A stretch of 41,224 nt of DNA from the NCBI GenBank assembly GCA_007131245.1, contig SLQX01000120.1, positions 1-41,224 on the forward strand. The letters run 5' to 3'. Every line of letters starts with the position of its first letter. The stretch's first letter is position 1. The translations under genes and the position numbers were made by a program. Source of the DNA: Bacteroidales bacterium (GTDB lineage: Bacteria; Bacteroidota; Bacteroidia; Bacteroidales; UBA7960). The notes below the pieces were generated by a model. The model had not been told where the DNA came from, did not search any database, and saw only the letters and a program-made list of their open reading frames with translations. Positions 1 to 41,224 of the stretch are shown here, piece after piece.

Positions 1-326
1 AACAGACCTGTAAGTACCATTATCCATATCAGGGCAGTCCCCCATTTATTCCCTTTCAAACATTTGCAAAGTTCCATTTTAAAAGCCATCATCAGCGCAG
101 GAAACAAGGCATATCCAATTGAGGCAATCTTATCCCAGTAAGAAGCCCCTTGGGCAGTATGGGCCGAATACACAAAAATGTATGCAAACGACCACACCGA
201 AAAACAAAGAGCTAACCCTAAAAACAACCTGTTAAGCCTTCCTGTTTTGTTTTTAAAAAACACAAACAGCCCCAGCTGTAAATAAACAAGAAATAACAGT
301 ATGGATGCGAATGTAAAAAAACTCAT
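1..326 (-). CDS. N-terminal part of a 7TM sensor histidine kinase (cut by window edge)
   Basis: The reading frame is open from the ATG at 326 to the window edge, about 108 codons. It encodes hydrophobic segments spaced like those of the neighbouring kinase, with matching motifs: a start MSFFTFASILLFLVYLQLG, then WDKIASIGYALFPAL where the neighbour has YDRIASVGWVFFPVL. This fits the N-terminal 7TM input domain of histidine kinases, which senses an unknown signal in the inner membrane. The gene begins 21 bases after the stop of the upstream kinase, so the two are probably one transcript. The kinase core lies outside the window, so the output domain is inferred from the paralogue. It might instead end in another output such as a GGDEF domain. 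Confidence 0.6.
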   Translation of the reverse strand, partial: MSFFTFASILLFLVYLQLGLFVFFKNKTGRLNRLFLGLALCFSVWSFAYIFVYSAHTAQGASYWDKIASIGYALFPALMMAFKMELCKCLKGNKWGTALIWIMVLTGL

Positions 327-347
327 ACCTTTAGATTAATCACACTT

Positions 348-2192
348 TCAGTTGTTTTTCAGAAACACCACCTTAAAGGTAGCACCTTGGTCATCATCAT
401 AATATATTTTTCCTTTCAGATGATCTTTTACCAACAGGTTGACAAGTTGAAAACCCACCTTTTTATTCTTGATAATAGAAAACGGCATAGGCAACCCATC
501 ACCATTGTCACTGATAACCAGTGAGTATTGGTGATCGTGGTTGAAAAATGACACGTTAATAATGTTTTTGTGCCTGTTGTTATTGCTTTCTGAAAAAGCA
601 TATCTCAAGGCATTAATCATCAACTCATTGAAAACAATTCCCAATGGAATAGCCTGGTTTATATCCAAAACCTCATCTGCAATATTGAGTTTAAATACAA
701 TATCTGTGCTTTTTCCAAAATGGCTATATAGTTCACCAATGGATTTTTTCAGATAGGGAGAAAAGGGTATGTTTGACAAATGGGGGGAAGAATAAAAGTC
801 CTCATGAATTTTGGAGATATATCTCACCTTTTCAGCAACTTCCCTTAATTTATCAGAGGCTTGTTCATCAATTTTTGGATGGTTACACAACATATTCACA
901 AGGGAAATAATCATTTGTATGTTGTTTTTAACCCGGTGGTGTACCTCCTTAACAAGTTCTGCCTTCTCTTCTAAATCTGCCTTTATCTGCTCCTCGGCAT
1001 TTTTCCGTTCTACAACCTCCTGCTGTAACCTCATATTGGCATCTTGCAACTCGCGGGTGCGCTTTTTTACGAGCATTTCAAGCTCTTTTCTGATTTGCGA
1101 AAGGTTTTTCTCTGTCCGAAGGCGTTGATCTACTTCTTCCTTGAGTTTTAACTTTTGTCGGTAATCCTGACCAATGATGACAAAGCCATGAAGTTTTTTA
1201 TTCCTGTCTTTGATCCTTATAATATAAAGCATCACCGGAATACGCTGACCATCCCTTGTAATTAAATCCATCAACATTTCACCGGAGGTGGAGCGTGATC
1301 CAAGTCTTTTAATGGCTTTTTCTAGTCTTGGGTAATCAGAGAAAATCTCAGAGGGAGATCTTTTCAAAAAATCATAATTGTTGAATTTCAAATGTGTCAG
1401 GGTAAAATAATTGGTTGATGATATGGTGCCATTTTTATCGGTTATGAAAATAAACTCCCGCACATGTTGCAAAATAAGGTTATAAATAATATCAGAGGTA
1501 ATGGCCCCCGAAGGTATTAAAAGTAAAGCATAAGCAATCCCACCTATCAAAACAAGGGCATTAACCGGGGCCATAGCGGGTATCAGATGAGATTCAACGA
1601 AAGGAAAGACCAGGTTGGTCAAAAATGAAAGGATAAAAAACAAGGACAATGAAACCAGTAAAACCCTTGCCTGGTACTTTTCCCGGTTACTTTCAGCCAT
1701 GTAAAACCATCCAATCAATACAAAAAACACCACAAGCACACTTACAATCAAATATATAACAAAAAGCGTATAGGATAGGGTATGATCATAAGGTGTATAA
1801 TACCAGTTGTTTTCGTATTGATAAAAGAGCTTAACCGACTCTAAATCTGTAAGAGCCTGATAAAAAGAAAACAAAGCAAGTGGAACCAAAAATAAGTAAA
1901 GGATATACCGAATAACACGGCTTGAATTTCCGGTAAGTTTGATAAAAAACCAGGTGGTTAAGACCGGGAAAAACACCCATCCCACAGATGCAATTCGATC
2001 ATAAAGATAAACCTGCTCAGAGGTTTCAGCACCAAAAAACAAAAAGTAACTGAATGCATAAATACTGAACAAAAAGGACAACACCGCCAACAACTGATAG
2101 TGAATCAGTCTATGGTTTTTATACAATACAAATACACCTACCTGCAAAAACAATATGGATGATACCAAAGACAGAAGTGCAAATATATTCAT
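348..2192 (-). CDS. Sensor histidine kinase: 7TM input, PAS, HisKA_2, HATPase
   Basis: This 614-residue protein is a membrane sensor kinase. Residues 1-225 carry about seven hydrophobic segments (7TM histidine-kinase input type). Residues 240-345 form a PAS-like domain that includes TDKNGTISSTN. A charged coiled coil spans about 350-412. The H-box EVHHRVKNNIQ at 416-426 is the HisKA_2 type, so the phosphorylated histidine is His418 or His419. The N-box NELMINALRYAF and G1 box ISDNGDGLP mark the ATPase domain at the C terminus. HisKA_2 kinases usually phosphorylate a separate response regulator, and none is encoded next to it here. The start is the ATG at 2192. A paralogue with the same input domain follows 21 bases downstream. 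The signal is unknown. Confidence 0.88.
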   Translation of the reverse strand: MNIFALLSLVSSILFLQVGVFVLYKNHRLIHYQLLAVLSFLFSIYAFSYFLFFGAETSEQVYLYDRIASVGWVFFPVLTTWFFIKLTGNSSRVIRYILYLFLVPLALFSFYQALTDLESVKLFYQYENNWYYTPYDHTLSYTLFVIYLIVSVLVVFFVLIGWFYMAESNREKYQARVLLVSLSLFFILSFLTNLVFPFVESHLIPAMAPVNALVLIGGIAYALLLIPSGAITSDIIYNLILQHVREFIFITDKNGTISSTNYFTLTHLKFNNYDFLKRSPSEIFSDYPRLEKAIKRLGSRSTSGEMLMDLITRDGQRIPVMLYIIRIKDRNKKLHGFVIIGQDYRQKLKLKEEVDQRLRTEKNLSQIRKELEMLVKKRTRELQDANMRLQQEVVERKNAEEQIKADLEEKAELVKEVHHRVKNNIQMIISLVNMLCNHPKIDEQASDKLREVAEKVRYISKIHEDFYSSPHLSNIPFSPYLKKSIGELYSHFGKSTDIVFKLNIADEVLDINQAIPLGIVFNELMINALRYAFSESNNNRHKNIINVSFFNHDHQYSLVISDNGDGLPMPFSIIKNKKVGFQLVNLLVKDHLKGKIYYDDDQGATFKVVFLKNN

Positions 2193-2556
2193 TGGGAATT
2201 AACTCTTTTAACAAGTTGATTGTGCATTCTTTAAGGCAACAGGCAGCTGCTTAAAGCCTTTCAATTTAGCGGTTACCAAAAATTTACTGTAAGCTTATAC
2301 ACATATTAAACAAACCTTCAACAGCATGTTTTTTTTGCTTTTCAACAGTAGTAGCATCCAAGCTTTTCTTTAGCCGTTGACAAAGCTTATCAAATATCTG
2401 ATTTTTTTTCTAAACAAAGTAGTTTTTTTACCCTTTCCTGTTTTTTATTTTCGGGATAAGCCGAAGCATATGTATTTCTTCTTAGATCGATCTTTTCGGG
2501 TATTGAACTGTTTACATCCTGAAAGTTATATTTTCATGCAGTGTCATCAACAAAAA
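2193..2556. other. Intergenic gap upstream of the kinase pair
   Basis: This stretch separates the kinase start from the trxB terminator. It should contain the kinase promoter, but I could not find a clear TTTG-N19-TAnnTTTG match on the minus strand. A plus-strand frame at 2377-2574 has no recognisable protein features and runs into the terminator hairpin, so I do not call it. I see no RNA gene. Confidence 0.4.
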
Positions 2557-2605
2557 CAAAAAAGGCCTTTGTGAGCAGAATACAGTGATTTACACACAAA
2601 GGCCT
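2557..2605 (-). terminator. Intrinsic terminator of trxB
   Basis: A perfect 11-bp stem pairs 2563-2573 with 2595-2605 around a 21-base loop. Read on the minus strand it is followed by a T-rich run (complement of the A-run at 2551-2563). It lies about 30 bases after the trxB stop, in the right direction. Confidence 0.85.
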
Positions 2606-2635
2606 CCTTAAAAAATTGGCGTTTAACCTACAGGA

Positions 2636-3574
2636 TTACTCCTGATCTGATAAAAACCGCTCTGCTTCGATGGCAGCCATACAGCCTGTACCTGCTGCCG
2701 TAACCGCCTGCCTGAAAACATGGTCCTGGGCATCACCAGATGCAAATACTCCGGGAACTTCGGTTTGCGTTGAGTCAGGTTTGGTGATGAGGTAACCATT
2801 TTCATCCATTTTCAACTTGCCTTTAAAAATATCGGTATTGGGTTTATGGCCAATAGCAACAAAGAAACCCTCAACATCCAGTTTCTTTTCTTCGCCTGTT
2901 TTGGTATTCTCTAATATTACACCATTTACATTTTGATCTCCGACAATTTCTTTGGGAACATGATTCCAGACCATCTCAATATTAGGGGCTTTGAAAACAC
3001 GCTTTTGCATAGCTTTTGAAGCTCTTAATTCATCGCGGCGGTGAATGAGATACACTTTTTCGCAGAGTTTGGAAAGATAGGAGGCCTCCTCACAGGCTGT
3101 GTCACCACCGCCTACAACTGCTACTGTCTGGCCCTTATAGAAAAACCCGTCGCAGGTGGCGCAGGCCGAGACCCCGAATCCATTGTACTTTTTCTCTGAT
3201 TCCAGTCCAAGCCATTTGGCTGAGGCACCTGTGGCTATGATCAATGTTTCGGCTAATACAACATTCTTTTCATCAATAGTTACCTTAAATGGTCTTTCAG
3301 AAAGGTCAACATCCGTGGCCAACCCCCACCTTACATCTGCACCAAACCGTTCAGCCTGTTTTTGAAAATCAACCATCATTTCAGGCCCCTTTACGCCTTC
3401 CGGGTATCCCGGATAGTTTTCCACATCGGTGGTAATAGTCAGCTGCCCGCCAGGCTGTAAACCCTGGTAAATTACCGGTTGCAAATCAGCACGTGCAGCA
3501 TAAATGGCTGCTGTATAGCCAGCAGGGCCCGATCCTATGATCAAACATTTGATCTTTTCTGGAGTTTCACTCAT
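2636..3574 (-). CDS. trxB: Thioredoxin-disulfide reductase
   Basis: This FAD enzyme transfers electrons from NADPH to thioredoxin in the cytoplasm. At 312 residues it has the usual length of low-molecular-weight bacterial thioredoxin reductase. Visible parts are the N-terminal FAD motif GSGPAGYTAAIYAAR (14-28), the redox pair Cys138/Cys141 in CATCDG, the NADPH motif GGGDTACEEA, and the C-terminal FAD segment ASGDAQDHVFRQAVTAAGTG. It follows aroC on the same strand but is separated by 289 bases and has its own promoter and terminator, so it is probably a single-gene transcript. The start is the ATG at 3574. Confidence 0.96.
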   Translation of the reverse strand: MSETPEKIKCLIIGSGPAGYTAAIYAARADLQPVIYQGLQPGGQLTITTDVENYPGYPEGVKGPEMMVDFQKQAERFGADVRWGLATDVDLSERPFKVTIDEKNVVLAETLIIATGASAKWLGLESEKKYNGFGVSACATCDGFFYKGQTVAVVGGGDTACEEASYLSKLCEKVYLIHRRDELRASKAMQKRVFKAPNIEMVWNHVPKEIVGDQNVNGVILENTKTGEEKKLDVEGFFVAIGHKPNTDIFKGKLKMDENGYLITKPDSTQTEVPGVFASGDAQDHVFRQAVTAAGTGCMAAIEAERFLSDQE

Positions 3575-3611
3575 AGTCTTTATTGTTAATGTGTTTATGA
3601 ATTTTTTTTTG

Positions 3612-3641
3612 CAAAATTACTGCTTTTCAGTGAACAACAAA
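3612..3641 (-). promoter_or_regulatory. Promoter of trxB (Bacteroidota type)
   Basis: On the minus strand TAATTTTG (3619-3612) matches the Bacteroidota -7 consensus TAnnTTTG exactly. A TTTG at 3641-3638 lies 18 bases upstream, close to the usual 19-21. The predicted start point near 3605 gives a 5' leader of about 30 bases. Confidence 0.6.
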
Positions 3642-3664
3642 GCAGACTTTCTAATAATATTTTT

Positions 3665-3708
3665 ATATCTACATATTTGCATGTTTAAAACCATTCAAAT
3701 GTAGATAT
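3665..3708. repeat. Long inverted repeat between aroC and trxB
   Basis: ATATCTACAT at 3665-3674 pairs with its complement at 3699-3708. The pairing continues through TTTG and ATG with one bulge and one mismatch, leaving a short AT-rich loop. Neither strand has a T-run after it, so it is not a standard terminator. It lies just upstream of the trxB promoter. It could be a regulator binding site or an RNA-stabilising 3' end for the aro transcript. Confidence 0.5.
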
Positions 3709-3863
3709 TTACAACAATCCACTGCAAATAAAACTTCAGGCTGAAAACCTGGTAGATATGAAAGGGGATCAAATTTTTAAAAAGGGTCTTCTACCTTAGA
3801 AAATTGTCAGGGTGGGTTTTAAGAAAAATCTTCATAACCTCCATAAAAAGAAATGTTTTTACT

Positions 3864-4847
3864 TCAGGTTTTCGTTCTTTCAAACATCATCTTCAAATCG
3901 GCCAGAGCAATAGCTGTAACAGCCTCAATGACAACAGGTACACGTAAAGCAATGCATGCGTCATGTCTCCCTTTTACTTCCAGTGTTTCCACTTTTTGAC
4001 TCTCAATACTATAAGTTTTTTGCTTTACACCAATGCTGGAGGTTGGTTTAACAGCTACCCTGTATACAAGCTGGTTTCCATTGGTAAGTCCACCGGTGAT
4101 GCCACCCGCATTGTTGGTTGCAGTTTTACCTGTATCATCCAGGATGGGGTCGTTATGGTCACTGCCTTTCATAGCGGCAGCATGAAAACCAGAGCCAAAC
4201 TCAACACCTTTGATGGCCGGAACAGCAAAAACCAGGTGACTGATTAAAGATTCAACGGGGTCAAAAAACGGTTCGCCCCACCCCAGGGGGATATTATTTG
4301 CCACACACTCAACCAATCCACCCACAGAATCACCTTTATCCAAAGCTTCAGATAGGGCTTTTTCAATATCTTTCTTCCCTCCCGCCTCAATCAATTTTGC
4401 CTGGATCTTTACCCCTGCAATAAGCTTTTTAGCCAGTACTCCGGCTGCAACCAAAGCCAGTGTGAGCCGGCCTGAAAAATGCCCTCCACCCCTGTGGTCA
4501 TTAAATCCGCCAAACCGTTTCCAGGCGACAAAATCAGAGTGTCCCGGACGGGGTGTTTTAACCAGGTTGTCATAATCCCCGGATCGAACATTTTTATTGC
4601 GAAACAAAATGGTAATGGGAGCCCCTGTGGTATGCCCCCTGAAATGACCAGAAATGATTTCAGGTAAATCGTCCTCTTTACGGGGTGTAGTTCCTTTTGC
4701 GCCTGGCTTGCGCCGTTCCAAATCAGCAAGAAAATCGTCAACAGAAAGATCAATTCCGGCGGGGCATCCATCGATGGTAACACCAACCCCGGCCCCGTGA
4801 GACTCACCAAAGATGGTCAAACGAAATATTCTACCAAATGTGTTCAT
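3864..4847 (-). CDS. aroC: Chorismate synthase
   Basis: The enzyme converts EPSP to chorismate, the last shikimate step, using reduced FMN. Clear signatures are FGESHGAGVGVTIDGCPAG near the N terminus, the RRKPG stretch, DHRGGGHFSGRLT (fits the S-[AG]-R-x-[ST] pattern), and NAGGITGGLTNG near the C terminus. At 327 residues it is somewhat shorter than the roughly 350-360 typical of many bacteria, but all core motifs are present. It is the last gene of the aromatic operon, 67 bases after aroA. The start is the ATG at 4847. Confidence 0.96.
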   Translation of the reverse strand: MNTFGRIFRLTIFGESHGAGVGVTIDGCPAGIDLSVDDFLADLERRKPGAKGTTPRKEDDLPEIISGHFRGHTTGAPITILFRNKNVRSGDYDNLVKTPRPGHSDFVAWKRFGGFNDHRGGGHFSGRLTLALVAAGVLAKKLIAGVKIQAKLIEAGGKKDIEKALSEALDKGDSVGGLVECVANNIPLGWGEPFFDPVESLISHLVFAVPAIKGVEFGSGFHAAAMKGSDHNDPILDDTGKTATNNAGGITGGLTNGNQLVYRVAVKPTSSIGVKQKTYSIESQKVETLEVKGRHDACIALRVPVVIEAVTAIALADLKMMFERTKT

Positions 4848-4914
4848 AAATAGGTTTTGACAGGTTTAGAAAATACAAATAGGCTTATACTAACATTTCA
4901 CCGGGCGGCGGTGT

Positions 4915-6168
4915 TCACTCCCCTTTTATAGTTGCACCAAGGGAAGCTAAATCGTTAAAAAACTGCGGATAAGATTTATCAATGGCCTCAGTCTGTTCAA
5001 TTACAACAGGTCCCCGGGCATTTAGCCCTGCCACAGCACAAGCCATGGCTATTCGGTGATCGTTGTGCGAGTGCACCCTGGCTCCATTTACAGGGCCACC
5101 TTTCACCAGCATATCATCTCCTTGCGTTTTTATGGTAATCCCCATCTTGCCAAATTCACGTTGCAATGCCACAGCCCGGTCACTTTCTTTTACCCTGAGC
5201 CGGGAAACTCCGCGGATAAGGGTTTCCCCCTTACAGGCTGATGCCAGGGCTACCAGCGGTGGAAAAAGGTCAGGACAGTGAGTCGCATCAAATTGAAATC
5301 CCTGAAGCTTATGCTGATGAACTGTAATGTGCCTTTCTCCTGTTTCAATCCCTGCACCACAATCTTTTAAGGCCTGAACAACAGCTTTATCGGCTTGCCT
5401 GGAATGGATGTTCATATTTTCAACGTTAACCTCCCCGGTTATTGCAGCCGCTACAAGTAAAAAAGCAGCACCACTCCAGTCTCCTTCCACATGATAGTTT
5501 TGAGGTTTATAAGCTTGGGGTGCAGGAATATAAAACTCCCGGTAATTTCTGTTTTCAACAGAAACCCCAAAATCATTCATCATAGAAGTGGTAATATCGA
5601 TATAGGGTTGGCTTTTCAAATCCTTTACCCGCAAAGTCACATCAGAATGAGCCAATGGAGCGGCAATCAGCAATCCTGTGAGAACTTGTGAGCTTGTCGA
5701 ACCATCTATGATGGCCACCCCACCCGGCAAAGGCCCCTGGACATCCACGGGAAGGTAGCCTTGGCGTGTTTTGCAATTCACCCCCATGGCCAGAAGGGAA
5801 TCCTCCACCATGTTCATAGGACGCTGTGCCAGTGAACCACTTCCCGAGAGGGTAATTTTTCCACTCAAGGTGGCAGCTATGGCTGAAAACATGCGTAATC
5901 CAAGCCCCGACTCACCACAATGCAGCATACCTCCGGGTGGGCGAATACCACCGTTAATGCGAACAGGGTTTCCCGATTCGGCAATCTCAGCACCAAGTTC
6001 ACGGCAAACGCCCATGGCAGCTCTTACATCAGCTGAAGAACCTACATGGTAAACATTGGATATACCCCTGGCAAGGGAAGCAAGAGCAATTGCCCTTTGT
6101 GCAACACTTTTGGAGGCCGGAGCCTTAACAACTCCTTTTATTTCTGAAGGAAACACTTCCTTTATCAT
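4915..6168 (-). CDS. aroA: 3-phosphoshikimate 1-carboxyvinyltransferase (EPSP synthase)
   Basis: The enzyme joins shikimate 3-phosphate and phosphoenolpyruvate to make EPSP. It has 417 residues, a normal length. Visible are the substrate-binding KS pair at 20-21 (APASKSVAQR), AQRPMNMVEDSLLAMG, the HCPDLFPPL segment with a likely catalytic Asp, RVKESDRAVAL, and NDHRIAMA. The phosphoenolpyruvate loop, usually GNAGTxxRP, reads GESGLGLRM at 85-93, so the positions equal to E. coli Thr97 and Pro101 are Leu and Met. It sits 56 bases after aroB and 67 before aroC in the same operon. Confidence 0.95.
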   Translation of the reverse strand: MIKEVFPSEIKGVVKAPASKSVAQRAIALASLARGISNVYHVGSSADVRAAMGVCRELGAEIAESGNPVRINGGIRPPGGMLHCGESGLGLRMFSAIAATLSGKITLSGSGSLAQRPMNMVEDSLLAMGVNCKTRQGYLPVDVQGPLPGGVAIIDGSTSSQVLTGLLIAAPLAHSDVTLRVKDLKSQPYIDITTSMMNDFGVSVENRNYREFYIPAPQAYKPQNYHVEGDWSGAAFLLVAAAITGEVNVENMNIHSRQADKAVVQALKDCGAGIETGERHITVHQHKLQGFQFDATHCPDLFPPLVALASACKGETLIRGVSRLRVKESDRAVALQREFGKMGITIKTQGDDMLVKGGPVNGARVHSHNDHRIAMACAVAGLNARGPVVIEQTEAIDKSYPQFFNDLASLGATIKGE

Positions 6169-6224
6169 TGTACAGGTTTAATAATTCAGGTTACTATTAT
6201 ATTTTACTGCAATTTGCCGGGTCT

Positions 6225-7250
6225 TCAAAACGCTGACACAAACTTTTCCATGATATCCAAAGGAATTTTGCGAACAACTGCCTTTCCTATAGTTTCCAGC
6301 AATATAAAATGGACACCTTCACGCTCCTTTTTTTTATCCTTCAGCATGGCCCCGAGAACTTCCTTACGGTCAAAATCTTCAGTAACCGGTAAGCCGTAAC
6401 GTGGCAAAAGCTGTAAAATACGCTCCTTCTCTCCCGCAGACAAATCGGTCATTTTTTCGGAAAGATGAGCCGAAAAAGCCATTCCAATGCTTACAGCTTT
6501 ACCATGAGGTATACCAGTTACTTTTTCCACAGCATGGCCCCAGGTGTGCCCAAAATTCAACAAGCGTCTTTCTCCGGCTTCGCGTTCATCTGCTTGCACA
6601 ATGTTTGATTTAATCTGTACAGAGCGCCTCACCAGTTCATCAATCTGTGTTTTGTTTTGCTTCACAATATCCACATTGTATTTCTCCAACAGGCCAAACT
6701 TAGTTGCATCTTTTATAAGTGCATGCTTGATTGTTTCAGCCATTCCATTTATAAATTCATCCCGGGGCAGGGTATGCAGCAGAGAAGTATCACAAAGTAC
6801 AAACCCGGGTTGGGTAAATGTACCCACTATATTTTTGTATCCCCTGAGATTTACGCCATTTTTACCACCAACACTGGCATCAACTTGTGCCAGCAAGGAA
6901 GTTGCCACAAAGCCAAACTGAACTCCCCGCATAAATGTGGCCGCTACAAAACCGGCTATGTCACAAACGACCCCACCACCAAAACCCAATACAAAACTGT
7001 TGCGATCAGCACCCTGTGTTAAAAGCCACTGATAAACATCCTCAAGGGCTGTTAAATCCTTGGAACTTTCCCCAGGATGGAGCTCATATACAGGAAAGTC
7101 AGGAAATTTATCCCGGTGATGGTGTGCAACATTTCTGTCTGTGAGAATAAAAACATTTTCTGTGGGGAGCAACTTTTCCAACATATGGGTGCAATCCCCA
7201 ACATATACCGTTGACAAGGCATTTGAGGTAATCAATTCAAATTTTTCCAT
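6225..7250 (-). CDS. aroB: 3-dehydroquinate synthase
   Basis: The enzyme cyclises DAHP to 3-dehydroquinate, the second shikimate step, with NAD and a metal ion. The sequence shows the nucleotide-binding GFGGGVVCDIAGFVAATFMRG region, VDASVGGKNGVN, and the metal-ligand segment LLNFGHTWGHAVE. Its length of 341 residues is normal. I start at the ATG at 7250; the frame extends two codons upstream to a TTG at 7256, which is less likely. It lies 21 bases after the DAHP synthase-mutase gene. Its frame ends 56 bases before aroA. Confidence 0.95.
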   Translation of the reverse strand: MEKFELITSNALSTVYVGDCTHMLEKLLPTENVFILTDRNVAHHHRDKFPDFPVYELHPGESSKDLTALEDVYQWLLTQGADRNSFVLGFGGGVVCDIAGFVAATFMRGVQFGFVATSLLAQVDASVGGKNGVNLRGYKNIVGTFTQPGFVLCDTSLLHTLPRDEFINGMAETIKHALIKDATKFGLLEKYNVDIVKQNKTQIDELVRRSVQIKSNIVQADEREAGERRLLNFGHTWGHAVEKVTGIPHGKAVSIGMAFSAHLSEKMTDLSAGEKERILQLLPRYGLPVTEDFDRKEVLGAMLKDKKKEREGVHFILLETIGKAVVRKIPLDIMEKFVSAF

Positions 7251-7271
7251 GGGCAAACCAACATCATCTTT

Positions 7272-8405
7272 TCAGACAAAGTTATGTTCTTTTTTTAGAT
7301 TTTTTCTTTTGTCGTTTATCAATGTATGCTGAAGGGATAGAGATTCCTGGTGTATGGAGTTGAACAGTTTCTCAATAAACATGGGTCTAACCCCCGATTT
7401 GGCAGCAAGTAATTTCACCCGCTGCATAATCTGTTCCCATCTTTGGGACTGAAGGGGCTGCTGGCAAGCATCTTTTTTCACTTCAGCAATCTTTCCTGCC
7501 AGTTCCATTCGAACAGACAATGCCCAAACAAGCATCTCATCCATATTATCCACTTCCGCTCTCAATTCATCCAGCAATTCTCCGGTAATCGGGTCTTGTT
7601 TTTCTCCCAGCAGGTCATCCAGCAAACGGGTAAATTCTCCGGGGGCAATTTGCTGGCTGGCATCACTCCAGGCTTTGTCAGGCTCAGAATGCACCTCTAC
7701 CATAAGTCCTGACAGGTTTTTCTCCAAAGCCCTACGGGCCAAAAGTGGCACCAGGCTTCTTTTACCTGCAATATGGCTTGGATCGGAAAGAATGGGCAGG
7801 CCAGGTAAACGCTCTTGAAGCTCAAGGGGAATATTCCAAAAAGGTTGGTTACGCATATGCGACTTGGCCCACCAAAAGAAACCTCTGTGAATAGCACCCA
7901 ACTTATTTATACCCGTCCTTGAGAAGCGTGTAATTGCACCTTCCCAAAGGTCAATATCAGGACTTAAAGGATTTTTTATCCATACAGGAATGTCAACCCC
8001 CTTTAAACTATCAGCAATTTCCTGCACCACAAAAGGATTGCTTACGGTTCTTGCACCCACCCAAAGCATATCCATGCCTGCTTTTATAGCGGCTTCCACA
8101 TGTCTGGCAGAACCTACCTCGGTGATTATTTTTAAACCAGTCTGCTTTTTCACTTGCTGCATCCATTCTAGTCCGGGTGCTCCCACACCCTCAAAAGTAC
8201 CAGGCAGGGTGCGTGGTTTCCATATCCCGGCCCTGAAATAATCCACCCTGTTATCCATAGCAAGTTGTGATGCCGTTGCAAACAGTTGTTCAGGAGTTTC
8301 TGCACTGCACGGTCCTGCTATGATCAAAGGCTTTTTCTCAAGCAGGGAGTTGGAATTTTCATCATTCCGTGAGTCGGGAGAGTTTTTGTCAGAGTCTGTT
8401 TTCAT
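7272..8405 (-). CDS. Bifunctional DAHP synthase / chorismate mutase (type II)
   Basis: The N-terminal domain (about 25-270) is a KDOP/DAHP-type aldolase that condenses phosphoenolpyruvate and erythrose 4-phosphate. Motifs are IIAGPCSAE, FRAGIWKPRT, KIITEVGS, MLWVGARTV, WIKNP, GAIHRGF and ILSDPSHIAGKR. The C-terminal 90 residues (LRAEVDNMDEMLVWALSVR onward) are an AroQ-type chorismate mutase. This fusion is known in Bacteroidota, where the mutase helps allosteric control by prephenate. One polypeptide therefore catalyses the first shikimate step and the first Phe/Tyr branch step. I chose the ATG at 8405; an in-frame ATG at 8444 would add 13 residues that look unlike the family. It follows tyrA in the operon. 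Confidence 0.93.
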   Translation of the reverse strand: MKTDSDKNSPDSRNDENSNSLLEKKPLIIAGPCSAETPEQLFATASQLAMDNRVDYFRAGIWKPRTLPGTFEGVGAPGLEWMQQVKKQTGLKIITEVGSARHVEAAIKAGMDMLWVGARTVSNPFVVQEIADSLKGVDIPVWIKNPLSPDIDLWEGAITRFSRTGINKLGAIHRGFFWWAKSHMRNQPFWNIPLELQERLPGLPILSDPSHIAGKRSLVPLLARRALEKNLSGLMVEVHSEPDKAWSDASQQIAPGEFTRLLDDLLGEKQDPITGELLDELRAEVDNMDEMLVWALSVRMELAGKIAEVKKDACQQPLQSQRWEQIMQRVKLLAAKSGVRPMFIEKLFNSIHQESLSLQHTLINDKRKNLKKEHNFV

Positions 8406-8482
8406 AAGGCTGTTTATTATTAAAATTTTACAAAGCTTTAGCATTTTGGTATTTCAGGAGGAAATATGTACTCCATTCATCA

Positions 8483-9385
8483 TCAGGAGTAATATACTTT
8501 AGGTGCACCCTGCGTTTCAACGGCAACGGCAGGTTTTTCACCCCGGTAATTCAATTTCTCGTAGTTGGTATTTGCTGTTTGTATAGCTCCGTTAATCTTT
8601 TCTTCATCTTGCTGTTCAACAGCGTTTTTGAGTTCGGTAAGTTTTTCCATATAAGCATCGATAAAAGGGAGAAGATTTTTCTTGTTTTGTTGAAAAACAG
8701 GCATCCACATATCGGCTGAACTTTTCCCCAACCTGATAGAAGACTGCAGTCCTCCACCTCCCAGCTCAACCCAGTCTTCAAAAGAAGGCTCATCAAACTG
8801 GGGTAATGAAGCAAGGGCATAAGCAATAAACTGCGGCAAATGAGAAACCAACGCCAGCTGCCTGTCATGCTGTAAGGACTCCATAAACAAGGCTCTCATA
8901 TTCAATTCCTGCAGCAGGGTCATTGCCTTGCTGAGAGCCTGACTTGAAGACTTTTGGGGATCGCAGATAATTACCCGTGCATGACGAAAAAGGTCAACGT
9001 GGGCAGCCATAGGGCCTGAATGCTCAACACCTGCCATTGGGTGGGCAGCCACAAAATTTGCCCGCCGGTTAAGGGTGTCTGCCAGGCGGCAAATGTCTTC
9101 TTTGGTGCTACCCATATCCATTACCGTGGTATGAGGACCTACGTTGTTGAGAACATCGGGAAGCAATTTTATAATTCCATCAACGGGAATGCAAAGTATA
9201 ACCACATCTGCACTTTCAAGAGCTTCCCCCGGAGAAGCTTCTGCTTCATCTATGCCACCCATGGCCAGGGCTTTTTCAAGATGCATAGGGTTGTTGTCAA
9301 TGCCCCGGATATGATGACCTGACTTTTTCAGGGCCATGCCCATAGAGCAACCGATGAGTCCTGTTCCAATAATTGTAATATTCAT
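8483..9385 (-). CDS. tyrA: Prephenate dehydrogenase
   Basis: The enzyme oxidises prephenate to 4-hydroxyphenylpyruvate, the committed tyrosine step. The NAD motif GTGLIGCSMGMALK is at 7-20. The catalytic-histidine segment AAHPMAGVEHSGP, ICDPQ, and the C-terminal helical domain with LALVSHLPQFIAYAL are visible. No ACT domain follows, so feedback control is not obvious in the protein. It is the first structural gene after the double attenuator and the 5' gene of tyrA-DAHPS/CM-aroB-aroA-aroC. No pheA or aminotransferase gene is present in the window. The start is the ATG at 9385. Confidence 0.93.
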   Translation of the reverse strand: MNITIIGTGLIGCSMGMALKKSGHHIRGIDNNPMHLEKALAMGGIDEAEASPGEALESADVVILCIPVDGIIKLLPDVLNNVGPHTTVMDMGSTKEDICRLADTLNRRANFVAAHPMAGVEHSGPMAAHVDLFRHARVIICDPQKSSSQALSKAMTLLQELNMRALFMESLQHDRQLALVSHLPQFIAYALASLPQFDEPSFEDWVELGGGGLQSSIRLGKSSADMWMPVFQQNKKNLLPFIDAYMEKLTELKNAVEQQDEEKINGAIQTANTNYEKLNYRGEKPAVAVETQGAPKVYYS

Positions 9386-9432
9386 TCTTTTATACTTTTT
9401 ATTTTAACAATTCTGTAAGTTACACTGAGGAT

Positions 9433-9460
9433 AAAAAAAAGCCCCTGCTATGCAGAGGCT
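9433..9460 (-). terminator. Distal attenuator terminator upstream of tyrA
   Basis: On the minus strand AGCCTCTGC (9460-9452) pairs with GCAGGGGCT (9448-9440), a 9-bp stem with one G-T pair and a 3-base loop, followed by a T-run (9440-9433). It lies 47 bases upstream of the tyrA start, inside the operon leader, so it is an attenuator rather than a gene-end terminator. CCTCTG of its 5' arm is complementary to CAGAGG in codons 18-20 of the leader peptide just before it. Confidence 0.87.
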
Positions 9461-9489
9461 CCGGTTTACAAACATATTTTATGCAGATA

Positions 9490-9561
9490 TTACCCAGTCA
9501 GACCTCTGTGAAAGTTGAGATAGAAATAAAAATAATATCCGAAATAAAAATGGCTTCTCAT
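9490..9561 (-). CDS. Phe/Tyr-rich leader peptide 2 (distal attenuator)
   Basis: This short frame starts with the ATG at 9561 and ends at a TAA at 9490-9492. It encodes 23 residues, 10 of them Phe or Tyr (F5, Y6, F7, Y9, Y10, F11, Y12, F13, Y14, F17). The core is FYFGYYFYFYLNF. Codons 18-20 (CAC AGA GGT) carry an RNA segment complementary to the 5' arm of the terminator at 9433-9460. A ribosome stalled for lack of charged tRNA-Phe or tRNA-Tyr would leave that segment free and prevent termination. A ribosome reaching the stop codon would cover it and allow termination. No clear Shine-Dalgarno site is visible, as is common in Bacteroidota. It is far too short and biased to be an ordinary protein. 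Confidence 0.88.
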   Translation of the reverse strand: MRSHFYFGYYFYFYLNFHRGLTG

Positions 9562-9646
9562 CTGAATTTAAATTAGTTCGTTTTTTTTTCTGAGCTTTTC
9601 TTGCACCAAAAAAAACTTGTTTAATTAATTTGTTTGGCTTTACCTC

Positions 9647-9675
9647 AAAAAAAAAGCCCCTTTCCAGGGGCTTTT
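9647..9675 (-). terminator. Proximal attenuator terminator
   Basis: On the minus strand AAAAGCCCCT (9675-9666) pairs perfectly with AGGGGCTTTT (9661-9652) across a GGAA loop, followed by more T residues to 9647. This is a strong 10-bp intrinsic terminator. It lies within the operon leader, 34 bases after the first leader peptide stop. Its AAGCCCC arm is also complementary to GGGGCTT at 9717-9711, at the end of that peptide's frame. Confidence 0.9.
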
Positions 9676-9708
9676 CATGTAAAATATGCTGTTTTTTTCA
9701 TTACATAC

Positions 9709-9774
9709 CTAAGCCCCGCTCTTACCTATATAGTAAAAGTAAAAGAAATAGGTATATATAGAAAAATTTCTCAT
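9709..9774 (-). CDS. Phe/Tyr-rich leader peptide 1 (proximal attenuator)
   Basis: The frame starts with the ATG at 9774, about 12 bases after the predicted transcription start, and ends at a TAG at 9709-9711. It encodes 21 residues, 9 of them Phe or Tyr (F4, Y7, Y9, F10, F11, Y12, F13, Y14, Y15). The core is YTYFFYFYY. The last codons (GGG GCT TAG) contain GGGGCTT, a 7-base match to the 5' arm of the terminator at 9647-9675. A stalled ribosome would allow that antiterminator pairing; a finishing ribosome would mask it. The peptide resembles leader 2 in its MR start and its alternating Tyr/Phe run, so the two modules may be duplicates. Confidence 0.9.
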   Translation of the reverse strand: MRNFSIYTYFFYFYYIGKSGA

Positions 9775-9792
9775 CTTTTCTTTTTCAAGCTG

Positions 9793-9823
9793 CAAGTATA
9801 AGCATATTTTTTAGTAAAACAAA
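9793..9823 (-). promoter_or_regulatory. Promoter of the aromatic amino acid operon
   Basis: On the minus strand TTTG (9823-9820) is followed after exactly 19 bases by TATACTTG (9800-9793), one base from the Bacteroidota -7 consensus TAnnTTTG. Transcription would begin near 9786, just ahead of leader peptide 1. The tyrA start is then about 400 bases downstream, leaving room for both attenuators. Confidence 0.7.
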
Positions 9824-10042
9824 TGTTTTTTCAACTTTTTTGTTTTTGGGGAATCCAGGGAAAGGAAATCCCCGCAAGGTTTATTGATGGATTAAAAACT
9901 TTTAAAGCTTTTTCAGAAATCTAATCTTTAGCCACTTAACCCATCCACAAAGAGTGTTTGATAAAAAAGAATTGACCACTTTATGAAAAAAAATCAACTG
10001 ACGTACAGGCTGGTCGATACAACAATGATTTTTTATTTTGTG

Positions 10043-10050
10043 TATTTTTG
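10043..10050 (+). promoter_or_regulatory. Likely -7 promoter element for the membrane protein/flavodoxin genes
   Basis: TATTTTTG matches the TAnnTTTG consensus and lies 25 bases before the ATG at 10076. No good TTTG was found 19-21 bases upstream, so the call is tentative. The stretch 9824-10042 between this and the divergent aro promoter shows nothing else that I can assign. Confidence 0.35.
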
Positions 10051-10075
10051 CTCCAAAATTTATAGGTAACAAACA

Positions 10076-10678
10076 ATGTTCAACAAAGTACAGGAACTGG
10101 AGAAGAAAGACTTTAAACGCAATTATCTTACCTACCTGGCAATTTTTGCCATCATTGCTATCCCATTGTATACCTGGCTTTTTGGCACCAAGGAGTCACC
10201 ATTGGATTATACACTGAGCATGATTGGCAACAAGCTGGGATACCGTATAAACTTTATTATATGGGGTACCATTACGGGTTTGCTCTTAACATTTTACCTT
10301 CTCAGGTTGTATGTCTTAAAATCATTTCACAACCCCCGTGCACGCCGGCTGCTGATATGGTCATTGATATTCCTGATACTTACAGTACTTATACCGGCTG
10401 TAGAACATCTCCCCCTGCTAAAAAGACTTCATGCCATTGCAGCAGTAGCCTTTGGAGTTTCCCTGACAGTTTCACTATATATGTTTATCCGATACCTTCA
10501 GAGCATCGACCAAAAGGTTTCCATTAAATCCATGTGGATGCTATACACGGTTATACTAGGTTCCATTTCTCTGTTTTTCCTGTTTGGGAACACGGGTGTT
10601 TTTGAACTGTTTTTCTTTTTTTCCATTTCCATATTTCTCACATTACTCAATCGCTGGCTAAGCCAGAAGCAAGGTTAA
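10076..10678 (+). CDS. Six-helix membrane protein, possibly DUF998-like
   Basis: This 200-residue protein is an integral membrane protein with a short charged N terminus and about six hydrophobic segments (near 18-36, 57-79, 90-107, 117-137, 152-170 and 174-192). The stretch DYTLSMIGNKLGYRINFIIW resembles the LSxxG signature seen in DUF998-type proteins, but the match is weak. No catalytic residues are evident. It lies just upstream of the exported flavodoxin-like gene, 31 bases before that gene's ATG, so the two may be cotranscribed and might act together at the membrane. Function is unknown. Confidence 0.55.
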   Translation: MFNKVQELEKKDFKRNYLTYLAIFAIIAIPLYTWLFGTKESPLDYTLSMIGNKLGYRINFIIWGTITGLLLTFYLLRLYVLKSFHNPRARRLLIWSLIFLILTVLIPAVEHLPLLKRLHAIAAVAFGVSLTVSLYMFIRYLQSIDQKVSIKSMWMLYTVILGSISLFFLFGNTGVFELFFFFSISIFLTLLNRWLSQKQG

Positions 10679-10709
10679 AATTCATTTGACAATCATAAAA
10701 ACCAGGAAA

Positions 10710-11285
10710 ATGCAACCAACCATCCAAAAATTATTTATCGGCTTATTGTTGGCAGGACTCTTTATCACTTCACAGTCACAGACTCAAATCTTAATCAGCT
10801 ATTATTCAAAAACCGGTAATACTGAGGCTATGGCAGAAGCGGTGAAAAAAGGAGCTGAAAGTGTTGACAAAGTAAGTGTACTCCTGAAAAGTGTTGAAGA
10901 CACCACAGAAGAGGACTTGCTGGAAGCATCTGCAATTATTGTGGGTAGCCCGGTTTATAACGCCAATGTTGCCCCGCAGGTACAGGAGTTTATAACCTTA
11001 TGGCCGTTTGAGGGTACACCCTTGAAAAACAAAGTAGGTGCTGCCTTTGTAACGGCAGGAGGAATTTCGGCTGGTGAAGAAGCTACTATGCTCAATATTC
11101 TTCAATCTATGATGATATTTGGAATGATCATCGTGGGAGGAGATGATTGGACAGCCCCTTTTGGGGCATCAGCCATCGTGGGAGAACCTCCATTCGATAA
11201 AACAGAAACCATCGATCCGGAGTTTTTACAAAAAGGAGAAAATTTGGGCCGCCGGGTGGCAGAAATAACCCTTAAGTTACAATGA
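10710..11285 (+). CDS. Flavodoxin-like protein with N-terminal signal sequence
   Basis: After a hydrophobic leader (KLFIGLLLAGLFITSQSQ) the protein continues as a flavodoxin-like fold. ILISYYSKTGNTEAMAEAV is the typical phosphate-binding loop for FMN, and SAIIVGSPVYNANVAPQVQEFI with AAFVTAGGISAGEE are typical of NAD(P)H:quinone oxidoreductase/WrbA relatives. The leader looks like a cleavable signal peptide, which would place the protein outside the cytoplasm and is unusual for this fold. I start at the ATG at 10710, preceded by AGGA; the frame continues upstream only to a TTG at 10686. It follows the six-helix membrane protein. Its redox partner is not evident. Confidence 0.8.
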   Translation: MQPTIQKLFIGLLLAGLFITSQSQTQILISYYSKTGNTEAMAEAVKKGAESVDKVSVLLKSVEDTTEEDLLEASAIIVGSPVYNANVAPQVQEFITLWPFEGTPLKNKVGAAFVTAGGISAGEEATMLNILQSMMIFGMIIVGGDDWTAPFGASAIVGEPPFDKTETIDPEFLQKGENLGRRVAEITLKLQ

Positions 11286-11390
11286 TTTCATCAATCAACG
11301 CACCCAATCAGGGAGAGCACTTCTCTACCTCTTTAATTGGGCTTTTGATGGAATTATATAAACCCAAACATTCTACCCCATAAAACAAAC

Positions 11391-11421
11391 AGGGAGCAAA
11401 AACCAGGTGGTTTTGCTCCCT
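11391..11421. terminator. Terminator between convergent genes
   Basis: AGGGAGCAAAAACC (11391-11404) pairs with GGTTTTGCTCCCT (11409-11421) with a single bulged A and a 4-base loop. It is followed by a T-rich run on the minus strand, so it best fits the end of the acyl-CoA dehydrogenase transcript. It may also stop the plus-strand flavodoxin transcript. Confidence 0.75.
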
Positions 11422-11474
11422 ATTGGTAATTATATTTAGATACCGGAAAATATTACCGGTACATTCATCGGGGT

Positions 11475-13187
11475 TTACTCCCAGGATATTTTATATGTAC
11501 CCAATTTATCTTCGTCAAAAGATTTGATAAATTCGGCTCTTGACGCACATTCTGTGTGCGCTTTTCGGATGAAAATTTCCGTTGATTTTCTGTATTCCTC
11601 GTCTTTGTGGGTATCCTGCAACAGTAAGTATCCCATAATGATATAACCAGCCATTTCAACCAGTCGTCTTGCATGGAAGTCCAACAGCTCATTGTTTTTA
11701 CCCTCCAACACTTGGTTGGCCATCTTCTCATACAAGTCAGTAAGTTCTTTGAGGTTGTGCTGCAGATACTCAAATTCCGGCTTTACATGGTTTTGCTCAT
11801 ATTCCCTGATAAGATTCAGGTAAGTGCCATTTCCTACCGCCCTGATGGCCGCTACAACCTGGAGCTGGGAAGTACCCTCATAAATATTGGTAATACGGGC
11901 ATCCCTGAAAAGCCTCTCCACCGGGAAGTCCTTCATGTAGCCTGTACCACCGTGAACCTGCAATGCATCCGATGCAATCTCGTTGCAATATTCGCTGGCA
12001 AAGAGTTTCAGCAGCGGGGTAAGTGCATCAGAAACACGGGTATGGTGTTTTGCATCTTTCCTCTCTTCGGGCTCCAGTTTTCTTTCTTCCTGAATAAAGC
12101 TGTAGGCCTTATAAACGTCAACATAACGAGCTGTTTCATACAACAACGACCGTGTTGCATCAATTTTGGCACGCATTACCGAGAGCATCTCATAAACAGC
12201 AGGGTAACCAATAATAGGCTTTCCAAACTGCTCTCTTTCGTGAGCATACTTGAGAGCTTCACGATAGGCTGCCTCAGCAATACCAACAGACTGGGCTCCC
12301 ACACCCAAACGGGCTGAGTTCATCAACGACATTACATATTTAATAAGGCCCATCTTGCGCTGCCCTACCAACTTAGCAGGAGCATTCTTAAATACAAGCT
12401 CACAGGTTGGGGAGCCTTTGATTCCAAGTTTGTTTTCGATCCTGCGCACAGTCAAAGCCTTGTCTTTGCGATCGTACACAAATAAGGAAAGACCACGCCC
12501 ATCGGAAGTACCAGGCTCAGTACGTGCCAGTACAAGGCTGATATCTGCATCACCATTGGTAATAAACCTTTTCACGCCATTGAGGTACCACTGCTGCTTT
12601 TGTTCATCAAAGGTGGCCTTTAACTGTACAGCCTGCAAGTCTGAACCGGCGTCGGGTTCGGTAAGGTCCATAGCAGCTGTGGCCCCTTTGTTGAATCGGG
12701 GCAGGAACTCCTTTTTTAATTCATCGCTGGCAAATTCGTGCAGAGTCTCGGCACAGTCCTGTAGTCCCCAAATATTAGCAAAACCGGCATCAGCTCTTGA
12801 TACAAGCTCAGCAGCCATCACATAAGGAACCATGGCAAAGTTCAGTCCGCCATATTCACGAGGTAATGACATACCAATCAAACCGGCTTTGGTTAGGGTT
12901 TCATGGTTTTCTTTTGTGCCGGGAGCGTATACCACCTCATTATTAATGAGCTTTGGCCCTTCCTGGTCAACGGCTTCGGCATTGGGTCCAATGGTTTCGG
13001 CACAAATTTCACCCACAATTTCCAGCACTTTGTCGTAAGAGTCAAGGGCATCTTCAAAATCCTGAAAAGCATAATCATATTTATCCTTATCAGCAAAGTT
13101 GTTTTCCTTCAGCCTGATAATTTTTTCCATCAAGGGGTGCTGGAGATGGAATTTTAGACCGGGATTATCTTTATAAAAATTTTCCAT
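11475..13187 (-). CDS. Acyl-CoA dehydrogenase
   Basis: The enzyme would make the first double bond in acyl-CoA beta-oxidation, passing electrons from FAD to ETF. The family segments are clear: GLIGMSLPREYGGLN, AAMDLTEPDAGSDLQ, NGVKRFITNGDADI, ARLGVGAQSVGIAEAAYREA, YAHEREQFGKPI, and ALQVHGGTGYMKDFPVERLFRDARITNIYEGTSQLQ in consecutive parts. The Glu in IYEGTSQ is the expected catalytic base. At 570 residues it exceeds the usual roughly 380 through an N-terminal stretch and a C-terminal helical extension, as in the larger dehydrogenases of Bacteroidota. It lies downstream of etfB and etfA on the same strand, 158 bases after etfA. The substrate chain length cannot be told. Confidence 0.92.
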   Translation of the reverse strand: MENFYKDNPGLKFHLQHPLMEKIIRLKENNFADKDKYDYAFQDFEDALDSYDKVLEIVGEICAETIGPNAEAVDQEGPKLINNEVVYAPGTKENHETLTKAGLIGMSLPREYGGLNFAMVPYVMAAELVSRADAGFANIWGLQDCAETLHEFASDELKKEFLPRFNKGATAAMDLTEPDAGSDLQAVQLKATFDEQKQQWYLNGVKRFITNGDADISLVLARTEPGTSDGRGLSLFVYDRKDKALTVRRIENKLGIKGSPTCELVFKNAPAKLVGQRKMGLIKYVMSLMNSARLGVGAQSVGIAEAAYREALKYAHEREQFGKPIIGYPAVYEMLSVMRAKIDATRSLLYETARYVDVYKAYSFIQEERKLEPEERKDAKHHTRVSDALTPLLKLFASEYCNEIASDALQVHGGTGYMKDFPVERLFRDARITNIYEGTSQLQVVAAIRAVGNGTYLNLIREYEQNHVKPEFEYLQHNLKELTDLYEKMANQVLEGKNNELLDFHARRLVEMAGYIIMGYLLLQDTHKDEEYRKSTEIFIRKAHTECASRAEFIKSFDEDKLGTYKISWE

Positions 13188-13345
13188 TTTTGTTTTTGTT
13201 GGTGCGATTGCTGATTATTTTGCTCACCGGTATGTGAATCTGCAGCACAACTGTTACAAATTTTGTTTTCCAGGGGTTGAAAGAGCATGTCCGGCCTTCA
13301 ACCGCCAACCGGTATGTTAAGCTATTCAGCAACCATCGTTTATAA

Positions 13346-14365
13346 CTACTTGATGTTCTTTTTATAAAACTTGATCATTTTGGGAATGATGTCTTCCACA
13401 TTTCCCGTAATGTTAAAGTCCGCTATTTGGTTAATGGGAGCTTTGGGGTCGTTATTGATGGAAATAATTTTAGAAGATTCGTTCATACCAGCAGTATGCT
13501 GTACCGCGCCGGAAATACCACAAGCAATATAAAGCTTGGGCCGGACGGTTACCCCTGTTTGCCCCACTTGCCGGGCATGATCTACAAAGCCTGCATCCAC
13601 AGCAGCACGTGATGCACCAACTTCTCCACCCAGCAGTTCAGCCAGCTCAAACAACAAGTCAAAGTTTTCTTTGGAGCCTACACCATACCCACCGGAAATA
13701 ATAATCTGGGAGTTTTTGATGTTTACCTTTTGCTTTTCAATGTGGCGTTCAAGAATTTCAACGGCCATATGCTCGTCCCTGAGAATGGTATCCACCTTGA
13801 TATGCTTGATCTCCCCCTTGTGTGAGGTGTTAAACACCTCCTTTTTCATCACTCCTTCTCTAACGGTAGCCATTTGCGGCCTTGTTTCAGGGTTGATAAT
13901 TGTAGCAATGATGTTACCTCCAAAGGCGGGCCTGATTTGGTAAAGCAGATTCTTGTACTCCTTTTTGGTTTTATTTTCGGTGTGATCGCCAAAGATGAGG
14001 CTTGTACAATCGGCTGTAAGACCGCACTTAAGTGAAGAGGCTATCCTGGGAGCAAGGTCACGTCCCACGGAAGTTGCCCCGAACAGGGCTACATCGGGTT
14101 TCTCTTTTTGAAAAAGATTAACCAGAATTTCTGTATGGGGAAGGGTAAGAAAAGGGTACAAGCGGGAGTTGTCAGCAACATGCAACACATCTACCCCGTA
14201 AGGAAATACCTGCTCTTCTATTCCATTCAGGTTGTGTCCGATAACAACAGCCTCCAGCTTCCGGTCAATTTCATTGGCTAATTTACGGCCTTTGGTGAGC
14301 AACTCAAGGCTCACTTCTGCCACCTGGCCATCTTCAATTTCGCAATAAACAACAATATTATTCAC
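13346..14365 (-). CDS. etfA: Electron transfer flavoprotein, alpha subunit
   Basis: This 339-residue subunit binds FAD and, with EtfB, carries electrons from acyl-CoA dehydrogenases. The C-terminal FAD-binding region is clear: SGGYGVGSKENFDLLFELAE, GASRAAVDAGF, HARQVGQTGVTVRPKLYIA, then CGISGAVQHTAGM. The N-terminal domain has GATSVGRDLAPRIAS. The start codon is a GTG at 14365 giving MNNIVVYCE, which fits the family start and lies 33 bases after etfB. The gene sits between etfB and the dehydrogenase in one apparent operon. Confidence 0.95.
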   Translation of the reverse strand: MNNIVVYCEIEDGQVAEVSLELLTKGRKLANEIDRKLEAVVIGHNLNGIEEQVFPYGVDVLHVADNSRLYPFLTLPHTEILVNLFQKEKPDVALFGATSVGRDLAPRIASSLKCGLTADCTSLIFGDHTENKTKKEYKNLLYQIRPAFGGNIIATIINPETRPQMATVREGVMKKEVFNTSHKGEIKHIKVDTILRDEHMAVEILERHIEKQKVNIKNSQIIISGGYGVGSKENFDLLFELAELLGGEVGASRAAVDAGFVDHARQVGQTGVTVRPKLYIACGISGAVQHTAGMNESSKIISINNDPKAPINQIADFNITGNVEDIIPKMIKFYKKNIK

Positions 14366-14398
14366 TTTTAAAAATATTTTCGTTTTTCAATGATTTAA

Positions 14399-15268
14399 TT
14401 AACCAATTACATGGCTGTCGATAAGTTCCTTCATCAGGTAATCAATATCTTTATCCTCGGTGGTGAGGTTGACCGATTCTTTTTTGGCCAGCACAACATT
14501 TTCAATCTTTTTCACCTTGGTGGGAGAACCTGATAAGCCCAGCGCTTCTTCATCAGCACCCAGGTCAGCAACACTCCACTCCTCTAAACGAAGATAAGGC
14601 TTGTTGGTCATCATCTCGGTATAATCTTTGCTTTCTTCCTGGAGCTCTGATACCGAACGTGCATGTTTATACTTCATAAGCAGTTTGGCGTTTCTGGGGC
14701 GACATTCAGCTGCAGAGCTATGCACTGTAATTAACAATGGCGTTTTGCATTTAACCACTTCCACTCCCCGCTCAAGGCGTCTCCTGATTTTAAGTTCGTC
14801 AAGGTTAACATCCAGTATTTGCTCGGTATAAGTAACCTGCGGAATACCCAACTTTTGGGCTATTTGAGGACCTACCTGTGCGGTGTCCCCGTCAATGGCC
14901 TGACGACCTGCAATAACCAGGTGAGGCTGAATTTTCTTAACAGCCAGGGCAAGGGTGTAAGAGGTAGCTAAGGTATCTGAACCTGCGAATTTGCGGTCCG
15001 TAATCAGGTAGCCTGAAGTTGCTCCTCTGTAGAGGGCTTCACGGATAATTTCCACGGCGCGGGGTGGCCCCATAGTAAGTATAATAATCTCAGCATCTTC
15101 AACCTGATCCTTAACCATCAGGGCCTGTTCCAGGGCTTGTAAATCCTCGGGGTTAAAAATGGCCGGGAGCGCACCACGGTTTACTGTACCGTCTGCCTTC
15201 ATGGCATCTTTACCCACATTGCGGGTATCGGGCACTTGTTTGGCTAAAACAACAATTTTAAAACTCAT
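14399..15268 (-). CDS. etfB: Electron transfer flavoprotein, beta subunit
   Basis: This 289-residue subunit pairs with EtfA. The N terminus FKIVVLAKQVPDTRNV, the AGRQAIDGDTAQVGPQIAQKLG nucleotide-binding region and RRLERGVEVVKCKTPLLITV are typical of EtfB. It is the first gene of etfB-etfA-acyl-CoA dehydrogenase, with a good promoter just upstream. The start is the ATG at 15268. Whether this ETF is a simple carrier or takes part in electron bifurcation cannot be told from the motifs. Confidence 0.95.
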   Translation of the reverse strand: MSFKIVVLAKQVPDTRNVGKDAMKADGTVNRGALPAIFNPEDLQALEQALMVKDQVEDAEIIILTMGPPRAVEIIREALYRGATSGYLITDRKFAGSDTLATSYTLALAVKKIQPHLVIAGRQAIDGDTAQVGPQIAQKLGIPQVTYTEQILDVNLDELKIRRRLERGVEVVKCKTPLLITVHSSAAECRPRNAKLLMKYKHARSVSELQEESKDYTEMMTNKPYLRLEEWSVADLGADEEALGLSGSPTKVKKIENVVLAKKESVNLTTEDKDIDYLMKELIDSHVIG

Positions 15269-15301
15269 TTACGATAGGTTTAATATGGAATTTAAAGTTT
15301 G

Positions 15302-15330
15302 CAAAAATAATAAATTTTGACACTCTGCAA
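15302..15330 (-). promoter_or_regulatory. Promoter of the etfB-etfA-acyl-CoA dehydrogenase operon
   Basis: On the minus strand TATTTTTG (15309-15302) matches TAnnTTTG exactly, with TTG at 15330-15328 after an 18-base spacer. The start point would be near 15295, about 27 bases before the etfB ATG. Confidence 0.55.
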
Positions 15331-15382
15331 TTACAACACGCGTATGTTGTTCTGCCATTTACCATCATTTATTTTGCGGTAT

Positions 15383-16228
15383 CTATTCGTTATCTCTTTC
15401 ATGGCAATCACCCTGGCATACAAAGCAATCATCAATTAACTTGTCGCTGATACCCATGTTGGAGTATCCTCCATCATGAAACAGGTTTTGCATGGTAACC
15501 ATACGGGTAAGATCTGAAAACAGGGTAATACAATAATCAGCACACTGGGCTGAGCTGGCATTGCCCAAAGGAGACATGCAATGGGCGTAATTATAAAAGG
15601 CATCAAACCCCCCTACTCCTTTACCTGCAGTGGTAACTGTGGGAGATTGGGAAACTGTGTTGATACGGACTTTGCGCCTTCTGCCATAATGATAACCAAA
15701 GCTCCTGGCTATAGACTCCAGCATGGCTTTGGCCTGGGCCATATCACTATAGGAGGAAAAGGTTCGCTGGGCAGCTATGTAGCTAAGTGCAACCACACTA
15801 CCCCATTTGTTGATGGCATCAAGCTTGATGGCCGTCTGCAAAACTTTGTGCAGTGATACCGCAGAAACATCAAGGGTCTTCATCATATAATTGTAATCCA
15901 GATCGGTATAATGCAATCCCTTTCGCACATTGGGCGACATTCCCACCGAATGCAGAATAAAGTCTATTTTACCATCCAAAATTTTTAAGCTCTCCTGGAA
16001 AAGATTCTCGAGATCATCTACCTGGGTTACATCAGCAGATATCACTTCACTGCCCGTCTTTTCACCCAATCGAAAAATATCCCCTTTGCGCAATGCAATG
16101 GGAGCATTTGTCAGTACAAAATCTGCACCTTCTTCTTTGGCACGTTCAGCTACTTTCCAGGCAATTGAATTCTCATCCAATGCGCCGAAAATGATGCCTT
16201 TTTTTCCTTTTAAAAGATTATGAGTCAT
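15383..16228 (-). CDS. fabI: Enoyl-[acyl-carrier-protein] reductase (FabI type)
   Basis: The enzyme performs the last reduction in each fatty-acid elongation cycle, using NAD(P)H. It is an atypical short-chain dehydrogenase with GIIFGALDENSIAW at the N terminus, LHSVGMSPN, and the active-site set Tyr150, Tyr160 and Lys167 in the FabI spacing Y-x6-K. The usual AGPI segment reads QSPTVTTAGKGVGGF, a variant I associate with Bacteroidota. The C terminus carries an unusual tail with three cysteines (268, 271, 275) in CFVCQGDCH. The gene begins six bases after the recN stop, so it is probably cotranscribed with recN. The start is the ATG at 16228. Confidence 0.92.
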   Translation of the reverse strand: MTHNLLKGKKGIIFGALDENSIAWKVAERAKEEGADFVLTNAPIALRKGDIFRLGEKTGSEVISADVTQVDDLENLFQESLKILDGKIDFILHSVGMSPNVRKGLHYTDLDYNYMMKTLDVSAVSLHKVLQTAIKLDAINKWGSVVALSYIAAQRTFSSYSDMAQAKAMLESIARSFGYHYGRRRKVRINTVSQSPTVTTAGKGVGGFDAFYNYAHCMSPLGNASSAQCADYCITLFSDLTRMVTMQNLFHDGGYSNMGISDKLIDDCFVCQGDCHERDNE

Positions 16229-16234
16229 TTTATT

Positions 16235-17908
16235 TTAGGATTTGTGAACACTTTTGTTTGTAATTAATTCTTCTGCCGTTTGCATAACACTGCTGCTGGG
16301 AGTTTCCCCTCCCAACATTTTAGCAATTTCTTCTACCCTTTCCTTTTCATTTACCTGTTGAACCAATGTATGGGCGGCATTTTTGCGAATGGTCTTGTAA
16401 ACAATAAAATGTTTGTGCCCCCTTGCCGCAACCTGGGGAAGGTGAGTTACACAAACAACCTGCATGTTGTGCGCTATTTTTTCAAGGATATGCCCCATTT
16501 TAAAACCAATCTCTCCAGACACTCCTGTATCAATCTCATCAAAAATAATAGTAGGGAGCAGGTTTTTCATGGATATCACTGATTTTACAGCCAGCATTAG
16601 CCTGGACATCTCCCCTCCGGAAGCTACCTTCGAAATATCCTGGGGTTCGCTACCCATATTAGCGGAAAACAAAAAGTACAACTCATCCAAACCATTGGCA
16701 TGTAAATCAGTTGAAGGGTCTGTTTTTACCAGGAACCGACCATTAGGCATTCCAAGTTCTTTTAATAAAGCATTTATCTCTTTTTCGAGAGCTGGTATAG
16801 CTTTTTTTCTGGCGGCAGATATTTTTTGGGCAAAACCTTGGAGCTTATCCTCTTGCATGGAACACTTTTCCTCCAGTTGCTGGATATCCGTTTCCAGAGA
16901 TTCAAAACTTTCTATCCTCTGTAAGAAGCTATCGCGGATCTCCATCAACTCATCCACACTGGTAGCGTTGTGTTTATGTATAAGTTTCTGGAGTAAGTCG
17001 TAGCGCTGCTGAAGCTGGTTACTTCGTGCTGGGTCACCCGACACATTTTCTTTCACCGAGGCTATTTCGGAAGCAATGTCCTTCAACTCGATATTAATAG
17101 AGGTTATACGCTGCAGGAGTTCAGCATATTGCTTATCATATCTTTCAAGGGGTGAAAACAAGCTTTGCAGTTCGCCAAGCTTGCCCAGGGTGTTTTCGGG
17201 GCTTTCCTGGAGCATAAAATCCGCCTTTTCCAGATTGAACTTTATCTCTTCCACATTATTGAGCACTTCCAGCTCACTCTCCAACTCATCTAATTCGCCA
17301 GGTTGCAAATTAGCCTTATACAGTTCATCGTACTGAAACCGAAAATAGTCCAGATCTGCGCGAGTTTGTTTCTCTTGCTCCAGGAGACTTTCCAGTTTTT
17401 TCCTGTTGCTATTCAATTGCTGAAAAGAGGTTCGAAACTCATTCACATCGTTAACTGTACCTGCCCATGCATCTGTTACATGATACCTGAAGGCTGAACG
17501 GTTGAATATTAGACTTTCATGCTGAGAGTGAATATCTATGAGCTTTTCAGCAAAAAGCTTCATCACATTGAGGTTAACGGGTGTGTCATTGATAAAAGCT
17601 CTAGATTTTCCCTGGGGTGTTATTTCCCTTCTGAAGATGGCTGTTTTATCATAATCCAGTTCATTCTCTTCAAAAAGAGCTTTTAGAGGGAGGTTGTGAA
17701 CGAAAAAGGCTCCTTCAATAATGCATTTTTTTTCTTTACTGAACAACACTTTGGTGTCAGCCCTTTGCCCAAGTATAAGGTTGAGAGCACCCAACAAGAT
17801 AGATTTACCGGCACCTGTTTCACCGGTAACGATAGTAAGTCCCTCATCGAAGCTGATGTCCAGTTTTTCAATCAGGGCATAGTTTTCAATCAAAAGACTT
17901 TTTAACAT
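16235..17908 (-). CDS. recN: DNA repair protein RecN
   Basis: RecN is an SMC-like ATPase for double-strand break repair. The Walker A motif GETGAGKSILLGALNLILG lies near residue 30, two coiled-coil arms fill the middle, and the C-terminal half has VASGGEMSRLMLAVK (signature) with LPTIIFDEIDTGVSGE (Walker B). Its length of 557 residues is normal. I start at the ATG at 17908, giving MLKSLLIENYALI; a TTG three codons upstream is less likely. It belongs to the conserved Bacteroidota run bamD-rpoZ-coaBC-DUF4835-recN. Confidence 0.95.
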   Translation of the reverse strand: MLKSLLIENYALIEKLDISFDEGLTIVTGETGAGKSILLGALNLILGQRADTKVLFSKEKKCIIEGAFFVHNLPLKALFEENELDYDKTAIFRREITPQGKSRAFINDTPVNLNVMKLFAEKLIDIHSQHESLIFNRSAFRYHVTDAWAGTVNDVNEFRTSFQQLNSNRKKLESLLEQEKQTRADLDYFRFQYDELYKANLQPGELDELESELEVLNNVEEIKFNLEKADFMLQESPENTLGKLGELQSLFSPLERYDKQYAELLQRITSINIELKDIASEIASVKENVSGDPARSNQLQQRYDLLQKLIHKHNATSVDELMEIRDSFLQRIESFESLETDIQQLEEKCSMQEDKLQGFAQKISAARKKAIPALEKEINALLKELGMPNGRFLVKTDPSTDLHANGLDELYFLFSANMGSEPQDISKVASGGEMSRLMLAVKSVISMKNLLPTIIFDEIDTGVSGEIGFKMGHILEKIAHNMQVVCVTHLPQVAARGHKHFIVYKTIRKNAAHTLVQQVNEKERVEEIAKMLGGETPSSSVMQTAEELITNKSVHKS

Positions 17909-18025
17909 GCGAACCAAGGCTGATTTTTAGCGAAGTCACAAAGATAACAAACTTTGCCATACGGATAAGAGGAAATTAAAGCAAAGTTAAAACAGGGTTT
18001 TAAACAAATCTTTATACTGGGAAAA

Positions 18026-18931
18026 TCAGCTGTCCCCCTGGGTAATCCTACGGTATCGGGCGCTGTTGGATGGGTCTATCTCGGAAAGGATTTGCACCAC
18101 CTGGTTTTGTTCCATGGAGGGTGCTTCGGAAAAAAGGTTAACCAGTTCATCACCCTTGGTAGTCATGATAATTGACATAAGAAAACTCCCGGGTCTTTGA
18201 CGATGCACTCTTTGAAGCATTTCGATGGCATTCACCACTTCCCCCCTGGCATTATCCATACTTTCGGTCATTCGGTCAAACCCCAGCCTGTGATAGTGAT
18301 ACAGTGCCTGGCGTACATTAGAGTATTGCGAGTTGAAAATATTTTCCATCAGCCAGTACCTGTTTCTTTGGCCTTCAAAGGATTTCCATCCTCTTTCCGG
18401 GGCGTTTTGTGCGAGGTTTACAATTTCCTGGGCCTTTTCAAAATAAGGAGTGCCTCCCATAGGTGAAAAGGTATCAAAATCAAAACCAATAATAACGTAG
18501 GCATAAAAAGCCAATACAGCCGTCAGATTACTGGAAAAGGTATTGTCTGCATATTCAAGTGGCTGATTTTCAACATACCGAAAGGTGAAATCGCGATCAT
18601 TGTGATTAATTACAGGGCTGCTGTATGAAGTCTGAAAAATGGGGCGGCGCGACTGCACCTGGATGGTGCCCCGGTATTCATCACTCCCTACCTTCTCATT
18701 GACCGTAATCAAAATGCTGGCCTCAATCCGCTCTTCGGGTTCAAACTGGTAATCTGTCCAGTTTTGTTGGTTCATAAACTCATGAATGGATGATTGCAGA
18801 GTGCGCAATATTTCCCGGTCGGTTTCCGACATCCCAGGGGAAGAAATCTGCACATTACATTGAAGTTCCTGGCTGTGGACCGTGCCTAAACTCAATAATA
18901 CAATGATGAAGATTGAAATCGTATTTTTCAT
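18026..18931 (-). CDS. DUF4835 family exported protein
   Basis: The protein has 301 residues and a signal peptide (MKNTISIFIIVLLSLGTVHS, likely cut before QELQC). The mature part starts with LQCNVQISSPGMSETDREIL and contains FQTSYSSPVINHNDRDFTF and an AVLAFYAYVIIGFDFDTFSP segment, all typical of DUF4835. The family is restricted largely to Bacteroidota and regularly lies between coaBC and recN, as here. Relatives have been linked with type IX secretion, but nothing in the sequence proves that. It is probably periplasmic or outer-membrane associated. The upstream coaBC stop is 62 bases away. Confidence 0.85.
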   Translation of the reverse strand: MKNTISIFIIVLLSLGTVHSQELQCNVQISSPGMSETDREILRTLQSSIHEFMNQQNWTDYQFEPEERIEASILITVNEKVGSDEYRGTIQVQSRRPIFQTSYSSPVINHNDRDFTFRYVENQPLEYADNTFSSNLTAVLAFYAYVIIGFDFDTFSPMGGTPYFEKAQEIVNLAQNAPERGWKSFEGQRNRYWLMENIFNSQYSNVRQALYHYHRLGFDRMTESMDNARGEVVNAIEMLQRVHRQRPGSFLMSIIMTTKGDELVNLFSEAPSMEQNQVVQILSEIDPSNSARYRRITQGDS

Positions 18932-18993
18932 CCGCTTATCGTTTGAAAGAATATACCAAATGGAGTTGCATGATTGTTATCAAATGAGGGTCT

Positions 18994-20193
18994 TTATCTA
19001 AGAAAATCGCTTAGTTTGTCTGCGATATCGGATGCAACAGCTTTTTTGCTTTTAAGTTCAAACCTTTCAATTTGATTTTTATTGTCTACAATGGTGACTT
19101 TATTCGTGTCGGTACCAAAGCCAGCTCCTTGATCGTTAAGTGAGTTTAATACGATAAATTCCAGATTTTTTGCTTGTAGCTTTTTGCGGGCATTATCCAA
19201 TTCATCTGTGGTTTCAAGGGCAAAACCTGCAATAACCTGGTTCTCTTTTTTCATTTTACCCAGGCTGGCAAGGATATCGGGATTGGGCACCATCTTAAGG
19301 CTCAGCGGCTCCCTGGTGCGTTTTATTTTATGCGAATGGTGGGTTTCGGGTCTGTAATCCGCCACTGCAGCTGTCAAGATTGCTGCGTGGGCCGAAGGAA
19401 AGCGTTGTAAAGCAGCTTCATACATTTGCTCTGCTGTAACGACATCCACCCTGTGAATGTTGGGGTGGGAAACGGCAAGATGAACAGGGCCAGCGATTAG
19501 GTCAACCCTGGCACCTCTTTTTGCCAACTCTTCAGCCAGTGCAAATCCCATTTTGCCGGTGGAGTGATTCCCAATATATCGAACCGGGTCAATGGCTTCC
19601 TGGGTGGGTCCGGCAGTTATCAATATTTGTTTGTCTTTGAGCTCCGAATCCGCGTCAAAATACTGTTCTACAGCCCGAAAGATACTTTCCGGCTCTTCCA
19701 TCCTCCCTTTGCCTTCATATCCACAAGCCAGGTAGCCTTCAGCTGGCTCGATGATGGCCGCTCCGTTTTCCTGGATATATTGAAGATTTCTCTGGAAAGC
19801 AAAGTTCTCAAACATTTTGCAATTCATGGCCGGTGCAAAAAAAACCTTTTTATCAAAAGCCATAAGGGATGTGGAAAGTGCATCATCGGCAATGCCATTG
19901 GCATACTTACCAATGATGTTGGCTGTGGCGGGTGCCACCACCATAACATCGGCCCAGTCTGTCAGGCTGATATGTTCTGTGGTGTAGTCATTTTCGGAAC
20001 CAAAAACTTTATCATAGACTTTGTTGTGCGAAAGCGACTCCAGGGTAACACGTGTTACAAACCACATGGCACTTTCGGTAGCTACAATGCGTACCTCAGC
20101 CCCTGCCTTAATAAATAGACGAATGAGGGTGAGGCTTTTGTAAGCTGCGATACCGCCACTTAACCCTAAAATGATTTTTTTTCCCTGGAGCAT
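18994..20193 (-). CDS. coaBC: Bifunctional phosphopantothenoylcysteine decarboxylase / phosphopantothenate-cysteine ligase
   Basis: CoaBC carries out two successive steps of coenzyme A synthesis. The N-terminal FMN decarboxylase half shows LGLSGGIAAYKSLTLIR, VAPATANIIGKYANGIADD and FFAPAMNCKMF with the conserved Cys. The C-terminal ligase half shows ITAGPTQEAIDPVRYIGNHS, STGKMGFALAEE, AAVADYRP and KIKR. The length of 399 residues is standard. I start at the ATG at 20193; the frame extends to a TTG at 20217, which is unlikely. It follows rpoZ and precedes the DUF4835 gene on the same strand. Confidence 0.95.
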   Translation of the reverse strand: MLQGKKIILGLSGGIAAYKSLTLIRLFIKAGAEVRIVATESAMWFVTRVTLESLSHNKVYDKVFGSENDYTTEHISLTDWADVMVVAPATANIIGKYANGIADDALSTSLMAFDKKVFFAPAMNCKMFENFAFQRNLQYIQENGAAIIEPAEGYLACGYEGKGRMEEPESIFRAVEQYFDADSELKDKQILITAGPTQEAIDPVRYIGNHSTGKMGFALAEELAKRGARVDLIAGPVHLAVSHPNIHRVDVVTAEQMYEAALQRFPSAHAAILTAAVADYRPETHHSHKIKRTREPLSLKMVPNPDILASLGKMKKENQVIAGFALETTDELDNARKKLQAKNLEFIVLNSLNDQGAGFGTDTNKVTIVDNKNQIERFELKSKKAVASDIADKLSDFLR

Positions 20194-20253
20194 GCAAAGC
20201 AAGTTTGGTTCATTCAATTGCTCGCTAAAACAAACAAGAAGAACTTAGAAAAC

Positions 20254-20580
20254 TTAATCGTTTTTATCTTCAGGCACTCTGTAATATATCTTGCCTTCCA
20301 AAAACTCACTGATAGCGATAAGCGATGGCTTGGGAAGTTGCTCATAGTAACGGGCAATTTCTATCTGCTCACGATTTTCGAATACCTCTTCCAGGTTATC
20401 TGTTGAAGTAGCAAACTCAGAAAGTTTGTTATTGAGCTCTTCCTTCATTTCAAGCCCTACCTGGTTGGCTCTCTTGGCGGTTATAACAACAGATTGATAA
20501 ATATTACCAGTATCTTTGTCAAATTGTCTGATGTCCCTGGTTACTGTATTTCCCTGGGTTTTTACTTTTTTGTAATCCAT
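20254..20580 (-). CDS. rpoZ: RNA polymerase omega subunit-like protein
   Basis: This 108-residue protein resembles the omega subunit, which helps assemble and stabilise RNA polymerase. IYQSVVITAKRANQVGLEMKEEL is the conserved helical region (normally the AxRAxQL segment), and the C terminus is acidic (EFLEGKIYYRVPEDKND) as in Bacteroidota omegas. It lies between bamD and coaBC, the position it holds in many Bacteroidota genomes. Omega sequences are weakly conserved, so the assignment leans on this order as well as the motif. Confidence 0.85.
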   Translation of the reverse strand: MDYKKVKTQGNTVTRDIRQFDKDTGNIYQSVVITAKRANQVGLEMKEELNNKLSEFATSTDNLEEVFENREQIEIARYYEQLPKPSLIAISEFLEGKIYYRVPEDKND

Positions 20581-20636
20581 AGCTATCTATCCGTTTAATC
20601 AATTTCAAAGTTCTACAATAATTAGTTGACCGGGGG

Positions 20637-21467
20637 TCAGGAGTTACCGTCCGCAATTTCTTCCAGTCTCCGAATTTCTCTGCTGGCTTTTTCCAGCATT
20701 TGGTTTGCATTATCAAGATACTCACTTTCGGGAAACCGGTTGACCAACCTTCTGTGGGCCGACAACACATTTTCATATCTTTCCAGCTGCCTTTGTTCAA
20801 TACTGTTTTCTGCATACAGAAAATGTGAGCGGATGATATAAAATAATGCTTCCTCCCTTAATTCAGTATCGGGAAAATCTCTTATCAGATTATTAAAAGC
20901 GGTTACTGCAGCCATGTAATCCCTTATATTAAAATAAAGTTTGGCCGAATCAAAAGCTTTGATTTCCAGCTTCTCTCTCAACTCATCAATCAATTCATTG
21001 GCCTCTTCCACCCTTTCACTCTGGGGATAACGATTGATAAATGCCTGAAGTTCACGGATGGCTTGCCGGGTTTCTGTTTGATCCAAGCTGGGCCTGGGTG
21101 ATAGCAAGTATTTGCAATAGGCACTCTTAAATCGAAAATATTCGTTGTGTTCACTACGGGGAAAGGCCTCAGTAAAAGTTTTAAAATAATGGGCTGCCAA
21201 AATATAGTCGCCCTGTTTGTAATGAGCCATGGCATAATAATAATTCAATTCTTCAGCATGAGCTGTACCCCTGAAAGAAGGAATCACATCTGTCAGCAAC
21301 CCAATACTGCGATGGTAATCACCCTCCTCGTAATACTCAATTGCTTTATCCTTTTTCAGCATGACATCATCGCTTTTGAGCAAACGCTGATATTTACTAC
21401 AGGAGGTAAAAAGAAGAAAAAGAACTAAAATGAACAGAATTTTCTGCCTGAAATCCGGATTTCGCAT
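20637..21467 (-). CDS. bamD: Outer membrane protein assembly factor BamD
   Basis: BamD is a lipoprotein that works with BamA to insert beta-barrel proteins into the outer membrane. The signal ends in LLFTSC, a lipobox with the lipidated Cys at 23. The rest is a series of TPR-like helical repeats, including KDKAIEYYEEGDYHRSIGLL, YYAMAHYKQGDYILAAHYFK and FPDTELREEALFYIIRSHF. Its 276 residues fit the family. The gene starts the bamD-rpoZ-coaBC-DUF4835-recN-fabI run. A -7 element lies upstream at 21521-21528. Confidence 0.92.
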   Translation of the reverse strand: MRNPDFRQKILFILVLFLLFTSCSKYQRLLKSDDVMLKKDKAIEYYEEGDYHRSIGLLTDVIPSFRGTAHAEELNYYYAMAHYKQGDYILAAHYFKTFTEAFPRSEHNEYFRFKSAYCKYLLSPRPSLDQTETRQAIRELQAFINRYPQSERVEEANELIDELREKLEIKAFDSAKLYFNIRDYMAAVTAFNNLIRDFPDTELREEALFYIIRSHFLYAENSIEQRQLERYENVLSAHRRLVNRFPESEYLDNANQMLEKASREIRRLEEIADGNS

Positions 21468-21520
21468 GTATAGTTGCTTGTTTTTAGGGTTTTTATTGAC
21501 AATGCAGTGAAAACAATTTG

Positions 21521-21528
21521 CAAAGATA
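21521..21528 (-). promoter_or_regulatory. Likely -7 promoter element for bamD and downstream genes
   Basis: TATCTTTG on the minus strand (21528-21521) matches TAnnTTTG exactly, with the ATG of bamD about 54 bases downstream. The upstream -33 element is weak: a TTG is present only 15 bases away. Confidence 0.45.
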
Positions 21529-21663
21529 ATACTTTTCTGAATTCAATAATAATGGCCAGCTAAATAGTTACCATTTTTTACTGCCAAAGTGATTTGATAA
21601 CGACAAAATCCAGCCCTAAGTATAATGATTAGACCAAAGTAATAAAAAGCAATCACCAAAAAT

Positions 21664-23037
21664 TCATAAATCACTAAAAAACAATGTATTGATAATTTGC
21701 GGATAAATGGAGATGGTCATTTTTCCCGCAAGTGATTGATAAGCATTGATAAGCGAAGCCTCGTATGTTTGCCCAAGCCCGGAAATGTTATCGGCCGTTC
21801 TGCTGTATAGGGTTTTACCATTAGTGTCAACCACGGATATATCTGCCAGTAAATTAACAAGAAAACGATTAGAATGCTGTCTCTTGTTTAATACCTCTAC
21901 CTGGAACTGCATTAATAAATCAGCATAATCCTGCTGCCGGATTACATTAAACCCGTCCTGCCTGAGCAAGCTTGTTACATCCTGTTTCAATCCAGAAAAA
22001 TCCAGATCCTCTTCGGATTCTATAGAAAGATAAATGGCGGGAGTAATAACTTCCACCGGTAACACAAAGAGATCCTGAGCCATGCTTGTGAGCATGCGGC
22101 GAATAACGATATCATTGGTATTTTCTTCAACAATGCGCTGAACTCTGATTTGGCTTACAACCTCTTCATTGCGAGAGCCCGGTCTTAAACCATAAATGTT
22201 GAGATAAAAACTCCCGTTGGCACTTGTGGTGTTTTCAATTCTGTGTCCGGTTCTCCAGGAAAACCTGGTATCAACGGGTATGCCTGATACAGCCCTGTTA
22301 TCAGAATCTAAAACCCTGACTTCAACAGGAGCCAAACCCGGCCTGGCTCCGGGCTTAATGGCCAGTTTGTTGTGGGGATAAACAACTTCCAGGCTTTGGA
22401 GTAGCTGTATATAATCTGTCATGAGAGACGTTGTATAGTTTTTTTTCTCACCATCCATGTTGGCATTTAGGTCTTCACCCAAAAAATCACGAACATCTTC
22501 AAAAGCCTGAACATAAAACCCCAATGCCTGGGCCAACTGCCCCTGACTGGCAAACTGACGAGCCTGCTCATACTTTGACATACTCTGATTAACAGCGCTT
22601 TGCTGACGCTCTTGTCTTATTTGCTCAAACCGTGAGCGCGATAAACGATAATATACCCAATATTGGTGGTCATTTTCCCAGTTTTCCACAAGTTCATACC
22701 CCTCCAAATCCTGTTGGGCTGACATGCGTATGTTGTCACGAAAATATTCCGTGGATATGTTGTCAATATCAAACTGATTGAGTACCGATGTTGAAGATAT
22801 TTGGACAGAAATTCCGGCAGCCAGCTCTGACAACGCATTCTGCCTGGCCCTTTCACGAAAATCACCCTGGTTTGTTTTTACAGCCATTCCCACTCCATGG
22901 TAGTATCCAGTGTGGTTGGGGGTCTGTTTAACCCAGTCAGGGGCATTTTCCACTAGCTCGGCATGACTAATCTGCCTTGAAGAAGAACAGCCCAGCAGCA
23001 AAAGAGTCCAGAAGGATAGCAAAAGCAGTTTTTTCAT
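21664..23037 (-). CDS. LPP20-family lipoprotein
   Basis: The 457-residue protein has a lipoprotein signal ending in LLLGCSSS (Cys17). Residues 30-140 resemble the LPP20 domain: APDWVKQTP, GYYHGVGMA, RARQNALSELAAGISVQISS and YWVYYRLSRSRFEQ. After a helical region comes an extended part with VEVRVLDSDNRAVSGIPVDTRF, a carboxypeptidase-regulatory-like beta segment, and a C-terminal domain with SLAGKMTISI. The gene overlaps the end of the TPR lipoprotein gene by four bases, so translation is coupled and the two products probably act together at the cell envelope. Precise function is unknown. Confidence 0.8.
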   Translation of the reverse strand: MKKLLLLSFWTLLLLGCSSSRQISHAELVENAPDWVKQTPNHTGYYHGVGMAVKTNQGDFRERARQNALSELAAGISVQISSTSVLNQFDIDNISTEYFRDNIRMSAQQDLEGYELVENWENDHQYWVYYRLSRSRFEQIRQERQQSAVNQSMSKYEQARQFASQGQLAQALGFYVQAFEDVRDFLGEDLNANMDGEKKNYTTSLMTDYIQLLQSLEVVYPHNKLAIKPGARPGLAPVEVRVLDSDNRAVSGIPVDTRFSWRTGHRIENTTSANGSFYLNIYGLRPGSRNEEVVSQIRVQRIVEENTNDIVIRRMLTSMAQDLFVLPVEVITPAIYLSIESEEDLDFSGLKQDVTSLLRQDGFNVIRQQDYADLLMQFQVEVLNKRQHSNRFLVNLLADISVVDTNGKTLYSRTADNISGLGQTYEASLINAYQSLAGKMTISIYPQIINTLFFSDL

Positions 23038-24665
23038 TTCTCAGGATTGAAGTTTGCAAGTGCAAAGACAATTTCGTCAGATAATTCCAAAAAAAGTCTG
23101 TCCCTGAGTTTTTCAGGGCTTTCAATGGTATTGCCGGCAGCCAACAGGGTTTGCAAAGACTTGTAGTTTCTTTCATCAATCACATATTGCCGGTCGGTTC
23201 GTCGGGCCGGATAGAGTTTTTTTGCTTCTCCGTTATAGTCAGCATAATGCATTTCATCCTGCATGGTGGACCTAAACCTTCTCGAAATAAGAATTTCGCC
23301 ATTCCGGGTTGAAACAAGCTGAATGTTCATGGTGAGAGTCACCTGGTTTTCCTTTTGATATTCATTATAACTCACCTGGCGATCTTGTTGCTTGAGTTCG
23401 CCATCCTCCGTTGTGATGGTTTTGCGCTCAAACCCAGTTTTGCGAATCCTTTCCAGTTCACCTTCCATTTTGCTATAACGAGCAAAGTTTAAAACCAATA
23501 CCGCATCAATATCATTGCGCTGACGCAACTCCCGGAGGTGTGTCCGGTTTAGTGAACCGGAAGCCCTGAGAAAGCTCCGATGGATCCTGCTGCTAATAAG
23601 GGGTAGGCGATGAATAATCAGAAAAGGATCCTCCAACTCAAGAATTTGCTGAATCATCACATTTTCAAACTCCTCTCCATCAGAAGGATGGTTGGGCATA
23701 ATGCCCCTGTGTACTGCTATGGCATACCGGGCACATTCGAGCGATTGGCTTCGCAGGTTCCGTGCATCTTTGTAGTTACCCCCGGTATCCTCTAAAACAT
23801 CTCCCAAAATCCAATATGCCTGCCGGCAATTACCTGCATCCAATTCATTCAATGCCTGCCGATAGAGGGGCTCATTACGTGCTTCGGTGAAAAGCTCCCG
23901 TACATCATCATAATCGGGGTTAACCCTAAACACATCGGCCAGGGCTAAAGCAGCAGCTGAGAACTCTTCATTGAGCAAAAGCATAGTACCTTCTTTATAC
24001 CTCTCGCTGAGTGCCTGATCCATCCTGCTCCTCACATCTTTATATCCCGGGTCTGATAAAGCTACCTTTTCCCACTCACCATAGGCAGCCATGAACTCAC
24101 GCTGGTTGAAAAACTCTGCACCACGCTGGTATAGTGGCTCTAGTGTAGCTGTGTTTAGGTAAGTTCTCGTATCCCTGAAATCAGGATCGATATCAAAAAT
24201 TTCTGAAAAGACTCCTTTTGCCCGGTCATAGCTTTCTTGACTTATAAACTGCAACCCCTCATCATACCGTTGATCCAGGTATCTCACCCTGGCATCATCA
24301 TACATAGAAGTGGCCGAATGGTTGATGTCGATCTGAACACCTGCCCGGTTAAGCTTGGAAGTAAATTCTTGCATGGCCAGGTAGTCATAAACAACTTTAC
24401 GGTAATCTCCACGACTAGATGCGGTGGTCATTCCGGTCACAACTTCATCCACATGGACCTGACCGGTTCTTTTCAGCCCCGTTTTATAGTCGATATTGCG
24501 AGGTTTTCTCTGGGAAGCTTCGTAGTATAACTCAGCCGCTTCTTTAAACATTCCCGCCCTTTCATACTCAACAGCTTGCTTCGCCATCCTCCTGGCAGCA
24601 CAACCTGTAATCAACATAAGTAAAAACAAAGTGGTGAAAATCAGCAATGGATATTTTTTCTGCAT
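23034..24665 (-). CDS. TPR-repeat lipoprotein
   Basis: The protein begins MQKKYPLLIFTTLFLLMLI and has a lipobox TGC (Cys22). The first two thirds hold repeats of about 50 residues with the pattern of TPRs, such as AVEYERAGMFKEAAELYYEA, RGAEFFNQREFMAAYGEWEK and EGTMLLLNEEFSAAALALAD. The last third (VMIQQILELEDPFLIIHRLP onward) is a mixed alpha/beta domain with DAVLVLNF, somewhat like CsgG/LpoB-type folds, but this is a guess. I start at the ATG at 24665; the frame extends 12 codons to a TTG that breaks the signal peptide pattern. It overlaps the LPP20-family gene by four bases (ATGA), so the two form a pair. Confidence 0.8.
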   Translation of the reverse strand: MQKKYPLLIFTTLFLLMLITGCAARRMAKQAVEYERAGMFKEAAELYYEASQRKPRNIDYKTGLKRTGQVHVDEVVTGMTTASSRGDYRKVVYDYLAMQEFTSKLNRAGVQIDINHSATSMYDDARVRYLDQRYDEGLQFISQESYDRAKGVFSEIFDIDPDFRDTRTYLNTATLEPLYQRGAEFFNQREFMAAYGEWEKVALSDPGYKDVRSRMDQALSERYKEGTMLLLNEEFSAAALALADVFRVNPDYDDVRELFTEARNEPLYRQALNELDAGNCRQAYWILGDVLEDTGGNYKDARNLRSQSLECARYAIAVHRGIMPNHPSDGEEFENVMIQQILELEDPFLIIHRLPLISSRIHRSFLRASGSLNRTHLRELRQRNDIDAVLVLNFARYSKMEGELERIRKTGFERKTITTEDGELKQQDRQVSYNEYQKENQVTLTMNIQLVSTRNGEILISRRFRSTMQDEMHYADYNGEAKKLYPARRTDRQYVIDERNYKSLQTLLAAGNTIESPEKLRDRLFLELSDEIVFALANFNPEK

Positions 24666-24817
24666 TTTGTAGTACTTTTTTTTGGGGGGTAAAAATAACA
24701 ATAGTTTTTCGATTGCGATTCAGTAAAATACGGTAGTTACAAAAACACTCCAGGCCCTGTATTGCAACACATTTGCAACAAAGCACCTACTACTTTATCT
24801 TTAACAACAAGACAAGG

Positions 24818-25522
24818 TTATTTTATCTCACCACCACCAAATAATACAAGACCCTTGAGGTAAAGCACTTTTTCAGGATTTTTTGAGGTGGTATCTTCAT
24901 TCAATGTGCGTTCATCGGAGAACCCACCAAAAATGGCTGTAACGTCATTTACCACAACCCAGTCTTCAGGAACTCGAAGGGTTGTCCCACCAAAGATGCA
25001 TACCATGTCAATAGCATTAATCCCACTTGCCAGTTCGCAAGTGCGCAAATCAAACTCAGCCCCACCAAAAATGGCTGTAAGTTTACCCCCTTTAAAATTT
25101 TTAGAATGGATTTTCTTTTCAGCTCCGCCAAATATACTTACATCATTTATGTAGTCGTTTACATTTTCATCTTCCGGCACATTGATTTGCCGGGCAGAAA
25201 AACTTTTTCTTTTCATCAGCATGGCCAGCCCGGCTACAATCAATACCAGGGGTATGGTAAAACGTAAAACATCGCGCACGGAAATTGAAAAGATATCAGC
25301 TGCAAGGAAAACACCGCCAATCAGAAACAAAACCAGTCCGGTGGTTTTGTTTCTATCTGTAACCAAAAATACAAGGCCCAGAAGCACCAGGATAGATTTC
25401 CAGGTAAATACCCACGGAGGAACTTCCATGGGTACAATATCATAATATTTCAGCATCAACACCACTCCTGCAATCAACAGGAGGATACCCACCAAAAAAC
25501 GTTTTTCTACATGAGTTTTCAT
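24818..25522 (-). CDS. LiaF-like membrane protein with IFGG repeats
   Basis: The 234-residue protein has four short hydrophobic segments in residues 8-105 (DUF5668-like), then a soluble C-terminal part. The latter repeats a motif around IFGGAE: DVSIFGGAEKKI, TAIFGGAEFDLR, MVCIFGGTTLRVP, TAIFGGFSDE and LVLFGGGE, which fits the beta-helix of LiaF-type domains (cell-wall-active antibiotic response). LiaF in Firmicutes inhibits a sensor kinase; no kinase adjoins it here, so that role is not implied. The start is the ATG at 25522. Confidence 0.8.
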   Translation of the reverse strand: MKTHVEKRFLVGILLLIAGVVLMLKYYDIVPMEVPPWVFTWKSILVLLGLVFLVTDRNKTTGLVLFLIGGVFLAADIFSISVRDVLRFTIPLVLIVAGLAMLMKRKSFSARQINVPEDENVNDYINDVSIFGGAEKKIHSKNFKGGKLTAIFGGAEFDLRTCELASGINAIDMVCIFGGTTLRVPEDWVVVNDVTAIFGGFSDERTLNEDTTSKNPEKVLYLKGLVLFGGGEIK

Positions 25523-25676
25523 AATTCTTTTAAGTTAAGTGATACATCTGCTTTCAATTTCTCCAAAATCTTACAGTATAATATTAACCGTATTTGTTAA
25601 AATAGTTTTACCAAAATTACATGAAAAGTTAAAACCTGGGGACTTTTAACGAAAAACTTCCGAAAAACAGTAGAAG

Positions 25677-26081
25677 TCACTTTTCTTTTCCACTCTCCAG
25701 ATCACTGATATGCAAATTGAGGGCTTTCACACTGATATTGATTTCCCAGATACTTATGGCCAGGGATACAATCAACATTACCAGTCCCAGCCCAAAAATA
25801 ACTTCTGCTGCCAGGTTTCTTCCCACATAAATCAAAAACATGCTCAACACACATAACAGGAGGCTGCCTACTCCATAAATTTGCATACTTTTAATAAGAA
25901 CAATCCTGCGTCGCAAATTGGCTATTTGTCCGTACAAAACATGACTGGGATCGGACTTGTACTGGGCATGCAGACTTCTTACAAGCTGAGCCAGGGTAAG
26001 AAACCGGTTTGTATAAGCAAGAAGAATAAGGGAAATTGCCGAAAAAAGCAATGCAGGTGTGGTTAATGTGAGGGTAGCCAT
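25677..26081 (-). CDS. DUF2721 family membrane protein
   Basis: The 134-residue protein starts MATLTLTTPALLFSAISLIL and continues LLAYTNRFLTLAQLVR, which is the recognisable N terminus of DUF2721 proteins. Three hydrophobic segments follow, with charged loops including NLRRRIVLIKSMQ. I start at the ATG at 26081 rather than the TTG at 26123 because the family begins with this LTTPALLFSA segment. The gene faces the opposite direction to the TonB receptor. Its function is unknown. Confidence 0.8.
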   Translation of the reverse strand: MATLTLTTPALLFSAISLILLAYTNRFLTLAQLVRSLHAQYKSDPSHVLYGQIANLRRRIVLIKSMQIYGVGSLLLCVLSMFLIYVGRNLAAEVIFGLGLVMLIVSLAISIWEINISVKALNLHISDLESGKEK

Positions 26082-26290
26082 ACGTTGATGTTTTGTTAGG
26101 GTTATGAATAATGACTTTGACAACAGGGCAAATTTCGGACAAAAGCTGTAAACATTTACCGTCTTGTCAAAAAAAGTTCAAATTATGGTCTGAAGAAACA
26201 ATATGAATTGTTTAATCTTTTTCGTTACATGATAAACAAAAAAAGTGTTTTGGTGTTTTTCTATGGATATAATCATGCTATTGAAAAACG

Positions 26291-28699
26291 ATGAATATGG
26301 TGAAAAATCGAATTTTGGGGATGTATTTATTGACAGCAGTTTCACTGTCAATGCTTATACTGGGGAATTTATTTGCTCAAAGTGGAACCATAAGCGGACG
26401 GGTTATCAACGAAAAGAATAATGAACCCCTCCCCTTTGTCAACCTTGTTATTTACGAAACCAACATAGGCAGTACCACCGATCTGGATGGAAATTTTCTC
26501 TTCACAGGGTTGGAGCCTGGTTTTGTGCGGCTCGAGGTATCAGCAGTGGGCTTTGAAAGGAAAATCACCGAGGAGTTTATGGTGACCAATGCACGTACGG
26601 CCAACATTGACATTGAGCTCAGAGAGGTAGATATTGAGCTTGATGAAGTTGTTGTCGAAGCCTCTCCTTTTCAGCGCCGGGAGGAAAGTCCGGTTTCACT
26701 TCGCAGACTGGGCATATCAGAAATAGAGCGCAGCCCTGGCAGCAACAGGGATATATCACGGGTCATACAATCATTACCGGGAGTGGCCTTTACCCCTGCC
26801 TTCCGCAATGATGTTATCATTCGTGGAGGCGGACCCAACGAAAACCGTTTCTTCCTTGATGGTGTTGAGATACCAAATCTTAACCATTTTGCCACACAGG
26901 GAGCCAGCGGGGGACCTGTAGGAATCATCAACGTAGACTTTATTCGAGAAATAGAGATGTACTCTTCTGCTTTTCCGGCCAACAGGGGAAATGCATTAAG
27001 CTCTGTTTTTGAATTCAGGCAGGTGAGGGGCGATCGTGAAAGGTGGAATTTCAGAGGGGCCATCGGAGCCAGCGACCTTGCCCTCACACTGGACGGGCCC
27101 CTTGCAGAACATACCACCATGGTTTTTTCCGCCAGGAGGTCCTATCTGCAATTTCTTTTTAGTGCCATTGGCCTGCCCTTCCTGCCCACATACAATGATT
27201 TTCAGTTTAAAACCGATACACGGTTATCTGATAATTCAGACTTAACCTTTATTGGTATCGGCGCCCTTGACCAATTTCGCCTCAATACCGACTTGCAGGA
27301 AGATGGTACCGAAGAACAAAAGTTTATCCTGGATTATTTGCCCGTCAATGAACAATGGAACTATACAATTGGAGCGGTTTACCGCAGATTCAGAGACAAT
27401 GGTTTTGACAGGGTGGTGTTAAGTCGTAACATGCTGCGTAATTTTTCTTACAAATACCCTGACAATAATGAATCAAGAGCTCGTACCTTTGATTATGAAT
27501 CCGATGAGATTGAAAACAAGGTACGGTATGAAAGAACAACACAGATGGGGCCATGGCGCTTACTTTTGGGCGCCGGCGGAGAATATGCCAAATATCTCAA
27601 CGACACTTACCAGGAAGTTTTTCAGCAAAACCAACCATTCACCATTGAATATGATTCATTCCTGGAAATTTATAAATACAGCCTTTTTGGCCAGATCACC
27701 CGCAATTTCATGAATGACAGAGCTTCTCTTTCGTTGGGTTTGCGAAGCGATGGAAATAACTATTCCAGCCAAATGGCCAACCCTTTAAACCAGTTCAGTC
27801 CACGTCTCTCAGGCTCTTACCAGCTAAGGGGCAACTTTACCCTTAATGCAAGTACCGGGCGTTTTTTCCAGCTACCATCATACACTACCCTTGGATTCAG
27901 AGATAACCAGGGTGTTTTAAGAAACAAGGAAAATGATTTAAAGTACATCAGTGTTGACCATTATGTAGCGGGTTTTGAGTATTTGCCAACCCGCCAAACC
28001 AAAATCACCCTGGAAGGATTTTATAAAAATTACAACAACTATCCTTTTTCGGTCCAGGATAGTGTGCCCCTTGGTAGCAAATCGGCAGACTTTGGAATAT
28101 TTGGTGATGAAGAGGTAACTTCTACCAGCGATGGCCGGGCATATGGAGCTGAGTTGCTGTACCGTGAACAAAGATTCAGGGGGCTGAATATCATTCTTTC
28201 GTATACCTTTGTCAGAAGCGAATTTCAGGACTTATCGGGAGATTACATTCCCTCATCATGGGATAACCGCCATATTGTAAACCTCACGGCCACCCAAAAG
28301 CTTCCCCGTAACTGGGATATTGGTGCAAAGTGGAGATTTTCGGGAGGGGCCCCATACACCCCTTTTGACTTTGAAACATCGCGAAACGTGGATGCCTGGG
28401 ATGCACAAAGGCAAGGTTATCTCGACTATAAACGGTTTAACGAAAACCGTCTCAGCTCCTTCCATCAGCTGGACCTCAGAATTGACAAGCAGTACTTTTT
28501 CAACAATTTTTCCCTGATGTTTTACCTGGACATCCAAAACGTTTATAACTTTCAGTCCGAACTCCCCCCCAATCTGCTCAGGGAATCCGATGAAGATGGA
28601 AATTATTTGCCGGCAGAGGACGGGGAATACACACTGAAAGAAATCCGTAACACCACAGGTACTGTGCTGCCCACAGTGGGCATTATGTTTGAATTTTAA
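26291..28699 (+). CDS. TonB-dependent receptor with carboxypeptidase-regulatory domain
   Basis: This 802-residue outer membrane protein starts with a signal peptide ending near GNLFAQ. The N-terminal domain SGTISGRVINEKNNEPLPFV to about residue 115 is the carboxypeptidase-regulatory type, followed by a plug (GVAFTPAFRNDVIIRGGGPN, FFLDGVEIPNLNHF) and a long beta-barrel ending in aromatic residues, VGIMFEF. It is a TonB-dependent transporter for an unknown ligand, perhaps iron or another metal chelate. It is shorter than SusC-type glycan receptors, and no SusD partner is encoded next to it. The DUF2271-like gene follows after only 13 bases, so the two are probably one transcript. Confidence 0.92.
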   Translation: MNMVKNRILGMYLLTAVSLSMLILGNLFAQSGTISGRVINEKNNEPLPFVNLVIYETNIGSTTDLDGNFLFTGLEPGFVRLEVSAVGFERKITEEFMVTNARTANIDIELREVDIELDEVVVEASPFQRREESPVSLRRLGISEIERSPGSNRDISRVIQSLPGVAFTPAFRNDVIIRGGGPNENRFFLDGVEIPNLNHFATQGASGGPVGIINVDFIREIEMYSSAFPANRGNALSSVFEFRQVRGDRERWNFRGAIGASDLALTLDGPLAEHTTMVFSARRSYLQFLFSAIGLPFLPTYNDFQFKTDTRLSDNSDLTFIGIGALDQFRLNTDLQEDGTEEQKFILDYLPVNEQWNYTIGAVYRRFRDNGFDRVVLSRNMLRNFSYKYPDNNESRARTFDYESDEIENKVRYERTTQMGPWRLLLGAGGEYAKYLNDTYQEVFQQNQPFTIEYDSFLEIYKYSLFGQITRNFMNDRASLSLGLRSDGNNYSSQMANPLNQFSPRLSGSYQLRGNFTLNASTGRFFQLPSYTTLGFRDNQGVLRNKENDLKYISVDHYVAGFEYLPTRQTKITLEGFYKNYNNYPFSVQDSVPLGSKSADFGIFGDEEVTSTSDGRAYGAELLYREQRFRGLNIILSYTFVRSEFQDLSGDYIPSSWDNRHIVNLTATQKLPRNWDIGAKWRFSGGAPYTPFDFETSRNVDAWDAQRQGYLDYKRFNENRLSSFHQLDLRIDKQYFFNNFSLMFYLDIQNVYNFQSELPPNLLRESDEDGNYLPAEDGEYTLKEIRNTTGTVLPTVGIMFEF

Positions 28700-28712
28700 A
28701 AAAAAGCGCCAT

Positions 28713-29495
28713 ATGATACCTCAAACAACATCCACCGCAACTTTGACAGTTTTATTACCGCTTCTTTTGACTTTCACTCCGGTTAATGATCAACAGCAGC
28801 GCTGGTGGCAGCGCAGTAAACAACCAACACCTGCCGAAGTACTCCAAACTCATACAGACAGTGCAGGCAAACAGCTTATCATTAGCTTTACAAAGGGTGA
28901 AGAACATAATCATCCCCTGATGGCTTTCTGGACGGAGGACACAGCAGGGAATTATTTGCAAAGCCTGTATGTGGCCCAATCCATTGCCAAAGGATACTTT
29001 CGACATGGAGATGCCTCCAGTGGCCGCTGGCAACCCGGCCCCTTGCGAAGACCAGCCGCTCTTCCCTATTGGGGTCACCAAAGAGGAGTAGAGGCGCCCG
29101 ATGGTTATTTTATCCCAACCCAGGATGAGCCCATGCCTGATGCCGTTACCGGACCTACCCCCAAAGCCGACTTTGTAATACAAACCACCCTAAAAGCTAC
29201 AACACCTAAGGTTTTCAATATTTACATGGAAATTAACCAATCCTGGGACTGGAACCAGCACTGGCATAACAATAAGTTTCCCGGAGATGAGCATTATATG
29301 ACCTCAAGCCAACCTGCCCTGGTTTACAAAGTAACAATCGATACCTCTGACCCACAAAATGAATACATCATGCACCCCATCGGTCACAGTCACTGGGCAG
29401 GTGCAACGGGGGAGCTTTTTGACGATCTCAGTACCATTACTACGGCACTAAATATCACCGAAAAAGTAAAAGTTCAACTCAAACAAAACCCCTGA
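28713..29495 (+). CDS. Exported DUF2271-like protein
   Basis: The 260-residue protein has a hydrophobic start (TATLTVLLPLLLTFTPV) that may be a signal peptide. The mature part has HPLMAFWTEDTAGNYLQSLY, RRPAALPYWGHQRG and PDAVTGPTPKADFVIQTTL, with VFNIYMEINQSWDWNQHW. This series resembles the DUF2271 group of periplasmic proteins often found near iron-uptake and flavin-transfer genes. I start at the ATG at 28713; the frame extends only to a TTG at 28689 inside the receptor end. It follows the TonB receptor by 13 bases, so a role in handling the same substrate is plausible. Function is unproven. Confidence 0.65.
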   Translation: MIPQTTSTATLTVLLPLLLTFTPVNDQQQRWWQRSKQPTPAEVLQTHTDSAGKQLIISFTKGEEHNHPLMAFWTEDTAGNYLQSLYVAQSIAKGYFRHGDASSGRWQPGPLRRPAALPYWGHQRGVEAPDGYFIPTQDEPMPDAVTGPTPKADFVIQTTLKATTPKVFNIYMEINQSWDWNQHWHNNKFPGDEHYMTSSQPALVYKVTIDTSDPQNEYIMHPIGHSHWAGATGELFDDLSTITTALNITEKVKVQLKQNP

Positions 29496-29599
29496 CAAAT
29501 TTCCTCTCAGAGTTATTCCAATCTGCTCAATTTTTCTTAACCAGGAATATTTTTCTATTCCAGCCGATTTTACTAATTTGGCGCACCAAAACCAACTCT

Positions 29600-30760
29600 A
29601 TGGAATTGCTCAATCACGATCAACTGAAAGAATTACACACCTTAAGAAAATGGATGCACCAGTACCCTGAGCTATCGGGCAAAGAAAAAAACACATCTCT
29701 CAAGCTGGAAAGCTTTCTAAAGCAAACCCAGCCCGATAAAATCATCACAGGGCTGGGTGGGTTTGGTGTAGCTGCCATATATGTTTTTGATAAGTCAGGA
29801 CCTACCATCCTGGTGAGGGCAGATATGGATGCACTACCCATAGATGAGGTAAATACCTTTACTCATAAATCACAAACTGAAGGGGTATCCCACAAATGCG
29901 GACATGATGGTCACAGCACCATATTGGCTGGCTTGTCATTGGCCATTAAAAACAAACCTTTCTCTACAGGCAGGGTAGTATTACTTTTTCAGCCTGAAGA
30001 GGAGACTGGTCAGGGGGCAGCTAAAGTAATTGCTGACGAAGCCTTCAAAATGATAAAACCCGATTATGCCCTGGCATTGCACAACCTTCCGGGCTTTGAG
30101 AAAGCAGGAGTCGTCCTGAAGGAAGGGCCTTTTGCCGCAGCCTCCAAAGGAATGATCGTCAAAATCAACGGAGCATCATCTCATGCAGCACACCCCGAGC
30201 AGGGTAACACCCCGGCACCAATGATGGCACATGCCATGCTGCAACTGCCTGAAATTCCGAAAAAAAAATCTTCCAAATTGAATGACTTTGCCCTGATAAC
30301 CATTATCCATGCCACCCTGGGTGAAGTTGCCTTCGGCACCAATCCGGGCAAGGGTGTTTTGATGGCAACCCTGCGCACCTATTACAACGATGACATGGAA
30401 ACCCTGGTAAAAGAAGCAGAGAAACACATCAAAATTCTCGCTGAAGATCATAAAATGAAAATCGATATTTCTTACACCGAAGAGTTTCCGGCTACCATCA
30501 ATGACCAAAGTGTAACGGATATCATACGGCAGACAAGCGAAGAGCTGGGTGAAAAAATCATTGAAATTCAGGAGCCCTTTCGATGGTCAGAAGACTTTGG
30601 ACATTTTACTTCCAACTTCCCGGCAGCACTTTTTGGTATAGGTAGTGGAGAAGATAGTCCGGGTTTGCATAATAACGATTATGATTTTCCCGATGAAGTT
30701 ATACCCCATGCTGTATCTGTTTTTTATCACAGTTTAGAAAAACTCCTTAAGAAATCATAG
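29600..30760 (+). CDS. M20 family amidohydrolase (IAA-amino acid hydrolase type)
   Basis: This 386-residue metal-dependent hydrolase removes acyl or amino-acid groups from amides. Metal-binding parts visible are ADMDALP, KCGHDGHS, the QPEEETGQGA acidic pair, ALHNLPG and the late LHNNDYDFP. A dimerisation insert (about 185-290) starts KGMIVKINGASSHAAHP. Sequence and length match the M20D group. No signal peptide is seen, so it is cytoplasmic. The racemase-like gene begins 26 bases downstream, suggesting a joint role in degrading an N-acylated or modified amino acid. The substrate is unknown. Confidence 0.9.
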   Translation: MELLNHDQLKELHTLRKWMHQYPELSGKEKNTSLKLESFLKQTQPDKIITGLGGFGVAAIYVFDKSGPTILVRADMDALPIDEVNTFTHKSQTEGVSHKCGHDGHSTILAGLSLAIKNKPFSTGRVVLLFQPEEETGQGAAKVIADEAFKMIKPDYALALHNLPGFEKAGVVLKEGPFAAASKGMIVKINGASSHAAHPEQGNTPAPMMAHAMLQLPEIPKKKSSKLNDFALITIIHATLGEVAFGTNPGKGVLMATLRTYYNDDMETLVKEAEKHIKILAEDHKMKIDISYTEEFPATINDQSVTDIIRQTSEELGEKIIEIQEPFRWSEDFGHFTSNFPAALFGIGSGEDSPGLHNNDYDFPDEVIPHAVSVFYHSLEKLLKKS

Positions 30761-30786
30761 AAAGTCCCCAATAACCCATACAACCT

Positions 30787-31938
30787 ATGTTTCATACTTC
30801 ACACATTGAAATCAGCAAGTCGGCTTACAAAAAAAACATTCGATACCTGAAAAAACTGGTAGGCCCGGACACCGTGATATCATCTGTTATCAAAGGAAAC
30901 GCTTATGGCCATGGTATAGAAAATATAGTTCCCCTGGCAGAAATTTCAGGAATATCACATTTTAGTGTTTTTTCAGCATCAGAAGCCCTTCAGGCAAACA
31001 GCATCAAATCTGCACACTCTACCCTTATGATAATGGGGCTTCTGGACGATGAAGAAATTGAATGGGCTATCAAAAATGATGTGGAGTTCTTTGTCTTTGA
31101 TATGGGAAGGCTGCATAAAACCATTGAAATTGCCAGCAAACTAAAGAAAAAAGCCCATTTGCATATTGAAGTGGAAACCGGGTTTCACCGAACAGGGTTT
31201 GACAGTGACGAAATCCCTGAACTGGTACAATTTCTAAAAAAGAACCAGGAACACTTTTATTTTGAAGGTCTTTGCACACATTATGCCGGTGCTGAAAGTA
31301 TTGCCAACTATGTAAGGATACGTGAGCAAATCTCTCTGTACAGAAAATACAACAGGTACTTTAACCGCCACAATCTTATTCCTGCCCGCAAGCATACAGC
31401 CTGCTCAGCAGCAGTTCTGACCTATCCCACCACCATTATGGATATGGTGCGTATCGGGATTGCCCAGTATGGATTCTGGCCCAGCACTGAAACCCAAATG
31501 TTCCGATTCAAAAAGGAGCCCCAAAATACCAACCCCCTAAAAAGACTTATTACATGGAAAACCAGGGTTATGGTAGTAAAAAATGTGGAAGCGGGCCAGT
31601 TTATTGGTTACGGATCGTCTTTTCTTGCCAACAAGAAAATGAAAATTGCCATCATCCCGGTCGGCTACTCCAATGGTTTCAGCCGCTCGCTTTCCAACAT
31701 GGGACGGGTATTGATCCGGGGGAAGCGCGTACCGGTTATCGGCACGGTTACCATGAACACCATGACCGTCAATGTATCAGATATCCCTAACATTGAAAAA
31801 GGGGATGAGGTGGTCATTATCGGAAAACAAAAAAGAATGAACATCAGTGTGGCCTCATTTTCTGACCTAAGTAGCCAGGTTAATTATCAAACCCTAACAC
31901 GATTGCCGGCCGATATTCCCCGGTATATCGTAAAGTAA
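30787..31938 (+). CDS. Alanine racemase-family protein (stand-alone)
   Basis: The 383-residue PLP enzyme is a fold-type III racemase. Lys36 in VIKGNAYGHG is the PLP lysine. HACSAA-like and MVRIGIAQYG segments, PVGYSNGFSR, and the catalytic Tyr in QFIGYGSSFLA are present. The late motif GTVTMNTMTVNV replaces the more usual G-x-V-x-MD with Asn. No signal peptide is seen. Many Bacteroidota carry alanine racemase fused to MurF for cell-wall synthesis; this free protein may be a second copy or a racemase for another amino acid. It is paired with an M20 amidohydrolase 26 bases upstream, which supports a catabolic role. Confidence 0.8.
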   Translation: MFHTSHIEISKSAYKKNIRYLKKLVGPDTVISSVIKGNAYGHGIENIVPLAEISGISHFSVFSASEALQANSIKSAHSTLMIMGLLDDEEIEWAIKNDVEFFVFDMGRLHKTIEIASKLKKKAHLHIEVETGFHRTGFDSDEIPELVQFLKKNQEHFYFEGLCTHYAGAESIANYVRIREQISLYRKYNRYFNRHNLIPARKHTACSAAVLTYPTTIMDMVRIGIAQYGFWPSTETQMFRFKKEPQNTNPLKRLITWKTRVMVVKNVEAGQFIGYGSSFLANKKMKIAIIPVGYSNGFSRSLSNMGRVLIRGKRVPVIGTVTMNTMTVNVSDIPNIEKGDEVVIIGKQKRMNISVASFSDLSSQVNYQTLTRLPADIPRYIVK

Positions 31939-32125
31939 CTCTCTTTTCTTTTTAATATCTCCCTCTTTTCTGGAATAAAATTCAGATTCCTTTTATTACG
32001 GTTTAGAAGCTAATTTCTACAATTCAGTTAGTATCTTGTTTTAAGAATGCTTCGCTGTGTGTTGTTTTGCATCCTGAATGGTTCGCCAGTGAGCGACCCG
32101 GTCAGTAAAAACAACGTTTAACCCA

Positions 32126-33616
32126 ATGCGAAATTTCTTAACAATGAGGAGACTATTTTTTATCATGGCAATGATACCGTTTCTGAGCCTAGCCCAGGAA
32201 AGTATCAATTTGCAGGAAGCAAGACAAATGGCCCTGGAGCATAACCGACAGCTGAAAATTGATCAGCTGGACAACCAGGGTGCTGCATTACAAACGCGAT
32301 CGGCTTTCACCAATTATTTACCCCGGTTCGATGCAGAAGGAGCTTACCAACGTCGCAACAAACCTTACAAACTTTTTGATTCGGATAAATTTTTGCCTTT
32401 GATTCCTTACCAGGGAATTGATAGCGAAACTGGCAGTTTCAATCCTGCCATTATGCAGGATCCGGAACTTGCACCGGAATTTTTGGTCTTTAACCCGCTT
32501 ACAGGAGAACCTGTTACCGACGAAGAGGGAAACCCCGTTTTTCAACAATATGCCTGGCTACCCAAAGAAAAGGGCGAAATCGGCCAGAAAAACAATTATC
32601 AGTTTGGCATTACCCTCAGCCAACCCCTTTTCATGGGTGGGAAAATAAGGTCTGGACATCGCATCGCCCAAAAGGCAGAGAAAATCTCCGAAATAAACAA
32701 GGATTTGAGCATATCACAAGTGGTTTTTCGCACGGATGAACTTTTCTGGCAGGTTGTAGCCCTGGAAGAAAAGCTTGAATTGAGCATAGCCTACCTTGAG
32801 ATGCTTGATAAACTGGTTCAGGATCTTGAAAATCTTTTTGAAGAGGGCATTGTTACCCGCAACCAAGTGCTGCAAGCGCAGGTGAAGTACAACGAGGTTG
32901 AGCTGTTAAAAGTAAAGGCCGAAAATGGATTGCACCTCAGCCGAATGGCCCTAAACCAGATGCTCGGCCAGCCTCTGACCCGCGAATTCGAACTGGATGA
33001 AAACTTTGAGGCAGATATGCTGCTTCTGGATGAGGAAAACATTGCTGAAACCGCAATGAGTCAGCGTCCTGAGCTGCAAATGCTTAACCAGTCAGTGTCT
33101 GTCGCAGCAGAAATGATCAAAGTAAAAAGGGCTGACATGATGCCATCTATGGGGTTGAAAGCCGGATACAGCTACAGCAATCCCAATCCTTACAATGGTT
33201 TTAAAGATGAGTTTGGAGGTGATTACAGCATAGGTGTGGGAATTTCAATCCCCATCTACCATTTTGGAGATAAGCGCCGCGAGGTGGCTCAGGCCCGAAT
33301 CGAAAAGGAGAAGATGCAGCTAAAGAAGGATGACACCCGCGAAATGATTGAGCTGCAGGTAAATCAAAGCATGCTGGATTTCAACGAAGCAATGGAAAAA
33401 ACAAAGCTTACACACCTTTCGCTGAAGCAAGCAAAAGAGAACCTGGATGTTACCAACAACCTGTTCAGGGAAGGCCGTGCCACAACCCGCGATGTATTGG
33501 AAGCACAGGCACACTGGCAGGAAGCACAGGCAGCCTATATAGAAGCAAAAGCCTCTGAAAAACTGGCCTACAGTAAATTACAGAAAAATCTTGGAAATAT
33601 TTATACATCGCACTAA
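32126..33616 (+). CDS. TolC-family outer membrane efflux protein
   Basis: The 496-residue protein has a signal peptide (MRRLFFIMAMIPFLSLAQ from the second Met, or six residues longer from the ATG at 32126). The mature part has the two-fold helical repeats of TolC: SINLQEARQMALEHNRQLKI, LEKLxx-type helices around KLVQDLENLFEEGIVTRNQV, and the second-half match REGRATTRDVLEAQAHWQEA. It forms the outer membrane channel of a three-part pump with the adaptor and RND genes that follow. It lies 115 bases before the adaptor gene. The 187 bases upstream of it show no clear promoter. Confidence 0.92.
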   Translation: MRNFLTMRRLFFIMAMIPFLSLAQESINLQEARQMALEHNRQLKIDQLDNQGAALQTRSAFTNYLPRFDAEGAYQRRNKPYKLFDSDKFLPLIPYQGIDSETGSFNPAIMQDPELAPEFLVFNPLTGEPVTDEEGNPVFQQYAWLPKEKGEIGQKNNYQFGITLSQPLFMGGKIRSGHRIAQKAEKISEINKDLSISQVVFRTDELFWQVVALEEKLELSIAYLEMLDKLVQDLENLFEEGIVTRNQVLQAQVKYNEVELLKVKAENGLHLSRMALNQMLGQPLTREFELDENFEADMLLLDEENIAETAMSQRPELQMLNQSVSVAAEMIKVKRADMMPSMGLKAGYSYSNPNPYNGFKDEFGGDYSIGVGISIPIYHFGDKRREVAQARIEKEKMQLKKDDTREMIELQVNQSMLDFNEAMEKTKLTHLSLKQAKENLDVTNNLFREGRATTRDVLEAQAHWQEAQAAYIEAKASEKLAYSKLQKNLGNIYTSH

Positions 33617-33731
33617 AGCTCCTTTACAGGTAAAAAAACCTAAGGTGAACAAAAATATCGCGATGACTAATAAACATAATCCGGTTAAAAATTAAAAAAG
33701 AAAAGATAATTAAACTACAAAATCGAAAAAA

Positions 33732-34868
33732 ATGAATCGAAAAGTTTTCCAAAAAAACTACACAAAAGTATCAGTGTATGAAGTCTCATCATCTTTCATA
33801 CAAGGAAGTAAAATTACACTTATGCAATGGTTTTTGCTGATGGCAATATTCTCCATCATCCTTTCCGGATGCGCGATACAGGAAGAGGAGCAACCAGCCC
33901 AAGATAAAGAAACTGTAGTAAGTACTTACCCGGCAAGCAAGGAAAGCTATTCACCCGAGCTTCACCTCAGTGGCACCGTATTTGCCAACCGTGAGGCAAA
34001 CCTGGGGGCGGGCTTTCCGGGCAAAGTGGAAAATATTATTTACCCCGAGGGAACCTGGGTAAAGAAAGACCAACTACTGGTAGAAATGGCAGGAGAAATG
34101 TTGGCGCAGGCCGAGGCTGAGTATCTCACATTACAAAAAGATTATGAACGAGTGGCCCGGCTTGTAAAAAACGGCACAATCACCCAACAGGAGTATGATC
34201 ATGTAAAAGCACGCTTTGATGCATCCAAGGCCAAATACGAGTTGGCTCAGAAAAACACGCAAATCCGGGCCCCTTTCAGTGGCACCATTGTAGACTACCT
34301 GGTGAATGAAGGAGAAAACTACTTTTTGAACCTGAACATGGAGCCCGGCTACTCAAATACAAGTGGCATATTGCGACTCATGCAGCTCGACCCCGTAAAG
34401 GTGAAGGTGGAAGTGAATGAGGGCGATTTGGCAAAAATAGAAAAAGGCACCCGGGCTTTGGTGAGGGTGGATGCGTTCCCCCAGGATGAATTTCATGGGG
34501 AAGTAACACTCATCAAACCCTATCTCTCCACCCGCACACGCAGTGCATCCATAGAAATCAGCATCCCCAACCCAGACACCCGGCTCAAACCCGGTATGTT
34601 TGCCAGGGTAAACCTCCAGTTACCCGACCACAAAGCGGTATTTGTCCCCATGGAGGCCATTTACCGTGATCCGGAAACGGATAAAGAACTGGTACATGTT
34701 GTGAAAAACAATATGGTGGAAACCCGGGAAACAGGCCGTATAAGTGAAAAAGATGACAGGGTGGTTCTCACCAACATCTTTGACGGTGATGAAGTAATAA
34801 TTGGTGGGAAAAACCGCGTAAATGAAGGAGATAAAGTTTCGATCATAAATAATGGAGGAAGAGAATAA
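33732..34868 (+). CDS. RND efflux periplasmic adaptor (membrane fusion lipoprotein)
   Basis: The adaptor connects the inner membrane RND pump with the TolC channel. It has a lipobox ILSGC (Cys47 from the ATG at 33732), a beta-barrel/lipoyl part with GKVENIIYPEGTWVKKDQLLVEM, a helical hairpin around EAEYLTLQKDYERVARLVKN, and IRAPFSGTIVDYLVNEGE. Its C terminus has IFDGDEVIIGGKNRVNEGDKV, typical of the family. An alternative start at 33822 gives a shorter leader, MQWFLLMAIFSIILSGC, with a possible AAGGAAG ribosome site; the longer frame has a 30-residue charged extension. Its stop overlaps the RND start by one base. Confidence 0.9.
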   Translation: MNRKVFQKNYTKVSVYEVSSSFIQGSKITLMQWFLLMAIFSIILSGCAIQEEEQPAQDKETVVSTYPASKESYSPELHLSGTVFANREANLGAGFPGKVENIIYPEGTWVKKDQLLVEMAGEMLAQAEAEYLTLQKDYERVARLVKNGTITQQEYDHVKARFDASKAKYELAQKNTQIRAPFSGTIVDYLVNEGENYFLNLNMEPGYSNTSGILRLMQLDPVKVKVEVNEGDLAKIEKGTRALVRVDAFPQDEFHGEVTLIKPYLSTRTRSASIEISIPNPDTRLKPGMFARVNLQLPDHKAVFVPMEAIYRDPETDKELVHVVKNNMVETRETGRISEKDDRVVLTNIFDGDEVIIGGKNRVNEGDKVSIINNGGRE

Positions 34869-37800
34869 TGAAATTACCCCATAATTCTGTAAAACGCCCC
34901 ACAACCACACTGATGGTTTTCATTGCAGTTATTTTGCTGGGAGTTGTATCCATACAAATGCTGCCCCGTGATGTATTGCCCGATATAGAGTTTCCGACCC
35001 TGACTGTGGTAACAGTTTACCCCGGTGCTTCAGCAGAGGTGGTTGAAGACCAGGTAACGCAACCTATGGAAACGGTACTGGCTGCCACCGAAAACCTGCG
35101 CTCCATTCAATCTACATCCACTGAAAATGTTTCATTCATCACCCTGCGGTTTAACTGGGGTGTGGATGTGAACGAAGCCTCCAACAACGCCAGGGATTAC
35201 ATCGAACTGGTTAAGCGACACCTGCCCAGGGATGTGCATCAACCGGTAATACTCAAGGTTAATAGCTCAATGATTCCTGTTATTGCTTATGGGATACAGG
35301 CTGAAGAGAGCTTCTATGATCTGCACAATATTATTGAAGACGAGATAGCCACACCCTTGCGGAAGGTCGAAGGGGTTGGTACAGTTGTAACCATCGGAGC
35401 CCCTGAGCGTGAGATTCGTATTGAAGCTGATCCTTTGAAAATGGAAGCATATAATTTGAGCGTCAGCCAAATTGCAAACATTCTCAAAGCAGAAAATATC
35501 AGCATCCCAGGAGGAAATATAAAAGTTGGCACCCGCGACTTTTCTGTAAGTGTTACAGGAGAAATAGATGATGTGGATGAAATCAAGGATATTGTACTCC
35601 ATTCCTTCGCAGGAAAACCTGTGCGTATAAGGGATGTGGCAACCCTAAAGGATGATTACAAAGAACGTGACGCTTATGCAAGAACAGGAGGACGCCGCTC
35701 GGTGGCATTTTTTGTGCAGAAGCAAACGGGCACCAATACACTGGAAGTAGCCGAACTGGTGAGAGCTGAGATGGAAAAAGTGGAAGATGTTTTGCCAGAA
35801 GATGTAAAAGTTTTGGAGATAGTAGACAGCTCCGATATTGTAACCCGCTCCATCAGCAACCTTTCCGGGACGTTATGGTGGGCCGGACTGTTTGTAATGT
35901 TGGTGGTATTTACCTTTTTGCGGCAATGGCGCTCAAGTCTTATTATTATGCTCACCATGCCTGTATCACTCATCGCGGCTTTTGTTTATATGTTTCTGGC
36001 AGGATACAGCATAAATATATTCTCGCTCATGTCCATTGTTATTGCCATAGGAATGGTGGTAGACAATGCCATTGTGGTACTTGAAAATGTAACCCGCCAC
36101 ATGGAAATGGGCAGTAAGCCCAGGCAGGCAGCTGTATTTGGTGCCAGCGAAATGGGTATGGCCATCTCTGCTTCTACACTCACCACCATCAGTGTATTTC
36201 TTCCCTTGCTTTTCATGGGAGGCATTGTAGGTGTGCTTTTCAAGCAGTTGGCTGTATTAACAACCATTACCCTGATAGCTTCTCTTGTAACAGCACTGTC
36301 CGTTACTCCAATGCTCGCATCTCAACTGCTCAAACCCATAGGCAAAGACACCAAACCCAAAGGTAAGTTTTACCAGTTGAGTGAACGCATGTTTGAGAAA
36401 ACAGAGAATTTTTACAAGCAATCACTGAGTTGGGCTGTTTACCATAAAAAGATTGTAGTTGGGCTTGCAGTATTGCTTTTTGCGTTCACCCTCTTTGTTG
36501 GAGGACGCATCGGAACCGATTACATACCGGAATTTGACTCGGGTGATGTGAGTGTTCAGTTTGAAATGGAAATTGGAACCAGTGCTCTTGAGACCGAGCG
36601 CATAGCAAGACGTATTGAGAAAATCATGGTGGAAGAAATTCCCGAGTTGCAAAGTGAGTTTACCATTGTGGGTCAAACCGAAGATGGTGCTCTGACCACC
36701 GTAGGATTCCAGGAGGGAAAAAACATTGGTTCGCTTGTAGCACGCATGGGCCGGCCGGACGAACGAGAAAGAAGCGCCTGGGAAGCTGCCCAGGCAGTTA
36801 GAGAGCGTATCGAAAAAGAGGTACCTGAAGTGGATAACTTCACCGTACATGGAGGAAGCCTTTTATCTTCGGCATTATTGGGTAATGTGCAACCTATAGA
36901 AGTGGAAATAACCGGCCACGATTTTGATGAACTCAACGCCACAGCCAGGGAGGTACAAAGGGAGCTGGAAAAGCTGGAAGGATTTACCAACATTGAAAAT
37001 ACCATTGACCCCGGTAAAGCAGAATATGAAATACGGGTAGACAAAGACAAGGCATCTGAGCTGGGAGTGAATTCGGCTATGATTGCCATGCAAGTTCGGC
37101 AAAGCATTTATGGGGCAGAAGCGGGTGAATACGACGACCAAGGTAATGAATATGATATCATGGTTCGCTATGCTCCGGAGTTCAGAAAATCGGCTGACGA
37201 TCTTGGCAATATTGTTATCAGCACCCTTACAGGGAAACAGGTTCCGGTACGCGAAGTGGCCACCATTGAACAGGTTCGTGGCCCTCTGGAAATCATCCGC
37301 GAAGAACAGCAACGCATTGTTAAAGTAACGGCCGACCTTGATGGAATCTCTCTGGGTGATGGAGCCCAAAAAGTAAAATCGTTGCTCAAAAACATTTCTC
37401 ACCCTGAGGGAGTTAGCCTGGCCCTTGGCGGACAAACCACCGATCAGGGTGAGTCCTTTGCAAGCCTGAGGCTCATATTCCTTGCCGGTATTCTGCTGGT
37501 ATACATGGTGATGGCATCCCAATTCGAATCACTCAAAGACCCATTCATCATTATTTTTTCCATCCCTTTTTCAATCATTGGAATCATTTGGGCCTTTGTG
37601 GTAACCGGACTTACATTAAGCGTAGTAACCTTTATTGGTGCTATCATGCTGCTGGGAGTTGTGGTAAATAACGGTATTGTGTTGGTAGACTACACCAACC
37701 TGCTGCGTAAACGAGGATATAAGCTCATTGATGCGGTACTTGAAGGGGGACGCAGCAGATTACGCCCGGTATTGATGACAAGCTTTACCACGATGCTGGG

Positions 37801-37966
37801 GATGTTGCCCATGGCTCTCTCAACAGGTATGGGGGCAGAAATGTGGTCACCCCTGGGCATCACCATTATTGGCGGGATGCTGGTATCTACCATTATTACC
37901 CTGATATTGATTCCGGTAGTCTATACTGTATTCAACTTCAAAGCCATACGAGTAGAAGATAAATAA
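34868..37966 (+). CDS. RND-family efflux transporter permease
   Basis: This 1032-residue inner membrane pump takes substrate from the membrane or periplasm in exchange for protons. It has the AcrB-type layout: first helix near 15-30, a large porter domain, TM segments 2-6 around residues 340-490, a second porter domain, and a last TM cluster. The TM4 relay motif is VVDNAIVVLENV, with Asp399 kept but the second Asp replaced by Asn400. The TM10 motif is VVNNGIVLVDY, with Asn934 where AcrB has Lys940. Such changes are seen in many RND pumps outside Proteobacteria. Its ATG overlaps the adaptor stop (TAATG), so translation is coupled. The substrate is unknown. Confidence 0.93.
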   Translation: MKLPHNSVKRPTTTLMVFIAVILLGVVSIQMLPRDVLPDIEFPTLTVVTVYPGASAEVVEDQVTQPMETVLAATENLRSIQSTSTENVSFITLRFNWGVDVNEASNNARDYIELVKRHLPRDVHQPVILKVNSSMIPVIAYGIQAEESFYDLHNIIEDEIATPLRKVEGVGTVVTIGAPEREIRIEADPLKMEAYNLSVSQIANILKAENISIPGGNIKVGTRDFSVSVTGEIDDVDEIKDIVLHSFAGKPVRIRDVATLKDDYKERDAYARTGGRRSVAFFVQKQTGTNTLEVAELVRAEMEKVEDVLPEDVKVLEIVDSSDIVTRSISNLSGTLWWAGLFVMLVVFTFLRQWRSSLIIMLTMPVSLIAAFVYMFLAGYSINIFSLMSIVIAIGMVVDNAIVVLENVTRHMEMGSKPRQAAVFGASEMGMAISASTLTTISVFLPLLFMGGIVGVLFKQLAVLTTITLIASLVTALSVTPMLASQLLKPIGKDTKPKGKFYQLSERMFEKTENFYKQSLSWAVYHKKIVVGLAVLLFAFTLFVGGRIGTDYIPEFDSGDVSVQFEMEIGTSALETERIARRIEKIMVEEIPELQSEFTIVGQTEDGALTTVGFQEGKNIGSLVARMGRPDERERSAWEAAQAVRERIEKEVPEVDNFTVHGGSLLSSALLGNVQPIEVEITGHDFDELNATAREVQRELEKLEGFTNIENTIDPGKAEYEIRVDKDKASELGVNSAMIAMQVRQSIYGAEAGEYDDQGNEYDIMVRYAPEFRKSADDLGNIVISTLTGKQVPVREVATIEQVRGPLEIIREEQQRIVKVTADLDGISLGDGAQKVKSLLKNISHPEGVSLALGGQTTDQGESFASLRLIFLAGILLVYMVMASQFESLKDPFIIIFSIPFSIIGIIWAFVVTGLTLSVVTFIGAIMLLGVVVNNGIVLVDYTNLLRKRGYKLIDAVLEGGRSRLRPVLMTSFTTMLGMLPMALSTGMGAEMWSPLGITIIGGMLVSTIITLILIPVVYTVFNFKAIRVEDK

Positions 37967-37979
37967 ATGAGATGGGATG

Positions 37980-38007
37980 GCCGGGAGCAGATAAAACTGC
38001 TCCCGGC
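37980..38007. terminator. Perfect hairpin after the RND gene
   Basis: GCCGGGAGCAG (37980-37990) pairs perfectly with CTGCTCCCGGC (37997-38007) around a 6-base loop. It lies 13 bases after the RND stop. The following ATAAATCTCTTTCC is only weakly T-rich, so it may reduce rather than stop transcription into the small gene at 38070, or protect the 3' end of the pump mRNA. Confidence 0.55.
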
Positions 38008-38069
38008 ATAAATCTCTTTCCAAGTCGTTTTTTTGAAATTTAATCACAACACCATTAAAACATAAAAAG

Positions 38070-38375
38070 ATGAACATGATATATTGCACCTGCAACATAA
38101 GCGTGCAGGACACCATCCTGGAAATTATTGAAGACTGCAACATTCGCGAATACCAGGTAATTGACCAGGTAAAAGCCAAAAATAAAATAGCAAATCCGCG
38201 CTTTAACGACCCGGTATGGCCCGGTTACAACTCGGCTATCATGATGCAGGTAAAAGAAGACCAAAAAGTTGAAAGACTGGCTGCACAACTAAAAGAATTT
38301 AACAGCACCGCTTTTAATAAAGCTGAACTGGTTACTTTCTGCACCTGGCCACTTACACACTATTTCTTCGACTGA
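38070..38375 (+). CDS. Small PII-like protein next to the RND pump
   Basis: The 101-residue protein starts MNMIYCTCNISVQDTILEII and has DCNIREYQVIDQVKAKNKI, ANPRFNDPVWPGYNSAI and KVERLAAQLKEFNS. The alternation of beta-alpha-beta elements and its length fit the PII/CutA ferredoxin-like group, members of which can lie beside efflux pump genes. No PII T-loop tyrosine or nucleotide motif is certain. Cys6 and Cys8 could bind metal. It follows the RND gene by about 100 bases, after a strong hairpin, and may sense pump substrate or energy state. This is inference. Confidence 0.55.
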   Translation: MNMIYCTCNISVQDTILEIIEDCNIREYQVIDQVKAKNKIANPRFNDPVWPGYNSAIMMQVKEDQKVERLAAQLKEFNSTAFNKAELVTFCTWPLTHYFFD

Positions 38376-38683
38376 TAGATGATTTTCCAGGAATGAATTA
38401 GTTGCATAACCTGTAAAACAATGAACTGCAGCAAAGTACATATAAGCGCATATCAATTATCTTGGGACCAGCTTTGATTATAATGGGAGTATGTTCATTG
38501 TAGCCCCGGAAAAAGGGCAGAATAAATCAAACCAACACAGGTAGTTTCACAGCTTTTGGGCACATAAGTCCAATAATTAAACAGAAATGGCTATGCCAAT
38601 ACATAAGTTAAAGCTTTTTTTTGGATGAACCGAGCCATGACAAACCTATTGATATACACGGGGATGATTATTTGGAAAACAAA
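38376..38683. other. Gene-free stretch, first part
   Basis: No convincing reading frame was found on either strand; the longest starts here are under 20 codons. I see no terminator with a T-run and no clear promoter. It continues into the two inverted-repeat structures at 38684-38799 and 38862-38944. Confidence 0.4.
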
Positions 38684-38799
38684 ATGAAACTTACATGAGC
38701 ACTGCGCTCAAAAAATAGAATGAACCGAACGAAGTGAGCTCACGAACACCAATTAAAACAAACGATAGTGAGTAATAAATACATTCATGTAAGTTACAT
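38684..38799. repeat. 116-base element with 15-bp inverted ends
   Basis: ATGAAACTTACATGA at 38684-38698 is repeated inverted at 38785-38799 with one mismatch. Between them lie the palindrome GTGAGCTCAC (38734-38743) and two near-copies AACGAAGTGAG and AACGATAGTGAG. The shape resembles a small non-coding mobile repeat, but no target duplication is obvious at the ends. Confidence 0.5.
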
Positions 38800-38861
38800 C
38801 TAACCAAATACTAAACACAATTATATTCGAATGAAATTCAGTAAACAAAATAAAGATATAC

Positions 38862-38944
38862 GAACACGGATAGCACGGATCGAACGAATTCACACCTATT
38901 TTTTCTATCAGCGATTATCCGCAAAATCTGCGTAATCCGCGTTC
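38862..38944. repeat. Imperfect inverted repeat with 9-base periodicity
   Basis: The left side has ACGGATAGC and ACGGATCGA in tandem. The right side has ATCCGCAAA, ATCTGCGTA and ATCCGCGTT, also nine bases apart. The right side is roughly the reverse complement of the left, starting GAAC at 38862 and ending GTTC at 38944, so the whole could fold into a long interrupted hairpin. I believe similar sequences recur between genes in other Bacteroidota, but this window has one copy. Confidence 0.55.
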
Positions 38945-38974
38945 TGATAACAACATCGATAAAATTATAGAAAG

Positions 38975-39796
38975 ATGAAACAGATGAAAAAAATGGACAT
39001 CAACCCCGGATTTGAATACTACAGAGGTTTTATCAGCAACATCCGGAACAATTTTACAGAAAACGGAGTCACCCTGAAAGAAGGTCGAAATACGATTAAA
39101 ATCATAGAGTATAAAGGGGTGAAATTCTGTGTCAAATCTTTTGGAAATAAAAACCGGATCAATGCCATTGCATATAGTTTTATAAGACCGTCAAAAGCTG
39201 TTAGATCATTTAATTATGCGCTTCGCATCCTGAGTCTTGGAGTAAAAACCCCTGAGCCGGTGGCTTTTGTGGATTATTATAAAAACAGCATCCTGGACAA
39301 AAGTTTTTATATCTCCATCTTCCAAAAACATGATTTTTCCCTGGGGCAGTCTTTTGATCTCCCCCTGGCCGAGCGTCTTGAGGTACTTTCATCATTTGCC
39401 GCCTTTGCTTGCATGCAACTGCATAACAATGGCATCTACCATAAAGACCTATCACCAGGTAACATCCTGGTTACCCAAAAGCCAGATGAGAGCTATGTGT
39501 TTCATTTGATTGATCTCAACCGTATAAAATTTAAAAAAAAGATGGGGTTTAGAACAAGAATGTCCAACCTGAGAAGAATAAATGGAACCGCTATGTGTCT
39601 TGGTACCATTGCTCATTTTTATGCCATGCACCACAAAAAAAACCCGGTTTGGGGAGCACTCAGGATAGGCGTCGAAAGAATTAAATATGAAAAATTCAGG
39701 AAAGTAAAAAAACGTTGCAAAAGGCTTACCGGCTTAAACAAAGCCAAACAAGATAAAACAAAAGAAACAACTCTTACAAATCCCATTCATCACTAA
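38975..39796 (+). CDS. Lipopolysaccharide kinase (Kdo/WaaP)-like protein
   Basis: This 273-residue cytoplasmic protein has a small protein-kinase fold. The ATP-lysine is probably in GVKFCVKSF. The catalytic loop is YHKDLSPGNILV with Asp158, and the metal-binding equivalent of DFG is LIDLNRIKF. The last 40 residues are very basic (KVKKRCKRLTGLNKAKQDK), which suggests contact with the membrane or with acidic lipid. WaaP/KdkA relatives phosphorylate heptose or Kdo of lipopolysaccharide. The gene is followed nine bases later by an acyl-carrier-like gene. The exact acceptor is unknown; several Met codons near the start (38975, 38984, 38993) leave the start uncertain. Confidence 0.8.
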   Translation: MKQMKKMDINPGFEYYRGFISNIRNNFTENGVTLKEGRNTIKIIEYKGVKFCVKSFGNKNRINAIAYSFIRPSKAVRSFNYALRILSLGVKTPEPVAFVDYYKNSILDKSFYISIFQKHDFSLGQSFDLPLAERLEVLSSFAAFACMQLHNNGIYHKDLSPGNILVTQKPDESYVFHLIDLNRIKFKKKMGFRTRMSNLRRINGTAMCLGTIAHFYAMHHKKNPVWGALRIGVERIKYEKFRKVKKRCKRLTGLNKAKQDKTKETTLTNPIHH

Positions 39797-39805
39797 CCTT
39801 AAAAA

Positions 39806-40075
39806 ATGAGTACCATGACATATTCAGATGTACACAACCAGATTCAACGCATCATTAACAGAAAGATGAAAGTCAGGCACAAAGAGAGCTCCTACACTGC
39901 AAACTTTTCCGATGATTTTAAAATGGCAGAATGGGAGGTAACCCTGCTTATGAACCTTGTGGAAGACCAGTTTAACATCCGGCTGGAAACCGGTACAGAA
40001 AGAAACCTTTTCAGTATGAATCAGTTGGTTGCATTGGTTTATAAGGAAAGTCAAAAAGCATTCAGCCACAATTAA
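39806..40075 (+). CDS. Acyl-carrier-protein-like protein lacking the carrier serine
   Basis: This 89-residue protein has the four-helix pattern of acyl carrier proteins: YSDVHNQIQRIINRKMKV, then EWEVTLLMNLVEDQFNIRLE, which corresponds to helix 2 and the following acidic loop (in ordinary carriers DSLDTVELVMxLEEEF). The position of the phosphopantetheine serine, expected in DSL, reads AEW here (Ala41-Glu42-Trp43). The protein therefore probably carries no acyl group through that arm and may be a structural or regulatory relative. It starts nine bases after the lipopolysaccharide kinase-like gene. The overall resemblance is moderate, and other small helical proteins could look similar. Confidence 0.55.
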   Translation: MSTMTYSDVHNQIQRIINRKMKVRHKESSYTANFSDDFKMAEWEVTLLMNLVEDQFNIRLETGTERNLFSMNQLVALVYKESQKAFSHN

Positions 40076-40203
40076 AACGGGAAGCTTTATTGCTTGTAGT
40101 CAAAACCCAGGTTTTGCAAAACAACCCGTTTGTATTACACCCCATTGAAGTCTGCAATCAAATTAGGCTTAATTATCATCCACAAGATTAACAATTAAAG
40201 ATT

Positions 40204-40833
40204 ATGAAAACAATACATTTTTACATCATCATCCTGTTTCTTACATGGACGGGTCATCATGCTGTTAATGCACAAAACAGGGGCATTCGCACGGGAGTAT
40301 CGGTTTCTACTTTTTCCAGGACCGGTAATCTGTATGACAATGATCACATGCACCTTGGCTTTACCGCTGCCGCGTTCAGAGCAATCCCAATCGGCACACA
40401 ACTGAATCTATTACCTGAAATCACATACATCCAAAAGGGCCGGACAAAAACGCCCCACATCCCGGGCTATCCCACAGGGGCAGATTACAACATCTGCTAT
40501 TGGCAGATTCCCTTACAACTACAATATGTAAACCGTGAAATTGTAAAAGCAAATGGCGCACAGATTCATTTTAACGGCGGCCCTTTTGCGGCGTTTGCTT
40601 TCAGGGACAAAATAAGTGCAGAGGGACAAGATAAACAACTCGCACAAGCACAAGAGCCAGAGAAAAGAGAAAATGACTATGGTGTAAGCTTTGGCATGGG
40701 CTATCAGCGACCTCTTGCAGGTCAGGTTCTCAGTTTTGACCTAAAATATGATATGGGACTGTCAGAGCTTGCCAATCAACCCGATGATTACCGCACCAAA
40801 GCACTTAGCTTTACTTTGGGTTGGGCTTTTTAG
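40204..40833 (+). CDS. PorT-like outer membrane beta-barrel protein
   Basis: The 209-residue protein has a signal peptide ending VNAQ and a run of alternating beta strands with aromatic girdles: GIRTGVSVSTFSRTG, LGFTAAAFRAIPI, LNLLPEITYIQKG, YWQIPLQLQYV and HFNGGPFAAFAF. It ends LSFTLGWAF, with the terminal aromatic that signals outer membrane insertion. The layout and length fit the PorT-type outer membrane beta-barrel family, whose members have varied and mostly unknown roles. It lies 128 bases after the acyl-carrier-like gene and may or may not be cotranscribed. Confidence 0.85.
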   Translation: MKTIHFYIIILFLTWTGHHAVNAQNRGIRTGVSVSTFSRTGNLYDNDHMHLGFTAAAFRAIPIGTQLNLLPEITYIQKGRTKTPHIPGYPTGADYNICYWQIPLQLQYVNREIVKANGAQIHFNGGPFAAFAFRDKISAEGQDKQLAQAQEPEKRENDYGVSFGMGYQRPLAGQVLSFDLKYDMGLSELANQPDDYRTKALSFTLGWAF

Positions 40834-40931
40834 TTTAAAAGCAAGTTTTCATAGCTCGCACCGACAGAAGACATTATCTTTATGCCTTTGAAAACATGCA
40901 TTTTTTTTTGGTTTTTCAAAACAATGCTATC

Positions 40932-41224
40932 ATGCAACAAAAAATTAAACAGCTGCAACCCTTTTTTTTACGAAATGCTATCATTGCTGCCATTGGTTTC
41001 GGTATTCTTATCTTTATCGATTACATTGTAGAGGGTAGTTTTTTTGATGGTTTTCAAAGGCATATGTTTACCTATTCGCTGATTATTGTTGGATATATTC
41101 TGGCCAGCGAGGGAACGCTACTCATTGATAAGTGGATAAACAAGAAACTTTCACCCCGGGTATCTTTCAAGTTCCTCAGCCTCTATAAAATTTTGACTGT
41201 AATTGTTTTTTACTCGGCGCTTTA
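40932..41224 (+). CDS. N-terminal part of a membrane protein, perhaps a sensor kinase (cut by window edge)
   Basis: The frame opens at the ATG at 40932 and stays open to the edge (about 97 codons). It starts MQQKIKQLQPFFLRNAI and has hydrophobic segments at about 14-30, 44-60 and 86-97, with charged loops between. This spacing is seen in membrane input parts of LytS-type sensor kinases, but no kinase motif is visible within the window. It may be another kind of membrane protein. Confidence 0.5.
   Translation, partial: MQQKIKQLQPFFLRNAIIAAIGFGILIFIDYIVEGSFFDGFQRHMFTYSLIIVGYILASEGTLLIDKWINKKLSPRVSFKFLSLYKILTVIVFYSAL

Follow-up and report, generated by a model that had tools for sequence, protein, structure and literature searches.

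Two complete leader-peptide attenuators lie between one promoter and tyrA in a Bacteroidales bacterium and are predicted to act in series

Two complete leader-peptide attenuators sit between one promoter and tyrA in the window, as we call the whole 41,224-nucleotide stretch of Bacteroidales DNA analyzed here. In textbook attenuation, an operon has a single leader peptide and a single terminator. Based on the anatomy of the leader, its conservation, the pairing of each module with itself, the absence of a second promoter-like site and the shared codon content, we consider it very probable that both are ribosome-mediated transcription attenuators that work independently, one after the other, on a single transcript initiated 5′ of module 1. 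The sequence, the promoter scan and the codon counts support the original prediction in its central claim, namely two complete modules behind one promoter, belonging to the same operon and both reading Phe and Tyr.

RESULTS

Anatomy of the leader and its genomic setting

The interval 9433-9823 has as its exact limits the −33 box and the end of the second T run, and its features are read on the minus strand, upstream of tyrA (Table 1). Phe or Tyr accounts for 9/21 codons in ORF 1 and 10/23 in ORF 2, both of which lie 5′ of tyrA and the gene for DAHP synthase fused to chorismate mutase (DAHPS-CM), and an intrinsic terminator precedes the first gene in both modules. The hairpin energies are about −16 kcal/mol for terminator 1 and about −15 kcal/mol for terminator 2, with folding z-scores of −6.4 (module 1) and −3.3 (module 2). 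ORF 2 begins 85 nt after terminator 1, or 89 nt if counted from the terminator stem, and tyrA starts 47 nt past the T run of terminator 2. Alternative pairings of the ORFs are present in the minimum-energy folds of the window modules, conservation aside. An Rfam search of the window at gathering thresholds returned no match to a known family, T-box and riboswitch leaders included.

Table 1. Coordinates of the leader features and of the operon genes in the window
Feature	Position	Strand	Details
Promoter −33 box, TTTG	9820..9823	-	19-nt spacer to −7 box
Promoter −7 box, TATACTTG	9793..9800	-	Bacteroidota consensus TAnnTTTG
Leader ORF 1, MRNFSIYTYFFYFYYIGKSGA (then stop)	9709..9774	-	21 codons: 4 Phe + 5 Tyr
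Module 1 antiterminator strand, CGGGGCTTAGGTATGTAAT	9700..9718	-	spans ORF 1 end; duplex −18.5 kcal/mol
Module 1 partner strand, TTTACATGAAAAGCCCCT	9666..9683	-	overlaps terminator 1 5′ arm
Intrinsic terminator 1, GAAAAGCCCCT-GGAA-AGGGGCTTTTT + T run	9647..9676	-	
Leader ORF 2, MRSHFYFGYYFYFYLNFHRGLTG (then stop)	9490..9561	-	23 codons: 5 Phe + 5 Tyr
Module 2 antiterminator strand, ACAGAGGTCTGACTGGG	9493..9509	-	within ORF 2 end; duplex −15.8 kcal/mol
Module 2 partner strand, ACCGGAGCCTCTGC	9452..9465	-	overlaps terminator 2 5′ arm
Intrinsic terminator 2, GGAGCCTCTGC-ATA-GCAGGGGCTTT + T run	9433..9462	-	
tyrA, prephenate dehydrogenase, first operon gene	8483..9385	-	Pfam PDH_N, PDH_C
DAHP synthase fused to chorismate mutase	7272..8444	-	Pfam DAHP_synth_1, CM_2
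aroB, 3-dehydroquinate synthase	6225..7256	-	
aroA, EPSP synthase	4915..6168	-	
aroC, chorismate synthase	3864..4847	-	

The rest of the window genome was checked by pattern searches and family searches. Only the tyrA leader has a short ORF that contains a run of seven Phe/Tyr codons and is followed by a terminator. The sole prephenate dehydratase gene found (L238, G000:C47) is at another site in the genome and lacks a terminator-bearing Phe/Tyr leader. A second DAHPS-CM gene (L139, G000:C206), 45% identical, has no Phe/Tyr leader module, and a similar gene is present in another genome of the genus (L157). The genes 5′ of the leader are divergent (10076-11285, plus strand) and encode a flavodoxin-like protein and a small membrane-like protein with no Pfam match; L140 has similar genes beside the operon.

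Each module pairs with its own terminator

The antiterminator strand at the end of each ORF pairs with the 5′ arm of the terminator that follows, as judged with swapped arms as the control. Over 127 modules, the duplex with the own terminator arm has a mean of −16.8 kcal/mol, versus −10.7 kcal/mol after swapping (standard deviation of the permuted mean, 0.25), and for the module 2 strand of the window the own arm is at rank 2 among 127 arms. In double loci, a strand pairs better with its own arm than with that of the neighboring module in 49/52 tests, which argues that each switch is separate. In the window, the stop codon lies within the module 1 strand and at the end of the module 2 strand, so in each module the strand would be covered by a ribosome positioned there. 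The placement is a fact of the sequence, and the masking would follow by analogy with established attenuation mechanisms.

Distribution in Bacteroidales and conservation within the genus

In an order-wide survey, Phe/Tyr modules were found 5′ of the first gene in most aromatic operons of Bacteroidales, with a detector that requires at least 6 Phe/Tyr within 11 codons plus a terminator; it was tuned in this analysis, and the order-wide count depends on it. At least one module was detected in 63/85 real leaders and two in 22/85, while dinucleotide-shuffled leaders passed through the same detector gave one module in 2/850 and two in 0/850, and 1.23 Mb of control sequence (non-leader and antisense) gave a single module. 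Chance U-rich sequence was rejected as a source of the modules because shuffled and control sequences are almost module-free. About 40 loci from Epsilonproteobacteria, where tyrA is related and the leaders differ, contained one weak match (L021).

One module is present in 65 of the 104 leader-bearing loci and two in the other 39, counts that are approximate because the assemblies are drafts and weak modules may escape the detector; a few scores (L140, L181 and L199) were assigned manually, the detector having missed a module that can be seen by eye. Flavobacteriia-type and Segetibacter loci carry single modules. On a tree of the DAHPS-CM protein (104 loci), the single or double state changes at least 12 times, counted without direction (gain or loss); the tree is based on this one protein and leaves out loci without a detected module, so the shares apply to leader-bearing operons. 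The premise of the original prediction that ordinary attenuators come one per operon does not hold in Bacteroidales, where doubling is common.

Both modules are complete in 5/5 members of the genus whose leader is intact (the window, L140, L083, L085 and L087), terminator 1 and module 2 are visible in L086 before the contig ends, and module 2 alone is visible in L084, at a contig edge. The promoter layout TTTG-N19-TAATATTG is the same in three relatives of the genus. A sequencing or assembly artefact, which had been raised as a way in which the pair could prove unique, was rejected since the pair is conserved in these other genomes. The module 1 peptides of the genus have a YTYF-type run in common and the module 2 peptides have FGYYF, and each module 1 is closer to other module 1s than to its neighboring module, suggesting that the pair predates the genus. 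The MR start, proposed as a sign of duplication, occurs on both peptides only in the window genome within its genus, and a recent duplication marked by it was rejected, as module 1 groups with other module 1s across the genus. In the overall comparison, modules from one locus resemble each other slightly more than modules from different loci do, and therefore the pair may have arisen by an old local duplication. In family f93 (L162, L163 and L167), module 2 ORFs can start far 5′ of the run (e.g., MQNVQNIETTRAEQQVRLRSLFSASYFYFFYYW...), and the N-terminal part of this ORF in L162 resembles that of L163.

Doubling also extends to the histidine operon. In 69 hisG leaders, one His-rich module was found in 46, two in 16, and three in one (perhaps spurious), and two modules are present in 14/30 hisG leaders from the family of the window. 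In the genus itself, two were scored in L247, L251, L257 and L262 and three in L256, and L249 has two by inspection. The doubled leaders in the genus and family suggest that doubling is a habit of the lineage and not a peculiarity of tyrA. The serial His-rich peptides with terminators in L257 include MNNFNNHHHHNPLIPTE and MKTNQVNSFSAIHHHLHHHHAVKYLCRKN, and further double hisG leaders in the family are those of L227, L250, L252 and L264-L266. In the window genome, the hisG contig (L233, reverse strand, first 45 bases) begins inside a terminator, with the his leader beyond the contig edge, and a His-codon pattern search of this genome was too unspecific.

Alternative readings of the pair

A promoter between the modules would give module 2 its own transcript, with one attenuator on each, and the 89 nt between the first terminator stem and ORF 2 in the window leave room for one. 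However, a scan with the TTTG/TAnnTTTG consensus (the sigma-70 consensus was set aside as wrong for the phylum) gave a score of 9 for the upstream promoter of the window, whereas the best match in the spacer, TTTG-N18-TAATTAAA, reaches 7 of 10. In the survey, 67% of upstream regions score at least 9, with the promoter usually about 50 nt 5′ of the ORF and before module 1, and 0/26 inter-module spacers do so; the median spacer is 28 nt, and half are below 29 nt. We therefore rejected a separate promoter for module 2, a reading that we regard as highly improbable, and the single promoter stands after the stretch between 9640 and 9562, where a second one would have made the attenuators independent, was checked. 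The modules could also form an AND gate, with one sensing chiefly Phe and the other chiefly Tyr. Such an arrangement would suit an operon that makes precursors for Phe and Tyr alike, and mgtCBR offers a precedent for tandem attenuators with unlike signals (PMC3641672), but the peptides of the window are mixed almost equally (4F/5Y and 5F/5Y), and in 37 pairs, with about 8 Phe/Tyr codons in module 1 and about 9 in module 2, the Phe share of Phe plus Tyr is 0.45 and 0.44, respectively (Wilcoxon p=0.61). The equal share in both positions argues against the AND gate, which was rejected and is very unlikely, and for one signal repeated. Judged from the codons, the modules are not of the mgtCBR type that senses different signals, and both would appear to read the same amino acids, Phe and Tyr equally. 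At Phe/Tyr codons, 111/173 changes are synonymous or exchange Phe and Tyr, versus about 22% expected, which gives weak support because the substitution count pairs modules by similarity and leans to conservation.

It is also conceivable, though unlikely, that regulation rests on one module, with the other persisting by chance as a redundant or decaying copy. A single module suffices in many relatives (65/104), and module 2 of the window resembles its counterparts in relatives less than module 1 resembles its own. On the other hand, the run, the terminator and the own-arm pairing are kept in both modules in all complete genus members despite changed arms, which suggests selection on each. That single-module relatives regulate the same operon speaks against two modules being required. 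Finally, the prematurely ended first RNA or its peptide might act in trans, leaving module 2 as the real switch of the operon; in Sinorhizobium, a trp leader peptide is reported to act in trans (PMC7298713). We give this almost no credence, as the peptides are little alike across families outside the Phe/Tyr run and hints of a target are absent.

DISCUSSION

Under serial attenuation, plentiful charged tRNA-Phe and tRNA-Tyr would bring the ribosome to the stop codon, where it would cover the antiterminator strand, so that folding of the terminator would halt RNA polymerase. Scarcity of either amino acid would instead stall the ribosome within the Phe/Tyr run and leave the antiterminator strand free to pair with its own terminator 5′ arm, and the polymerase would continue. 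The polymerase would have to pass both decisions before tyrA-DAHPS/CM-aroB-aroA-aroC, and if the decisions are independent, read-through would be the product of the two, with leak multiplying and logarithmic sensitivities adding. Ribosome stalling, the termination efficiencies, the multiplication and a selective reason for the arrangement are what we infer from the leader.

Attenuators of the trp, his and pheA type share with the window a leader peptide rich in codons for the products of the operon itself, the competition of an antiterminator with an intrinsic terminator, and a stop codon that lets the ribosome cover the antiterminator strand. The window differs from them in having two complete same-signal modules in series, mixed Phe/Tyr runs and a Bacteroidota promoter, and a classical 1:2 protector hairpin is at most a candidate there. 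The closest precedent is mgtCBR of Salmonella, where two translated leader ORFs likewise lie in one leader of one operon; its tandem attenuators, one responding to ATP and one to proline, have additive effects, and the system was described by its authors as a singular example (Lee and Groisman 2012, PMC3641672). Those signals are different, whereas in the window the same amino acids would be read twice and each module has its own intrinsic terminator. Tandem riboswitches such as metE of B. clausii (cited in PMC3641672) also place two terminators in series, but they are ligand-binding RNAs for two different ligands, unlike the translating ribosome proposed for the window.

Closer in phylogeny, a Flavobacterium transcriptome described structured 5′ elements before pheA and hisG that show clues of leader-peptide attenuation, have no Rfam match and are conserved in Flavobacteriaceae (PMC9723704). 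They resemble the window in phylum, genes, suggested mechanism and the missing Rfam match, and the portion of that paper drawn on here makes no mention of a double arrangement; the Flavobacteriia-type loci examined by us have one module, versus two in the window. A map of B. thetaiotaomicron mentions leader-peptide-like ORFs in general terms only (PMC7366714). We found no description of same-signal leader-peptide attenuators in series in the open-access literature, and subscription papers may differ. To a 2010 survey, leader peptide systems were known from Proteobacteria and Actinobacteria, with its own Firmicutes case as the sole addition (PMC2965389), and our survey extends the record of such attenuation to Phe/Tyr genes across Bacteroidota, beyond the phyla covered at that time.

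Elf and Ehrenberg treated single attenuators and their trade-off between leak and sensitivity (PMC1183508), and a second module may offer another means of reducing leak, beside this single-attenuator theory. As stacked attenuators with the same input recur, closely related one-module operons are natural controls, and whether leak multiplies and sensitivities add in series becomes a quantitative question that is directly testable. On balance, we are inclined to regard same-signal serial attenuation as a general design of this Bacteroidales family, used in aromatic and histidine operons, with at least a dozen switches between single and double forms in the order, and as a modular way in which leak and steepness may be set by adding attenuators instead of tuning one.
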